Part shown: positions 1-64,000 of the stretch, in pieces
How the letters are laid out: the number at the start of each line of letters is the position of its first letter
Position numbering within the stretch: position 1 is the stretch's first letter
Origin: an uncultured Hyphomonas sp.
GTDB taxonomy: Bacteria; Pseudomonadota; Alphaproteobacteria; Caulobacterales; Hyphomonadaceae
Direction of reading: 5' to 3'
DNA length: 64,000 nt
Assembly: GCF_963678195.1 (NCBI RefSeq)
Contig: NZ_OY782759.1
Span: 3,038,001-3,102,000, forward strand
The notes under the pieces: generated by a model
The model's database searches: none
Told to the model about the DNA's origin: nothing
The model's input: only the letters and a program-made list of their open reading frames with translations
Made by a program: the position numbers and the translations under genes

Positions 1-243
1 GTGAAAGACGACGCCCCGACCGGCATGATCCTGTCGGCTGGTGCCGGTGCCTTCTCGATGGCCCGCATCGTCGAAACCCGCGGTGCCTATGTCGGCCAGG
101 GCGAAGAGCTGACCGCCGAAGCCGTCGCCGCGAAGTGGGGCGAAATCACCGACACCAGCAAGACGCTCGACGCCTTCACCTCCGGCGGCCAGCACGGCGC
201 GAACATGTTCTCGCTCGTTGCTGAAGGCAAAGGCCAGGGCTGA
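1..243 (+). CDS. SDR-family dehydrogenase, C-terminal end only (5' truncated)
   Basis: The window opens inside this reading frame, so the GTG at base 1 is only a codon and the Rossmann and catalytic parts lie outside. The visible 80 residues resemble the C-terminal segment of short-chain dehydrogenases of the peroxisomal multifunctional-enzyme type: a strand reading ARIVETRGAYVGQG, then an LTAEAVAAKWGEI helix of the kind that follows the SDR domain in those proteins. Such enzymes oxidise 3-hydroxyacyl-CoA or related alcohols with NAD. The substrate cannot be told from this fragment. The assignment comes from remembered family resemblance. Confidence 0.6.
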   Translation: MKDDAPTGMILSAGAGAFSMARIVETRGAYVGQGEELTAEAVAAKWGEITDTSKTLDAFTSGGQHGANMFSLVAEGKGQG

Positions 244-333
244 TCACAAGGCTGAGACGCGGGCCGGGCCCCGTCTACAAGCTTGCCAAAAATGACGGCG
301 AGGCGCAGGTTGTTCTCTCAAAAGGAGACTGCC

Positions 334-717
334 ATGCGCCTCGCCGTTCTTCTGTTTTTCCCAATGTTTCTGGCCGGTTGCGCGTGGTTTCTCGAACCGG
401 GCGTCGTGCCGGACCGGGCCGTGCCGCCGGATGAAGTGGCCGCGCCAGACCAGATACCGACCGCCAGCGAAGGCGCCATGTGCGGTGGCATTGCCGCTAT
501 TCAGTGTGAAGAGGGCCTGACTTGCATTTATGACGACGGGGTTTGCCGCTCCATGGCAGACGGCGCCGGCACCTGCAGGAAGACCGGCCCGATCTGTACC
601 AAGGAATACCGCCCGGTCTGCGGCTGCGACGGCAAGACCTATGGCAATCGTTGCGAAGCCTATGCCGCTGGCGTCAGCGTCGCCCTGCCCGGCGAATGTG
701 CGGTGAAAGAGAGCTGA
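334..717 (+). CDS. Lipoprotein with a C-terminal Kazal-type protease inhibitor domain
   Basis: A 127-residue exported protein. The ATG at 334 follows AAAGGAGA at 321-328 and opens directly into a lipoprotein signal (MRLAVLLFFPMFLAGC), with the acylated cysteine at residue 16; an upstream in-frame ATG at 283 lacks this context. A Pro/Ala-rich linker follows, then a Cys-containing region around residues 45-72, then a Kazal fold near residues 85-125 with the core PVCGCDGKTYGNRCEA. Kazal domains inhibit serine proteases by presenting a loop to the active site. Here the protein would sit on the periplasmic side of a membrane, and the target protease is unknown. It is a single gene that ends at a shared terminator. 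Confidence 0.8.
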   Translation: MRLAVLLFFPMFLAGCAWFLEPGVVPDRAVPPDEVAAPDQIPTASEGAMCGGIAAIQCEEGLTCIYDDGVCRSMADGAGTCRKTGPICTKEYRPVCGCDGKTYGNRCEAYAAGVSVALPGECAVKES

Positions 718-743
718 TCGGCCCGCCCGTCGAGAGACAGAGC

Positions 744-773
744 AAAGCCCGCACCCATCAGGATGCGGGCTTT
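744..773. terminator. Bidirectional intrinsic terminator
   Basis: AAAGCCCGCA (744-753) pairs with TGCGGGCTTT (764-773) around a 10-base loop, with a T-run continuing to 775 on the plus strand and an A-run at 744-746 giving a U-run on the other strand. It lies between the convergent Kazal lipoprotein and HD-domain genes and can serve both. Confidence 0.85.
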
Positions 774-793
774 TTCATTCGTTCGCCTGCGGG

Positions 794-1396
794 CTATTCT
801 ACGCCCTTCATGGCCTTCAGATACATGGAGTTCTTGGGCTTGGAGAAAACGCGCTCCACCATCGGTTCGAAGAATTCCAGCGGCTCGCTTTCATAGTCCG
901 GATCGAAGGCGGCCTGATCGTATTTGTGGCAGAACTCAGCGCAGCGCTGATAGTGCGGGCTGTCCTTGAACTGGTCACGCATGTTCTTGTCGAGGCCGAG
1001 ATACTCGAAGAAGTAATAGCCTTGGAACGCGCCGTGATTGGCGACCATCCAGAGGTTTTCCTCCGACACGAAGGGCTTCAGGATCGCCGCGGCCACGTCC
1101 GGGTGGTTCATGCTGCCCAGCGTGTCGCCGATATCGTGCAGCAGCGCGCAGACGACATATTCCTCGTCCCGCCCGTCGCGGTGCGCACGCGTCGCCGTCT
1201 GCAGGGAATGCTCCAGACGGTCGATGGGATAGCCGCCGAAATCCCCGTCCAACAGGCGCAGATGATCCAGAACCCGTTTCGCGAGGCCTTTGTTGAACGC
1301 CCGCGCATTCTTCGCGATGATATCCCAGTCTTCCTGGGTGCCATCCAGCATTTGCGTGAATTTCGCGCTTTGGGCCGCGCCCTGTCCGTCCGCCAT
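794..1396 (-). CDS. HD-domain protein, possibly a PhnZ/MIOX-type diiron oxygenase relative
   Basis: A 200-residue cytoplasmic protein with an HD domain. The start at 1396 has GGAGGAAACCAC immediately upstream. Candidate metal ligands are H63, H87-D88 (in LLHDIGD), H98, H121 and D160. The H63 to HD spacing of 24 residues equals that of the diiron oxygenases PhnZ and MIOX, and an EHSLQTATRA helix carries the first histidine as in that group. Known HD proteins are either phosphohydrolases or, in this branch, oxygenases cleaving C-C or C-P bonds. There is no phosphonate gene nearby, so the substrate is unknown and plain phosphohydrolase activity remains possible. It is transcribed alone, converging on the Kazal lipoprotein gene. 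Confidence 0.7.
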   Translation of the reverse strand: MADGQGAAQSAKFTQMLDGTQEDWDIIAKNARAFNKGLAKRVLDHLRLLDGDFGGYPIDRLEHSLQTATRAHRDGRDEEYVVCALLHDIGDTLGSMNHPDVAAAILKPFVSEENLWMVANHGAFQGYYFFEYLGLDKNMRDQFKDSPHYQRCAEFCHKYDQAAFDPDYESEPLEFFEPMVERVFSKPKNSMYLKAMKGVE

Positions 1397-1559
1397 GTGG
1401 TTTCCTCCGGTTTCTTATTATCTGGCCACAGGATAGCCCTGCGGCGGGCCAGTTCCAATCCCTTTCCATCCTTGCGGTGGCAAAAGAGAGGTCCGTGAGA
1501 CGACGCCCCTCCGTTTCCGGAGAGGCGTCTCCCACCAGGTGCCCGGATCAGTCTCCCGA

Positions 1560-2621
1560 TCAGTCCCAGAGAGCGCCCAGCATCAGCTGGTTCTGCCAGG
1601 TGCTCCGGTCCGGAACATAGGCCGGTCCACAGCGGCTGCAGAAATGCTCGTGCAGACGGCGCGCGAGCGTCCAGCTGGACTCGCCTGTCCGCCCGCCTGC
1701 CCGTTCCACAGCATCGACAATGAACCGGAGCGTTTCTTCGCGCAGGTCCATATTGCCTTTGCCTTTCGCCTCCGCGAGCCGCCAGCCCACCGGATCCTGG
1801 CGCAGGGCAAGGACGGCGCGCTCAACGCCATCTTGCAGAACGTAAACCGCCATGCGCCCGGCAGCGATGTCGCCGGTGAAGTCCCGCAGGCAATTGCGGA
1901 ACTCCCGCGCAACCTGCCCCAGCATTTTCCTGTCCGTCACCCGGAAGAAGGCTGGCGGCAGGTCCGGCGGGGACAGCATGTTGCCGAAGCGGGCCGGCTG
2001 CAGATCGTCCGCAGCCATGTCGAACAGACGTTCAGGCGATGCGGCCCGCTCCCACCGGCGGGCGACGGATGCGGCCTGTGCCTGTCCGCGCATACGCACG
2101 GCCAGACCGAAGGCTGCGGCAAGATCCTCCACGGCGCCTTTGCTGTCCGGAATGTGCCGAAGGATTTTCGACCGCCGGAGCAGGACAGGCAAGATGCGGA
2201 TCAGGCGCAGCTGCGCCGGACGGATTTCATCCGTATGCCGCAATACCTGCGCCGTATTCTCATCCGAAAACAGCGACAGGAACAAGTCATAATCCGCTGC
2301 CTCCCACAGGGTCTCGCCCAACCGGGAAAGCGCCTTCATCAGACCGCCGGTAGCCTGGCCGTGCATGAGGTGTTTTGCAACATCCCCATCCCGCCCGTAC
2401 CCGGCGATATGGGCGATCTCTTCAAGGTCGAGATCACGCGCCAGCAGGATGGCCGCCGCATGACGGCGCGCCGATGGCAGGGCCAGAAACTTCACATGCG
2501 GCGCCGGCCAGGCAATGGCCAGTGCTTCGGCATGGGGTCCGGCGAGGAACCGCAACAGTGGCGTCATGGCACCGGCACGGCCATGCGGCCGCACGTGGCG
2601 CCGGGTCATGGGATTGCCCAT
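1560..2621 (-). CDS. PcfJ-like hypothetical protein
   Basis: A 353-residue soluble protein. Its start is well set by GGAAGGAGGTGGATC just before the ATG at 2621. The N-terminal two thirds are helical and not recognised. Residues from about 240 to 290 read REFRNCLRDF, then GRMAVYVLQDG, then WRLAEAKGKGN. This matches the remembered layout of PcfJ-like domains (a conserved N-C with strand, then a substrate-like strand pair, then a G-K-G-N turn). PcfJ-like proteins occur on plasmids and in prophage-like loci as well as in chromosomes, and their biochemical role is not established. No mobile genes are seen here. The domain call is tentative. Confidence 0.5.
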   Translation of the reverse strand: MGNPMTRRHVRPHGRAGAMTPLLRFLAGPHAEALAIAWPAPHVKFLALPSARRHAAAILLARDLDLEEIAHIAGYGRDGDVAKHLMHGQATGGLMKALSRLGETLWEAADYDLFLSLFSDENTAQVLRHTDEIRPAQLRLIRILPVLLRRSKILRHIPDSKGAVEDLAAAFGLAVRMRGQAQAASVARRWERAASPERLFDMAADDLQPARFGNMLSPPDLPPAFFRVTDRKMLGQVAREFRNCLRDFTGDIAAGRMAVYVLQDGVERAVLALRQDPVGWRLAEAKGKGNMDLREETLRFIVDAVERAGGRTGESSWTLARRLHEHFCSRCGPAYVPDRSTWQNQLMLGALWD

Positions 2622-2809
2622 GATCCACCTCCTTCCATATCGTCCGCATACCGGAAGGCCGGGCGCGGACCGATTGAAGTCAGAAAAATTGTGAGGTCAG
2701 ACGTCCACCGGCAAACGCGCGGGGGACGCTGGCAGCGCTCCCCATCGACTGAGGAGCAGGTTTGTTGTTGTACAACCGTGCTTCATCTGTTTGGTCCGTT
2801 GGTTAGTTT

Positions 2810-2839
2810 GACCAGCCGTCTGTATCCGGACGGCTGGTC
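2810..2839. repeat. Perfect 11-bp inverted repeat, 8-base loop
   Basis: GACCAGCCGTC (2810-2820) and GACGGCTGGTC (2829-2839) form a perfect hairpin or a dyad operator in the gap between rtcB and the PcfJ-like gene. No T-run follows on either strand, so an intrinsic terminator is not well supported. Confidence 0.5.
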
Positions 2840-2904
2840 AAGAGGAGGGTGGCGTATAAGGTGAGCCACCATTGACTGTCAAGGCTGCGTCAAAAATTAT
2901 TCGA

Positions 2905-4116
2905 TCAGCCTTTGACGCAAACAACCTGTTTCAGTGTGTGGACAATCTCCACAAGGTCGGTCTGCGCGGCCATGACGGTGTCGATGTCCTTGTAGGCCAT
3001 CGGCGTTTCATCAATGACGCCGGAGTCTTTCCGGCATTCCACGCCATCGGTCGCCATGAGGTGGTCCTCCACAGTGAAGGTCCGCTTGGCTTCCGACCGG
3101 CTCATGGCCCGCCCTGCCCCGTGCGAGCAGGAGCAGAATGAGTCCGCATTGCCCTTCCCGCGCACGATAAAGGACTTCGCCCCCATCGAGCCGGGAATGA
3201 TGCCGAGGTCGCCTGCACCGGCACGCACAGCGCCTTTGCGGGTCACCCAGACATCTGCGCCGAAGTGGTGTTCCCGCTCCACATAATTGTGGTGGCAGTT
3301 CACCGCTTCCTTCTCCAGCGAGAAGCCAGGGAAGAAATCGCGCAAAGCAAGCAGCACGCGGTCCATCATCACTTCGCGGTTAAGGCGCGCATAGTCCTGC
3401 GCCCAACCGACGGCCATCGTGTAGTCATCGAACAGGTCTTCCCCTTCCACAAAGAAGGCGAGGTCCCGGTCGGGGACGTGATAGCCGAGCACCCTTTTCT
3501 CCAGTGCCTCGCGGGCCTCCTGGATGAAGTAGGTGCCGAGGATGTTCCCCGTGCCGCGGGATCCGGAATGCAGCATCACCCACACACGGTCCACTTCGTC
3601 GAGACAAAGCTCAATGAAGTGGTTCCCGCCGCCAAGCGTGCCCAGCTGTTTGGCAAAGGCCGTACGCTGGATCCGCTTGTGCTTGCGGAGGATCACATCG
3701 AGCTTGTCGGCGAGGCCGGACGCACGAAGGGCTGTGGCCGCACGGGCGGGCGCTTCCTTGTGGTTGCCACCGCGGCCATTGCCCACCGGCACCTTGCGCT
3801 CGATCTCACTGCGGATGGCCGACAGGCTCTCCGGCAGATCATTCGCCGTAAGGCTTGTGCGCACCGCCATCATTCCGCACCCGATATCGACGCCGACAGC
3901 GGCGGGAATGATTGCCCGCTTTGTGGGGATCACCGACCCGACTGTCGCCCCGCGCCCGAAATGGACGTCGGGCATCACGGCAAGGTGCGAGTGAATGAAG
4001 GGCAGGCCCGCAACATTCTCAAGCTGCGTGCGCGCCTGCGATTCGACAGGCACGCCTTTCACCCAGGCCTTGATGCGCCCGCCGGCGCTGGTTTCAATCA
4101 CTTCAAATTGGCTCAT
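2905..4116 (-). CDS. rtcB: RtcB-family RNA ligase (3'-phosphate/5'-OH)
   Basis: A 403-residue RNA ligase that joins RNA 3'-phosphate or 2',3'-cyclic phosphate ends to 5'-OH ends using GTP and Mn2+, in tRNA or rRNA repair. Seen motifs: PDVHFGRGATVGSVIP, GVDIGCGM (metal cysteine), GGGNHFIEL with an HSGSRG loop, the HNYVEREHH histidine cluster, and KGNADSFCSCSHGAGR with the GTP-guanylated histidine. The start is placed at 4116 (MSQFEVIETS), matching the usual RtcB N-terminus. An in-frame ATG at 4230 would add 38 residues but runs through an attenuator-like hairpin. There is no adjacent archease, prfH or rtcA. The upstream leader ORF and paired hairpins suggest transcription attenuation. Confidence 0.95.
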   Translation of the reverse strand: MSQFEVIETSAGGRIKAWVKGVPVESQARTQLENVAGLPFIHSHLAVMPDVHFGRGATVGSVIPTKRAIIPAAVGVDIGCGMMAVRTSLTANDLPESLSAIRSEIERKVPVGNGRGGNHKEAPARAATALRASGLADKLDVILRKHKRIQRTAFAKQLGTLGGGNHFIELCLDEVDRVWVMLHSGSRGTGNILGTYFIQEAREALEKRVLGYHVPDRDLAFFVEGEDLFDDYTMAVGWAQDYARLNREVMMDRVLLALRDFFPGFSLEKEAVNCHHNYVEREHHFGADVWVTRKGAVRAGAGDLGIIPGSMGAKSFIVRGKGNADSFCSCSHGAGRAMSRSEAKRTFTVEDHLMATDGVECRKDSGVIDETPMAYKDIDTVMAAQTDLVEIVHTLKQVVCVKG

Positions 4117-4155
4117 CGTTCTCAAAGCTTCTTCTGACAAAGCTCCTCCTGACAA

Positions 4156-4225
4156 GCCCTCCGCGCGGTCCCTCGGGTTCAGAAAGACAAAGAAAAACCC
4201 TCCGGGCGGTAAAAGCGCGGAGGGC
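4156..4225 (-). promoter_or_regulatory. Attenuator-like alternative hairpins in the rtcB leader
   Basis: In RNA sense (minus strand) the arm GCCCTCCGCGC (4225-4215) can pair in two exclusive ways. Its CCCTCCG part pairs with CGGAGGG (4204-4198), giving a 7-bp stem followed at once by TTTTTCTTTGTCTTTC, a good intrinsic terminator. Alternatively all 11 bases pair with GCGCGGAGGGC (4166-4156), a longer stem that destroys the terminator and ends just before an AGGAGG. A shared 5' arm with terminator and antiterminator partners is the classical attenuator layout. It sits between the 28-codon leader ORF and the rtcB start. The structures are seen in the sequence; the regulation is inferred. Confidence 0.6.
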
Positions 4226-4266
4226 AGCATAAACTCCTGTCGGAGCCCGGGACTGACCGTCAGCCC

Positions 4267-4353
4267 CTATCCAGCAACCTCCATGCAGCAGCGATCCTCA
4301 CCCTGATACAGGGTGGGAGCTGTTTTCTGGAAATTTGATTCTGGCCGTTTCAT
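4267..4353 (-). CDS. 28-residue leader peptide / small protein upstream of rtcB
   Basis: A short ORF not previously obvious because of its size. ATG at 4353 is preceded by AGAGGA about 8 bases upstream and by a strong promoter at 4384-4412, giving a 5' UTR of roughly 24 bases. The product is 28 residues: Lys/Glu-rich at the start and ending GEDRCCMEVAG before a TAG stop. The tandem rare cysteines near the end, followed by a terminator-type hairpin 40 bases on, suggest a regulatory leader peptide for rtcB. A free-standing small protein with its own terminator is the alternative. I do not recognise the peptide family. Confidence 0.6.
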   Translation of the reverse strand: MKRPESNFQKTAPTLYQGEDRCCMEVAG

Positions 4354-4383
4354 CGGTCCGTCCTCTGACTGGATTGGAGGCGC

Positions 4384-4412
4384 CATATGATGGAAGCGCG
4401 CAGAGGCGTCAA
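4384..4412 (-). promoter_or_regulatory. Promoter of the rtcB leader transcript
   Basis: On the minus strand TTGACG (4412-4407) and CATATG (4389-4384) are separated by exactly 17 bases, placing the transcript start near 4377. It lies directly after the rplQ terminator and 31 bases before the leader ORF. The -35 box is the same as at the rpsL, rpsJ and rpsM promoters in this window. Confidence 0.65.
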
Positions 4413-4421
4413 CCGCAAAAC

Positions 4422-4448
4422 AAAAAACCCCGGAGGAAAACTCCGGGG
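4422..4448 (-). terminator. Terminator of the ribosomal alpha operon (after rplQ)
   Basis: CCCCGGAG (4428-4435) and CTCCGGGG (4441-4448) form an 8-bp stem with a GAAAA loop on the plus strand (TTTTC on the RNA); six T follow in minus-strand sense at 4427-4422. It sits 36 bases after the rplQ stop and insulates rtcB from the ribosomal protein operon. Confidence 0.9.
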
Positions 4449-4484
4449 CTCTTTGATTTCCTTGCGGAAAATTCTTTGCGCGGA

Positions 4485-4904
4485 TTATTCGCCGGCTTCG
4501 AGTTCAGCCTCGTAGCGGGCCTTGTCGGCGGCGCCTTTGGCGGACTCGTCACGGTCGACCATTTCAAGGACAGCAACCGGTGCATTGTCGCCATGGCGGA
4601 AGCCGGCTTTCAGCACGCGGGTGTAGCCGCCGTTGCGATCCTTGTAGCGATCGCCGAACACGTCGAACAGCTTGCGGACAGCGGCCTCATCACGGACCTT
4701 CGACAGGGCGGCACGGCGCGAAGCGAGGTCACCCTTCTTGGCCAGCGTCACCAGCTTGTCCATCAGAGGCGCCATTTCCTTCGCTTTGGGCAGGGTCGTA
4801 ACGATCTGCTCATGCTCGATCAGGCTTGCAGCCATATTGGCGAACATCGCCTTGCGGTGCGAAGTCGTCTTGTTCAGTTTGCGGTATCCAAGGCGATGGC
4901 GCAT
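4485..4904 (-). CDS. rplQ: 50S ribosomal protein L17
   Basis: A 139-residue L17, near the polypeptide exit region of the 50S subunit. The N-terminus [20 protein letters not shown] and the later VTLAKKGDL and [10 protein letters not shown] segments are diagnostic. The C-terminal tail after the core is acidic (Asp/Glu/Ala-rich), as in many alphaproteobacterial L17 proteins. It is last in the rpsM-rpsK-rpoA-rplQ unit, separated by 49 bases from rpoA, and followed by a strong intrinsic terminator. Confidence 0.97.
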
Positions 4905-4953
4905 GGTTTCAATCCTTACAGGAGGTGGTCAGGCCCCCGGCTGTTTTCGGGTC

Positions 4954-5991
4954 CTAGAGGTGGTCGTCGTATTTCTTGGCAAGGCCTTCGATGTCTTCCG
5001 GCGGCCAGTCCGGCACTTCCATGCCGAGGTGCAGGCCAAGACCAGCGAGGACTTCCTTGATTTCGTTCAGCGACTTGCGGCCGAAGTTCGGGGTGCGCAG
5101 CATTTCCGCTTCCGACTTCTGGATCAGGTCGCCAATGTAAACAATGTTGTCGTTCTTCAGGCAGTTTGCCGAACGCACGGACAGTTCCAGCTCGTCCACC
5201 TTCTTGAGGAGGACCGGGTTGAAGCCGAGGTCGGTTTCTTCTGTCTGGGTGCCGGCTTCCAGCGTCGGCTCTTCGAAGTTGATGAAGAGCTGCAGCTGGT
5301 CCTGCAGGATGCGTGCGGCATAAGCGACAGCATCTTCCGGCGTGACCGAGCCATCGGTTTCGATGTCGAGGGTCAGTTTGTCGAAGTCCAGCTTCGTGCC
5401 TTCACGGGTGTCTTCCACCTGGTAGCCAACACGGCGGACCGGCGAATAGATGGCGTCGATCGGGATATAACCGATCGGAGCATCTTCCGGACGGTGCGCT
5501 TCAGCCGGGACATAGCCCTTGCCGGTGTCGACGGTGAATTCCATACGGACTTCGGCGCCATCGTCCAGCGTGCAGATCACGTGATCCGGGTTGAGGATCT
5601 TTGTGTCGCCCGAGGTTTCGATCTGGCCGGCTTTCACTTCGCCCGGGCCAGTGGCCTTCAGGACCATGCGCTTGCTGGTGTCACCTTCCATGAAGATCGC
5701 GACCTGCTTGAGGTTCAGGACGATCGTGGTGACGTCTTCGCGGACGCCCGGGATGGCGGAGAATTCGTGAACGACGTTGTCAATCTGGACGCCAATGATG
5801 GCAGCGCCCTGCAGAGAGGACAGCAGCACGCGGCGCAGGGCGTTGCCCAGCGTCGTACCATAGCCACGCTCCAGCGGCTCGATGACGAGCTTCGCCTTGC
5901 GCTTCGGGTCGTATCCAGCCTGAACCACCGGACGGTTCGGGCGGATCAGTTCTTTCCAGTTACGGTCGTTGACGGCGGTGTTCTCTGCCAT
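4954..5991 (-). CDS. rpoA: RNA polymerase alpha subunit
   Basis: A 345-residue alpha subunit, which dimerises to nucleate polymerase assembly. The N-terminal assembly domain contains the [19 protein letters not shown] signature. The C-terminal domain (about residues 265-320) contains [19 protein letters not shown] and the [14 protein letters not shown] helix-hairpin-helix that contacts UP elements and activators. The short C-terminal tail ends in an acidic and lysine-rich segment. It lies between rpsK and rplQ in the standard alpha-operon order; length is slightly above the usual 330-340. Confidence 0.98.
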
Positions 5992-6058
5992 GTGTGGCGA
6001 TCCTCAAAAAGCGGATAGTGGCGCGATAGGGCCGCGCCACCGGGAAGGTTCATTCCGT

Positions 6059-6448
6059 TTAGACGCGGCGGCGTTTCGGCGGGCGGCAGCCATTGTGCGG
6101 GATCGGCGTGGTGTCGCTGATCGCCGTGACCGTCAGGCCGGCAGCCTGAAGGGCACGCAGAGCGCTCTCGCGGCCCGACCCCGGACCACGCACCAGGACC
6201 TCAACGGTCTGCAGGCCGTGTTCCATGGCCTTCTTGGCGGCATCTTCAGCAGCCATCTGGGCAGCATAAGGCGTCGACTTACGCGACCCCTTGAAGCCCA
6301 TCGTGCCGGACGAAGACCAGGAGATGGTATTCCCCTGCGCGTCGGTGATGGTCACCATCGTGTTGTTGAAGCTGGAGTTCACATGAACAACACCGGAAGT
6401 GATGTTCTTGCGCTCCTTGCGGCGGACGCGGGTCGTCTCACGAGCCAT
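6059..6448 (-). CDS. rpsK: 30S ribosomal protein S11
   Basis: A 129-residue S11, a platform protein of the 30S subunit that contacts S7 and 16S rRNA near the E site. Diagnostic strings are [29 protein letters not shown] and [15 protein letters not shown], and the C-terminus [13 protein letters not shown] is typical. It lies 13 bases after rpsM and 67 bases before rpoA. Confidence 0.98.
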
Positions 6449-6461
6449 AACGAGCTACCCC

Positions 6462-6830
6462 TTACTTCTTCTTGCCGGCGATCGGCTTGGCCGGGCCCTT
6501 GCGGGTACGAGCATTTGTGTGCGTGCGCTGACCGCGAACCGGCAGCTTACGGCGATGACGCAGACCACGATAGCAGCCGAGATCCATCAGGCGCTTGATG
6601 TTCATGGAGGTATCGCGGCGCAGGTCGCCTTCGACCATGTAATCGGAGTCGATCGTTTCGCGGATCTTGATCACTTCAGCGTCGGTCAGTTCGGTCACGC
6701 GGCGCGACTCGTCGACCCCCACCTTCTCGCAAATTTCCTTTGCGAAGGTCGGGCCGATGCCGTGGATGTACCGCAGCGCAATGACGACGCGCTTGTTGGT
6801 CGGGATATTTACGCCTGCAATACGGGCCAA
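6462..6830 (-). CDS. rpsM: 30S ribosomal protein S13 (TTG start)
   Basis: A 122-residue S13 in the head of the 30S subunit, which contacts tRNA in the P site and S19. Seen: [26 protein letters not shown], then [26 protein letters not shown]. The start codon is TTG (6830-6828) with GAGGAG 9-10 bases upstream, and the family N-terminus fixes this start. It heads the promoter-proximal end of the rpsM-rpsK-rpoA-rplQ unit, with a promoter-like site 106 bases upstream. A TTG start may lower initiation relative to neighbours. Confidence 0.97.
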
Positions 6831-6935
6831 AGCCGGTTCTCCTCAAGCGGACTGTTCAAACATTAAAAGCGCGCCGAGTCGGAAAGCGGATCCGCCTCGC
6901 GCGCCGGCGATTAAGCCTTAAGCTAAGAATGGAGG

Positions 6936-6963
6936 CTTATAACTGGGGAAATTAACGCGTCAA
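6936..6963 (-). promoter_or_regulatory. Promoter of rpsM-rpsK-rpoA-rplQ
   Basis: On the minus strand TTGACG (6963-6958) and TATAAG (6941-6936) are separated by 16 bases, between the adk stop and rpsM. It would give the alpha operon independent transcription on top of read-through from the spc operon. Confidence 0.6.
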
Positions 6964-6979
6964 CAGCGGAATCCCAGCT

Positions 6980-7549
6980 TTATGCCGTCTCTTTCAGCGC
7001 AGCGTCAATCTGGGTTGCAACCTCTTCAATCGAGGCCATCCCGTCGACTTCCGTCAGGATGCTCCGCTCAGCGTAAATCGGCACAAGCGGGGCAGTATCC
7101 TCGTAATACTTCTCAAGACGTTTCGAGAAGGTTTCCGGATTGTCGTCCTTGCGCCCCTGCTCTTCGAAACGCTTGGTCACACGGGCCAGAAGCTGCTCGT
7201 CATCGACCACCAGGCGGACAACACGGTTCACTTCCGTACCACGCGACTTCAGAAGCTCGTCCAGAGCAGCCGCCTGGCCGACGGTCCGCGGGAAGCCATC
7301 GAAGATGAAGCCGGCTGCGCCCTGGTTGGCCGTCAGCTGTTCATCGATCAGGGCAATCACGATCTCGTCGGACACGAGACCGCCTTCGTCCATGATGGTC
7401 GCGACGCGCTGACCCAGTTCAGAGCCTGACGCGCGAGCGGCGCGCAGCATGTCGCCGGTGGAGAGCTGGATGAAACCGCGCTCCTCTACCAAACGTTTCG
7501 CCTGCGTCCCCTTCCCGGCCGCAGGCGGCCCGAACAGAATTAGGTTCAT
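6980..7549 (-). CDS. adk: Adenylate kinase (short, LID-less type)
   Basis: A 189-residue cytosolic enzyme interconverting ATP + AMP and 2 ADP. The P-loop GPPAAGKGTQAKRL is at the N-terminus, the AMP site is LSTGDMLRA, and FIFDGFPRT carries the catalytic arginine. The lid region is reduced to a short loop (RFEEQGRKDDNPET), so there is no zinc-binding insert, as in other alphaproteobacterial short-form enzymes. Its ATG overlaps the secY stop by 4 bases (ATGA), so translation is coupled. Confidence 0.97.
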   Translation of the reverse strand: MNLILFGPPAAGKGTQAKRLVEERGFIQLSTGDMLRAARASGSELGQRVATIMDEGGLVSDEIVIALIDEQLTANQGAAGFIFDGFPRTVGQAAALDELLKSRGTEVNRVVRLVVDDEQLLARVTKRFEEQGRKDDNPETFSKRLEKYYEDTAPLVPIYAERSILTEVDGMASIEEVATQIDAALKETA

Positions 7550-8904
7550 TTCTTACGGCCCCCGAGCTTCGACTTCTTGATCATGCCTTCATATTGATGC
7601 GCAATCAAATGCGACTGTATCTGCGTCACGGTGTCCATGGTCACTGACACCACGATCAGCAGCGACGTACCCCCGATATAGAATGGGATCTCCGGGTAAT
7701 AGCGCCGCAACAGCTCGGGCAGAACACAGACAAAGGTCAAATAGAGCGCACCGATAACGGTCAGGCGAGTCAGCACATAGTCGAAGTAGGCCGCGGTGTT
7801 CGAACCAGGACGGATGCCCGGGATAAAACCGCCATATTTCCGGAGGTTATCGGCCGTTTCCTCGGGATTGAACATGATCGAGGTGTAGAAGAACGTGAAG
7901 AAGATCACGAGCACACAATAGGAAATGATGTGGGTCCACGTGCCCGCGGAGAAGTTTGCCGCAAGCCAGGAAAGGACCCCGTTCACGTCGGTGTCCGCCG
8001 CCGCCCCTGCCGCATTGCCGCCCATGAAGCCGACAACGGTCAGCGGCAGCATCAGCAGCGCGGACGCGAAGATCGGCGGAATCACACCCGCCGTGTTGAT
8101 CTTCAGCGGTAGGAAACTCTTCTGCCCCTGCGCGACACCATGCGCCTGCTGGCGTTTCGGATACTGGATCAGCAACCGGCGCTGCGAGCGCTCCATGAAG
8201 ACGATGAAGACAACCAGAGCGATGACCATTGCCGCGATGGCGATCACAAACACCACGTTCACCGACGTGGCGCGTGCCTGAGCGATCAAGTTCACGATCG
8301 CCTTGGGCAGTTCCGCCACAATACCGGCGAAGATGATGAGCGAGACACCGTTGCCGATCCCGCGCGCGGTAATCTGTTCGCCCATCCACATCAGCAGCAT
8401 CGTGCCGCCCGTCAGGGTGACAACGCCGGTGAGGATGAAGAATGGCGCGGCAATACCGTCGATGCGGACATGCGACAGGCCGGAAGAAATCGCGAAGGAC
8501 TGAACCAGCGCGAACGCCAGCGTCAGGTAGCGGGTATACTGGTTGATCTGCTTGCGGCCCGCCTCGCCTTCCTTCTTCAGCTTCTCAAGCGTCGGAGAGG
8601 CCTGTGTCATCATCTGGATGATGATGGAGGCGGTAATGTAAGGCATCACGTTCAGGGCGAAAACGCCCATCCGCTCCACCGCGCCGCCGGCAAACATGTT
8701 CATGTTGCCCAGCAGGCCGCCGGACTGGCTTTCAAAGATCGACGCGTAGGCGACCGGATCGAGCCCCGGGATCGGGATGAATGTACCAAGCCGGTAGAGC
8801 AGCAACATGCCCAGAGTAAACAGGATGCGATTCTGCAGATCCTTGGCCTTGGCGAAGGTTCCGAGATTTACATTGCGAGCCATCTGTTCTGCGGCATTGG
8901 CCAT
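7546..8904 (-). CDS. secY: Protein translocase subunit SecY
   Basis: A 452-residue inner-membrane channel subunit of SecYEG with ten predicted transmembrane segments. The family signatures MPYITASIIIQMMT (TM2) and the GEQITARGIGNGVSLIIFAGI segment are visible; basic cytoplasmic loops C4 and C5 follow, including QRRLLIQYPKRQ and NPEETADNLRKYGGFIPG. It closes the spc operon after rplO and overlaps adk. SecE and NusG, often upstream of rplK, are not in this window. Confidence 0.98.
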   Translation of the reverse strand: MANAAEQMARNVNLGTFAKAKDLQNRILFTLGMLLLYRLGTFIPIPGLDPVAYASIFESQSGGLLGNMNMFAGGAVERMGVFALNVMPYITASIIIQMMTQASPTLEKLKKEGEAGRKQINQYTRYLTLAFALVQSFAISSGLSHVRIDGIAAPFFILTGVVTLTGGTMLLMWMGEQITARGIGNGVSLIIFAGIVAELPKAIVNLIAQARATSVNVVFVIAIAAMVIALVVFIVFMERSQRRLLIQYPKRQQAHGVAQGQKSFLPLKINTAGVIPPIFASALLMLPLTVVGFMGGNAAGAAADTDVNGVLSWLAANFSAGTWTHIISYCVLVIFFTFFYTSIMFNPEETADNLRKYGGFIPGIRPGSNTAAYFDYVLTRLTVIGALYLTFVCVLPELLRRYYPEIPFYIGGTSLLIVVSVTMDTVTQIQSHLIAHQYEGMIKKSKLGGRKK

Positions 8905-8992
8905 CGATGCTCGATCTCCCTGAAAATGCGTGCGCCGCCAAAATCGGCGGCGTCACGGTGTTTGTGAAGGGGTTCCGGGTAAAAACCGCTGC

Positions 8993-9472
8993 TTATTCTG
9001 CAGCCGTGTCTTTTACGGCACCCGTAACAGTCACCTTGCCGCCGGCCTTCTCAACAGCCTCGATCGCCGCTTTGGAAGCGCCGGTCACAGTAATGTTGAG
9101 GTTTTTCGGGGCAGCGCCCTTGGCCAGCAGGCGAACGCCGTCACGGACGTTACGCACGAGGCCGGAGGCGACAAGCGTCTCTTCGGTCACGTTGGACGGG
9201 TCCAGCTTGCCGGCTTCGACAGCCTTGGCGAGGCGGCCCAGGTTGACCCAGGACGTCGTCTTCTGGCCGCGCGGCGTGAAACCACGCTTCGGCAGGCGCA
9301 TGTAGATCGGCATCTGGCCGCCTTCGAAGCCATTGATGGCAACGCCGGAACGGGCCTTCTGGCCTTTCACGCCGCGGCCGCCCGTCTTGCCCTTGCCCGA
9401 GCCAACGCCGCGGCCAATGCGCATACGCTGCTTGGTGGAGCCTTCAGCGGGGGACAGTTCGTTGAGTTTCAT
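8993..9472 (-). CDS. rplO: 50S ribosomal protein L15
   Basis: A 159-residue L15, a core 23S rRNA binding protein needed late in 50S assembly. The Gly-rich N-terminal extension ([20 protein letters not shown]) and [18 protein letters not shown] are diagnostic, as is the C-terminal [12 protein letters not shown]-type motif. It lies between rpmD and secY; the 88-base gap before secY contains a GC-rich hairpin at 8933-8952 without a T-run. Confidence 0.98.
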
Positions 9473-9530
9473 CGTTCTATCTTCCGATACGTCTTGATGG
9501 TTGGGGCGGCGGGCGAAGCGGCACGGGGCC

Positions 9531-9716
9531 TTATTCGCCGACCACCTCGACCAGGTGGGCCACTTTGCGGATCATGCCGCGCACGGCCGGAGTGTCTTCG
9601 AGTTCCTTGGTCCGGCCAACCTTGTTCAGGCCGAGGCCGACCAGCGTCTGGCGCTGCTCGGGCTTGCGGCCGATCGGGCTGCCGGTCTGGCGGACGGTAA
9701 GTTTGGATTTCGACAT
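9531..9716 (-). CDS. rpmD: 50S ribosomal protein L30
   Basis: A 61-residue L30. Recognisable by [20 protein letters not shown] followed by [23 protein letters not shown]. It lies 20 bases after rpsE and before rplO, the usual spc-operon place. Length is standard. Confidence 0.97.
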
Positions 9717-9736
9717 GTCGTTACCCTTCCCTAGGC

Positions 9737-10312
9737 TCAGGCTTCAATGACGCCGGCTTCCGACGCACCATCGGTACGGCGGCCAACCACGTCCTGAACT
9801 TTCAGGCCACGCTTGGAAGCGACGGAACGCGGGCTCGCCTGCCCGGTCAGCGCATCAAAGGTAGCACGAACCATGTTGTACGGGTTCGAGGAACCGATCG
9901 ACTTGCCGACGACGTCCTGAACGCCCAGCACTTCCATCACGGCACGCATCGGACCACCAGCGATCACGCCGGTACCGGGAGGTGCCGCGCGCAGGACGAC
10001 CTTGCCAGCACCCCAACGGCCTTTGCCGTCATGATGCAGCGTACGGCCTTCGCGCAGCGGGATACGAACCATGTTGCGCTTGGCTTCTTCCGTTGCCTTG
10101 CGGATGGCTTCCGGCACTTCGCGGGCTTTACCCTTGCCGAAGCCGGCGCGGCCCTTCTGGTCACCCACCACGACGAGGGCTGCGAAACCGAAGTTCTTAC
10201 CACCCTTCACGGTCTTGGCGACGCGGTTGATGCCAACCAGCTTGTCGACGAATTCAGACTGCTCCTCGTCGCGATCGCGATTCCGGCGGCCTCTTCCTCT
10301 TTCTTCAGCCAT
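9737..10312 (-). CDS. rpsE: 30S ribosomal protein S5
   Basis: A 191-residue S5, involved in mRNA entry and decoding accuracy. An Arg/Asp/Glu-rich N-terminal tail precedes the core ([22 protein letters not shown]), with [21 protein letters not shown] and the C-terminal [16 protein letters not shown]. The tail beyond the core is slightly longer than in enteric S5. It lies 11 bases after rplR. Confidence 0.98.
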
Positions 10313-10323
10313 AGGGCCTCTCC

Positions 10324-10686
10324 TTAGAATTTGAGACCGCCCTCACGGGCGGCGTCTGCCAGGGCTTTCACCCGGCCGTGGAACATGTAGCCGCCCCGGT
10401 CGAAGACGACGTCTTCAACACCGGCTTTCTTGGCGCGCTCTGCCAGGACCTTGCCGACCTGAGCCGCTGCGGACGTGTCGGCACCTGTCTTGGCGCCGCC
10501 GAGAACGTCTTTTTCCAGCGTCGAAGCCGAAGCGAGCGTGATGCCCTTTTCGTCGTCGATGATCTGGGCGGAGATGTTCTTGTGGCTGCGCGCAACCGAC
10601 AGGCGCGGACGGCCTTCGGCGACCTTCCGGAGCTTGGTGCGGACCCTCTGGGCGCGGCGCTGCATCTTTTCGCGTGAGCTTTTCAT
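10324..10686 (-). CDS. rplR: 50S ribosomal protein L18
   Basis: A 120-residue L18 that binds 5S rRNA with L5. The start at 10686 ([20 protein letters not shown]) fits family length; the frame stays open upstream into rplF but without family similarity. Seen: [20 protein letters not shown] and the C-terminal [24 protein letters not shown]. It begins 4 bases after the rplF stop. Confidence 0.97.
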
Positions 10687-10690
10687 GGCG

Positions 10691-11302
10691 TTACTTCTTC
10701 TTGCCTTCCTTACGGCGGACATATTCGCCCGCGTAACGGATGCCCTTGCCTTTATAAGGCTCCGGCGAACGGTACTTGCGGATCTCGGAAGCGACCTGGC
10801 CGACAACCTGCTTGTCAGCGCCGGCAATGACGACTTCCGTCGGCTTGGACGTAGACAGCGTGATGCCGTCCGGCGCCGAGTAGACCACATCGTGCGAGAA
10901 GCCGAGGGCCAGTTTCACATCCTTACCCTGCATCTGGGCACGATAACCGACGCCGACAAGTTCGAGCGTCTTCTCGTAGCCCTTGGACACGCCTTCAATC
11001 ATGTTGGCTGCGCGCGAACGCGCCGTGCCCCACTGGGTGCGGGCGACCGGGTCGAGGGCCTGAGCGAGCGTCGGAGGACGCTTGCCGCGGGCTGTCTCGG
11101 CCTCGATGCGATCATTGGCAGCCTTCATGAGGTCATCGCGCGGCGTCACGGTCAGCTCATTGCCTTCCAGTTTCGGCGTGATGACTTCAGCAATCGTCAG
11201 GGACAGTTCGCCCTTCGGACCTTTTGCCTTGATCGTCTGTCCTTCCACCGACACCGTGGTGCCGGCCGGGATCTCAATCGGGAGTTTTCCAATACGTGAC
11301 AT
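10691..11302 (-). CDS. rplF: 50S ribosomal protein L6 with an internal insertion
   Basis: At 203 residues this L6 is about 26 longer than the usual 177. The core is normal: [17 protein letters not shown] at the start, then [15 protein letters not shown] and the C-terminal [23 protein letters not shown]. The extra residues lie between the first domain and the GTAR helix, roughly residues 57-90, and are charged and helical in character ([20 protein letters not shown]). The reading frame is clean, so this is a genuine insertion rather than a frameshift. L6 sits near the sarcin-ricin loop and factor-binding site. Confidence 0.97.
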
Positions 11303-11311
11303 GGTGCTCTC

Positions 11312-11707
11312 CTAGAAGACCCGGCAGAGCACTTCGCCGCCGACATTCTCAGTGCGGGCAACGTTATCGGACATCACACCTTTCGAGGTCGAAAGGATGG
11401 AGATGCCGAGGCCGTTACGCACCAGCGGAATGTCGGAGACCGAAGAGTACACGCGGCGGCCGGGCTTGGAGACACGTTTGATCTCCGAGATGACCGGCTG
11501 GCCTTCATAGTACTTGAGCTCGATTTCCAGGTTCTTGTGACCGTCTTTCTCGATTTCCGTGTAGCCGCGGATGTAGCCCTCCGACAGGAGAACCTCCAGC
11601 ACACGGCCACGGAGCTTTGAAGCCGGCGTGACAACAGTCGACATGCCGCGCATCTGAGCGTTGCGGATGCGGGTGAGCATATCGCCGAGGGGATCAGAAA
11701 TGTTCAT
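11312..11707 (-). CDS. rpsH: 30S ribosomal protein S8
   Basis: A 131-residue S8, a primary 16S rRNA binder and, in E. coli, the autogenous repressor of the spc operon. [21 protein letters not shown] at the start and [16 protein letters not shown] near the end are diagnostic. It lies between rpsN and rplF in the standard order. Confidence 0.98.
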
Positions 11708-11722
11708 GTTTACCCTCCTCTC

Positions 11723-12028
11723 TTACCAGCTGGACTTCACGAGGCCGGGGATCTGACCGTTCGAGCCAAGCTCGCGCAGCGCGATCCGCGACATTTTAAG
11801 TTTGCGATAGTATCCGCGCGGACGGCCGGACACTTCGCAGCGATTACGCACGCGGTTCGGTGCGGAGTTGCGCGGCAGCTCAGCCAGTTTGAGGCGAGCC
11901 TTGTAGCGCTCTTCCAGCGACAGGTTTTCATCCATCGCCGCCGCTTTCAGCTTTGCGCGCTTCTCAGCGTAGCGCTCCACCAGTTTCTGGCGTTTCGCGT
12001 TTTTCTCGATTGCGCTCTTCTTTGCCAT
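11723..12028 (-). CDS. rpsN: 30S ribosomal protein S14 (zinc-free type)
   Basis: A 101-residue S14. The start at 12028 ([17 protein letters not shown]) matches family length. It is the long form without the CXXC pairs: only one cysteine is present ([20 protein letters not shown]), so it does not bind zinc. This is usual for proteobacteria. It lies 19 bases after rplE. Confidence 0.97.
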
Positions 12029-12047
12029 ATCAGCAGTCTCCTGGGCG

Positions 12048-12602
12048 CTAGTTGCGGAACGGGAAGCCACACTCGGCGAGGAGTGCTTTGGCTTCTTCGT
12101 TCGTTGCGGCGGTGGTGCAGACGATGATGTCCATACCGCGGATGTCATCGACTTCGTCGTAGTTGATCTCCGGAAACACGATGTGCTCCTTGAGACCCAT
12201 GGCGTAGTTGCCACGGCCATCGAAGCTCTTGCCGTTCAGACCACGGAAGTCTTTCACGCGCGGCAGGGCGATGTTGGTCAGACGGTCGAGGAACTCGTAC
12301 ATGCGGTCACGGCGCAGGGTGACCTTGCAGCCGATCAGCATGCCTTCGCGGAGCTTGAAGCCAGCGATCGACTTGCGGGCCTTTGTGGCCACCGGCTTCT
12401 GGCCGGCGATCCGCTCAAGCTCGGCCAGGGCCGATTTGATCTTCTTGGAGTCCGCCACAGCTTCGCCGACGCCCATATTGATCACGACCTTGTCCAGTTT
12501 CGGGACCATCATCGGGTTCGAGTAGTTGAACTGATCCTGCAGCTTGGCACGGATCTGCTCGCGGTACTTCGTCTTCAGACGGGGTTCGTATGCCTTAGAC
12601 AT
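12048..12602 (-). CDS. rplE: 50S ribosomal protein L5
   Basis: A 184-residue L5 that binds 5S rRNA and forms an intersubunit bridge. The start at 12602 gives [17 protein letters not shown]. Seen: [14 protein letters not shown], then [18 protein letters not shown] and the C-terminal [20 protein letters not shown]. Its ATG overlaps the end of rplX by 8 bases (ATGTCTAA), so the two are translationally coupled. Confidence 0.98.
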
Positions 12603-12912
12603 CGATAGATTCCCCAGAGCGTTTGGCATAGCGCGTCTTGCGGCCATGCTCGTCGGTTTTGAATCCCACGCGGACGGCCTTGCCATCGCGCGGATCGGTG
12701 AGCGCCACGTTCGAGACGTGAACCGGTGCTTCAAACGTCTTCAGACCGCCGGCATCTGCCTGGGACGGTTTCTGGTGACGTTTCACAACGTTCACGCCGC
12801 GCACGACGACGCGGTTCTCATCCGGGATCACCTTCAGGACTTCGCCCGTGGTGCCCTTGTCGCGGCCGGCGATCACGACAACCGTGTCGCCCTTCTTGAT
12901 CTTCGCAGCCAT
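12595..12912 (-). CDS. rplX: 50S ribosomal protein L24
   Basis: A 105-residue L24, an assembly initiator that binds the 5' end of 23S rRNA. The KOW motif [20 protein letters not shown] opens the protein and [14 protein letters not shown] follows. The start at 12912 is one base past the rplN stop. It overlaps the start of rplE. Confidence 0.97.
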
Positions 12913-12913
12913 A

Positions 12914-13282
12914 TTACAAGACCTCCGGGGCCATGTTGGCGATCTTGACCTGGTTCTTGCCGCGCAGTTCACGCGGAACCGGGCCGAACACACGGGTGCC
13001 GATCGGCTCGCCATTGTTGTTGATCAGGACGGCGGCGTTCGTGTCGAAACGAATGGTGGAGCCGTCCGGGCGGTTGATGTCTTTCGCCACGCGAACGACA
13101 ACGGCCTTGCGGACGTCACCCTTCTTCACGCGGCCGGTCGGGATCGCTTCCTTTACGGAGACCACGATCACGTCACCAACGGAGGCATAACGACGGCCTG
13201 CGCCACCCAGCACCTTGATGCACTGGACGCGGCGCGCGCCGGAGTTGTCAGCCACCCGCAGGTTGGTCTGCATCTGGATCAT
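12914..13282 (-). CDS. rplN: 50S ribosomal protein L14
   Basis: A 122-residue L14, which contacts 16S rRNA at an intersubunit bridge and L19. Seen: [21 protein letters not shown], then [13 protein letters not shown] and a C-terminal FGPVPRELR segment. Its ATG overlaps the rpsQ stop by 4 bases. Confidence 0.98.
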
Positions 13283-13524
13283 GCGTCACTCCCTTCGCCG
13301 GTAACGAGTTCCCAACGCTTCAGTTTGGACTTCGGCGTGCACTCTTGAATGGTGACAGTCTGCCCCTCGACGGCGACATTGCCTTCGTCGTGAGCGTGAT
13401 ACTTCTTCGAGCGGCGAACGATCTTCTTCATCACCGGGTGGGTGAAGGTCCGTTCGACGCGGACGATTGCGGTCTTGTTCTGCTTGGCGGAGACCACGAC
13501 GCCTTCCATGATACGCTTGGGCAT
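13279..13524 (-). CDS. rpsQ: 30S ribosomal protein S17
   Basis: An 81-residue S17, an early 16S rRNA binder. [22 protein letters not shown] at the start, then [24 protein letters not shown] and [18 protein letters not shown] are typical. It lies between rpmC and rplN, overlapping the latter. Confidence 0.97.
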
Positions 13525-13535
13525 GATCCCTCTCC

Positions 13536-13754
13536 TTACGCCTTACCGGCCTGAGCCTTCTCGCGCATCAAAGTCTTGACGCGAGCAATGTCGCGGCGGA
13601 CTTCAGTGACACGGGAAGTTTTTTCCAGTTGGCCGGTGGCCGCCTGGAAGCGCAGGTTGAACTGTTCCTTTTTCAGCTTCACCAGATCATCTTTGAGCTG
13701 GTCAGCCGATTTCGCCTTCATGTCGTCGAGGCGTGCTTTGGTCTTGCGAGCCAT
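13536..13754 (-). CDS. rpmC: 50S ribosomal protein L29
   Basis: A 72-residue L29 at the rim of the exit tunnel, where signal recognition particle and trigger factor dock. Two helices are seen: [20 protein letters not shown], then [18 protein letters not shown]. It begins 2 bases after rplP. Confidence 0.96.
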
Positions 13755-13756
13755 GA

Positions 13757-14173
13757 TCAGATCCCCTCGATACGCTTGACGATTTTGGTTTTGATCGGAA
13801 GCTTGGCCGCGCCGAGGCGCAGGGCTTCACGGGCAATGTCTTCCGGCACACCGTCGATCTCGAACAGGATACGGCCAGGCGCAACGCGGGAAACCCAACG
13901 GTCCACCGACCCCTTACCTTTACCCATCCGGACCTCGATCGGCTTGGCCGACACAGGCACATCCGGGAAAACACGGATCCACACTTTACCCTGACGCTTC
14001 ATCTCGCGGGTAATGGCACGGCGGGTTGCCTCGATCTGGCGCGCGGTGACGCGCTCCGGCTCGAGCGCCTTCAGGCCGAACTCGCCGAATGCCAGCGAGA
14101 AACCAGCCTTGGAGTTCCCGCGGATCTGGCCTTTGAAGGCCTTGCGGAATTTGGTTCGTTTCGGTTGACGCAT
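13757..14173 (-). CDS. rplP: 50S ribosomal protein L16
   Basis: A 138-residue L16 near the A-site tRNA elbow. Seen: [20 protein letters not shown], then [27 protein letters not shown] in part and [16 protein letters not shown]. It begins 2 bases after rpsC, typical of the tight S10 operon spacing. Confidence 0.98.
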
Positions 14174-14175
14174 CT

Positions 14176-14912
<737 letters not shown>

Positions 14913-14913
<1 letters not shown>

Positions 14914-15302
14914 CAGGCAGCCTCCGCTTCCATGCTCGTGTCACGCAGCACGATGGTGAGCTGCGCGAAGGGTTTCTGGATCGGTGCGGCGCGGCCGCGG
15001 GCACGGGCCCGGATACGCTTCATCACCAGGTTCTTGCCAACGTGGGCCTCGGCGACGACCAGGCTGTCGATGTCGAGGTTATGGTTGTTCTCAGCGTTCG
15101 CGATGGCGCTCTGCAGCAGCTTGCGAACATCCTTGGCCGGACGTTTCGGAGAGAACTGCAGCTCAGCCAGAGCCCGCTCGACCGGAAGGCCGCGGATCTG
15201 CTGTGCCAGCAGGTTCAGCTTCTGCGGGCTGGAACGGTACATGCGCAGAACGGCGCGCGATTCGTTCGATGCCTGCTTCGGAGGATTCTTGGCCTTACCC
15301 AT
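14913..15302 (-). CDS. rplV: 50S ribosomal protein L22
   Basis: A 129-residue L22 whose extended hairpin lines the exit tunnel near the macrolide site. Seen: [22 protein letters not shown], then [20 protein letters not shown] and the hairpin [20 protein letters not shown]. It lies 3 bases after rpsS. Confidence 0.97.
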
Positions 15303-15305
15303 GGC

Positions 15306-15584
15306 TTACTTCCTCTTCGCTTTCTTGTCCGCGCCGTGGCCGTAATAGGTACGGGTCGGAGCGAACTCGCCGAATTTGTGACCGACCATTTCTTCCGAAA
15401 CGGTGACGGGGATGAACTTGTTGCCATTGTGGACCTGGAAGTTCAGGCCAACGAATTGCGGCATGATCGTCGAGCGGCGCGACCAGGTCTTGATCACGGT
15501 GCGCTTCTCAGAGGAACGGGCTTCCTCTGCCTTCTTCAGCAGGTAGCCGTCGACGAACGGGCCTTTCCAGACAGAACGGGGCAT
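15306..15584 (-). CDS. rpsS: 30S ribosomal protein S19
   Basis: A 92-residue S19 in the 30S head. [20 protein letters not shown], then [22 protein letters not shown] and [17 protein letters not shown] are diagnostic. It lies 15 bases after rplB and 3 before rplV. Confidence 0.98.
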
Positions 15585-15599
15585 GTCTCGTGGCTCCTG

Positions 15600-16430
15600 T
15601 TAGCGTTTCGCGTTACGGCGACGGATGATCAGACGATCCGTTGCCTTGTTTTTACGGGTCTTCGGACCGCGGGTCTTCTTACCCCACGGCGTCACCGGGT
15701 GACGGCCACCGGAGGACTTGCCCTCACCACCACCGTGCGGGTGGTCGACCGGGTTCATCACGACACCACGAACCGACGGGCGCTTGCCGAGGTGGCGCTT
15801 GCGGCCAGCCTTGGAGAGAACCTGGTTCATGTTGTCCGGGTTGGACACAGCGCCGACCGTGGCCAGGCAGGTGTCCATCACCATGCGCAGCTCACCCGAA
15901 GCAAGCTTGATCTGGGCATAGCCACCGTCGCGGCCAACGAGCTGGGCGTAGGTACCGGCAGAGCGGACCATCTGGGCACCCTTCTGCGGCTTCAGCTCGA
16001 TGTTGTGGATGATCGTACCAACCGGGATGTTCTTCAGCGGCAGCGTGTTGCCCGGCTTGATGTCAGCCGTTGCCGAAGTGATCACGGTGTCACCGACTTC
16101 GAGGCGCTGCGGCGCGACGATGTAGGACAGCTGGCCGTCTTCATACTTGATCAGCGCGATGAAGGCCGTGCGGTTCGGATCGTATTCCAGGCGCTCGACA
16201 GTCGCCGGAACGTCCCAGCGGTTCCGCTTGAAGTCGACCTTACGGTACAGCTTCTTCGCGCCACCGCCGATACGGCGAGCCGTGATACGGCCTTTGTTGT
16301 TGCGTCCGCCCTTCTTGGTCAGGCCCTCGGTGAGCGCCTTGACCGGCTTACCCTTGTGGAGCCCCGAACGGTCGACCAGAACAAGCTGGCGGCGGCCGGG
16401 CGAAGTCGGATTGAATGTCTTCAGTGCCAT
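15600..16430 (-). CDS. rplB: 50S ribosomal protein L2
   Basis: A 276-residue L2, central to peptidyl-transferase centre assembly. [20 protein letters not shown] opens the protein. The conserved C-terminal [20 protein letters not shown] segment with its essential histidine is intact, and the basic tail RRRNAKR follows. It is in standard S10 order between rplW and rpsS. Confidence 0.98.
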
Positions 16431-16448
16431 AATATTCGTCCTTCCCGC

Positions 16449-16748
16449 TTACAGGCCCGTCGTGATGTCGACAGACTGGCCTTCAGCAAGCGTCACAATG
16501 GCTTTTTTGATGTCGTTGCGACGACCAGCATAGCCACGGAAGCGCTTGGTCTTGCCCTTCTGGAGGATCGTGTTGACCTTGGTCACGTCGACCTTGAACA
16601 GGGCTTCGACAGCGTCCTTGATCTGCTTCTTGTCGGCATCGATGGCGACTTCGAACACGATCTTGTTGTGCTCAGCGACCAGCGTCGACTTCTCGGTGAT
16701 GAGAGGACGGCGCAGGACGTCATAGTGATGGGGTTGCACGTCAGCCAT
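16449..16748 (-). CDS. rplW: 50S ribosomal protein L23
   Basis: A 99-residue L23 at the exit tunnel rim, the trigger factor and SRP docking site. Seen: [20 protein letters not shown], then [20 protein letters not shown] and [20 protein letters not shown]. It lies 5 bases after rplD. Confidence 0.97.
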
Positions 16749-16753
16749 GACGA

Positions 16754-17392
16754 TCAGGCCTCCTTCGATCCGTCGAAGCGTGCCTGGATACCCTCGGCAG
16801 CTTCCTTGGTGATGACCAGCGTCTTGCGGCGCAGAATGTCGTAAACGTTCAGGCCGGCGACCGGCAGGACGTCGATGTTCGGGATGTTCCGAGCCGCTTT
16901 GGCGAAGTTCTCGTCAACGGCAGAACCCGAAATGATCAGAGCGTTCTCGATGCCGAGTCCTGCGAACTGGCCAGCCAGCTCCTTGGTCTTGGCAGAGGTC
17001 AGCACAGCTTCGTCCAGAACGAGGATCGCCTCACCTTTGACTTTCGAAGACAGCGCATGAGCCAGAGCCATCTTGCGGACCTTCTTCGGCAGGTCGTGGG
17101 CGTGGCTGCGAACGCGCGGGCCGTGAGCGATACCGCCACCGACGAAGATCGGTGCGTTACGCGAGCCATGACGTGCGCCGCCGGAACCTTTCTGGCGGAT
17201 GTACTTCTTGGTCGTGCGGTTCACTTCACCACGCGACTTAGTCTTGTGCGTACCGGCCTGACGACGCGCGAGCTGCCAGCGAACGGTGCGCTGCAGGATG
17301 TCGTCGCGAATATCGTCAATGCCGAAGATCGCATCGTCGACCGTGATATTGCCGGCAGCCTTGCCAGCCAGGGTTTTGACTGCGAGTTCCAT
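16754..17392 (-). CDS. rplD: 50S ribosomal protein L4
   Basis: A 212-residue L4 with an extended loop in the exit tunnel; in E. coli it also represses the S10 operon. Seen: [20 protein letters not shown]-type loop (here [20 protein letters not shown]), then [21 protein letters not shown] and [19 protein letters not shown]. Its ATG shares a base with the rplC stop. Whether L4 autoregulates here cannot be judged. Confidence 0.98.
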
Positions 17393-18423
17393 TATTCAGC
17401 ATCCTTGCGGAGTTTTGCCAGGAGGTCCTTGTCGACCTGGGCACGCGGCTCACCGCCTGCCAGCATATCCTGAGCCTGCTTCACCCACTCTTCCGAAGCG
17501 GCCTGCTCGGTCACTTCGAGTTCAGCGAACAGTGCGTCGCGATCAGCGTCCGACAGAGCGACCAGTGCGCTCAGCGTCGCAATCCCTTTCGCCGACAGGG
17601 CTTCAGTCGTCTTCGGGCCAACGCCGTCGATCAGCTGAATGTTGTCGATCGGGTCAGCTTTCGGGGCTTCGCCACCTTTGGCAGGCGCAGCTTCGGGAGC
17701 CTTGAACGAGCCGGCAGCTGGCACATCAGCAGGAAGAACCTTCTTCACCGCATCGCGAATTTCAACGAACGCGCCGTCATGGCCAGGGACAGCGCCCTTG
17801 ACGAGGATCAGACCGCGATCAACGTCGGTGCGGACAACTTCGATGTTTTGCGTGGTGACACGCTCAACACCATAGTGACCAGCCATCTTCTTACCCTTCC
17901 AGACACGACCCGGATCCTGGTTTGCACCAGTCGAACCGTGGGAACGGTGGGAGATCGAGACGCCGTGCGAGGCACGCAGACCACCGAAGTTCCAGCGCTT
18001 CATCGCACCGGAGAAACCTTTACCGATCGTCAGGGCAGCAACGTCCACCTTCTGACCGGTTGCGAAGTGGTCAGCCAGGACAGTCGCGCCGACTTCCGGC
18101 AGATCACCGGAGACGCGGAATTCTTTCAGCTTACGCTTCGGCGCAACGCCGGCTTTCGCGAACTGGCCGCGCAGCGCCTTCGTGGTGCGCTTGGCCTTCT
18201 TCTCGCCGACGCCCATGATGACAGCTTTGTAGCCATCGGTACGGGTCACTTCCCCACCCTTCTTGGTGGTGACGGTGCGCTCGTCTTCCGTGCGCACGCC
18301 AACGACCTGACAGCCATCAAGCGACAGGACGGTGACCGGAACGTGACGGCCGGCCTCATCGAATACGCGTGTCATGCCGACTTTGCGGGCAAGCACGCCG
18401 GTACGGGCTGCTGGCAGAGCCAT
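17392..18423 (-). CDS. rplC: 50S ribosomal protein L3 with a C-terminal helix-hairpin-helix extension
   Basis: A 343-residue L3, over 100 residues longer than the usual 205-260. Residues 1-230 are a normal L3: [20 protein letters not shown], then the [20 protein letters not shown] and [20 protein letters not shown] signatures, ending [11 protein letters not shown]. An Ala/Pro/Lys linker (231-257) leads to a helix-hairpin-helix module (258-320, key core [20 protein letters not shown]) and a basic tail. The frame is uninterrupted and rplD follows with overlap, so the fusion is real. HhH extensions are known to me on L21 in related alphaproteobacteria, but less so on L3. The added domain may bind rRNA or another protein; that is inference. 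Confidence 0.96.
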
Positions 18424-18743
18424 TAACGGCCTCCCTCAAGCTTGATTTCGATGCCGACGCCGGAGGACAGGTCGAGCTTCATCAGCGCGTCGACGGTCTG
18501 CGGGGTCGGGTCCACGATATCGAGAATGCGCTTGTGCGTGCGGATCTCGAACTGTTCGCGGGATTTTTTGTCGATATGGGGGGAGCGGTTCACGGTGAAG
18601 CGCTCAATACGTGTCGGCAGCGGGATCGGGCCTTTGACTTCAGCGCCCGTGCGCTTTGCCGTGTTCACGATCTCTTTCGCCGACATGTCGAGGGCGCGGT
18701 GATCGAAGGCTTTCAGCCTGATCCGGATATTTTGTCGTTCCAT
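18423..18743 (-). CDS. rpsJ: 30S ribosomal protein S10 (NusE)
   Basis: A 106-residue S10, which also acts as the transcription antitermination factor NusE with NusB. The start at 18743 gives [40 protein letters not shown] follows, and the C-terminal [12 protein letters not shown] is typical. It is the first gene of the S10 operon; tuf, its usual upstream neighbour, is separated by a divergently oriented glycosyltransferase gene. Confidence 0.98.
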
Positions 18744-19159
18744 CGTCTCGGTCCGTCCGCACAAAACACATCTGCCCGTGGGCAAATCAGCATGCGCCCG
18801 GGCGTCCGTGGGATTGAATTGTCTGTTTCGAGGGAGCGTTCGCTGATTAAAAAGCGCTGCCATCCCGGCGAAGTGGGCGGTCTATGGGATAGTCACCGCG
18901 CCGTCAACTCCTGCCTGTGGGATTTTTGCTGTTGATCTGCAGTGACGGCGGGCGGTTTGACCGGTTCCCGGGGCCGCCTTCCCTCTCTGCAAATCGAGGC
19001 CATCACAGCCGGGAGTAAATCCACGCCTGAGCGTGGTTAACCGAACCACACCGGAATCTGCAAAGATTCAAGGGAAATCGTGGGGAGATCCCAGCAATCT
19101 TCACCGAAATTTTCCGGATTCCTGAGAGGGTCCGGTCAAACAAGATGGCAGGGTAGATT
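18744..19159. other. Divergent intergenic region, rpsJ / glycosyltransferase
   Basis: This 416-base gap has the S10 promoter and a roughly 130-base S10 leader on the minus strand, and the upstream region of the glycosyltransferase on the plus strand. On the plus side two overlapping hairpins compete: CCACGC/GCGTGG (19021-19036) and GTGGTT/AACCAC (19033-19049). I see no clear plus-strand promoter and no coding region. Confidence 0.5.
18879..18907 (-). promoter_or_regulatory. Promoter of the S10 operon
   Basis: On the minus strand TTGACG (18907-18902) and TAGACC (18884-18879) are separated by 17 bases, about 135 bases before rpsJ. It belongs to the same class as the rpsL and rpsM promoters here. 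Confidence 0.6.
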
Positions 19160-20434
19160 ATGAATACAGTCAGAAAAGTCGAAGCGAACTGGCCGGAACA
19201 CGTTGAAAAGCCGGAAGAAGGCGTCGGCGCATTCGAACTCCTCAAGCATCTGCGGTCCGAATTCGAAGGCCAGGCGGCCAGCGAACTTGAGCTGACGATC
19301 CTGATGCCATGCCTGAACGAGGCCGAAACCCTTGCGACCTGCATCCGCAAGGCACGCGACTATCTGGATCGCGCGGGGATCAAAGGCGAAGTCCTGATCG
19401 CCGACAATGGAAGCACCGACGGTTCGCAGCAGATCGCCAAGGAAGAAGGCGCCCGGGTTCAGCCGGTCTCCGCGCGCGGCTATGGGGCCGCGCTGATCGG
19501 TGGCATCCGCGCCGCCCGCGGCAAGTATATCATCATGGGCGACGCCGATGATTCCTATGACTTCTCCAGCCTCGACGCATTTGTCTGGGAGCTGCGCGAA
19601 GGCGCCCAGCTCGTCATGGGGAATCGCTTCCAGGGCGGCATTGCCCCCGGGGCCATGCCTTTCCTTCACCGGATGCTCGGCAATCCGGTCCTTTCCTTTA
19701 TTGGCCGCCTGTTCTTCAAGATCCCGGTCGGTGACTTCCATTGCGGCCTGCGCGGCTTCAACCGCGACGCCATTCGCGACCTGAAGCTCTCAAGCCCGGG
19801 CATGGAGTTCGCCAGCGAGATGGTGGTGAAAGCCTCGCTCAACGAACTCGATATCCGCGAAGTGCCGACCACCCTGTCCCCGGACGGCCGGACGCGCGCC
19901 CCTCATCTGCGCACATGGCGCGATGGCTGGCGCCATCTTCGCTTTCTCCTGCTGCACAGCCCGAAATGGCTGTTCGGTGTGCCCGGCACCACCCTGCTCG
20001 GCGCTGGCCTTGTCGGTATCACTGCCCTCATCGGCGGTCCGCTGGAGATCGCCGGCATCCGGTTCGACCTGCTGACCCTGGTGGCATCCTGCTTCTCGGT
20101 GATCCTCGGCGTCCAGCTGCTGACCTTCTCCCTGCTCACCCGGGTTTATGCCGGTGAGTATGGTGTCCTGCCGAAGTCGAAACACCTCGACCGGATCCTC
20201 CCGTTCCTCACGCTGGAACGGCAGCTTCAGCTGGCGGCGGTGCTTTGCGTGGCGGGCCTGGCTGGTGCGGGCGTCGCGTTCTCCGGCTGGGCCTCTTCCG
20301 GCTTTGGCGACATCGTCGGCAATTCAACGCTGCGCTGGTTCTCCCTGTCACTGACCTCCGTCGCGATCAGCGTCCAGCTCGCCGCCGCCGCCTTCCTGGC
20401 CTCCTTCATCCGCCTGCCGCAATCGGGCAAGTAA
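19160..20434 (+). CDS. Family 2 membrane glycosyltransferase (polyprenyl-phosphate sugar type)
   Basis: A 424-residue protein with an N-terminal GT2 domain (about residues 48-270) and a C-terminal block of four hydrophobic segments. GT2 landmarks: ILMPCLNEAETL, LIADNGSTDG (nucleotide binding), GDADDSYDF (metal DXD-like) and GDFHCGLRGFNRDAI, an arrangement like dolichol-phosphate mannose/glucose synthases. It probably transfers a sugar from a nucleotide donor to a lipid carrier at the inner membrane. It is oriented against the surrounding ribosomal genes, sits between rpsJ and tuf, and ends at its own terminator, so it is a separate unit inserted at a normally continuous junction. Confidence 0.85.
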   Translation: MNTVRKVEANWPEHVEKPEEGVGAFELLKHLRSEFEGQAASELELTILMPCLNEAETLATCIRKARDYLDRAGIKGEVLIADNGSTDGSQQIAKEEGARVQPVSARGYGAALIGGIRAARGKYIIMGDADDSYDFSSLDAFVWELREGAQLVMGNRFQGGIAPGAMPFLHRMLGNPVLSFIGRLFFKIPVGDFHCGLRGFNRDAIRDLKLSSPGMEFASEMVVKASLNELDIREVPTTLSPDGRTRAPHLRTWRDGWRHLRFLLLHSPKWLFGVPGTTLLGAGLVGITALIGGPLEIAGIRFDLLTLVASCFSVILGVQLLTFSLLTRVYAGEYGVLPKSKHLDRILPFLTLERQLQLAAVLCVAGLAGAGVAFSGWASSGFGDIVGNSTLRWFSLSLTSVAISVQLAAAAFLASFIRLPQSGK

Positions 20435-20465
20435 CTCCGCGCCGCGGCATCTTCCCCAAAAAGCA

Positions 20466-20494
20466 AAAAGGCCGCCCTGTTTGGGCGGCCTTTT
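20466..20494. terminator. Bidirectional intrinsic terminator (glycosyltransferase / tuf)
   Basis: AAAAGGCCGCCC (20466-20477) pairs with GGGCGGCCTTTT (20483-20494) around a 5-base loop. It lies between convergent glycosyltransferase and tuf genes, and both strands carry a T-run. Confidence 0.9.
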
Positions 20495-20523
20495 CGATTC
20501 TGTGAGGCGTTGGCCTTGAAGAC

Positions 20524-21714
20524 TTAGTCTTTAATAGCCGAGACGACGCCGGCGCCGACCGTGCGGCCACCTTCGCGGATAGCGAAGCGCAGACCCTGGT
20601 CCATGGCGATCGGCTGGATCAGCTCAACGTCCATTTTCACATTGTCGCCCGGCAGGACCATTTCCTTGTCGGCCGGAAGCGTCACAACACCCGTCACGTC
20701 CGTCGTACGGAAGTAGAACTGCGGACGGTAGTTGGTGAAGAACGGCGTGTGACGGCCGCCTTCTTCCTTGGTCAGGATGTAGGCTTCGGCTTCGAACTTC
20801 GTGTGCGGCGTGATCGAACCCGGCTTGCAAAGCACCTGGCCCCGCTCAACGCCTTCACGGTCCACACCGCGCAGCAGCGCACCGATATTGTCGCCAGCCT
20901 GGCCCTGGTCGAGCAGCTTGCGGAACATTTCAACGCCCGTACAGGTCGTCTTCGTGGTGTCGCGGATACCGACGATTTCGATCTCGTCGCCCACTTTCAG
21001 GATGCCCTGCTCGACACGGCCGGTCACAACCGTACCGCGGCCGGAAATCGAGAACACGTCTTCGACCGGCATCAGGAACGGCTTGTCCAGCGGACGTTCC
21101 GGCGTCGGGATGTACTCATCCACAGCTGCCATCAGCTCGAGGACCTTGTCCTTACCGATGTTGTCGTCGCGGCCTTCAACGGCTGCGAGGGCAGAACCGG
21201 CAATGATCGGAATGTCGTCGCCCGGGAATTCGTAGGACGACAGCAGTTCGCGGACTTCCATCTCGACGAGCTCAAGCAGCTCTTCGTCGTCGACCTGGTC
21301 AACCTTGTTCAGGAACACGACCAGTGCCGGCACGCCGACCTGGCGGGCAAGCAGGATGTGCTCACGCGTCTGCGGCATCGGGCCGTCAGCCGCGTTCACA
21401 ACCAGGATCGCACCGTCCATCTGGGCCGCACCGGTGATCATGTTCTTCACATAGTCAGCGTGTCCGGGGCAGTCGACGTGGGCGTAGTGACGGTTTTCCG
21501 TCTCGTATTCCACGTGTGCGGTGTTGATCGTGATACCGCGTGCTTTCTCTTCCGGTGCGGAGTCAATGTCCGCATAGGATTTCGACTCGCCGCCGGATGC
21601 TGCCGCAAGCGTCATCGAAATCGCTGCCGTCAGCGTCGTCTTGCCGTGGTCAACGTGGCCAATCGTGCCGATGTTCACGTGCGGCTTGTTACGCTCAAAC
21701 TTTGCCTTGCCCAT
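20524..21714 (-). CDS. tuf: Elongation factor Tu
   Basis: A 396-residue EF-Tu, delivering aminoacyl-tRNA to the ribosome as a GTP complex. G1 [11 protein letters not shown]3 [12 protein letters not shown] and G4 NKVD are intact, as is the C-terminal [13 protein letters not shown]. It is last in the rpsL-rpsG-fusA-tuf unit, 50 bases after fusA. Only one tuf copy is in this window; a second elsewhere cannot be excluded. Confidence 0.99.
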
Positions 21715-21764
21715 CGGGCCTCTCCTTCATTCAAACTGTTGGCCGGAACTCCGGCCGGATTACC

Positions 21765-23912
<2,148 letters not shown>

Positions 23913-24002
23913 GTTGGTCAACCTTCGTGTCTGCTTTCCGGGAGGAAAAGGGGGCGATCTGCAGGCGCGTTACCCGCGACCGCCCCAGATTTCCAGTGCT
24001 GA

Positions 24003-24856
<854 letters not shown>

Positions 24857-25033
24857 TCGGGCCTTCTGTCTCTTTTAACTCTGGCCCGATGGGCCGCTAA
24901 CGTAATGATGCCCCGAATGCCCCCAAAGGGCTTCCGGGACGGGGCGAAAACTTGGGGGTCAGATTGGCCGGATCAAGTCAAATCCGGTACGGCGAAGGGA
25001 CTCTCATCCCGGGGCCTCTCTGACGATGCGTGG

Positions 25034-25062
25034 CGTGTAAGCCCAGCAGGCGCCTGCGTCAA
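25034..25062 (-). promoter_or_regulatory. Promoter of the str operon (rpsL)
   Basis: On the minus strand TTGACG (25062-25057) and TACACG (25039-25034) are separated by 17 bases; the spacer contains the palindrome CAGGCGCCTG. It lies between the small membrane protein gene and rpsL, with a leader of roughly 170 bases. Nothing else is seen in 24857-25086. Confidence 0.6.
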
Positions 25063-25086
25063 GGGTCGTAAGCTGTCGCGGAACAG

Positions 25087-25293
25087 CTAGTTTTCCGTAG
25101 CGGGACGCTGGTTCTGCCGCTTCAGGCACCTGGCCTGTTCCGGGGAGACCTGCCCCGCCTCCCCTGCCGGCGCCGCGCTGAGGATTTCCTCGCACCGCGT
25201 GATGGCCCAGCTGTCCAGCGAAAGCCAGGCAATCAGGCCGAGCGCCAGCACCGCACAGGCACTGCCAATCAGGTCAGAGCGCTCAAGCTGCAT
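25087..25293 (-). CDS. Small single-pass membrane protein, unrecognised
   Basis: A 68-residue protein. GAAGGAGGC precedes the ATG at 25293 at good spacing, so this start is preferred over an upstream in-frame one that would overlap the rpoC terminator. One hydrophobic segment at about residues 9-27 (IGSACAVLALGLIAWLSL) is followed by a polar C-terminal region containing two cysteines and many Gln/Glu. It starts directly after the rpoC terminator. I do not recognise the family. Confidence 0.6.
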   Translation of the reverse strand: MQLERSDLIGSACAVLALGLIAWLSLDSWAITRCEEILSAAPAGEAGQVSPEQARCLKRQNQRPATEN

Positions 25294-25319
25294 TGGGCGA
25301 AAGCCTCCTTCAGAAGCAG

Positions 25320-25347
25320 AAAAGCCTGCCATTGCTGACAGGCTTTT
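25320..25347. terminator. Terminator after rpoC
   Basis: AAAAGCCTG (25320-25328) pairs with CAGGCTTTT (25339-25347). In minus-strand sense the stem is followed by TTTTCTGCTTC. It closes the rplJL-rpoBC unit and lies 27 bases upstream of the start of the small membrane protein gene. Confidence 0.8.
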
Positions 25348-25384
25348 CCAATTGGTTCAAGGGCTTGCGCCCGGCTCTTAGAGC

Positions 25385-28300
25385 CTATTCTTCGACCGGG
25401 GCCTTGTCCGGAGCCGGCAGGCTGGTGAGCGTTGCGGCTTCTTCCGCTGCCTTCTGGACAGCTGCGGCGCGTTTCGCCTTCAGCTTCTGGTCGCGGTCGG
25501 CGGCCACGCGGCGATACGAGCGGATGCCCGAACCAGTACCCGCCGGGATGAGGCGGCCGACAATGACGTTCTCCTTGAGACCTTCCAGCGTGTCCACCTT
25601 GCCCTGGATAGCGGCTTCGGTGAGGACGCGGGTCGTCTCCTGGAAGGAGGCTGCCGAGATGAAGGACCGGGTCTGCAGCGAGGCCTTGGTGATACCAAGG
25701 AGGAGCGGCATGCCCTTGGCTTCCTGCTGGTCCTTCTTGCGGGACTTGCGGACAGCCTCGTTGGCTTCATCGAACTCGATGAGGTCGACATGTTCGCCCG
25801 TGATCAGGCCGGTATCGCCCGGATCCGTCACTTCGATCTTCTGCAGCATCTGGCGAACGATCACCTCGATGTGCTTGTCGTTGATCGGAACGCCCTGCAG
25901 CCGGTAGACCTTCTGCACTTCGTCGATGAGGTAGTTGGCCAGCGCCTCGACGCCCAGGGTCGACAGGATGTCCTGCGGCGCCGGGTTACCGTCCATCAGG
26001 TATTCACCACGCTTGATGAAGTCGCCATCCTGAACGGCCAGGTGCTTGCCTTTCGGCACCAGGTAGTCGATCTGCTCGCGGCCTTCCTCCATCGGAACGA
26101 TCGAGACGCGACGCTTGTTCTTGTAGTCGCGGCCATAGAGGACCTTGCCATCCACTTCAGCGATGATCGCGTGATCCTTCGGACGGCGGGCTTCGAAGAG
26201 TTCGGCAACACGCGGCAGACCACCGGTGATGTCTTTCGTCTTCGCACCACCGGTCGTGACACGCGCCAGCGTGTCGCCGGCTTCGATCGTGTCGCCATCG
26301 ACAACCGACAGGATTGCACCCACGGACAGCAGGTACACCGCATCGGAACCGTTCGGCAGTTTGACCGGGTTGCCATCCTTGCCGACGATCTGGACCGACG
26401 GCTTGATGTCCGCCGACTTGGTTGCCGAGCGCCAGTCGATGATGACACGCGAGGAGATGCCCGTCGCTTCGTCGGTCTCTTCGCGAACCGAAACGCCGTC
26501 GATCACGTCGACAAGTTTCACTTCGCCTTTGACTTCCGACACGATCGGCTGGGCAAACGGATCCCAGTCTGCCAGCAGCGTGCCCGGCGTGACCTTCTCG
26601 CCATCCTTGATCATCAGGCGCGTACCATAGGCCGGACGGAAGGACTGGCGGGTGCGGCCTTCGCCGTCAACGATTTCCACCTGCATGCGGCGGCCAACAA
26701 CAACGATCGTCTTGTCCTTGCGGGTGACGAATTCGGCATCCTTGAACCGGACCGTGCCTTCGAAGCTGGCTTCGACGGACGACTGGTCGGCCACCTGGGC
26801 AGCACCACCGATGTGGAACGTCCGCATGGTGAGCTGGGTCCCCGGCTCGCCGATCGACTGGGCAGCGATAACACCAACCGCTTCGCCGCGGTTGACCGGC
26901 GTACCGCGGGCCAGGTCGCGGCCGTAGCACTGGGCACAGATGCCGTTCTTGGTTTCGCAGGTCAGCGGCGAACGGACCTTGATGACATCGACACCGGCCT
27001 TTTCGATCGCGTCGGCCAGTTCTTCATCGATATAGGTGTTCGCCACGGCAACCAGATTACCATCGACGCCCTTCACATCCTCACCCGTCACACGGCCAAG
27101 GATACGCTCGCTGATCGACACGACGACATCGGCGCCTTCCATGACGGCGGAGATCTCGATCCCCTTCTCAGTACCGCAATCATCTTCGTTGATGATGCAG
27201 TCCTGCGCCACGTCGACGAGACGGCGGGTCAGGTAACCCGAGTTCGCGGTTTTCAGAGCCGTATCTGCCAGACCCTTACGGGCACCGTGGGTCGAGTTGA
27301 AGTATTCAAGAACGGTCAGACCTTCCTTGAAGTTCGAGATGATCGGCGTCTCGATGATCTCGCCCGACGGCTTGGCCATCAGGCCGCGCATACCGGCGAG
27401 CTGTTTCATCTGGTTCTTCGAACCACGTGCACCGGAGTCGGCCATCATGAAGATCGAGTTGACCTGGGCCTTGCGGACACCTTTGGCAGCCTGATTCTTC
27501 GAGGCCGATTCCATCATGGCGTCAGCGACCTTGTCCGTACAGCTGGACCAGGCGTCGACGACCTTGTTGTACTTCTCACCGCGCGTGATGAGGCCGTCAG
27601 CATACTGACGCTCGTATTCGGAGACCTGCTCCTTCGTCGCGGCGACCAGTTTCTGCTTCGCTTCCGGGATGACCATGTCGTCCTTGCCGAAGGAGATACC
27701 GGCCTTACAGGCTTCCTTGAAGCCGAGTTCCATCATCTTGTCACAGAAGATGACCGTCGCCTTCTGGCCGCACAGGCGATAGACCTCGTCGATGATCTTG
27801 CCGATCATCTTCTTGGTCATCGTCGTGTTCACCAGATCCGGCTGGATGCCTTTCATGCGCGGCAGGATGTTGGCGATCATGTAACGACCCGGGGTCGTAT
27901 CGATGATCCAGCGACGCGGATTACCTTCCTCGTCGACGCCTTCATACATCGCCTTGATCTTGGAGTGGAGCGTGACGAAGCCATAATCGAGCGCCTGCTC
28001 GATCTCAGCGAGCTCGGAGAACACCATGCCCTCGCCTGCCTGCTCGTCTTGGTCCAGCGACAGATAGTAGAGACCGAGAACGATGTCCTGAGACGGAACG
28101 ATGATTGGCTTACCGTTGGCCGGCGAGAGGATGTTGTTCGTCGACATCATCAGCACGCGGGCTTCCAGCTGGGCCTCAAGGCTCAGCGGCACGTGGACAG
28201 CCATCTGGTCGCCGTCGAAGTCAGCGTTGAACGCGGCGCAGACCAGCGGGTGCAGCTGGATGGCCTTGCCTTCGATCAGCTTGGGCTCGAACGCCTGGAT

Positions 28301-29605
28301 GCCGAGACGGTGCAGCGTCGGCGCGCGGTTCAGCAGAACCGGGTGCTCGCGGATCACCTCGTCCAGGATATCCCAGACTTCCGGCTTTTCTTTCTCGACC
28401 AGTTTCTTGGCCGCCTTGACCGTACCGGCGAGGCCTTTGGCATCGAGGCGGGCATAGATGAACGGCTTGAACAGTTCGAGTGCCATCTTCTTCGGCAGGC
28501 CACACTCGTGCAGCTTGAGGCTCGGACCGACCACGATGACCGAACGGCCGGAATAGTCGACGCGCTTGCCGAGGAGGTTCTGGCGGAAACGGCCCTGCTT
28601 GCCTTTCAGCATGTCGGAGATCGACTTCAGCGGGCGCTTGTTGGTGCCCGTGATCGTGCGGCCGCGGCGGCCGTTGTCGAACAGGGCATCGACCGATTCC
28701 TGCAGCATCCGTTTTTCGTTACGGATGATGATGTCCGGCGCGCGAAGTTCCATCAGGCGCTTCAGGCGGTTGTTCCGGTTGATCACGCGGCGATAGAGGT
28801 CATTCAGGTCGGACGTGGCGAAACGGCCGCCGTCCAGCGGGACCAGCGGGCGCAGGTCCGGCGGAATGACCGGGATCACGCTCAGGATCATCCATTCCGG
28901 CTTGGCGCGGGACTGGAGGAAGGACTCAACCACTTTGAGGCGCTTGGAGACCTTCTTGGTTTTCAGCTCAGAGGTCGACTCCTTGAGGTCCTCACGCAGC
29001 GTCTCTGCCAGTGTCGGCAGGTCGAGCGACATGAGGATTTCACGGATCGCTTCCGCACCGATCATGGCGGTGAACGCGTCTTCGCCCAGATTGTCCTGAG
29101 CGTCCATGTATTCCTCTTCCGTCAGGAGCTGCTTCGGCTCCAGTTCGGTGAGGCCCGGTTCGATGACGATATAGCTCTCGAAGTAGAGCACGCGCTCAAC
29201 GTCCTTCAGCGCCATGTCAAGCAGGGCAGCAATCCGGGACGGGAGCGACTTGAGGAACCAGATGTGTGCGACCGGCGCAGCCAGGTCGATGTGGCCCATA
29301 CGCTCACGGCGTACACGCGCCAGCGTCACTTCCACACCGCACTTCTCGCAGGTGATGCCGCGATACTTGATGCGCTTATACTTACCGCAAAGACATTCAT
29401 AGTCCTTCTGCGGGCCGAAAATCCGCGAGCAGAACAGACCGTCACGTTCCGGCTTGAACGTACGGTAGTTGATGGTCTCAGGCTTCTTGATCTCGCCCGA
29501 GGACCACGACCGGATCTTTTCCGGGCTCGCAATCGAGATGCGGATGGCCTCGAAAGTCGGGGCCGGGGTGTTGGGGTTGAAGATACTGGCGACGTCCTGG
29601 CGCAT
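25385..29605 (-). CDS. rpoC: RNA polymerase beta' subunit
   Basis: A 1406-residue beta' subunit. The N-terminal zinc site is [20 protein letters not shown]; the catalytic magnesium motif [16 protein letters not shown] is intact; the second zinc site is seen in [16 protein letters not shown]. The trigger-loop region around [11 protein letters not shown]-type sequence (here [15 protein letters not shown]) is present. The C-terminal tail is acidic and alanine-rich. It follows rpoB after a 129-base gap that contains a strong hairpin. Confidence 0.99.
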
Positions 29606-29680
29606 TTAGGTCTGCTCCTTGGGTGGGCTTTTTTCCGGGGGCTGAAGGGCCCCTGCCCGGGGTAAAATCTCGTTCGGCTT

Positions 29681-29719
29681 GGAAGGTCCCGCCAGGCCGG
29701 CAGCCCGGCGGGGTCTTCC
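29681..29719 (-). other. Strong hairpin between rpoB and rpoC
   Basis: In the rpoB-rpoC gap GGAAG-GTCCCGCC and GGCGGG-GTCTTCC type arms (29681-29693 and 29707-29719) form a 13-position stem with two internal mismatches and a GC-rich loop. No T-run follows, so it is more likely an RNA-stability or processing element than a terminator. Confidence 0.45.
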
Positions 29720-29734
29720 AGTCAGGTCTTCACA

Positions 29735-33883
<4,149 letters not shown>

Positions 33884-33947
33884 CCCAGGATCCCAATTTT
33901 GTCGCCGCGGCCACCTCGGCCACGACCTTATCGCCAGAACGCGAGTT

Positions 33948-33976
33948 CGCGGCGGCCCCAAAAAGGAACCGCCGCG
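33948..33976 (-). other. Hairpin between rplL and rpoB
   Basis: CGCGGCGG (33948-33955) and CCGCCGCG (33969-33976) form a perfect 8-bp stem in the 153-base rplL-rpoB gap. There is no downstream T-run; the T-rich stretch is in the loop. In enteric bacteria this gap holds a partial terminator and an RNase III site; a similar role is plausible but not shown. Confidence 0.4.
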
Positions 33977-34036
33977 CTAGTCTTTAAAAGGGCAACGCCT
34001 CGCGCGAACGCCACCCGAATGTGAAGCGGCCGGAGC

Positions 34037-34420
34037 TTACTTGAGCTCGACTTTGGCGCCAGCTGCTTCGAACTTCTTCTGGATCTCTTCGGCTTCTGCC
34101 TTCGGAGCGCCTTCCTTGATCGGCTTCGGTGCGCCTTCCACGAGCTCTTTGGCTTCTTTCAGGCCGAGCGACGGAACGACTTCGCGGACAAGTTTGATCA
34201 CTTCGATCTTCTTGCCGCCAGCTTCCGTCAGGATGACGTCGAATTCGTCTTTTTCTTCAGCAGCGGCTGCGCCACCTGCATCGCCACCGGCGACAGCTGC
34301 GACTGCGACCGGAGCAGCAGCGGACACGCCCCACTTCTCTTCGAGAAGGGTTGCGAGCTCAGCGGCTTCGAGAACGGTGAGGGCCGAGAGGTCTTCGGCA
34401 ATTTTTTCAAGGTCTGCCAT
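34037..34420 (-). CDS. rplL: 50S ribosomal protein L7/L12
   Basis: A 127-residue stalk protein that recruits translational GTPases. An N-terminal dimerisation helix ([29 protein letters not shown] in part), an Ala/Gly-rich hinge, and the C-terminal domain with [26 protein letters not shown] are seen. It lies 57 bases after rplJ. Confidence 0.98.
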
Positions 34421-34477
34421 TTTGGTAATTCCTGTTTGGTTCGGTTGTTTTGGTCTTCAGTTTCCGGAAACGATGGC

Positions 34478-34993
34478 TCAGGCTGCGTCTTTGTTGGCGT
34501 AGGCCGATACCACACGAGCGAGTTGGCCAGCCGGGGCCTGCAGGACGCCTGCAACTTTCGTTGCCGGAGCCTGGATGAGGCCGATGAGCTTGCCACGAAG
34601 CTGGTCGAGCGACGGGAGTTTCGCCAGAGCTTCGACACCTTTGGCGTCGAGGACCTGGTCGCCCATCACTGCGCCGATGATCACGAGCTTCGAATTTTCC
34701 TTCGAGAACTCGTCAGCCGCTTTCGCCGCCGACACCGGGTCAGGTGAAAAGGCGATGGCAACGGGGCCCTGGAACATGTCCTTGGCTTCGTCGCCGCCCT
34801 TACCGTCAAGCGCGATCTGCGCCAGGGTATTCTTGACCACCTTCAACTGCGCACCGTCCTTGCGGAGCATGCCACGCAGTTTCGTCATTTCCGCAACAGA
34901 CAGACCGGTATAGTGGGTCACAACGACCGCACCGGACTCTTCGAAAACCCCTTTCAGGGATTCCAGAGCCGCACTTTTTCCAGCTTTATCCAT
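34478..34993 (-). CDS. rplJ: 50S ribosomal protein L10
   Basis: A 171-residue L10, base of the L7/L12 stalk. The start at 34993 (MDKAGKSAALESLKGVFEES) is set by family length; the frame is open for another 49 codons upstream without similarity. VVTHYTGLSVAEMTKLRGMLR and KVVKNTLAQIAL are typical. It is separated from rplKA by a regulator gene and an UrcA-type gene. Confidence 0.98.
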   Translation of the reverse strand: MDKAGKSAALESLKGVFEESGAVVVTHYTGLSVAEMTKLRGMLRKDGAQLKVVKNTLAQIALDGKGGDEAKDMFQGPVAIAFSPDPVSAAKAADEFSKENSKLVIIGAVMGDQVLDAKGVEALAKLPSLDQLRGKLIGLIQAPATKVAGVLQAPAGQLARVVSAYANKDAA

Positions 34994-35218
34994 AGCGGGT
35001 CTCCATTGAGGCGCCCGGACCATCCGGCCGCCCTGGTAATCGCCTTCTGGCCGGTTGGCCTTCCAGCGCCTGCCCAGGGATTGGCCGCTTGCCCCGGTAA
35101 GCCAAAAACAGGTCAGCCCTGTTTTTCCGAACCGAATCAACGCCTCACCCCGTCTGCATAGGTGGCTGATTAGCCGTTACCGCGTATAAATACGTGACCC
35201 ATGGTCTAGGACAGGAAA

Positions 35219-35255
35219 ACGGGAGGCCGCCGAATGCATATCGGAGAACTCCCGT
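35219..35255 (-). promoter_or_regulatory. Candidate L10-binding stem in the rplJ leader
   Basis: In RNA sense ACGGGAG (35255-35249) pairs with CTCCCGT (35225-35219), and inside it CCGA/TCGG form a second stem separated by an asymmetric internal loop. A long bulged leader stem is where L10(L12)4 binds to repress its own operon in other bacteria. Position fits; the exact kink-turn was not verified. Confidence 0.4.
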
Positions 35256-35308
35256 CAAGAGCGGGGTGTTAACGCTTTATCCCCAAGCCTGCAACCCCCC
35301 TGAGTGAG

Positions 35309-35336
35309 AAAAAGTCAACCCCGGACTTTACCGGGG
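35309..35336 (-). terminator. Weak terminator after the CadC-like regulator
   Basis: CCCCGG (35319-35324) pairs with CCGGGG (35331-35336); in minus-strand sense the stem is followed by TTGAC and then TTTTT. The offset of the T-run makes this a weak call. Confidence 0.45.
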
Positions 35337-35367
35337 TCCCTGCCCGGCGCTCGGCCCGGGCGCTCCC

Positions 35368-37359
35368 TCAGAAACAGTCGAACTCCGACGCCCCCGCCGG
35401 CCGGCACCTGTCCGGCCAGCCGAATTCGCGCCAGTATGGCGGCAGTCCGATCCGGGTCATCAGATCAGCAAATCCGGGAAGACGCCGCATATCGGCATAG
35501 ACCGGCCCCCAGACACGCATCAGCCGAAGGCGCGTGCCGTCCAGCTCATGCCGCCAGATCCGCAGGGCCAGTTCCGGGTCACCCAGCTGCGCGGCCAGAG
35601 CGGCGAGAATCTCGAACCGGTTCGGATGCGCCCCTGCCCCGCTTTCAAACTGCGCCTCGACCGCGCCGAGTGCAGCCTCCGTATCCGGCAACACATCGAT
35701 GACCGGTGCCAGCAGCGGGCGCAGCGATGGATCGGTCCGGACCAGGCGCTGGCAGAGCGCCGTCAAGCTATCCACCGTCTGCGGCGCCTGCATTTCAATC
35801 GTCCAGGCATAGGTGTCCCATTCTCCGGGGGGCAGCTGCAGCGTCCAGTAATGTTCCAGCGATGCCTCGGCCGCTTCATGCCGCCCAAGCAGTGCATAGG
35901 CCATGGCAAGGGTCGCCGCGCGGTCCGGGTTCAGCGGGTCGGCCGATTGCCCGCGCTGCGCAATGCTGAGGGCTTCCTCGACCCGGCCCGTGCGCATCAG
36001 GAAAATCGTCTGATCATGCAGTACGCGCAGATTGGGAGAGCGCTCCAGCGCCATACTGTTGTTCCGGCCCGCCTCCAGCCAGTCCCCGGCCAGCCCCTCG
36101 AAATTGGCCAGCGCCGTATAGGCCTGCGCCAGATCCGGATTGAGGCGAACCGCTTCTTCCGCCATGGCCCTGCCCTCGGCCAGGAATGCTTTCGCCTCCG
36201 CCGGTGTCGAGGCCCCCCAGGCCTGCGCGCCGGTATTCATGGCCAGCATCACCCGGGCCGCACCATAGTCCGGGTCCAGCTCAAGCGCCTTGTGAAGCAA
36301 TGCGATCATTTCGCTGCGGTCACCCATGCCGAAGACATCCGTCTCCCGCGCGCTGAGGTAATAATTATAGGCTTCGAGGCTGTGCGTGTCCGAGCCAAGG
36401 ATCCGGTTGGGTTCCTGCACATTCAATGACACGCTCAGCGCCCCGGCCACATCGGTTGCGATATCCTTCTGCAAGTCGAACAGGCTCTGCGCACTCAGCA
36501 GCCGGTCATAGCCGTGCGACCAGACCTGATAACCGCTTTCGGTATCGATCAGCTCCGCCGAGACCTTGATGCGATCCTGATCCGACCGGATGCTGCCGGT
36601 CAGGACATGAGAGACTCTCAGTTTTTTACCCAACGCCTGAGCATCCATGCCGTCAGCGGTGCCCACCGAAGGCGGCGCGCGCCCGGCAACCTTCAACTCG
36701 TCCAGCTGCGTCAGAAGCGTGCGGATCTCCTCCGACAGGCCGCGTGAGAAATAGTCCTGCTCCGAATTTCCACTCAGATTTTCGAACGGCAATACCGCAA
36801 TCGACTTTTCCGGCACCGCCACTGCGCTGTTTGAAGAACGCCCGATCATGACGCCGGTCCAGAGCATGATGATGGCAAGGACGACCAGCGCCGAAACATA
36901 GCGGATGGGGCTGATGTCCGTATCACGGCGCCAGGGCTCGCGAACAAAGGGGGCCGCTTCTTCTTCCAGGGACGCTGACTGTTCCGGGGCCGCAAGGGGC
37001 TCCTGAACCTCTCCGACCTCGGCCGCCAGCCTGTAGCCGCGCTTCGGAATCGTCTCGATGACCGAATGCAGGTCCTTATCGGTGTTCAGCACACTCCGCA
37101 GAAGAGAGACCGCACGGGTGAGGCTCTCGTCCGCACCATGTTCCACGCCCCAGACCTGATCAATCAGTTCCTGCCGCGAGATGACCTCGCCCGGCCGCGC
37201 GGCCAGAACGCAGAGCACTTGCATGACCTTCGGCTCAAGCCTGTGGCGCTGGGCGCCATTGGAAACACTATTCTGGTCAGGCTCGACCAACAGGGCGCCA
37301 AGGCGGAAGTCTGATCGCTCCTGCCCTGCTTCCGTGTCTGATCCGAACGTGTCTGCCAT
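35368..37359 (-). CDS. CadC-like membrane-anchored winged-helix regulator with TolB-like and TPR regions
   Basis: A 663-residue regulator. Residues about 15-115 are an OmpR/PhoB-type winged helix (LEPKVMQVLCVLAARPGEVISR, then the GADESLTRAVSLLRSVL recognition region and ETIPKRGYRL wing). One transmembrane segment lies at about 152-170. Outside it a TolB-like/FlgO-like region begins KSIAVLPFENLSGN and runs to LSVSLNVQEPNR, then TPR-like repeats to the C-terminus. This layout is that of ToxR/CadC-type one-component sensors that read periplasmic conditions and bind DNA at the membrane. It diverges from an UrcA-type gene (37585), an obvious candidate target, but that is inference. Confidence 0.85.
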   Translation of the reverse strand: MADTFGSDTEAGQERSDFRLGALLVEPDQNSVSNGAQRHRLEPKVMQVLCVLAARPGEVISRQELIDQVWGVEHGADESLTRAVSLLRSVLNTDKDLHSVIETIPKRGYRLAAEVGEVQEPLAAPEQSASLEEEAAPFVREPWRRDTDISPIRYVSALVVLAIIMLWTGVMIGRSSNSAVAVPEKSIAVLPFENLSGNSEQDYFSRGLSEEIRTLLTQLDELKVAGRAPPSVGTADGMDAQALGKKLRVSHVLTGSIRSDQDRIKVSAELIDTESGYQVWSHGYDRLLSAQSLFDLQKDIATDVAGALSVSLNVQEPNRILGSDTHSLEAYNYYLSARETDVFGMGDRSEMIALLHKALELDPDYGAARVMLAMNTGAQAWGASTPAEAKAFLAEGRAMAEEAVRLNPDLAQAYTALANFEGLAGDWLEAGRNNSMALERSPNLRVLHDQTIFLMRTGRVEEALSIAQRGQSADPLNPDRAATLAMAYALLGRHEAAEASLEHYWTLQLPPGEWDTYAWTIEMQAPQTVDSLTALCQRLVRTDPSLRPLLAPVIDVLPDTEAALGAVEAQFESGAGAHPNRFEILAALAAQLGDPELALRIWRHELDGTRLRLMRVWGPVYADMRRLPGFADLMTRIGLPPYWREFGWPDRCRPAGASEFDCF

Positions 37360-37584
37360 CTCTGAATCGCTGCCTGACGAAGCCTCTGCGGTGAGTTTAT
37401 CTCAATCGGACCGGATTGTCCGAAGCCATCAGGTCAAACTTACTCCTTTAAAAACAGGGCCTAATGTAAACATCAGGTTTTCCTAAGCCTCTCCACAGGA
37501 CCCGAACGCCCGGTATGAACGATTGTCAGGCGCACAGACGGGCCACGTTTCACGCCCGTCAGCTTACAAATGAGAGGGCCTCAC

Positions 37585-37950
37585 ATGAATTTCCACAAAA
37601 TCCGCTTCGCTCTTACCGCAATTCCTTTCGCTGTCGCCGGATTCGGCATGACGGCCACCGCACAAACCGGTGATGAAGCCGCCATCAGCTTTCATCGCGG
37701 CGCCACCGCGGCCGAAACCTACGCCTCGATCGAGAAATCCGCACGCGACTATTGCCGCGGCATCTATTCCGACTCCAGCGCCATTTCCGGGGTCTGGCCG
37801 ACAGCCGTTTCCAACTGCGCTGCTGAAGTCGTCGACCGCACCGTCAATGAAGTGCAAAGCGCCGACCTGATGGAATACCACGTGGCCGTGACCCGTTCGG
37901 TTCAGCCGTCCGACGACGCCATCATCATCGTAACGGCGGACAACAACTAA
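37585..37950 (+). CDS. UrcA-type small secreted protein
   Basis: A 121-residue protein. The ATG at 37585 is preceded by AGAGGG; an ATG five codons upstream would overlap that Shine-Dalgarno and is rejected. A signal peptide (MNFHKIRFALTAIPFAVAGFGMTATAQ) ends near residue 27. The mature part has the UrcA-like layout: a short strand, YASIEKSARDYCRG with a cysteine, a second cysteine about 24 residues on, and a closing helix. UrcA proteins are small secreted proteins of unknown function common in sphingomonads and hyphomonads. It diverges from the CadC-like regulator and ends at a strong terminator. Confidence 0.65.
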   Translation: MNFHKIRFALTAIPFAVAGFGMTATAQTGDEAAISFHRGATAAETYASIEKSARDYCRGIYSDSSAISGVWPTAVSNCAAEVVDRTVNEVQSADLMEYHVAVTRSVQPSDDAIIIVTADNN

Positions 37951-37976
37951 GGGCCTAACCCCACAGCCCTGAACGG

Positions 37977-38010
37977 AAAAGCCCGGCACCTTGCGGCGCC
38001 GGGCTTTTCT
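37977..38010. terminator. Bidirectional terminator (UrcA-type gene / rplA)
   Basis: AAAAGCCCGGC (37977-37987) pairs with GCCGGGCTTTT (37998-38008), followed by CT on the plus strand. It lies between the convergent UrcA-type gene and rplA, and ends the rplKA transcript. Confidence 0.9.
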
Positions 38011-38034
38011 TATTCGCTTATGATCGGCTCAGGC

Positions 38035-38730
38035 TTACTGAGAGATCTCTGCCGTGTCGATCGTGACGCCAGCGCCCATGGTGGACGAGAGCGAGATCTT
38101 CTTCACGAAGGTGCCTTTTGCGCCAGACGGGCGAGCCTTAACGAGGGCATCGAGGAACGCGTTGACGTTCTTCTCGATGTCGCCTTCAGCGAAGGAAGCC
38201 TTGCCGATGCCGGCGTGGATGATACCGGCCTTTTCGACGCGGAACTCGACTGAGCCGGACTTCGCGTCCTTGACGGCCTGGGCCACATTCGGGGTCACGG
38301 TGCCGACTTTCGGGTTCGGCATCAGGCCGCGCGGGCCGAGCACCTTACCGAGACGGCCAACGACGGCCATCATGTCCGGCGATGCGATGACACGATCAAA
38401 GTCCATGAAGCCGCCCTGGATTTTTTCCATCAGGTCTTCAGCACCGACGAAATCGGCGCCGGCTGCGGTGGCTTCTTCGGCCTTCGCGTCCTTCGCGAAC
38501 ACGGCGACGCGGACGTCCTTGCCCGTGCCGGCCGGCAGATTGACCACGCCGCGGACCATCTGGTCAGCATATTTCGGGTCAACACCGAGGTTCACAGCGA
38601 TCTCGACGGTTTCGTCGAACTTCGCCTTTGCGTTGGACTTCACCAGCGCCACAGCGTCAGAGACGGTGTAGGCTTTGTTTGCGTCAACGGATTCTGCAAT
38701 TGCGCGTGCGCGCTTTCCTGCTTTCGCCAT
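38035..38730 (-). CDS. rplA: 50S ribosomal protein L1
   Basis: A 231-residue L1 at the E-site stalk; it also represses the L11 operon in E. coli. [37 protein letters not shown] and [16 protein letters not shown] are diagnostic in parts. It lies 5 bases after rplK. The transcript ends after it instead of continuing to rplJ. Confidence 0.98.
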
Positions 38731-38735
38731 GGTTC

Positions 38736-39182
38736 CTACTCCACAACTTCGATGCCCATCGCACGGGCGGAACCGGCGATGATCTTGGCAGCTGCGTCAA
38801 TGTCGTTGGCGTTGAGGTCGGGCATTTTGATTTCCGCGATCTCACGCACCTGGGCCATGGTGACCTTGCCGACCGTGTCGTAGCCCGGCTTCTTGGCGCC
38901 GGAAGCAGGCTTCTTGCCGAGCTTCAGCTTGGCAGCCTTCTTCAGCAGCACAGTCGCCGGAGGCGTCTTCGTGATGAAGGTGAACGACTTGTCCTGGTAA
39001 TAGTCGATGACGACCGGTACCGGCAGGCCGGGTTCCATGGATTGGGTCTTGGCGTTGAACGCCTTGCAGAATTCCATGATGTTGATGCCGCGCTGACCGA
39101 GCGCCGGGCCGACGGGCGGCGACGGGTTGGCCTGGCCGGCAGGAATCTGGAGCTTGAGCTGCCCCAGCAGTTTCTTGGCCAT
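38736..39182 (-). CDS. rplK: 50S ribosomal protein L11
   Basis: A 148-residue L11 in the GTPase-associated centre. [25 protein letters not shown] is seen in parts ([20 protein letters not shown]), with FCKAFNAKT and the C-terminal [11 protein letters not shown]-like segment [20 protein letters not shown]. SecE and NusG, often directly upstream, are absent; the upstream gene is an M48 protease. Confidence 0.98.
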
Positions 39183-39285
39183 ATTGTCCTCTCGAACGTT
39201 TCAGATGGGGCGGTGGTCTTTCGATCCGCCCGGTTACAATGGAGGCTCCGCGGTCTGGCATGGCATGCCTCCCGCAGAAGCGGCG

Positions 39286-39314
39286 CGTATGGCGCATCTG
39301 TATCGTGGGGTCAA
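39286..39314 (-). promoter_or_regulatory. Promoter of rplKA
   Basis: On the minus strand TTGACC (39314-39309) and CATACG (39291-39286) are separated by 17 bases, about 105 bases before rplK. It lies between the M48 protease gene and rplK, so rplKA has its own promoter. Confidence 0.6.
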
Positions 39315-39341
39315 GCGGGGGCGGCAGGCGCCCCTGCCCGG

Positions 39342-40193
39342 TTACATCAGGGCGTAGCCCTTGTAGTTGATGTACTTCACCAGTTCCTGGGCCCGGCGGG
39401 CCGGGTCCGGGTGGGTGGACATGAATTCCGCCGGGCGCTGGCCCTTGGAATTGGCGTCCATCAGCTCCCAAAGGCGGACGGACTGGCGCACATCATAACC
39501 GGCATTGTGCATGTAATCGACGCCCAGCTTGTCGGCTTCGAGTTCATGGTTGCGGCTGTAAGGCAGGATCACGCCGAACTGCATGGCCGCGCCGCCCAGC
39601 GCGCCGATTGTGCCGCCATATTTCGACAGCGTGTCCGATTGGGCGATCGCGATCTGGCCAACGGCGAGGCCCGTCTGCGCCAGCGTCGTCACCGACAGGC
39701 GCTCTGCCGCATGGCGGCCGACAACGTGGCCTGTCTCGTGGCCCAGAACGGACGACAACTGGTCATCATTCTCGGTCAGCTCGGTGATGCCGCGATACAC
39801 GCCGACCCGGTTGCCCGGCATAACAAAGGCGTTGACGTCATCGGTGTCGAAGACGGCCACGTCCCAGCTCTGCCCGGCGGCGATGTCGCCCTTTTTCTCG
39901 GCGCCATGCAGCGTCTTTTCCCAGACATGCAGCACGCGGTTTTTCAGACGGGAGTTCGCCGTCACCGGCGTCTGCGCCTTCATGTCCGTCCAGGCCGTCG
40001 CCGCCATGGAAGCGATTTCCTGATCGCCAAACAGCAACAGCTGGCTGCGCCCCGTGGCCGGATTGGTCTCGCACCCGCTGATGAACGGAAACACCGTGCC
40101 CGCGGCAATGCCGGAAATGATCGCCCGGCGGGACAGGTTTACACGCGGCGCGCCTTCAAAAATGGCGCTATCGATATCGATCAGTTTCGTCAT
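39342..40193 (-). CDS. M48-family metalloprotease, probable lipoprotein
   Basis: A 283-residue protein. The start at 40193 has GAGGGAAAGCAC before it. The N-terminus has SRRAIISG (residues 21-28) then a hydrophobic stretch ending FPFISGC, so cysteine 41 is a likely lipid site; the twin arginines hint at Tat export. The zinc site HETGH is at 152-156 (SVLGHETGHVVGRH) and the third ligand is in NHELEADKLG. This is the small periplasmic M48 group (LoiP/YcaL/BepA-like), which degrades misassembled outer-membrane proteins. It is followed by rplK, 115 bases after the HhH membrane gene. Confidence 0.85.
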   Translation of the reverse strand: MTKLIDIDSAIFEGAPRVNLSRRAIISGIAAGTVFPFISGCETNPATGRSQLLLFGDQEIASMAATAWTDMKAQTPVTANSRLKNRVLHVWEKTLHGAEKKGDIAAGQSWDVAVFDTDDVNAFVMPGNRVGVYRGITELTENDDQLSSVLGHETGHVVGRHAAERLSVTTLAQTGLAVGQIAIAQSDTLSKYGGTIGALGGAAMQFGVILPYSRNHELEADKLGVDYMHNAGYDVRQSVRLWELMDANSKGQRPAEFMSTHPDPARRAQELVKYINYKGYALM

Positions 40194-40308
40194 GTGCTTT
40201 CCCTCACTCCGGCAGCGCAAGGTTAGCTGCCCGCCTTCAAATTGCAATCGCGTCTGCGATGAACGCAGGCAAATCTCGCCGGTTCCGGCTGAACCTTTGC
40301 TGAATACG

Positions 40309-42222
40309 TCAGACGCTCTCGGCGTCGCGGACCAGCACGGCCGCCTGTTCCACCCAGCCTTCGCGCGTGATCCGGCCGCCGAAATTGAGGTGTTCATCCA
40401 TCCAGGCGACGTTTGCCGGCGTCCATTCGGCAATCTGGTCATAGTGCCAGACACCCAGCTCGTTCAGCAGAACCTGGATCTTGGGCCCGATGCCGCCGAT
40501 CAGGGTCAGATCGTCCGGATGGCCTTCGACCGGGCCGTTCATCGCCATCGGGCGTTCCGGCACAATCGTCTCGTCGGTTTCGTAGGTCACGTCCTCTTCG
40601 GAAGACTCGTCTTCATCGGGTTCCCCGGACGCATCTTCATCGTCCGCATCGTCTTCCGGGTCGTCCCAGGCCTCATCAGACGCGTCGTCCTCTTCAAAGG
40701 AGTCGTCGTCATCTTCATCTTCGGCGTCATCGTACGCTTCGTCTTCGTCCGTATCGGCGTCTTCATCGTCTTCGAAGTCGTCTTCAAAATCAGCGTCTTC
40801 GTCGTCTATGTCGTCGGACTCGTCTTCGTCGTCATAGTCTTCCGCCTCATCCGACTCTTCATCCTCATCGTCTTCAGCGTCGTCTTCTTCGGCATCGTCG
40901 TCGAACGCGTCCGCCTCATCGGCGTCCACTTCGTATTCGTCTTCGCCATCATCCGCTTCGGCGAAATCCGCTTCGTCATACTCTTCGTCCGAGAGCACAT
41001 CCTCATCGGCATGATCGGCCTCAGCGAGCGATTCCTCTTCATCGTCGGAAACGTCTTCGAAGTCTGTCTCTTCCTCAGCCCCGGCCTCCTGGGCCTCGTC
41101 TTCAGCGGCTTCAGCCGTGTCTTCTACGAACGCCGCCGGAACGTCTTCCTCAAACGGCGCAGCGTCTTCCTCGTCCGCCACCTCAACCTCGACGGTTTCG
41201 GTCCCGGCCAGCGTTTCAAACGCGGCCTCCTCGGGCGCTTCGTCTTCCACTTCCACGAAATCCGGTTCGGCCTCGTCCGGCAGCTCGGCGACGGTCAGGC
41301 CCTCGGCCATGGCCTCGACCGCTTCGGTCATGTCAGCTGCCGTGTCGGTGACTTCCAGCTCTTCCAGCATGGCTTCGGCGCCGGTCTTCTCAGCCACCGG
41401 CTCAGCCGCCGTGTCATCCGCGCCGCCCTCGAAATAGGCGAGCCGCCCTTCCAGGAACCGGTTGCGCCAGCGCAGGCGGGCCATTTCCTCATTGGCGTCT
41501 TCATCTGCCACGACAGGTACTTCAGCCGGTGCCTTGGCCAGCTCTGCCTCCAGCGCTTCGACGCGCTGCTTGAGATAGTCGGCCTGCCATTTCAGCTTCG
41601 CCAGCCCCTCTTCGTCGACAGACAGGGCTTTGTCCTCTGCGGGCGCCTCAACGGCGGCTTCCTCTGGAACAGGGGCCGGAACGGGCGCCGGGGCTGATTC
41701 CATTTCTGCCAGCTGCGCTTCGAGATGCTTTACCCGGGCTTCAAGGTGCCGGTTGCGCCAGGTCAGCGTCGGCGGTTCGTCCGCTTCACTCTCCGCTGCC
41801 GGGGTGTCGGCTTCTTCGCCGCCCTCGTCTGCGCCACCACGGTTTGGCGGCAGCACGATGGTCGGCATATCGCGTTCTTTGCCTGGCTCGGCCGGCGGCG
41901 CCGCTGCCGCTTTCGCTGCTTCGGATTTGAGCGTCGTCAGTTCGGTCTTGGCCTTTTGCAGCTCCGCCGTCAGATCGGAAATCTTGCGCGCCGATGCGTC
42001 GGCAACGCCGCCGCCTTCGCCTCTCTGGGCCCGCTGCGCCGCGAACAGGCGCTCGATCTCATCGCGGGCCTGGTCCAGTTCCGTCAGGGCCACATCCTTG
42101 TCGACAATCGCCTTGCGCATCTTGCCGGTCAGAAGCATGCCCCGCACCGACCAGCCCAGGATCAGGGCGAACACGGTCGCGCCAGCCAGCACCATCCACA
42201 TATGTGTTACAAGCCAAGCCAT
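40309..42222 (-). CDS. Membrane-anchored coiled-coil, highly acidic protein with C-terminal HhH domain
   Basis: A 637-residue protein in four parts. A transmembrane segment at about residues 8-30 is followed by coiled coil (AIVDKDVALTELDQARDEIE then KISDLTAELQKAKTEL). Three WRNR(H/F)LE-type repeats follow in the middle (TWRNRHLEARVKHLEAQLAE; WRNRFLEGRLAYFEG). Residues about 385-560 are an extreme Asp/Glu-rich stretch. The end (about 567-637) is a helix-hairpin-helix module, DDLTLIGGIGPKIQVLLNEL then AEWTPANVAWMDEHL, of the type found at the ends of L21 and NADH dehydrogenase 41-kDa-like proteins. Its first base overlaps the OmpA-type gene stop (TAATG), so the two are coupled. Function is unknown; an envelope scaffold is possible. 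Confidence 0.7.
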   Translation of the reverse strand: MAWLVTHMWMVLAGATVFALILGWSVRGMLLTGKMRKAIVDKDVALTELDQARDEIERLFAAQRAQRGEGGGVADASARKISDLTAELQKAKTELTTLKSEAAKAAAAPPAEPGKERDMPTIVLPPNRGGADEGGEEADTPAAESEADEPPTLTWRNRHLEARVKHLEAQLAEMESAPAPVPAPVPEEAAVEAPAEDKALSVDEEGLAKLKWQADYLKQRVEALEAELAKAPAEVPVVADEDANEEMARLRWRNRFLEGRLAYFEGGADDTAAEPVAEKTGAEAMLEELEVTDTAADMTEAVEAMAEGLTVAELPDEAEPDFVEVEDEAPEEAAFETLAGTETVEVEVADEEDAAPFEEDVPAAFVEDTAEAAEDEAQEAGAEEETDFEDVSDDEEESLAEADHADEDVLSDEEYDEADFAEADDGEDEYEVDADEADAFDDDAEEDDAEDDEDEESDEAEDYDDEDESDDIDDEDADFEDDFEDDEDADTDEDEAYDDAEDEDDDDSFEEDDASDEAWDDPEDDADDEDASGEPDEDESSEEDVTYETDETIVPERPMAMNGPVEGHPDDLTLIGGIGPKIQVLLNELGVWHYDQIAEWTPANVAWMDEHLNFGGRITREGWVEQAAVLVRDAESV

Positions 42223-43682
42223 TAGTCGCTCCGTGTGAGAACTTTGATGTCGATCAGGCGATTTGCCATCTGACTTCCACCATTGTCATTAGACTGCCCG
42301 GACTGGTCCGGGCCATAGCCAACCGCAGACAGACGCTGCCGATCGATCCCGGCTGCCGCCAGATAGGACACGACCGCTTCCGCCCGCGCCTTGCCAGATG
42401 CCGTCTCTGCGTTGGAATCAGCCTGTCCATGAATCTCGATTAACAGGCCAGATGGGCAGAGATGTGACACGGCTAGCAGTTTATCCAGCGCCGCGCCGCT
42501 GGCGCGGGACACCTCCGTGCCGCTGTCGTCGAAAAGGACCGGATTGGCGGCGAGCACCGCATCGAATGCTGACTGGCAGGCCGCCGCAGGATCGCCCGCA
42601 AAACTGATGGCCGCCACTTCCGGCACATCGACATCAACGGGATCTGCCCAGACTGTGACAGGCACAGAATCGAGTCCGCTGGCCGGCGGGCCGGAGAGAT
42701 CCTGTTTCAGGAACTGGATGACACTGGCTGGCGCTGTCCCTTCCACCGCGAAACCGGCATCGCCCTCGGCCGGATAGAAACCCATCTGACCTTCCCGGAA
42801 CCGCCCAAAACCTGGCAGGCCGGCTTCGGCCAGGGCGAACCAGTCATCCGGCATGTCCGGGGCGATGTCCATCTGGTCGATTACGTCACTGGCCGTGTGA
42901 GCCTGCGCAATGCCGATCAGGTCGCGGCGCTGGGCCTCACTCGTCACCTTGCCCGCCAGGACCAGGCCGTCGGCGCTGTGGGTCGCCGTCCAGACCGGCA
43001 GGCCCTTGATCAGCGGGACGCCGCGATAAGGCGCAGCCAGCGCGGATACCTGCGCCGACAGCCGCGCGCGTTCGGCCGCGTCCAGTTCCGTGCCGCCGAC
43101 CCGCAATGTGTTGTCGCTGAGGCGTATCTCGCCGCTGTCCATCTCACTCAGGAGGCCGAGCCCGAACCGGGCGACCCCCTGCCAGTTTCCGCCCGGCGCC
43201 CCGGCGGCGACTTCCATATGGTTTTCGGGCGACTGGCCACGCGAGAGCCTCGTGGCTTCGGCTTCGATCTGGCTGGCGATCATGCGGGAGGGCACATGGC
43301 CCGACAGGATGATCCGGCCGTCTGCCAGCTTCTCCGCGCGCCAGACAAAGGGCGACACAGGCTGGCCGGGATCGACCGCGACCTCGACGACCGTCACACC
43401 GCCGATGACCACACCACCGCTCCAGGCGGCCCGCAGCACCGTCTCGGCGGCAGCCATGGCGGCATCCTCCGAGGGGGCAGCCCCCTTCAGCACGGCCCGC
43501 TGGCCGTTCATGCGCACATGCGCCCAGTCGTATCCATTTCGGGCAAGGGCGGCGTTGGCATCCTGCTCAAGCTGCGCGGCCAGGTTTGCAGGCCGCTGCG
43601 GAGACTGGTACAGCCCCCACCATCCCGTTGCCACGAGGCCTGCCAACGCGACTGGCGCCAGCAGGTAATCGAGCATTTTCAT
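42222..43682 (-). CDS. OmpA-family envelope protein with BON-like repeats
   Basis: A 486-residue protein. The start at 43682 (MKMLDYLLAPVALAGLVAT) gives an N-terminal transmembrane anchor. Residues about 30-330 contain repeated BON-like blocks (e.g. GRIILSGHVPSRMIASQIEAEA; GLVLAGKVTSEAQRRDLIGIAQ). The C-terminal about 120 residues are an OmpA peptidoglycan-binding domain: NPVLFDDSGTEVSRASGAALDKL, then IEIHGQADSNAETASGKARAEAVVSYL and RLSAVGYGPDQSG. It resembles the ArfA/OmpA class. It likely links inner membrane to peptidoglycan. It is upstream of and coupled to the HhH membrane protein gene. Confidence 0.8.
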   Translation of the reverse strand: MKMLDYLLAPVALAGLVATGWWGLYQSPQRPANLAAQLEQDANAALARNGYDWAHVRMNGQRAVLKGAAPSEDAAMAAAETVLRAAWSGGVVIGGVTVVEVAVDPGQPVSPFVWRAEKLADGRIILSGHVPSRMIASQIEAEATRLSRGQSPENHMEVAAGAPGGNWQGVARFGLGLLSEMDSGEIRLSDNTLRVGGTELDAAERARLSAQVSALAAPYRGVPLIKGLPVWTATHSADGLVLAGKVTSEAQRRDLIGIAQAHTASDVIDQMDIAPDMPDDWFALAEAGLPGFGRFREGQMGFYPAEGDAGFAVEGTAPASVIQFLKQDLSGPPASGLDSVPVTVWADPVDVDVPEVAAISFAGDPAAACQSAFDAVLAANPVLFDDSGTEVSRASGAALDKLLAVSHLCPSGLLIEIHGQADSNAETASGKARAEAVVSYLAAAGIDRQRLSAVGYGPDQSGQSNDNGGSQMANRLIDIKVLTRSD

Positions 43683-43780
43683 TCGGGACCCCGCTAACCT
43701 CCTGTTAGGCATTCCCTTTGTGATGGGATGCCCTATTCAGGGACCCGTCGCAAGAGTCCGCCGCACGCGATCCACAACGC

Positions 43781-44602
43781 ATGAAACGTCCGCCCGAAAC
43801 CCTTACCTCCCCGTCCAATCCGCTGATCAAGTCCCTGAAAGGCCTTGAAAGGAAAAAGGAACGCCAGTCCAGCGGCCTGTTCCTGGCCGAGGGCGCGCGC
43901 CTCGTGGAACAGGGTCTCGCCAATAACTGGCAGCCGGACACGCTCGTTGTGGCGGCAGCTGTCGCCGACAGGCCACACATTGCCGCCCTTGCCGACAAGG
44001 CAGAGGACGCAGGCGCCCGGGTGGTGCTGGTGCCGGAACGGCTGATGTCGAAGATCACCCACAAGGACAACGCGCAGTCGGTTATCGCAACGTTCAGGCA
44101 GCGTCAGGTCACGCTTGATCAGCTGGAAGTCCGGACTGGTCCGCAGAAGTCGCTGTTCGTCGCCCTCTATGAAGTGCGCGATCCGGGCAATCTGGGTACC
44201 ATTTTGCGGACCGCAGACTGCGCCGGGGCGGACGGGGTCATCCTCGTCGGAACCTGTTGTGATCCTTACAGTTTCGAAGCCGTGCGCGCCTCCATGGGCT
44301 CAGTGTTCGACATGCCCTTCGCCGCCGCCGCCTACGAAGACTTCGAAGCCTGGCGCCGCAAGGCCGGCATCGCCTCCGTCGCCGCGTCGGTGAATGGCAC
44401 CGCCCGCCACGATCTGGTGGATCTGCAACAGGATACGGTCATCCTGATGGGCAATGAACAGGCCGGCCTGCCGCCAGCCGTCGAAGCCGATTGCGACCAG
44501 CTGGTCCTCATCCCCATGCGTGGTGGGGCGGATAGTTTGAATTTGGCTCAGGCGACGGCGATCATGGTGTACGAAGCGTGGCGGCAGCGGGATTTCCAAT
44601 GA
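43781..44602 (+). CDS. TrmH/SpoU-family RNA 2'-O-methyltransferase
   Basis: A 273-residue SPOUT methyltransferase. An N-terminal L30e-like substrate-binding domain (LTSPSNPLIKSLKGLERKKERQSSGLFLAEG) precedes the catalytic domain. Motif 1 is ALYEVRDPGNLGTILRTADC, motif 2 is LMGNEQAGLP and motif 3 is LIPMRGGADSLNLAQATAIM; the knot residues are intact. It resembles RlmB/TrmH-type enzymes that methylate ribose in rRNA or tRNA; the exact target is not clear. Its stop overlaps the next start by four bases (ATGA). Confidence 0.9.
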   Translation: MKRPPETLTSPSNPLIKSLKGLERKKERQSSGLFLAEGARLVEQGLANNWQPDTLVVAAAVADRPHIAALADKAEDAGARVVLVPERLMSKITHKDNAQSVIATFRQRQVTLDQLEVRTGPQKSLFVALYEVRDPGNLGTILRTADCAGADGVILVGTCCDPYSFEAVRASMGSVFDMPFAAAAYEDFEAWRRKAGIASVAASVNGTARHDLVDLQQDTVILMGNEQAGLPPAVEADCDQLVLIPMRGGADSLNLAQATAIMVYEAWRQRDFQ

Positions 44603-45492
44603 AAACTGAGACAAAACTGCTCGTCGCGGACGACTGGGAAGATTATGCCCTGCTCGATTCCGGGCACCTGCAGAAGCTGGAACGCTTCGGCAGCCAGACC
44701 GTGATCCGGCCCGATCCGCAGGCCTTCTGGGAACCGGCCCGGCCGGTGGAGACCTGGCGCGCGGATGCAATTTTCTCCAGCAAAAACAATGATGAGGACG
44801 GCTCCGGCAATTGGGAGATTCTCTCCCCCAAGGCGCAGGATGTCTGGCCGATGCGCTGGAACGGGCTGACCTTCAATGCCCGGCGTACCGCCTTCCGGCA
44901 CATGGGCGTTTTCCAGGAACATTCGGTCCACTGGCGCTTTGCCCAGGACCAGATCCGCGCCGCGGGCCGGCCCGTCAAAGCCTTGAATCTCTTCGGTTAT
45001 ACCGGAATGATGTCCCTCGCCTGCGCCGCCGCCGGCGCGGAGGTCGTGCACCTCGATGCGAGCCCGAAATCGAACGGCTATGGCAAGGAAAACCAGACCC
45101 TCAGCGGCCTCGACGACAAGCCGATCCGCTGGATCGCCGACGATGCGATGAAGTTCACCGCCCGCGAAATCCGGCGCGGCAACCGCTATGACGGCATCAT
45201 CCTGGACCCGCCGAAATTCGGCCGGGGGCCAAAGAACGAGACCTGGCGGTTTGAAGAAAATCTTCCGGAATTACTGGACACTGTGCGGGACCTGCTGAGC
45301 GATCAGCCGCGCTTCGTGATCCTGACGGCCTATGCCGTGCGCCTGTCCTACCTCGCCCTCGCCCAGGCCCTGGCCGACCGGCTGAAGCCCTATGGCGGCA
45401 CGATGGAGATGGGCGAAATGGCCCTCCCCCAGCAAGACTCCGATCGCCTCCTGCCAACAGCGATCTATGCCCGCTGGCGCGCGGACGACTGA
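44599..45492 (+). CDS. Class I SAM-dependent methyltransferase, RlmI-like
   Basis: A 297-residue protein whose ATG at 44599 overlaps the SpoU gene stop. Residues about 135-170 form the SAM site: LNLFGYTGMMSLACAAAGAEV then HLDASPKSNGYGKEN. The catalytic-site motif is ILDPPKFGRGPKNETW (NPPF-like in other groups), as in 23S rRNA m5C methyltransferases and related cluster enzymes. It lacks an obvious PUA domain at the N-terminus. A target RNA is inferred from the coupled SpoU gene. Confidence 0.8.
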   Translation: MKTETKLLVADDWEDYALLDSGHLQKLERFGSQTVIRPDPQAFWEPARPVETWRADAIFSSKNNDEDGSGNWEILSPKAQDVWPMRWNGLTFNARRTAFRHMGVFQEHSVHWRFAQDQIRAAGRPVKALNLFGYTGMMSLACAAAGAEVVHLDASPKSNGYGKENQTLSGLDDKPIRWIADDAMKFTAREIRRGNRYDGIILDPPKFGRGPKNETWRFEENLPELLDTVRDLLSDQPRFVILTAYAVRLSYLALAQALADRLKPYGGTMEMGEMALPQQDSDRLLPTAIYARWRADD

Positions 45493-45631
45493 CACCGCCT
45501 CCCCCGGCAAACCGGTTTTGGGCCGGTTGGATAAGGCCGTGTCAGCAGACCATCACAAACACCGTCTATAGACACTCTACAGGCACTCTATGGCGCTGCG
45601 CTGAGCCCTCTGCCGATCACTTTTCTCCCCC

Positions 45632-45665
45632 CAAAAGAAAACGGCGGCCCCGAAGGACCGCCGTT
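45632..45665 (-). terminator. Terminator after the TonB-dependent receptor gene
   Basis: AACGGCGG (45640-45647) pairs with CCGCCGTT (45658-45665); in minus-strand sense TTTTCTTTTGG follows. The remainder of 45493-45631 holds nothing I recognise. Confidence 0.8.
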
Positions 45666-45692
45666 CCCGATTTTGCCGTTGGGCGAGCCGAC

Positions 45693-48600
45693 TTAGAAGT
45701 CGAAGGTCGCGCCGACGAAGAAGTAACGGCCCAGCGCGTCATAAGACTGCGGGTAGGTGTTGCCGTTACCGGTCGTACCGGTCGAAGCCGACAGCGGCGG
45801 ATCTTCGTCCATAACGTTGTTCACACCGAAGCGGAACGACACCCAATCCTTCGCGGCCCACTGGCCAGCCAGGTCGATGTAGTTCTGGGCATCCAGCGTG
45901 GAGTCGACGCGGCCGGTTGCGCCGGTGTCGAGGTCCACAGAGCCCATGTAGCGCCAGGTTGCGTTCAGATCGAGACCGTCAACCGGGGTCGCCCAGCTTG
46001 CCCGCAGGCGGTGACGCCATTCCGGGGTCGGGGTGAAGCAGTCGTTACCGTACTTGCCGACGCAGTCATACTCGTAAGCCGCGTTGCCGACCGGGTCGAC
46101 ATCGAAGCTGTCCAGGTATGTGCCGTTCATCGACAGGTTCAGCGAACCGTAGGTCCCCATGTCGAAGCCATAGGACATTGCAACATCATAACCGGACGTG
46201 GTCACACCACCGATGTTGGTGTTCAGGTCAACCACGTTGCCGGAACCGACCCAGAGCTGGCCATTGGCGTTACGCTGGATCTTGTTACAGGCATCCTGGT
46301 CGCCCTGCAGGTAGCAGAGCTGCATCGTGACCGACGCGCCGACCTGCGAAATCGCATCCGTGATTTCGATGTCGTAGTAGTCAACCGACGCCGAGAAGCC
46401 CGGCAGGAAGGTTGGGGTCGCAACGAAGCCAACCGTCAGAGTCTTAGCTTCTTCAGGCTGAAGGCTCGGATCACCACCTTGCAGGTAGTTGTACTGGCCA
46501 GCAGGTGACTCCAGTGCGCCGGAGTTAGCCTGAGCCGCATTCACCTGCCACGGGTTGGACCCGATACAAGCAGCGCCACCCGTGCCATCTTCAGCCGGAT
46601 CGGTGAAGTCGCAAAGGTCATCATCCAGGTCGAACAGGTTGAAGCCCTGAGCCTGGAAGAGGTCGATGACGTTCGGTGCGCGAACGGCCTGCTGGTAGCT
46701 GGCGCGGAAGCGGATGTCCGTCGTCGGAGCATAGTCACCGCCGATCTTGTACGAGTCGGAGCTGATGCCCGTCGAGTAGTCAGAGTAACGGTAAGCACCT
46801 TCGATCGACAGAAGTTCGATGCCCGGTCTGCCGTTCACGAGCGGCAGCTGGAATTCACCGAAGAGGTCATAAGCGTCGATTGCGCCGCTGAGGCCGATCG
46901 TCGGACCGCCCTGGCCAGCACCATCACCCGTTGCGAACGAGTTATCGGTGATCGATTCCAGAGAGTCACGGCGGTATTCAGCACCGAAAGCAACCTGAAG
47001 ACCGGAATCGGCCGACGGAAGCTGGAAGCCATACTGGCCGAGATCACCGGTCAACGAGCCCGTCACGATGTTCTGAGCCGTTGTACCGTTCTGAAGAAGC
47101 GGAACCTGCAGATAGTTCAGTGCAGCCTCAGTCACATTACCGACAGTCCAAACGTCGTACGGGACACAGTTCGGATCGGTTCCGTCAACCACGCTTTGGC
47201 AAACTGCGTTACCATCACCATCGTCAACCACGTCCATCGCCCGGGTAAGGCGGGTCACAGAGAATTCGTTGGTGTACGAGCGGCTGAGAGTCGACTGAGC
47301 GTAAGACGCGGACAGATCATACGACCAGCCCGGAGCCTTGTAGAGGTCACCACGGATACCCACGACGCCACGATAGGTCTGGTAGCCGAGGTTGTCGGTA
47401 CGGCCACCGCCTTCGACGTTACGACGACCGAAGTAGGCCGGCGAAACACCGTTGAACGGCGTCGTGATGAAATTACCATCAGCGTCCAAGCCGGGGGCAG
47501 CCCCCGTCAGAGCAGTCTGGTCTGCACCATTCGCAAAGGCCAGCCATGCTGCACCGGCAGCGGGATTTTCAAAACCGTTGAGGAATTCAGCGACTTCATC
47601 TTTTTCCGTGTCCGGATCATCCACGATGCTCGGCACCAGGTCCACATTACACAGACCATCGCGCTGGCCATCAGAGAGCAGCGGGTTGTCGCAGCTGATG
47701 CCCTGGGTCACGAAGAAGTTGCCCGACGGAGCAATCTGCGCCTTGGACTCATAATCCATGAACATGACCTGGGTGTAGGCCTCAACATAGTCATTGATCT
47801 GGTAATGACCGTTGAAACCAACCGAGTAGCGGTCGTCCGGGCGCTGATAATAGTTCAGCGGACCATAGTTGTACTGGTAATCGCTGGACCACGGAATGAG
47901 TTCGCTGGTGGCCGGGTCAAGCGAATAGTTGAACGCGTTGAAGTCCGTGATACGGCCCGGATAAGACGTCGACGACCCACCGCAGAGGAAATCACCGGTG
48001 TCGGAATCGAGACCCGCCGAACATGCGGAGTAGTCGCGATTGGCCTGAAGGACGGAATCGTTGTGGCGGTAGCCAACCCATGCAGTGATGTTACCGCGGC
48101 CGTCATCGGTGTTCACACCCATGATCGCGGTGATCTCTTTCGAGTAGCCGTCAGTGACATTGTCGTCCGGCAGAGCGAACTGCGACGGGTTCGTCAGGCC
48201 ACGCTGTGCGATCACATCGCGCAGGTTGCCGTTCGTGTCATAGTCGTTGTTGTGCTGGTAGAAACCGTACTGGGTATCGATCTGCACGCCTTCGAAGTCG
48301 TCCTTCATGATGAAGTTGACAACGCCGGCGATGGCGTCCGAACCGTAAACAGCCGATGCGCCGCCCGTCAGGACGTCAACGCGTTCGACGAGCTGGCCCG
48401 GGATGAGGTTGAGGTCAGCGGCCGGATCGTTCGGCGAACCGTATGGCAGGCGCTTGCCGTCAACCAGGACCAGCGTACGCACAGCGTTGCCGCCAAGGTC
48501 GAGGTTACGCAGCGAAACCGTTGCCGTACCAGTGGCACCGTTCGACACGGTCGAGTTCTGTGCGGCAAAAGCCTGCGGCAGCTGGGTGACGAGATCTTCG

Positions 48601-48866
48601 ACCTTGGTCACACCCTGCAGCTTGATGTCATTGGCAGAAACCGACGTCACCGGGCTGGTCGTGGTGAGGTTCGGCTGCGCGATGCGCGAACCGGTCACAT
48701 ACACCGTTTCCTGGCGTGCGGTTGCGTCTTCCGTGGTGGTGGCCACGGTATCGACGGCTTCGTCTGCTTCCTGGGCAACGGCGAGCATGCCCGCCTGCGC
48801 CATAAATGCTGCACCCGCAAAGACGGACGAAGCAAGCAGGCGGGACTTCATGGATTTCCCGTTCAC
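45693..48866 (-). CDS. TonB-dependent outer-membrane receptor
   Basis: A 1057-residue receptor. GTG at 48866 is chosen because GGAGG lies 7 bases upstream; the ATG five codons on is poorly spaced. The signal peptide runs to about VAQEADEAVD. The plug domain begins ETVYVTGSRIAQPNL with VTKVEDLVTQLPQAF and LVLVDGKRLPYG; SAVYGSDAIAGVVNFIMKDDF is the conserved plug segment. The 22-strand barrel ends with the aromatic YFFVGATFDF. Such receptors import iron chelates, vitamin B12 or oligosaccharides and peptides with TonB energy. No regulator or enzyme beside it indicates the substrate; the next gene cluster includes a peptide-binding lipoprotein. Confidence 0.95.
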   Translation of the reverse strand: MNGKSMKSRLLASSVFAGAAFMAQAGMLAVAQEADEAVDTVATTTEDATARQETVYVTGSRIAQPNLTTTSPVTSVSANDIKLQGVTKVEDLVTQLPQAFAAQNSTVSNGATGTATVSLRNLDLGGNAVRTLVLVDGKRLPYGSPNDPAADLNLIPGQLVERVDVLTGGASAVYGSDAIAGVVNFIMKDDFEGVQIDTQYGFYQHNNDYDTNGNLRDVIAQRGLTNPSQFALPDDNVTDGYSKEITAIMGVNTDDGRGNITAWVGYRHNDSVLQANRDYSACSAGLDSDTGDFLCGGSSTSYPGRITDFNAFNYSLDPATSELIPWSSDYQYNYGPLNYYQRPDDRYSVGFNGHYQINDYVEAYTQVMFMDYESKAQIAPSGNFFVTQGISCDNPLLSDGQRDGLCNVDLVPSIVDDPDTEKDEVAEFLNGFENPAAGAAWLAFANGADQTALTGAAPGLDADGNFITTPFNGVSPAYFGRRNVEGGGRTDNLGYQTYRGVVGIRGDLYKAPGWSYDLSASYAQSTLSRSYTNEFSVTRLTRAMDVVDDGDGNAVCQSVVDGTDPNCVPYDVWTVGNVTEAALNYLQVPLLQNGTTAQNIVTGSLTGDLGQYGFQLPSADSGLQVAFGAEYRRDSLESITDNSFATGDGAGQGGPTIGLSGAIDAYDLFGEFQLPLVNGRPGIELLSIEGAYRYSDYSTGISSDSYKIGGDYAPTTDIRFRASYQQAVRAPNVIDLFQAQGFNLFDLDDDLCDFTDPAEDGTGGAACIGSNPWQVNAAQANSGALESPAGQYNYLQGGDPSLQPEEAKTLTVGFVATPTFLPGFSASVDYYDIEITDAISQVGASVTMQLCYLQGDQDACNKIQRNANGQLWVGSGNVVDLNTNIGGVTTSGYDVAMSYGFDMGTYGSLNLSMNGTYLDSFDVDPVGNAAYEYDCVGKYGNDCFTPTPEWRHRLRASWATPVDGLDLNATWRYMGSVDLDTGATGRVDSTLDAQNYIDLAGQWAAKDWVSFRFGVNNVMDEDPPLSASTGTTGNGNTYPQSYDALGRYFFVGATFDF

Positions 48867-48943
48867 TATATTACCTCCAAAAGTTGAACTGCGCTTGAGC
48901 ACAAGCGCATGCCCGGACCCCTGAAATCCGGACTTGGCCATAT

Positions 48944-48972
48944 CGATAAGGCCCTCGTCACCTTAGCGTCAA
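48944..48972 (-). promoter_or_regulatory. Candidate promoter of the TonB receptor gene
   Basis: On the minus strand TTGACG (48972-48967) and TTATCG (48949-48944) are separated by 17 bases, about 78 bases before the GTG start. The leader includes a CGCTTG/CAAGCG stem near 48892-48908. Confidence 0.45.
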
Positions 48973-49017
48973 CGCGCTGTTACCGTTCTGTCATCGAAAG
49001 AAGTGGGGTGTGGTTTA

Positions 49018-49040
49018 TTTGCCTCAGTTGCCGAGGCAAA
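49018..49040 (-). other. Hairpin just after the DUF3667 gene stop
   Basis: TTTGCCTC (49018-49025) and GAGGCAAA (49033-49040) form a perfect 8-bp stem 5 bases after the stop of the DUF3667 gene. There is no T-run, so terminator activity is uncertain. Confidence 0.4.
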
Positions 49041-49045
49041 CACCG

Positions 49046-50134
49046 TTACGTCAGCAGAAAACTGAGGATAACCAGCCCAATGGCCAGCACAAACAGGACG
49101 GTTATGCCCAGAATCAGCAATATCGAGGTACGAAACGCCGCCATGAACAGGCCGGTCCCGTAGGTGACCCGGAGCTGGCGGTGAAGGTACCAGATGGCCC
49201 AGGGTGTGCCGATTCCGAACAACCACCCTGCCCCGGTGTGCAGGAATGCGGCAGCAAGCAGCAACAGGGTCAACAGGCTGTAAATAAAGGTCTGGAAATG
49301 AAGCGCCGTGATCACGTGGTCGTACACGTAAATCTTGCGGTGCCACGCGTACATGACCGCCAGCATCAGGGCCAGGAGCGGCATGAACATCAGGCTGAAC
49401 CGCGGCGCCCACTCGCGCAGGCGGGCCCCGAACCGGTCCTGATTCTCAAGAACGCGGGCGAGCCGGTCCCCTGCCCCCCTGATCGTTGCAACCTCCTCCG
49501 GCGAGGCGTCTTCATTCGTGGTCAGGTCGATCATCTCTTCGAGCGCATCGCGGTCGACCTTGCCCGTCGACTCGTCGAGGAACGGGGTTTTTGAGCCGGA
49601 TTCGAGGTTGGCGAGCGCCTTCTCCAATACGGGCCGGGTTTCGGGATCGAGGTTTTCGTCAGCCAGTTCCGCCTGAATGGCCTCGATCATCTGCGCGCTG
49701 TTCTCTTCGGACAGGCTCATGGCCGAGCCGGGATTGAGCTCCCAGTCCTGATACCAGCCGAGCCGGTCGCCGAGACCGAAAACCGTGAGGAAAAACAATA
49801 CCGAAGCCAGCAGGAACAGCCGGAATGGCGGAACATAGCGGGCGCGCTGGCCGTCCAGATAGTTCCGTGTCATCCGCCCCGGCCGGAACAGCAGCATCGG
49901 CACCGAGCGCCAGAGGCGGCTGTCCAGCGCGAGCGTGTCGGCAAGGCTGGACGCGACCAGGCTGAAGAAAGGCCGGTGGAAGTTCGACGCAAGCTGGCCA
50001 CACCGCGAGCAGTAGCGCTCTGCGACCGGGGCGCCGCAATTCCGGCAGGGCTCGCCCTTCGTGACCGGGTGGTGTTCGCCGGAGGTGAGGCCGCCGAGCG
50101 CGGCGGCCCCGGCGGCTTCCATGTCATGGCTCAT
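49046..50134 (-). CDS. DUF3667-type membrane protein with N-terminal zinc ribbon
   Basis: A 362-residue protein. The N-terminus has a CXXC..CXXC ribbon: CRNCGAPVAERYCSRCGQ (residues about 30-47). Hydrophobic segments lie near 100-120, 245-262, 280-300, 305-320 and 335-360, with an acidic non-membrane region (DENLDPETRPVLEKALANLE) between the first and second. GRMTRNYLDGQRARYVPPFRLFL is a typical DUF3667 stretch. The family has no established function. It lies 24 bases downstream of the peptide-binding protein gene on the same strand and may share its transcript. Confidence 0.75.
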   Translation of the reverse strand: MSHDMEAAGAAALGGLTSGEHHPVTKGEPCRNCGAPVAERYCSRCGQLASNFHRPFFSLVASSLADTLALDSRLWRSVPMLLFRPGRMTRNYLDGQRARYVPPFRLFLLASVLFFLTVFGLGDRLGWYQDWELNPGSAMSLSEENSAQMIEAIQAELADENLDPETRPVLEKALANLESGSKTPFLDESTGKVDRDALEEMIDLTTNEDASPEEVATIRGAGDRLARVLENQDRFGARLREWAPRFSLMFMPLLALMLAVMYAWHRKIYVYDHVITALHFQTFIYSLLTLLLLAAAFLHTGAGWLFGIGTPWAIWYLHRQLRVTYGTGLFMAAFRTSILLILGITVLFVLAIGLVILSFLLT

Positions 50135-50158
50135 GCCGCCTCCCCTGTTCAGCAGCGC

Positions 50159-51790
50159 CTATTCAGCCGCTTTGATACCATCCTTGCACATGAAGCGCGA
50201 GCGGTGCTGGTCCTTGGCGTTGTCCTCGTAGCCGGTCAGGTCCGGGTCCACGAGGTTCTTGGTAACCTGGAACCACATCGGCGTGATCGGATAGTCGTTC
50301 AGCATCAGATCTTCGGCTTCAGCAAAGGTCTCGGCCCGCTTCTTCAGATCGAGTTCCGAATTCGACCGTGCCAGCAGGGCGTCATATTCCGGATTGTCGT
50401 AATTGCCGTAGTTCTGCTGGCCGGTGTCGGATTTCAGCAGGTAGAGGAAGTTGATCGGGTCGTCGAAGTCGGCAACCCAGGCGCCATCGGCCACCTGGAA
50501 GTCCGACTGGCGCAGGCGGGCATAAAGCACTTTCGTGTCCTGCTTGATGATGGTCGGCTTCACCCAGGGCGCAATCTCGGCCCAGTTGGCCTGCGCAACC
50601 GGGGCAACCTTCGGGTTATCGTCGGTAGAGCGGTGAATGTATTCGAACTCCAGCGGATTGTCCGGCCCGTAGCCGGCTTCTTCCAGAAGGCGTTTGGCTT
50701 CTGCGAGACGCTCCTCGCGTGGCATATCTTCCCATTCCACATGCGGCCGCGGCACATCGTAATTGTCGACCCCCGGCGGCACGAAGGAATAGGCCGGCAC
50801 GTAGCCCGGCGTCAGGACGCTCTTCACCATGAACTCCCGGTCGAGCGCCATGGACAGGGCCTTGCGCACGCGTACATCGTCAAACGGGGCGACCTGGGAG
50901 TTGAACGACCAGTACGTCGTTATCAGGGCCGGTGTCGTGCGCACCCAGCCCGGCAGCTTCGCCTCGATCTCGGCCTGGCGGGCACCATCGAAGGCATTGT
51001 TGAGGTCCAGCTCACCGGCCTGGATCTTGTTCTCGACGGACGTGAGGTCTTCCAGTTCGAAATAGACCACACGGTCGAAACAGGCATCCTCGGCCCCGAA
51101 GCCGGTCGGGTTCTTGTCGGCGACCAACTGGTCGCCCGTGCGCCAGTAGACCAGCTTGTACGGACCGTTCACCACGATGTTGTCGGGCTGGATCCAGGCA
51201 TCGCCATAGGTTTCGATGGCGTGGCTAGGCACCGGGTAGGTCGTGTAGTGGGACAGCAGGCCCGGCAGGTATGGCGCCGGGTATTCCAGCGTCAGTTCCA
51301 GCGTCTTGTCGTCGATCGCGCGGGCGCCAAGCTCTTCCGGCGGCAACTCGCCCCGATTGATCTCGCCGGCATTCTTGATGAGGTAGAGCAGCGAGGAATA
51401 CTGCGACGCCACTTCCGGAGACTGGATGCGGCGCAGGCCATAGACGAAATCATCCGCCACGACCGGATTGCCATCCGACCAGTAATAATCCCCGAGATGG
51501 AAGGTCCAGACGAGGCCGTCTTCGCTGGTTTCCCAGCTCGTCGCCATGCCGGGTTCCGGACGGGCGTCCACGCCATCGGTCGTCAGGCCGATGAACATGT
51601 CGCCAATGATGATGTTCTCCCACTGGGCCGAGGATTTGTGCGGATCCAGCGTATCGACCTTGGCCGAAATACCGCGCCGCAGGGTCGGCACATCGCCGGC
51701 AGATTCGCCGCCACCGCCACCTCCACAAGCTGCCAGGACAAGGGCCAGTGCGCCGGTGGCCATCAGGCCGCGCATACGGGAGAAGATCAT
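50159..51790 (-). CDS. ABC transporter peptide-binding lipoprotein (OppA-like)
   Basis: A 543-residue family 5 substrate-binding protein. AGGAG is 7 bases before the ATG. The lipoprotein signal ends LALVLAACGGGG with cysteine 22 acylated. The mature protein has LRRGISAKVDTLDPHKSSAQ, then FHLGDYYWSDGNPVVADDFVYGLRR and MALDREFMVKSVLTPGYVP, typical of OppA/DppA proteins that capture peptides in the periplasm. No permease or ATPase genes accompany it, so it either uses a transporter elsewhere or acts alone, e.g. in peptidoglycan peptide recycling. Confidence 0.9.
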   Translation of the reverse strand: MIFSRMRGLMATGALALVLAACGGGGGGESAGDVPTLRRGISAKVDTLDPHKSSAQWENIIIGDMFIGLTTDGVDARPEPGMATSWETSEDGLVWTFHLGDYYWSDGNPVVADDFVYGLRRIQSPEVASQYSSLLYLIKNAGEINRGELPPEELGARAIDDKTLELTLEYPAPYLPGLLSHYTTYPVPSHAIETYGDAWIQPDNIVVNGPYKLVYWRTGDQLVADKNPTGFGAEDACFDRVVYFELEDLTSVENKIQAGELDLNNAFDGARQAEIEAKLPGWVRTTPALITTYWSFNSQVAPFDDVRVRKALSMALDREFMVKSVLTPGYVPAYSFVPPGVDNYDVPRPHVEWEDMPREERLAEAKRLLEEAGYGPDNPLEFEYIHRSTDDNPKVAPVAQANWAEIAPWVKPTIIKQDTKVLYARLRQSDFQVADGAWVADFDDPINFLYLLKSDTGQQNYGNYDNPEYDALLARSNSELDLKKRAETFAEAEDLMLNDYPITPMWFQVTKNLVDPDLTGYEDNAKDQHRSRFMCKDGIKAAE

Positions 51791-51999
51791 TCACATACTC
51801 CTAGGTGGTCTCAATCTGGATTGTTTGCTGCCAGATGGCGGCCCAAATGAAAAGACTTTGCTGATTTTGAATGAACGGAAGCTGAGTTTGCCGCAAACTG
51901 CGGCCTCCCCTTCCCGAGCCTGCCCGGATTTGCCAGAACTGGCGAAAGACACAGGTGACAGACAGGGGCGCGACAGCCCCGATTTCGAGGAACACCGCC

Positions 52000-52518
52000 A
52001 TGAAACGCCCGATCGCCCTCATCGCCGCCGCCATCAGCCTGGCCGCCCTGCCGGCCCTGGCCGAGGATGTGTCCACGTCCGACGTCTATGCCTGCAAGGA
52101 GATCGCGGCGGATACTGAACGGCTGGCCTGCTATGACGCGGCCGTTGGCCGCCTGAAGGCTGCCGAGGAAGCCGGCGAGGTGAAGACCTTCACCCGCAAG
52201 GAAGTCGAGGAAGTGAAGCGCGACAGTTTCGGCTTCTCCATCCCCTCGCTTCCAAAACTGGCCTTTGGCGGCAAGGACGACAGCGGCAAGTCCAAATCGG
52301 ATGAGCTGAAGGAAGTCACCTTCCCGATCCAGTCTATCAGCGGCAAACGCCGCGCGCTGGTCATCACACTGGAGAATGGACAAGTGTGGGAGCAGATCGA
52401 CGACAAGGGCGTCAATCCGCGCGGCCAGAAGGAAGCCCGCATCTACCAGGCAGCGCTCGGCAGCTACAAGATGAAGCTGGACGGCGGCCTGGCCTTCCGC
52501 GCCAAACGCGTGAAATAG
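52000..52518 (+). CDS. Secreted hypothetical protein
   Basis: A 172-residue protein with a signal peptide (MKRPIALIAAAISLAALPALA). The mature N-terminus has CKEIAADTERLACYDAAVG, a two-cysteine helix motif seen at the start of several periplasmic proteins of unknown function. A lysine/glutamate-rich middle follows, then a beta-rich end (FPIQSISGKRRALVITLENGQVWEQI) that looks like a small barrel domain. It stands alone between divergent peptide-binding and downstream MscS genes. No function is proposed. Confidence 0.65.
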   Translation: MKRPIALIAAAISLAALPALAEDVSTSDVYACKEIAADTERLACYDAAVGRLKAAEEAGEVKTFTRKEVEEVKRDSFGFSIPSLPKLAFGGKDDSGKSKSDELKEVTFPIQSISGKRRALVITLENGQVWEQIDDKGVNPRGQKEARIYQAALGSYKMKLDGGLAFRAKRVK

Positions 52519-52702
52519 CGCCCAATCCCTGCCCGCCAGCCGCGTTTGGGCGCGAAAGGCGGGCCCGGCTGTTGAACCGTCGCAACGCTTTGGCTTATCC
52601 GGGCGTATAAGACACGTCACCGCAAGGAGCCCTGTCATCGCCGACGAGGAAAACGCGAAAAAGAAAGACGACCGTTCAAAACGGGAAAAGCTGAAGCTCG
52701 CG

Positions 52703-53671
52703 ATGCGCATCCGGTGGATGAAGCGCGCCCGGCCGCCCATCCTGTTCGCCCTGATCGGTGCCGCGATCCTGACGGTGCCCCACACGGGCCTGGCGCCCGA
52801 TTGGGACAAACTCGGCGACTGGCCGGACATACTGGCCTCGATCTGTTTCGTCGGCGCAATCGGGTGGACGATCGGCACGCTGATCGATGGGTTGATCAAA
52901 CGGCGGCTCGCCAAGCTGAACTTTCACGAGGCTGACAATCTGAAAGCGCGCAAAACCGCGACGCGCCTGGATGTGGTCCGGCGCATCTGGGTTGTCACGG
53001 TCGGCATTGTCACCGTCGCCGCTGCCCTGACCGTCATTCCGGGCGTCAAACAGTTCGGTGTCAGCCTGTTCGCCTCCGCCGGGATCGCGGGCATTGCGGT
53101 CGGCATTGCCGCCCGTCCGGTGCTGTCGAACCTGATCGCCGGCCTGCAGATCGCCTTCACCCAGCCGATCAGGCTGGACGATGCGGTGGTGCTGGAAGAC
53201 GAGTGGGGCTGGATCGAGGAAATCGGCCTGTTCTACGTCGTGGTCCGCATCTGGGACTGGCGGCGCCTGATCCTGCCGGTCTCCTATTTCATCGAACAGC
53301 CTTTCCAGAACTGGACGCACAAATCGGCCAGCATCATCGGCAGCGTTTTCTGGTCGCTGGATTACCGGGCGCCGGTGGCCGATATGCGGGACAAGCTGGT
53401 GGAAATCTGCCGCGCCACGCCGCTATGGGATGGCGACGTCGTGAATTTGCAGGTGACGGACACCGGCATGAATACGATCCGTATACGGGCGCTGGCGAGC
53501 GCACGGAACTCCCCTGACGCATGGGACCTGCGCTGCTTTATCCGTGAAAAGATGATTATCTGGCTGCAGGAACATCACCCTGAAGCCCTGCCCCGGGTCC
53601 GCAATGAACTCGACACCCTGCCCGAAGGTGCCTTCGATGGGCGGGCGGTTCAGGCCGGGCGGATGGAATAG
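52703..53671 (+). CDS. MscS-type mechanosensitive channel protein
   Basis: At least 322 residues. Two N-terminal transmembrane segments, then the pore-lining helix and beta domain: SLFASAGIAGIAVGIAARPVLSNL, then AFTQPIRLDDAVVLEDEWGWIEEI and RLILPVSYFIEQPFQNWT, as in MscS/YnaI-like channels that open under membrane tension. The first canonical start is ATG 52703, but AAGGAG at 52624-52629 is 7 bases before an in-frame ATC at 52637, and the 22 codons between (charged, Lys-rich) look coding. The true start may therefore be 52637 with a non-standard ATC. Its end overlaps the convergent next gene by 22 bases. Confidence 0.85.
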   Translation: MRIRWMKRARPPILFALIGAAILTVPHTGLAPDWDKLGDWPDILASICFVGAIGWTIGTLIDGLIKRRLAKLNFHEADNLKARKTATRLDVVRRIWVVTVGIVTVAAALTVIPGVKQFGVSLFASAGIAGIAVGIAARPVLSNLIAGLQIAFTQPIRLDDAVVLEDEWGWIEEIGLFYVVVRIWDWRRLILPVSYFIEQPFQNWTHKSASIIGSVFWSLDYRAPVADMRDKLVEICRATPLWDGDVVNLQVTDTGMNTIRIRALASARNSPDAWDLRCFIREKMIIWLQEHHPEALPRVRNELDTLPEGAFDGRAVQAGRME

Positions 53672-53928
53672 ACGGCCGTCGCGCTCATCACGATCTTGCC
53701 GCCGATCAGGGCAGAGCCACCTGCAAACAGGATGGTCCGCGTGCGCCGGTCGATCCGCGTCTCGAAAGTTGCCGTACCAGCATCCTCAATCCTGGCGGAG
53801 ACATCGACCGTGACGGAAACGAGATCCACAGTCGAAGGCGCGCACAATTCCTCTGCAGCGGCCCGGATGGCCCCCATCAGGTCAAGCGCCAGTTTCTCAT
53901 CCGCCTGAAGCGTCGCCGTAGCCGTCAT
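53650..53928 (-). CDS. Small protein resembling a hotdog-fold thioesterase
   Basis: A 92-residue protein starting at 53928 (MTATATLQADEKLAL). The layout is a helix (LALDLMGAIRAAAEELC), then strands (VDLVSVTVDVSARIED, ATFETRIDRRTRTILFAGG, KIVMSATAVYSIR), reminiscent of PaaI-like hotdog-fold thioesterases but shorter than the usual 130-140 residues. No catalytic motif is clear. Either a compact family or a fragment. It converges on the MscS gene, overlapping its last 22 bases. Confidence 0.5.
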   Translation of the reverse strand: MTATATLQADEKLALDLMGAIRAAAEELCAPSTVDLVSVTVDVSARIEDAGTATFETRIDRRTRTILFAGGSALIGGKIVMSATAVYSIRPA

Positions 53929-54125
53929 GAATGCAGTTCCCCTGTTCTTCGGCCCTTCTTTAAACAGGCCGGAAGCGGAGGGAAAGAGCCGGGCTGCCGG
54001 GAGGCGGCCCACCCGGCCCTTTCAACACGTCCGTCTGGGGTGGGGGGACGCCGGACGTATCAGGCTGAATACGCCCTGCCCCGCCGGTTGGATCATTGGA
54101 GCGGACAATATTTTATCGCACATAG

Positions 54126-54148
54126 AAAAGCCGCCCTGCGGGGGCGGC
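54126..54148 (-). terminator. Terminator after the helical hypothetical gene
   Basis: GCCGCCC (54130-54136) pairs with GGGCGGC (54142-54148); in minus-strand sense TTTTCTATG follows. It lies 26 bases after the stop of the gene at 54174. The rest of 53929-54125 has no feature I recognise. Confidence 0.75.
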
Positions 54149-54173
54149 CGTTCCTGTCATATTTCAGGGGGTA

Positions 54174-54608
54174 TCAGGCAGCCCGGGTGTCGCTGTCGTC
54201 TGCCTTTGTATCGCCGTCGAGGTCAGAGCCGATCAGGTCCCCCAGATGGCCGAAGCCGGTGAGGCCGTGGACCTCTTCCATATGCGAGGAAATGGCCGGC
54301 AGGAGCGCGCCGATGTCCTTGTGGTCGAGCCCGATGCCGTGAAGTGCGGTGATCATCTCGCTTGCGACACGGCGCTTGCCGCCGGGTGTCTGCTCGATCA
54401 TGCGGGCGATTTCACCAACCGGGGCGCCGAGTTCGCTGCCCGTTCGCGCCGACAGGGCGCGTGCGCCGGGAAGCGTCTTGAACATCGCGTCCGCGAAGGG
54501 GGAAGCCTGGCGCTCGGCGGCATTGAGCACGATACCGAGGGCCTGCTTTGCGATAGGGTCCGCAAGGCCGTTGGTTTTAGCGATGTGCGCCGTAAGATCA
54601 TTCATCAT
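54174..54608 (-). CDS. Helical hypothetical protein, DUF2267/DUF2780-like
   Basis: A 144-residue soluble protein, all helical by inspection. AGGAG lies 11 bases before ATG 54608; a GTG four codons earlier overlaps the Shine-Dalgarno, so 54608 is preferred. MNDLTAHIAKTNGLADPIAKQALGIVLNAA followed by FKTLPGARALSAR is the pattern of small repeat-helix families such as DUF2267 and DUF2780, seen in parts; the C-terminus ends in an acidic tail. Function is unknown. It diverges from the oxidoreductase gene. Confidence 0.5.
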   Translation of the reverse strand: MMNDLTAHIAKTNGLADPIAKQALGIVLNAAERQASPFADAMFKTLPGARALSARTGSELGAPVGEIARMIEQTPGGKRRVASEMITALHGIGLDHKDIGALLPAISSHMEEVHGLTGFGHLGDLIGSDLDGDTKADDSDTRAA

Positions 54609-54763
54609 TGGCGTAGGCACTCCTAAGATTAACGGCCTTGGGAGGTTCCATTAACCCGCGACAGCCTTTCTGTTTGGTTACCGGATCGATGAAAACCTGA
54701 AGATTGCCGCAGGGATCTGTTAAGAATATCCCGAGCAGAGCCAGGACAAGGAAGAGACAAGGC

Positions 54764-55759
54764 ATGATCCGGATCGGCATTCTCGGCGCGGCAAAGATTG
54801 CGCCCAAGGCCATCATCGAACCGGCCCGGCGGCGGACGGACTGCCGCGTGGTTGCCGTCGCTGCGCGCGATCCCGGCCGCGCCGCCGCCTATGCAGAAGA
54901 TCATGGCATCCAGCATGTCGCGGACAGCTATGACGCCCTGATCGCGCGTGACGATATAGATCTGATCTACAACGCCCTGCCCCCGAACCGGCATGCCGAC
55001 CTCAGCATCGCGGCGCTGAAAGCCAGCAAGGCCGTGCTGTGCGAGAAGCCTTTCGCCATGAATGCCGACGAAGCGGCCCTGATGCAGACAGCCGCCATCG
55101 AAGCCGACAGGCCGCTGGTTGAAGCCTTTCATTACCGGTTCCATCCCGCTTTCCTCCACGTCCTCGGCCATGTGCGCAGCGGGCATGTTGGAAAGATCGT
55201 GTCGATGGAAGCCGCTTTCTCGGTGCCCATCCCCTACCGGCCGGGTGAGCTGCGTCACACGCTGGAGACGGGTGGTGGCGCGCTGATGGATCTCGGCACC
55301 TACTGCATCCACATGGTACGGACGATGGCCGGCAGCGAACCGTCCGTCGCGTCCGCCGAATGCCATTGCGACCGGCCGGGCGTCGACATCTCCACGCATG
55401 CCCGTCTGGTGTTTCCGGGCGATGTGACCGCCTCGATCATGACCTCCATGTCAGAAACCGTCTCACGGCGGATTCAGCTCCATGTCGAAGGCACGAGCGG
55501 ATCCCTCACCTTTAACAATCCGATCCACCCCTATCTGGGACACAGAATCATTCTCCAGCAGCGCGGCCAACCGGACCGGACAGAAACGATTCCCGGCGAC
55601 AGCACCTATGATTACCAGCTGGCGCACATGATCGACGTGCTGGCCGGACGGGAAGAACCGCTGACCGGCGGCGCCGATGCTGTCTCAAATATGCGCGTGA
55701 TTGATGCAATTTATCGCAGCGCAGGACTGCAGCCGAGGGGCGCCCAAAAAGCCCCTTGA
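54764..55759 (+). CDS. Gfo/Idh/MocA-family oxidoreductase
   Basis: A 331-residue NAD(P)-dependent dehydrogenase. The start at 54764 follows AAGGAAGAGACAAGGC. The Rossmann motif is IRIGILGAAKIAPKAI, the family motif CEKPFAMNADEA is seen at about residue 92, and the catalytic-domain residues FHYRFHPAFLHV and GGGALMDLGTYCIHMVR are intact. Members oxidise or reduce sugars, inositols or dihydrodiols. The similarity to trans-1,2-dihydrobenzene-1,2-diol dehydrogenase types is possible but not certain. It precedes tryptophanase in the same orientation. Confidence 0.85.
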   Translation: MIRIGILGAAKIAPKAIIEPARRRTDCRVVAVAARDPGRAAAYAEDHGIQHVADSYDALIARDDIDLIYNALPPNRHADLSIAALKASKAVLCEKPFAMNADEAALMQTAAIEADRPLVEAFHYRFHPAFLHVLGHVRSGHVGKIVSMEAAFSVPIPYRPGELRHTLETGGGALMDLGTYCIHMVRTMAGSEPSVASAECHCDRPGVDISTHARLVFPGDVTASIMTSMSETVSRRIQLHVEGTSGSLTFNNPIHPYLGHRIILQQRGQPDRTETIPGDSTYDYQLAHMIDVLAGREEPLTGGADAVSNMRVIDAIYRSAGLQPRGAQKAP

Positions 55760-55912
55760 ATCCCACCACACGCTCGGATACGAATTCTGCATTGCAACAG
55801 GCGCTGAGCGCGGTCGCGTCACCAAGGCGAGGCAACCGCGGCGCAGGATAAGTCCTGTGTGCGACGCCTTACGGCACCTCCAGGACTTTTAACGAGCCCG
55901 GAGTGAGCCAAA

Positions 55913-57277
55913 ATGAAAACCATCATCGAACCTTTCCGCATCAAATCGGTCGAGCCGATCCGCATGACCACGCGAGAAGAACGCGCCGAGATGCTGAAGG
56001 CAGCGAAGTACAATCTCTTCAAACTGCATTCGGACGATGTGATTATCGACCTGCTGACTGACAGCGGCACCTCCGCCATGAGTGCGGCGCAATGGGGCGC
56101 GGTCATGACAGGCGACGAGAGCTATGCCGGAGCGCCCAGCTTCTACCGTTTCGAAGCCGCTGTCCGCAATCTGATGGATTTCGAGCACATCATTCCGACG
56201 CACCAGGGACGGGCGGCCGAGCACCTGCTGTTCAACCTGATCGCCAAGCCCGGTCACATCATCCCGTCGAACACGCATTTCGACACGACCCGGGGCAATA
56301 TCGAGGCTGCGGGCGCCGAAGCGGTGGACCTGCCGGTTGCGGAAGGCAAAGTCCCTTCCCTCGATCATCCGTTCAAAGGCAATATGGACCTCGACGCGCT
56401 GGAGGCCCTGCTCCGCGAGAAGCGAGACTCAGTTCCGGCCGTGATGATGACCATCACCAACAATGCCGGCGGCGGCCAGCCGGCAAGCCTGGAGAACATC
56501 CGCGCCGCCGCCCAGATTGCCCAGCACTATCGCAAGCCCTTCTTCATCGATGGCTGCCGCTTCGCCGAGAATGCCTGGTTCATCAAACTACGCGAGCCCG
56601 GCCAGCAGGACCGCAGCATCAAAGCCATCATCCACGACATATTCGAAGTTGCCGACGGGATGACGATGAGCGCCAAGAAAGATGCCTTCGCCAATATCGG
56701 CGGCTGGCTGGCCCTGCGCGACGATGCGCTCGCCGAGCGCGCCCGCACCCTTCTGATCCAGACTGAGGGCTTCCCGACTTATGGCGGCCTCGCCGGGCGG
56801 GACCTTGATGCCATCGCACAGGGTCTCTCGGAGATCATCGACGAGGACTACCTGCGTTACCGGGTGCGGACGAATGCCTATATCGCCGAGCGGCTGGATG
56901 CGATGGGTGTGCCGGTGGTGAAGCCGGCCGGTGGCCATGCCGTGTTCGTGGATGCGCGCGCTTTCCTGTCTCACATCCCGCCACTGGAATATCCGGGCCA
57001 GGCGCTGGCCTGTGCGCTTTACGAGATGGGCGGTATCCGCGGCTGTGAGATCGGCACGGTGATGTTCGGCCGCAAGCCAGACGGCAGCGAGGAGCCTGCC
57101 CGGATGGACCTTGTCCGCCTCGCCATGCCGCGCCGCGTCTACACCCAGTCGCATGCAGACTATATCGTCGAGGTCTTCGAGGAACTCGCTGCCTCGAAAG
57201 ACCAGCTGCGCGGCATGAAAATCGTGAAAGAGCCGCCGATGATGCGGCACTTCACGTCAGAGTTCGAGCCGCTCTAG
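55913..57277 (+). CDS. tnaA: Tryptophanase (tryptophan indole-lyase)
   Basis: A 454-residue PLP enzyme cleaving L-tryptophan to indole, pyruvate and ammonia. Shown by HIIPTHQGRAAEHLL, the GGGQPASLENI loop, FIDGCRFAENAWFIK and the PLP lysine in MTMSAKKDAF (K256, family K270). Asp124 in THFDTTRGN is the tryptophanase-type residue (E. coli D137); tyrosine phenol-lyase has Thr there, and the TPL arginine near GCEIGTVMFGR is missing, so tyrosine lysis is unlikely. There is no tnaC leader or tnaB permease beside it. Its TAG stop overlaps the opposing gene's stop in a shared CTAG. Confidence 0.93.
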   Translation: MKTIIEPFRIKSVEPIRMTTREERAEMLKAAKYNLFKLHSDDVIIDLLTDSGTSAMSAAQWGAVMTGDESYAGAPSFYRFEAAVRNLMDFEHIIPTHQGRAAEHLLFNLIAKPGHIIPSNTHFDTTRGNIEAAGAEAVDLPVAEGKVPSLDHPFKGNMDLDALEALLREKRDSVPAVMMTITNNAGGGQPASLENIRAAAQIAQHYRKPFFIDGCRFAENAWFIKLREPGQQDRSIKAIIHDIFEVADGMTMSAKKDAFANIGGWLALRDDALAERARTLLIQTEGFPTYGGLAGRDLDAIAQGLSEIIDEDYLRYRVRTNAYIAERLDAMGVPVVKPAGGHAVFVDARAFLSHIPPLEYPGQALACALYEMGGIRGCEIGTVMFGRKPDGSEEPARMDLVRLAMPRRVYTQSHADYIVEVFEELAASKDQLRGMKIVKEPPMMRHFTSEFEPL

Positions 57278-59190
57278 GCTGCGTCGCGGGCGCGTTCGAT
57301 CCACTCTTCGACCTCTTCTTCCATGAAGAGGTCGTCGCCGCGGCGCACGCGCTCGCCTTCCGGTGAATTCAGGAATTCCGTTGCCAGAAGGAACAGGGTG
57401 CGCGCAGGCGCCTCGGCCAGTTCCTTGCTGGTGCGGATGCCCGCGCCGACCATGATCTGCACATCGTGCACGCGCAGGCCAGGCACTTCCATCATCAGTT
57501 TCGTCTGGTCCTGCCAGTCGCGGAGGGTTTCGGAGTCGATATAGTGGACGTCCAGCAGGAAAGCGGTCTCTTCGATGTCGCAATCGAGCAATTCGCCGAT
57601 CGTGTAGATGCCGACATCTTCCAGCCGCGCGGCCGTCTTCGGACCGATGGAGGGTGCATCGACAACCGGGTTCTCTCGCGTCAGACCCGAGGTCCGGACA
57701 CGCGGCGCTTCAGCGGGTGCGTCCTCCTCGTCTGAAGCGGTGATTTCTTCCACTTCATCCGCAGACTCCTCGTCCGCCGAGTCGTCATACTCCTCGGCTT
57801 CATCGTCCTCTTCGTCTTCTTCATCGTCTTCGTCGAAGTCCTCGTCGTCTTCATCTTCCTCGTCGAAGTCTTCGTCTTCTTCGTCGTCCTCGTACTCATC
57901 CTCGTCTTCGTCGGACTCGTACGCTTCGTCGTCGTCTTCCTCATCATCGGCGCTGAGGACGATTTCTTCCTCGCCTGCCTCTTCGAGATCAAGACCGGCC
58001 TCTTCGATGGCGGCAAGGTCTGCTTCGTCGAGGATCAGCTCGTCTTCCGCCAAAGTTTCAACTTCGGCCTCTGTCTCTTCTGCTTCCACGGCCTCTTCGA
58101 CCTGAACCTCTTCGGCAGCAATTTCCTCTGCTTCGGATTCGATCGCGGCGACTTCATCGAGGATGATCTCCTCCTCGACGACTTCAGCTTCCGGCTCGGT
58201 CACGATAGCTGGGGTCAGTCCCTTCGGCGGCACATGGGCCGTTCCGATCGGGCGGATCTCCTGCTTGTCGAGTGTCTTCAGCGGCACACGGAGAACCTGC
58301 GCTGCGTGCTTCTTGCGGATGATCTTGTCGTCTTCCGGCAGGTTCCTGATGACTTTGCCGGTCTTCTGGAATTCCTTGTACATCCGTTCGACCTGCGCGC
58401 GGTCGTTCGCGTCGGCGAGTTTCGCCGTGATCCAGCGCAGCGGAATGTCCAGCGTCTCGATATAGCCCTGCAGGGTGATGCCGACCTTCGGCGGGGCAAC
58501 GGCCGCCTCTTCCACCGCCTGGGTTACCAATGCGGCAAAGCCCGCCGTGGCATAGGCCACGAGTTCGGCAATGCCTTCCCGCATCGTGTCATCCAGGCCC
58601 GACGGCGGATGGGACACGCCGCGGTCCAGGTCATAGTGATCGATGAAGGTGTTGTAGTACGTGTTCGACAGGGTCGCCCCTTCGACCACCATGTCGGCGA
58701 CAAAGCCCGGCCCGGCCGGAACGCGGATGTCCGGATAGCCATTGGCTTCGATCAGTTCGTCGATTCTGTCGCGGCTCTTGGCGATGGACCATTCCACGGC
58801 ACGGTGGATGACGCCCTCTTCCTCTGTCTGCCCCGTATGGAAAGGCTGAATCGGATCCGCGTAATAATGGCTCAGGACGCCGAGCGCATAGGCCGCCTTG
58901 CTCCATTTCTTCGCACGGAGGAGCTCGACCGAGCGGGCATACCATTCCATCGCCTTGCCGGGCGCGCCGCCCCACAGGCCTTCATTCACATGGCAGACAT
59001 GGTTCCTGAAGTCCTTGAACTTCGAATCCGGTGCTTTCGCACCTTCCAGCAGGTGCTCATGGTGCACCAGGAAGACCGACTTCCAGGCCTCCCCCTGCTC
59101 CCCGCCAATCAGTGACAGGGAATCCAGCGCGATATAGTGATGAGTAGAACGGCAACGATGTGCACGAACGACGCGCTCGAGCAAAGACAT
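57274..59190 (-). CDS. Zinc-dependent phospholipase C-like domain fused to an acidic linker and DUF4332
   Basis: A 638-residue protein. Residues 1-300 look like the zinc phospholipase C/S1-P1 nuclease fold: candidate metal ligands H17/H18, H43, H64, H108-x3-D112 and H118 (in HYYADPIQPFH), and H129-x3-E133, the same spacing type as in the Bacillus enzyme. Residues about 330-495 are extremely Asp/Glu-rich. Residues about 509-638 are a DUF4332-type tandem HhH domain (VDAPSIGPKTAARLEDVGIY; LRVHDVQIMVGAGIRTSKEL). No signal peptide is seen, so it is probably cytoplasmic, unusual for this phospholipase type. It converges on tnaA with overlapping stops. Function is unknown. Confidence 0.75.
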   Translation of the reverse strand: MSLLERVVRAHRCRSTHHYIALDSLSLIGGEQGEAWKSVFLVHHEHLLEGAKAPDSKFKDFRNHVCHVNEGLWGGAPGKAMEWYARSVELLRAKKWSKAAYALGVLSHYYADPIQPFHTGQTEEEGVIHRAVEWSIAKSRDRIDELIEANGYPDIRVPAGPGFVADMVVEGATLSNTYYNTFIDHYDLDRGVSHPPSGLDDTMREGIAELVAYATAGFAALVTQAVEEAAVAPPKVGITLQGYIETLDIPLRWITAKLADANDRAQVERMYKEFQKTGKVIRNLPEDDKIIRKKHAAQVLRVPLKTLDKQEIRPIGTAHVPPKGLTPAIVTEPEAEVVEEEIILDEVAAIESEAEEIAAEEVQVEEAVEAEETEAEVETLAEDELILDEADLAAIEEAGLDLEEAGEEEIVLSADDEEDDDEAYESDEDEDEYEDDEEDEDFDEEDEDDEDFDEDDEEDEEDDEAEEYDDSADEESADEVEEITASDEEDAPAEAPRVRTSGLTRENPVVDAPSIGPKTAARLEDVGIYTIGELLDCDIEETAFLLDVHYIDSETLRDWQDQTKLMMEVPGLRVHDVQIMVGAGIRTSKELAEAPARTLFLLATEFLNSPEGERVRRGDDLFMEEEVEEWIERARDAA

Positions 59191-59295
59191 GGGCGAGACT
59201 CCTCAGCCTGGCAGATTGTCAGACCGAGGAGTGGGTTAACTTGGTTACCCGGTTGTTAACCCTTCGCCCCTTGCGCGAAGATTTTTTTCTGCAGG

Positions 59296-60606
59296 TCAGC
59301 GCACGGCGAAGTCGAACGGCTCGTTGCGGTTCTTGCCCTTGTTGGGGCCCATGAAGCCGAACAGGTGGCCGGCCACCTTGCGCATCTGGATCTCTTCAGA
59401 GCCTTCGGTGATGCGGTAACGGCGGTGGTGGCGATAAATGTGCTCGAACGGCTTGTGGCGGGAATAGCCGATGCCGCCATGCACCTGCATGGCCCGGTCG
59501 GCCGCGTCGCAGCACAGCCGGTTGGCCTTGTAGTTACACATCGACACCTTGTCGGAGAGCTTGATGGCCACCTCCGGCTTGGACATCTTGTCGATTTCCC
59601 ATGCCGTCTTGAAGATGAAGAGGCGCAGCATTTCAGCCTCCGTCGCCTGCTCGACCAGCGGGAACTGGATCGCCTGGTTCACTGACAGCGGCTTGCCAAA
59701 GGGGCGGCGCTCATTGGCGTAGTTCACCGCTTCGGTGATGCAGTACATCGCCGCGCCGACGGAGCTGGCCGCCTGGCGGATGCGGTTCTCGTGGACGAAG
59801 TGCTGAGCGAGCGCGAGCCCCCCTTCCGGCGGGCCGAACACGGCGTCTTCCGGCACCCAGACATCCTTGATGGTCAGGCGCGGATGGTCCGTCGGCATGT
59901 TGAAGGTCCACATGTATTCTTCGATGATCACACCGGGGTCACGCGCCGGAATGATCAGGCAGGTAATGCCCTTCGCGTCGCCGTCTTCGCCGGACGTGCG
60001 GCAGAACAGCATGATGTGGGTCGCGACATGCATGCCGGTGATCCACATCTTCTCGCCATTGATCAGCCAGCCATCCTTGCCGTCTTTCTTGTGGCGCACG
60101 GCGCGGGTTTCCATATGCGTCGCATCGGAGCCGTGATGCGGCTCGGTCAGGCCGAAGCAGGCCAGGAACTTGCCCTCAAGCGCGGCCGTGGCGAGGTGTT
60201 TCTGGTCTGGCCGGGCAAAGTCCCGCAGCATCAGGATCTGCGGGAAGTTGCCGACGATGGAGTGTTCGTTCTGCAGATCATTGTGCAGGCCGAGGCCCTT
60301 GCGGGCGAGATGCTCGCGGATAACGGCCATGCCGAGATTGGTGCCGTCCTGGCCGCCAAACTCCCTGGGCAGTGCATAGCGCAGATGGCCAGCCGCATCG
60401 GCGCGGCGCTTGGCCTCCTTCAGCAGCGCCTCCCATTCCGGGCGCGGCAGACCGCCATTCTCGAAATCGGTGCGCGCCCATTCGCGGCGGTGGTCGAAGA
60501 AACGGATATTGTCGTCCTGCTCTTCGAGCGGCTTGATTTCATCTTCAATGAACTTGTCGAGCACCACCAGATAGTCGGCTATTTCCTGGGGAATATTGAA
60601 GTCCAT
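59296..60606 (-). CDS. Acyl-CoA dehydrogenase family protein
   Basis: A 436-residue flavoenzyme, slightly longer than typical 380-400-residue members and similar in layout to ACAD10/11-like types. CFGLTEPHHGSDATHMETRA and WLINGEKMWITGMHVATH are the FAD and substrate-binding signatures; RRPFGKPLSVNQAIQFPLVE and QVHGGIGYSRHKPFEHIYRHHR are the C-terminal ones. It converts acyl-CoA to the 2-enoyl form with FAD. The substrate length is not shown. It is a single gene, divergent from the UrcA-type genes. Confidence 0.93.
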   Translation of the reverse strand: MDFNIPQEIADYLVVLDKFIEDEIKPLEEQDDNIRFFDHRREWARTDFENGGLPRPEWEALLKEAKRRADAAGHLRYALPREFGGQDGTNLGMAVIREHLARKGLGLHNDLQNEHSIVGNFPQILMLRDFARPDQKHLATAALEGKFLACFGLTEPHHGSDATHMETRAVRHKKDGKDGWLINGEKMWITGMHVATHIMLFCRTSGEDGDAKGITCLIIPARDPGVIIEEYMWTFNMPTDHPRLTIKDVWVPEDAVFGPPEGGLALAQHFVHENRIRQAASSVGAAMYCITEAVNYANERRPFGKPLSVNQAIQFPLVEQATEAEMLRLFIFKTAWEIDKMSKPEVAIKLSDKVSMCNYKANRLCCDAADRAMQVHGGIGYSRHKPFEHIYRHHRRYRITEGSEEIQMRKVAGHLFGFMGPNKGKNRNEPFDFAVR

Positions 60607-60742
60607 GTCGCGTCTCCTCCTGACCTTTGTCTCGTTTCTTAAAATCTCTTGGCCACGAGCATATCGAGGCAGGGACGCACGGCAATTTGTGCCGCGGGGG
60701 CAAGCGGCGAACTAAATTGAGGCATTAGAAAAATTGTAATCA

Positions 60743-60778
60743 CTGAACAATTGACATTTTGTTCAACAATCATATTCT
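60743..60778 (+). promoter_or_regulatory. Promoter with overlapping dyad, upstream of the first small secreted protein
   Basis: TTGACA (60751-60756) and TATTCT (60773-60778) are separated by 16 bases. A perfect 7-bp inverted repeat TGAACAA (60744-60750) / TTGTTCA (60759-60765) flanks the -35 box, an operator-like arrangement. The sequence CTGAACA(A)TTGAC at 60743-60755 recurs upstream of the next gene. Confidence 0.6.
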
Positions 60779-60832
60779 CACTCATGTGACTTCACCGGGT
60801 CACAGCCATCCAACGCAAAAAGGTTTCCTCCC

Positions 60833-61183
60833 ATGACCTCCCGCATCCTCTCTCTGACCGCCACCGCAACCCTTGCCGCCGCCGCCCTGTTCGCAGCCCC
60901 CGCCTCGGCTGAAGTCCAGCGTGCTGTGCAGCTGGATCTACAGTATGACACCGCCGTTCTCGGCACAGCTTCCGGCGCCGAAACTGTTCTGGAATCGCTG
61001 CAGGATCAGGCCACCGCCGCCTGCCGCTACACCCGTCCGGTCGTCGGCGCTCCCCGCGTGGACGATGTCTGCGTGTCGGAAATCCTGGCCAAGGCCGTCA
61101 CGCATATTGACGATGCGGACCTGACGCGCCTCTACGCCGCCAGCACCAGCCAGCCGGCCCGCGTCCTGGCATCTCTGAAGTAA
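60833..61183 (+). CDS. UrcA-type small secreted protein
   Basis: A 116-residue protein. A signal peptide (TATLAAAALFAAPASA) ends near residue 27. The mature part shows the UrcA-like plan: LQYDTAVLGTASGAETVLESL, QDQATAACRYT with a cysteine, a second cysteine 18 residues on in DDVCVSEILAKAV, and a helical end. Function in the family is unknown. It is followed 127 bases on by another small secreted protein gene with a related promoter. Confidence 0.65.
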   Translation: MTSRILSLTATATLAAAALFAAPASAEVQRAVQLDLQYDTAVLGTASGAETVLESLQDQATAACRYTRPVVGAPRVDDVCVSEILAKAVTHIDDADLTRLYAASTSQPARVLASLK

Positions 61184-61205
61184 GCACGCCACTTAATAAA
61201 AACCG

Positions 61206-61241
61206 CTGAACACTTGACGAAACTTTCAGCGCTATCTAATT
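61206..61241 (+). promoter_or_regulatory. Promoter with the same motif, upstream of the second small secreted protein
   Basis: CTGAACA(C)TTGAC (61206-61218) repeats 12 of 13 bases of the motif at 60743. TTGACG (61214-61219) and CTAATT (61236-61241) are separated by 16 bases. GCTGAACA (61205-61212) is mirrored by TGTTCAGC (61241-61248) farther on, a wider dyad than at the first site. Confidence 0.55.
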
Positions 61242-61310
61242 GTTCAGCGTCGGGATCGTCCACCGCGCCCCGGCGCTGGATATAATCATAAGCGATAAAG
61301 GCATCCTCCC

Positions 61311-61607
61311 ATGCTCCGTTCCGCAATTCTTGGCGCCGCCTTCCTCGGACTCGCCGCCCCTGCATTCGCCACCACCTTCACCTTCGAGACAGCCAAGCCG
61401 GTCGATGACACACGCGTCACAGTGATCGGGACCGTCTGGACCTGCGACGGCACGGTCTGCAAAGGCGACATGAACCGCAAGAAGGTCACGCTCAGAGACT
61501 GCAAGAAAATTGCGAAAAAAGCGGGCGAAATCACCTCTTTCAAGAACGACAAATACGAGCTCTCGGCAGAAGACATCGAAACCTGCAAGGCTTCGGCCCG
61601 CGACTAA
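61311..61607 (+). CDS. Small secreted cysteine-containing protein (CC_3452-like)
   Basis: A 98-residue protein with signal peptide MLRSAILGAAFLGLAAPAFA. The mature part has WTCDGTVCKGD, then VTLRDCKKIAKKAGEITSF and a closing LSAEDIETCKAS helix, so four cysteines in a W-C-x3-C ... C ... C pattern. This matches my memory of a small exported family of alphaproteobacteria named after Caulobacter CC_3452; I am not certain of the label. Function is unknown. It has its own promoter and terminator. Confidence 0.6.
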   Translation: MLRSAILGAAFLGLAAPAFATTFTFETAKPVDDTRVTVIGTVWTCDGTVCKGDMNRKKVTLRDCKKIAKKAGEITSFKNDKYELSAEDIETCKASARD

Positions 61608-61651
61608 TACAGGCGCGGCATTCCCGCCGACCTCTCCAGAGCCTCTCCTCG

Positions 61652-61689
61652 GGCCGCCTCGGATTCAAAGCCGGGCGGCCGTTTTTTTT
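61652..61689 (+). terminator. Terminator after the second small secreted protein
   Basis: GGCCGCC (61652-61658) pairs with GGCGGCC (61674-61680), followed by G and eight T. It is the strongest intrinsic terminator on the plus strand here. Confidence 0.85.
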
Positions 61690-61749
61690 GCGGTTTGTCC
61701 GCAACGCTCCGCCCGCTGGCACGTTAATGCCTGTAATCGGAGAGGAGAG

Positions 61750-62361
61750 ATGGCCCCAAGCCGGAACAAACCACTGGAAAGCGTGCTCGACACCGCGATC
61801 GAGGATTGCGGCGACGAAAAAGTCACCATCGGCGCCCTGCTCGACATGTTCGGTGACCGGTCTTTCGGGCCGGTCATCGTGCTGCTCGGCCTGCTGGTCA
61901 CCGTCCCGCCGCTGGGAGGTATTCCCGGCCTGCCAATCCTTGTCGGCAGCATCATCCTGCTGTTCAGCCTGCAAATCGTCTTTGGTGCCCGGCACATCTG
62001 GATGCCGCAATTCGTTCAGGAACGGGGGATCGATTGCTCCAAACTGGAAGAGGCCCGCGGCCGGGTGCGACCCTGGCTGCAACGAATCGACCGGATGATC
62101 ACGGAACGCCTGACCTGGGCCACGGGCCGGGTTGCCACTTATGGCGCGGCGCTGTCCGTTTCGCTCCTTTCAATGCTGATGATCCCGCTGGAACTGGTGC
62201 CCTTCGCCGTTGCGGCGCCAGGCACGGCAATCGTCCTTTTTGGTCTGGCGCTCGTCGCACGGGACGGCGCCCTGATGCTGGCCGGGTTTGCGGGCACAGC
62301 CGCCGCCTTCAGTATCGCGGTCTTCCTTGTGCCGTGGAACACGGTTGCCGGCTGGTTCTGA
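61750..62361 (+). CDS. ExoD-family membrane protein
   Basis: A 203-residue inner-membrane protein. AGAGGAGAG directly precedes the ATG at 61750. VTIGALLDMFGDRSFGPVIVLLGLLVTVPP and GGIPGLPILVGSIILLFSLQ are the ExoD family signature, seen in parts; four hydrophobic segments are predicted. ExoD of rhizobia affects exopolysaccharide production and alkaline tolerance by an unknown mechanism. It is alone and converges on the VOC gene. Confidence 0.85.
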   Translation: MAPSRNKPLESVLDTAIEDCGDEKVTIGALLDMFGDRSFGPVIVLLGLLVTVPPLGGIPGLPILVGSIILLFSLQIVFGARHIWMPQFVQERGIDCSKLEEARGRVRPWLQRIDRMITERLTWATGRVATYGAALSVSLLSMLMIPLELVPFAVAAPGTAIVLFGLALVARDGALMLAGFAGTAAAFSIAVFLVPWNTVAGWF

Positions 62362-62367
62362 GCCGTC

Positions 62368-62781
62368 TTACGTTTCCGGCGCGGACTCTTCCGGTGCAGG
62401 TTCGACCGGCTGCCAGAGTTCGAGTTTGCGGCCGTCCGGGTCCATCACCCAGGCAAACTTGCCATAGGATTCGATCATCGGCTCGCCCTCCATCGCCACC
62501 CCTTCCGCCTTCAGACGTTCCAGCATGCCGTCAAAATCATCGACCATCAGGTTGAGCATGAAGTCGGCGTCAGACGGTTTGAAATAGTCGCTGCCTGCCT
62601 TGAACGGCGCCCAGATCGTCCGGGCGCCCTGCGGGAAAAGGGCCGCGGAGTCGGCATGGACAAAACTGCTGCCACCATAATCGTCGATCTCCAGACCCAG
62701 AACGCGCCTGTACCAGTCGCGCGTGGCGTCCACGTCTGCACAGTGGAAGAAGACGCCCCCCAACCCGATCACTTTTGCCAT
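62368..62781 (-). CDS. VOC-superfamily (glyoxalase-type) protein
   Basis: A 137-residue protein. Two beta-alpha-beta-beta-beta modules are visible: GVFFHCADVDATRDWYRRVLGLEID and LMVDDFDGMLERLKAEGVAMEG, then KFAWVMDPDGRKLELWQP, in parts. H13 and the final E (KLELWQP) are in the usual metal positions. Members include glyoxalases and dioxygenases; substrate is unknown. It diverges from the dehalogenase gene. Confidence 0.8.
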   Translation of the reverse strand: MAKVIGLGGVFFHCADVDATRDWYRRVLGLEIDDYGGSSFVHADSAALFPQGARTIWAPFKAGSDYFKPSDADFMLNLMVDDFDGMLERLKAEGVAMEGEPMIESYGKFAWVMDPDGRKLELWQPVEPAPEESAPET

Positions 62782-62904
62782 GCTCGTCGTGCCTTTCAGG
62801 AATCCTGTCGGGACATTCGGCCAATTCCGCGCAATGATCCGTCCCGATACGCTTCCGCCACGCTAACGGCAGGAAGAAGAAAATCATAGATGGAAGGAAA
62901 TTCC

Positions 62905-63807
62905 ATGACGATCGATGCATTGCGCACGCCGGACGACCGGTTTGCCGACCTGCCCGGCTGGCCCTACGCCCCGCACTATGTTGACGACCTGCCCGGCTAT
63001 GAGGGCCTGCGCGTCCACTATGTCGATGAGGGGCCGGAAAAGGCCGTGCGCACCTATCTCTGCCTGCACGGCCAGCCAACCTGGTCTTACCTTTACCGCA
63101 AGATGATCCCGGTCTTCCTGGAGTCGGGCGCCCGGGTCATCGCGCCGGACTGGCTGGGCTTCGGCCGCTCCGACAAGCCGGCGGCGGATGAGACCTACAC
63201 CTTTCATTTCCACCGTAACATGATGGTCGAGCTGGTCAGACGGCTGGACCTCCAGAACATCACGCTTGTCTGCCAGGACTGGGGCGGCCTGCTGGGCCTC
63301 ACCCTGCCGCCTGACATGCCGGAGCGGTTCGAGCGGCTGATCGTCATGAACACGGCGATCGCGACGGGCGAGTCGCCCGGCAAGGGGTTCGATGCATGGA
63401 AAGCCTATAATGCATCCCAGCCGGATTTGGACCTGGCGGCCCTGATGAAACGCGGCACGCCCGTCCTCTCGGATGCAGAGGCTGCGGCCTATGCCGCCCC
63501 CTTCCCCGACATCACCTACAAGGCGGGCGTACGCCGGTTCCCGGAACTGGTCATGGTCGCGCCCGGCATGGAGGGCGTGAAGACATCGCAGCGCGCGGCC
63601 GACTGGTGGGCCCGGGAATGGCAGGGCGAGACGTTCATGGCCGTCGGCGGCGCAGACCCGGTACTGGGCCCGCCGGCAATGGAGAAGCTGCGCGCGCAGA
63701 TCCGGGGCTGTCCCGAACCGATGCTGATCGAAGAGGCCGGCCACTTCGTTCAGGAATGGGGGGAACCCGTCGCCCGCGCCGCGCTGAAAGCCTTCGGGGA
63801 GCTCTGA
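62905..63807 (+). CDS. Haloalkane dehalogenase, DhlA (HLD-I) type
   Basis: A 300-residue alpha/beta hydrolase that hydrolyses carbon-halogen bonds to alcohol and halide. GGAAGGAA precedes the ATG at 62905, preferred over an ATG five codons earlier. It aligns closely from memory with Xanthobacter DhlA. The nucleophile D125 and halide W126 are in VCQDWGG, second halide W165 in GFDAWK, acid D251 in GGADPVLG and base H280 in EEAGHFVQE. DhlA Glu56 is Gln57 here (HGQPTWSYLY). The cap region is shortened by about ten residues relative to DhlA. It may share a transcript with the truncated membrane gene 3 bases later. Confidence 0.88.
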   Translation: MTIDALRTPDDRFADLPGWPYAPHYVDDLPGYEGLRVHYVDEGPEKAVRTYLCLHGQPTWSYLYRKMIPVFLESGARVIAPDWLGFGRSDKPAADETYTFHFHRNMMVELVRRLDLQNITLVCQDWGGLLGLTLPPDMPERFERLIVMNTAIATGESPGKGFDAWKAYNASQPDLDLAALMKRGTPVLSDAEAAAYAAPFPDITYKAGVRRFPELVMVAPGMEGVKTSQRAADWWAREWQGETFMAVGGADPVLGPPAMEKLRAQIRGCPEPMLIEEAGHFVQEWGEPVARAALKAFGEL

Positions 63808-63809
63808 TC

Positions 63810-64000
63810 ATGCAGGACCTGATGAATGCCTGGCAGGCCGATGTCGCAAGACAGCCCCAATGGGTCCAGCACTGGCTGGACATCATGGTCATTGTCCTGG
63901 GCGGCTTCTCCCTCGTGTTCAGCTTTGTCCGGGTTGAGGCGCGCTGGGTGCTGGCGGGGTTCGTGTTGGGCGCCGCCACCCTGCTGGGCCTCTACAGCCA
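63810..64000 (+). CDS. Truncated membrane protein, 3' end outside the window
   Basis: An ATG at 63810, 2 bases after the dehalogenase stop, opens a frame that runs off the window. The visible 63 codons encode a polar start (MQDLMNAWQADVARQPQW) and two hydrophobic segments (WLDIMVIVLGGFSLVFSFV; WVLAGFVLGAATLLGLYS). Close spacing suggests coupling to the dehalogenase. The family is not recognised. Confidence 0.6.
   Translation, partial: MQDLMNAWQADVARQPQWVQHWLDIMVIVLGGFSLVFSFVRVEARWVLAGFVLGAATLLGLYS

Follow-up and report, generated by a model that had tools for sequence, protein, structure and literature searches.

Ribosome-mediated transcription attenuation of the trp, ilv and his type combines a leader ORF, mutually exclusive 1:2, 2:3 and 3:4 pairings and a terminator placed before the structural gene. 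The leader described here precedes rtcB in a window of 64,000 nucleotides (the whole stretch of DNA that was analysed) from a Hyphomonas genome of 3.67 Mb and shares these elements, but differs from such attenuators in that its putative target is an RNA ligase, that its region 1 lies upstream of the leader Shine-Dalgarno (SD) sequence instead of within the ORF, and that a further competitor follows downstream of the terminator. Unlike those leaders, it also lacks a run of one regulatory codon; neither such a run nor one of end-product codons occurs in the listed leader peptides, and RtcB makes no amino acid, which sets the leader apart from the amino-acid operon subtype. Leader-ORF attenuators that answer ribosome inhibition are closer in input, and one of them reportedly controls hflXr. 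Another reportedly acts on a DUF1127 gene of Sinorhizobium under tetracycline (PMC12218461). As in these two cases, the proposed input of the rtcB leader is translation trouble rather than an amino acid, whereas the target gene is a different one.

Control of the same enzyme has been described through RtcR and sigma54, a system that, unlike the rtcB leader, uses a protein activator binding tRNA fragments. The available portions of two articles state that E. coli rtcAB answers agents and lesions impairing translation (PMC5175333), and that Salmonella RtcR binds tRNA fragments, with rtcBA switched on by damaged tRNA, in an account of RtcR/sigma54 and YrlA RNAs (PMC7790460). RtcB control in the literature found runs through RtcR, and RtcR-less bacteria are not covered in the portions available. 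No title or abstract start describing this leader was among the matches listed on rtcB regulation, in a search whose coverage mostly leaves out subscription papers, and the word rtcB is absent from the main text of PMC4117421 and PMC1273637. A preliminary description of this DNA, made from the letters alone, had reported that RtcR was not seen; indeed, RtcR (PF06956) is found in 0 of 41 genomes, the window's own included, with a positive E. coli control.

Layout and occurrence of the leader

All features of the locus lie on the minus strand. The rtcB gene (2905..4116) encodes an RNA ligase of 403 aa (Pfam PF01139 RtcB, E 7.7e-128) and starts with ATG at 4116, with TTG at 4140 behind AGGAGG as a possible alternative. 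The gene preceding the leader (4904-4485), which we take from its sequence to be rplQ, is followed by a hairpin and T-run at 4448-4421, so that the leader probably starts a separate transcription unit. The leader begins with a putative sigma70-like promoter, predicted as TTGACG-N17-CATATG at 4384..4412 (TTGACG 4412-4407, CATATG 4389-4384), followed by the SD AGAGGA (4361..4366) and a 28-codon ORF, MKRPESNFQKTAPTLYQGEDRCCMEVAG (4267..4353; ATG at 4353, stop TAG 4269-4267). Behind the ORF lie the 5' arm of the terminator, GCCCTCCGCGC (region 3; 4215..4225, with CCCTCCG at 4224-4218), and its 3' arm (region 4; 4193..4204), which consists of CGGAGGG (4204-4198) and TTTTT (4197-4193). These elements, together with a GGAGG in the leader and an 11-bp alternative stem, had been listed in the preliminary description, and all were recovered at the minus-strand coordinates given there. 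A generic scan of the window for terminators and promoters listed neither the leader promoter nor the leader terminator, the latter because the scan allows loops of up to 8 nt while the leader terminator has a loop of 13 nt. The same scan found 12 terminator-like sites against 10.1 expected, so that a single sequence alone does not rise above chance; conservation does.

A terminator with a CCTCC-type arm and a T-rich tract stands before rtcB in 94 of 124 upstream regions, which comprise 55 from the family Hyphomonadaceae, 53 from the order outside the family and 16 from the class outside the order. By group it is present in 50/55 regions of the family, 17/17 of f2, 14/18 of f3, 6/12 of f4 and 5/6 of f5, and in 2/16 of the class outside the order, both of them f127; the terminators of L151 and L164, seen by a hairpin scan but missed by the arm pattern, are counted as missing in the 94. 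These regions derive from rtcB genes in 56 of 105 genomes of the family (55 of the 56 regions were read, the rtcB of G052 lying at a contig edge), in 71 of 200 genomes of the order, family included, and in 19 of 289 of the class; L199 was left out of the analysis. An SD-preceded ORF is conserved across loci and lies ahead of the arm in 78 of 94, against 16.0 expected from dinucleotide shuffles, under a loose rule (SD, 20-62 codons, end 15-110 nt before the arm), and in 67 of 94, against 2.8 from such shuffles, under a strict one (ATG, 22-45 codons, stop 20-75 nt before the arm). The earlier proposal of an attenuator-like ORF leader upstream of rtcB is supported by these counts. The 16 misses are 7 of 13 g10 loci, where the SD is weak, L148, L149, L152 and L153, whose leader lies outside the fetched stretch, and L063, L168, L172, L200 and L201; in L075 and L082 the counted ORF is an extended form. 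Counts of 88 leaders below omit L148, L149, L152, L153, L168 and L172, which have no ORF under the per-family rule, and rest on per-family ORF lengths and a list of GGAGG-type motifs fixed after inspection. In Hyphomonas the ORF has 28 codons at 24/24 loci (L033 could start one codon earlier, and L035 starts with TTG), and the distance from stop to arm varies from 39 to 45 nt. The leader ORF is thus short and, judging from its conservation, apparently translated.

The promoter element TTGAC stands 57-60 nt 5' of the leader ATG at 24/24 Hyphomonas loci, 65-67 nt at 13/13 g10 loci and up to 90 nt ahead of the leader at 53/88 loci overall; at none of these 53 does TTGAC occur between terminator and rtcB. 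It precedes 0/32 leaders of f2, f3 and f4, all of which belong to the 35/88 lacking it. The association with rtcB holds independently of location: when 84,980 species genomes were scanned for the pattern, 30 of the 31 matches lay directly upstream of rtcB on the same strand, and the single one elsewhere (L106) was rejected, as it falls within an open frame of 412 residues on the other strand. An order-wide covariance search (299 genomes) is strong inside the family alone; its eight matches in f2, f3 and f5 just upstream of rtcB have E 0.0016-0.12, while non-rtcB matches reach E 0.0008. A search for the peptide in relatives, as had been suggested, returned matches at E<=1 in 21/105 family genomes, but most are weak. 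Possible leader copies elsewhere in the genomes were dropped as weak peptide matches, L022, L023, L024, L026 and L027 having no promoter-ORF-terminator layout by eye. Leader-bearing rtcB of the order have at least 65% identity to the window RtcB and most leaderless ones at most 64%; the exceptions, all leaderless, are G086 (75%) in the order, and G346 and G568 (both 67%, G568 lying at a contig edge) and G478 (65%) outside it. Comparison of these loci supports an ORF-containing, structured leader that is tied to rtcB and conserved well beyond the genus Hyphomonas. An Rfam scan of the window gave no match above the gathering score; of six sub-threshold matches at 4080-4480, five lie at 4411-4480 and one (E 4.4) at 4156-4225. 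A longer rtcB starting from ATG 4230 inside the terminator was also considered and rejected, the open frame being just 405 aa in five Hyphomonas loci.

Three candidate partners of the CCCTCC arm and other helices

On 50 aligned rows the terminator is paired in 99.7% of cells, with one pair changing in concert (GC:40 AU:7 GU:2). The second candidate partner of the 5' arm is the end of the leader ORF, GCATGGAGG (region 2a; 4278..4286), which contains GGAGG at 4282-4278. A GGAGG-type motif is found at the leader end in 78/88 leaders, against 5/88 that carry one within 36 nt of the ORF start; as ATGGAGG it keeps to the reading frame in 40 leaders and lies outside it in two of g7 (L058, L063). The pairing of leader end and arm is invariant and shows no covariation, so that covariation is silent on the antiterminator. 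When own partners were compared with permuted ones, 465 of 2000 permutations reached the own score for 88 rows and 2 of 2000 within Hyphomonadaceae; the test is weak in part of f2, where its leader-end window cuts off the GGAGG. Swap tests did not support the view that each arm is matched specifically to the leader end of its own locus.

The third partner is a downstream copy, GCGCGGAGGGC (4156..4166), complementary to region 3 and able to form 11 bp with GCCCTCCGCGC at 4225-4215. On the 50 rows this helix is paired in 95.8% of cells, again with one covarying pair (GC:35 AU:7 GU:7). Terminator and downstream helix have one position in common at which seven rows, identical for the two helices, replace GC by AT on both sides; the two mutually exclusive helices change together, perhaps through a single event or two. 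Two-sided changes are absent from all other pairs of the two helices on these rows. For the downstream copy, tested with either terminator arm on 94 rows, 0 of 2000 permutations reached the own score, and the swap tests supported this pairing as well as P1 (see below) in Hyphomonadaceae. The copy matches the 5' arm at most Hyphomonadaceae (f1) loci and some of those in f2, and the 3' arm at 12/14 f3 loci and the two f127 loci; f5 and g7 have no evident copy. Transcription reaches GCGCGGAGGGC 27-37 nt past the U-tract, too late for this copy to decide termination, so that it could act after read-through only. The longer stem is conserved but cannot take the terminator-removing role first given to it; the usable antiterminator partner of the CCCTCC arm is the leader-end GGAGG, a pairing that the preliminary description had also pointed out.

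The leader end has in turn a competing partner in P1, a helix between the leader 5'UTR just before the SD (region 1; 4365..4375) and the last leader codons, GTTGCTGGAT (region 2b; 4269..4278). On alignment A2 (36 Hyphomonadaceae rows, g10 and g5 excluded) its 10 pairs are formed in 87.9% of cells, falling to 22-42% when the helix is slid by 1-3 columns, and 8/10 form in the window copy. Two-sided cells number 34 against a shuffled mean of 9.7 and the covariation score is 0.350 against 0.182, neither reached in 500 shuffles; five pairs have a two-sided change, a number reached by 71 of 500. Shuffles and permutations ignore kinship, and a tree-based count was made for P1 pair 24-123 alone (30/36 rows), which runs through GC, AT and CG by 3 changes on the rtcB tree and is paired in 30/30 rows. 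Permutations of the P1 window gave a weak signal inside g10 (50 of 2000) and none in f2, f3, f4 and f5 (1800, 1756, 241 and 1065 of 2000). The 1:2 pairing that competes for the leader end is supported, as P1, on the 36 Hyphomonadaceae rows. There, P1, the leader-end GGAGG and the terminator give a trp-like 1:2 / 2:3 / 3:4 topology. Two smaller hairpins also lie, like P1, above all 500 shuffles in covariation score and in two-sided cells: H0 inside the ORF (ACCCTGTATCAGGGT; 4300..4314), with a score of 0.416 against 0.180, although its number of pairs with two-sided change is reached by 142 of 500 shuffles, and H1 directly 3' of the stop codon (4249..4267), with 96.4% of cells paired and a score of 0.200 against 0.150. 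A variable hairpin H2 (4231..4248) is predicted by folding, and RNAalifold on alignment A1 found the terminator alone.

The 88 leaders were folded up to the point before the 3' arm of the terminator is made. The arm pairs with the leader end in 83/88 models with a ribosome held near codon 9 (115/880 for shuffled ORF-to-arm controls with the ribosome near that codon) and in 79/88 with the ribosome on the start, but in 3/88 with the ribosome on the stop codon; without a ribosome it does so in 35/88 and is free of the leader end in 53/88. In g10 models without a ribosome P1 is no hindrance, the antiterminator forming in 12/13 and the arm staying free of the leader end in 1/13, and in f5 the antiterminator persists in 3/4 models with the ribosome on the stop. 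The window copy makes P1 when folded without a ribosome and the antiterminator when the start is covered. Once the 3' arm is present, the terminator wins in all four folded window states (P 0.99-1.00), and by family means it lies -0.1 to 8.1 kcal/mol below the antiterminator state, the mean advantage being 5.2 kcal/mol in Hyphomonas and about 0-2 in f2, f5 and g10. Co-transcriptional switches can act through whichever structure forms first. With the terminator favoured at equilibrium, a switch at this locus must be kinetic, the antiterminator forming first.

A candidate ribosome-position switch and competing explanations

At a probability of roughly two in three, the region is best explained as a ribosome-position transcription attenuator that would turn rtcB on when translation of the leader stalls. 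Its architecture is well supported by the comparison of loci, while we infer the direction of the switch and its signal. Ribosomes that finish the leader would cover the leader end, the terminator would form and rtcB would stay low; with no ribosome, P1 or similar pairings may hold the leader end in many species. A ribosome arrested on the start codon or in the early part of the ORF would let the leader end capture the arm first and so allow polymerase to continue into rtcB. As its input the switch would sense delayed translation, for example by damaged tRNAs or ribosomes, which RtcB repairs; in read-through transcripts the arm is open to pairing with the downstream copy, which may tune translation of rtcB. 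More tentatively, and with the odds somewhat against it, the leader could be a dedicated translation-integrity sensor of RtcR-less bacteria, in which ribosome progress on the ORF releases RtcB upon tRNA or ribosome damage and the CCCTCC arm with its three partners sets transcription and, after read-through, translation of rtcB. If so, a translation-reading leader would link RNA repair to RNA damage with no need of a sensor protein, and would offer a ready-made reporter for stress that damages tRNAs or ribosomes; its covarying stems make the switch directly testable by a few point mutations.

What the ORF encodes bears on two other explanations. The preliminary description had proposed a peptide-sensed leader with a Cys-Cys pair, an idea that comparison does not support: the pair occurs in 5/24 Hyphomonas leaders and 0/64 others (5/88 in all), and the peptide is weakly constrained, which leaves Cys or peptide sensing unsupported. 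Frame-0 pN/pS is 0.63 in Hyphomonas (other frames 1.09, 0.93), 0.50 in g3 (1.14, 1.14), 0.79 in g10, 0.71 and 1.03 in two f2 sets, 1.00 in f3, 0.80 in f4 and 0.94 in f5. Together with the out-of-frame ATGGAGG of g7, this weak constraint places the act and extent of leader translation, which seem to count for more, above its product. An attenuator in which a particular codon (Cys-Cys; Gln, Asn, Tyr or Pro CCA) or the nascent peptide stalls the ribosome is accordingly improbable, even though frame 0 is lowest in Hyphomonas, g3 and one f2 set, with the strongest constraint in the first two; another frame lies below it in g10, one f2 set, f3, f4 and f5. Leaders are richer than rtcB of the same 30 Hyphomonadaceae loci in Gln (3.4x), Tyr (2.6x), Pro, Cys and Asn (2.5x each), and CAG (118 in frame vs 40+17 in the other frames), AAT (69 vs 14+10) and TAT (53 vs 7+12) are in excess, but the frame excess is unspecific, with GTC the highest (62 vs 11+5) and GAG and TTC also high. 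CCA:CCG is 62:37 in the 88 leaders and 21:231 in 30 rtcB genes, two unmatched sets; Hyphomonadaceae alone show an excess of CCA, the counts elsewhere being 15 vs 26 and 33, and no residue is common to all families in the listed peptides. The codon bias is a lead, not a result.

Somewhat ahead of codon or peptide stalling, yet still unlikely, is the explanation that the ORF forms an independent small gene or small RNA ending at a terminator of its own, in which case rtcB would be reached by constant read-through or from an unrecognised promoter and there would be no switch. Promoter, SD, ORF and terminator are complete in themselves, the equilibrium favours the terminator, and the lack of TTGAC before the f2, f3 and f4 leaders leaves promoter placement unproven there. 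A plain gene, however, has no use for P1, would hardly precede rtcB in 30 of 31 pattern matches, and would be expected neither to carry its GGAGG-type motif so predominantly at the leader end nor to have so weakly constrained a peptide. Quite doubtful is a mainly post-transcriptional control, with the downstream copy or a small hairpin at the rtcB ribosome-binding site (AGCTT...AAGCT, 4126..4144, read by eye) gating translation. The conservation of the downstream pairing, its change in common with the terminator, its permutation result and its fit to one arm or the other all speak for such gating, but the leader ORF, the U-tract and the GGAGG at the ORF end would go unexplained, just one pair of the helix covaries, the permutations ignore kinship and f5 and g7 show no evident copy. 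That RtcB cleaves and re-ligates the leader RNA as its own substrate, and so regulates itself, is hardly credible, the link to rtcB alone pointing that way and nothing direct. A resemblance of g10 leaders, which read TTGGATCAACCTCCTTTC, to the anti-SD tail of 16S rRNA was considered as a possible 3'-end mimic; the idea was set aside, because the GGATC part is able to pair with a GGTCC that follows the leader stop.

Neighbouring features and other rtcB loci

Leaderless, divergent rtcB genes of the same order (61-64% identity) are preceded, on their own strand, by Rfam YrlA (RF02553) and/or tRNA-like RNAs: YrlA at L078, L080, L081, L190 and L197, tRNA-like RNAs alone at L191, L195 and L196. One genome, G178, has both kinds of rtcB, L163 with the leader and L197 with YrlA. 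At L207, outside the order, another rtcB is preceded by a short ORF-like stretch and then by a terminator-like hairpin of a different, G+C-rich kind (stem 15), perhaps an unrelated attenuator. In f2 and f3 loci (e.g. L173, L177, L179, L180, L150, L155) the rtcB start codon lies, by eye, in a hairpin loop whose stems differ by species (GAACCC..ATG..GGGTTC, AACCGG..ATG..CCGGTT) and extend into the beginning of the rtcB coding region. Compared with L150 or L155, the f3 loci L148, L149, L152 and L153 have about 230-280 nt more between terminator and rtcB, which suggests an ORF insertion. At L082 (G077) the rtcB match is split into neighbouring pieces (residues 1-263 and 265-403) that lie in different frames, perhaps through a frameshift. 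Within the window, a 353-residue protein is encoded downstream of rtcB on the same strand (1560-2621, minus), with no Pfam or NCBIfam match at E<=0.001, and a predicted protein at 283-717 (plus strand) carries PVCGCDGKTYGNRCEAYAAG, which we take to be a Kazal-like motif.
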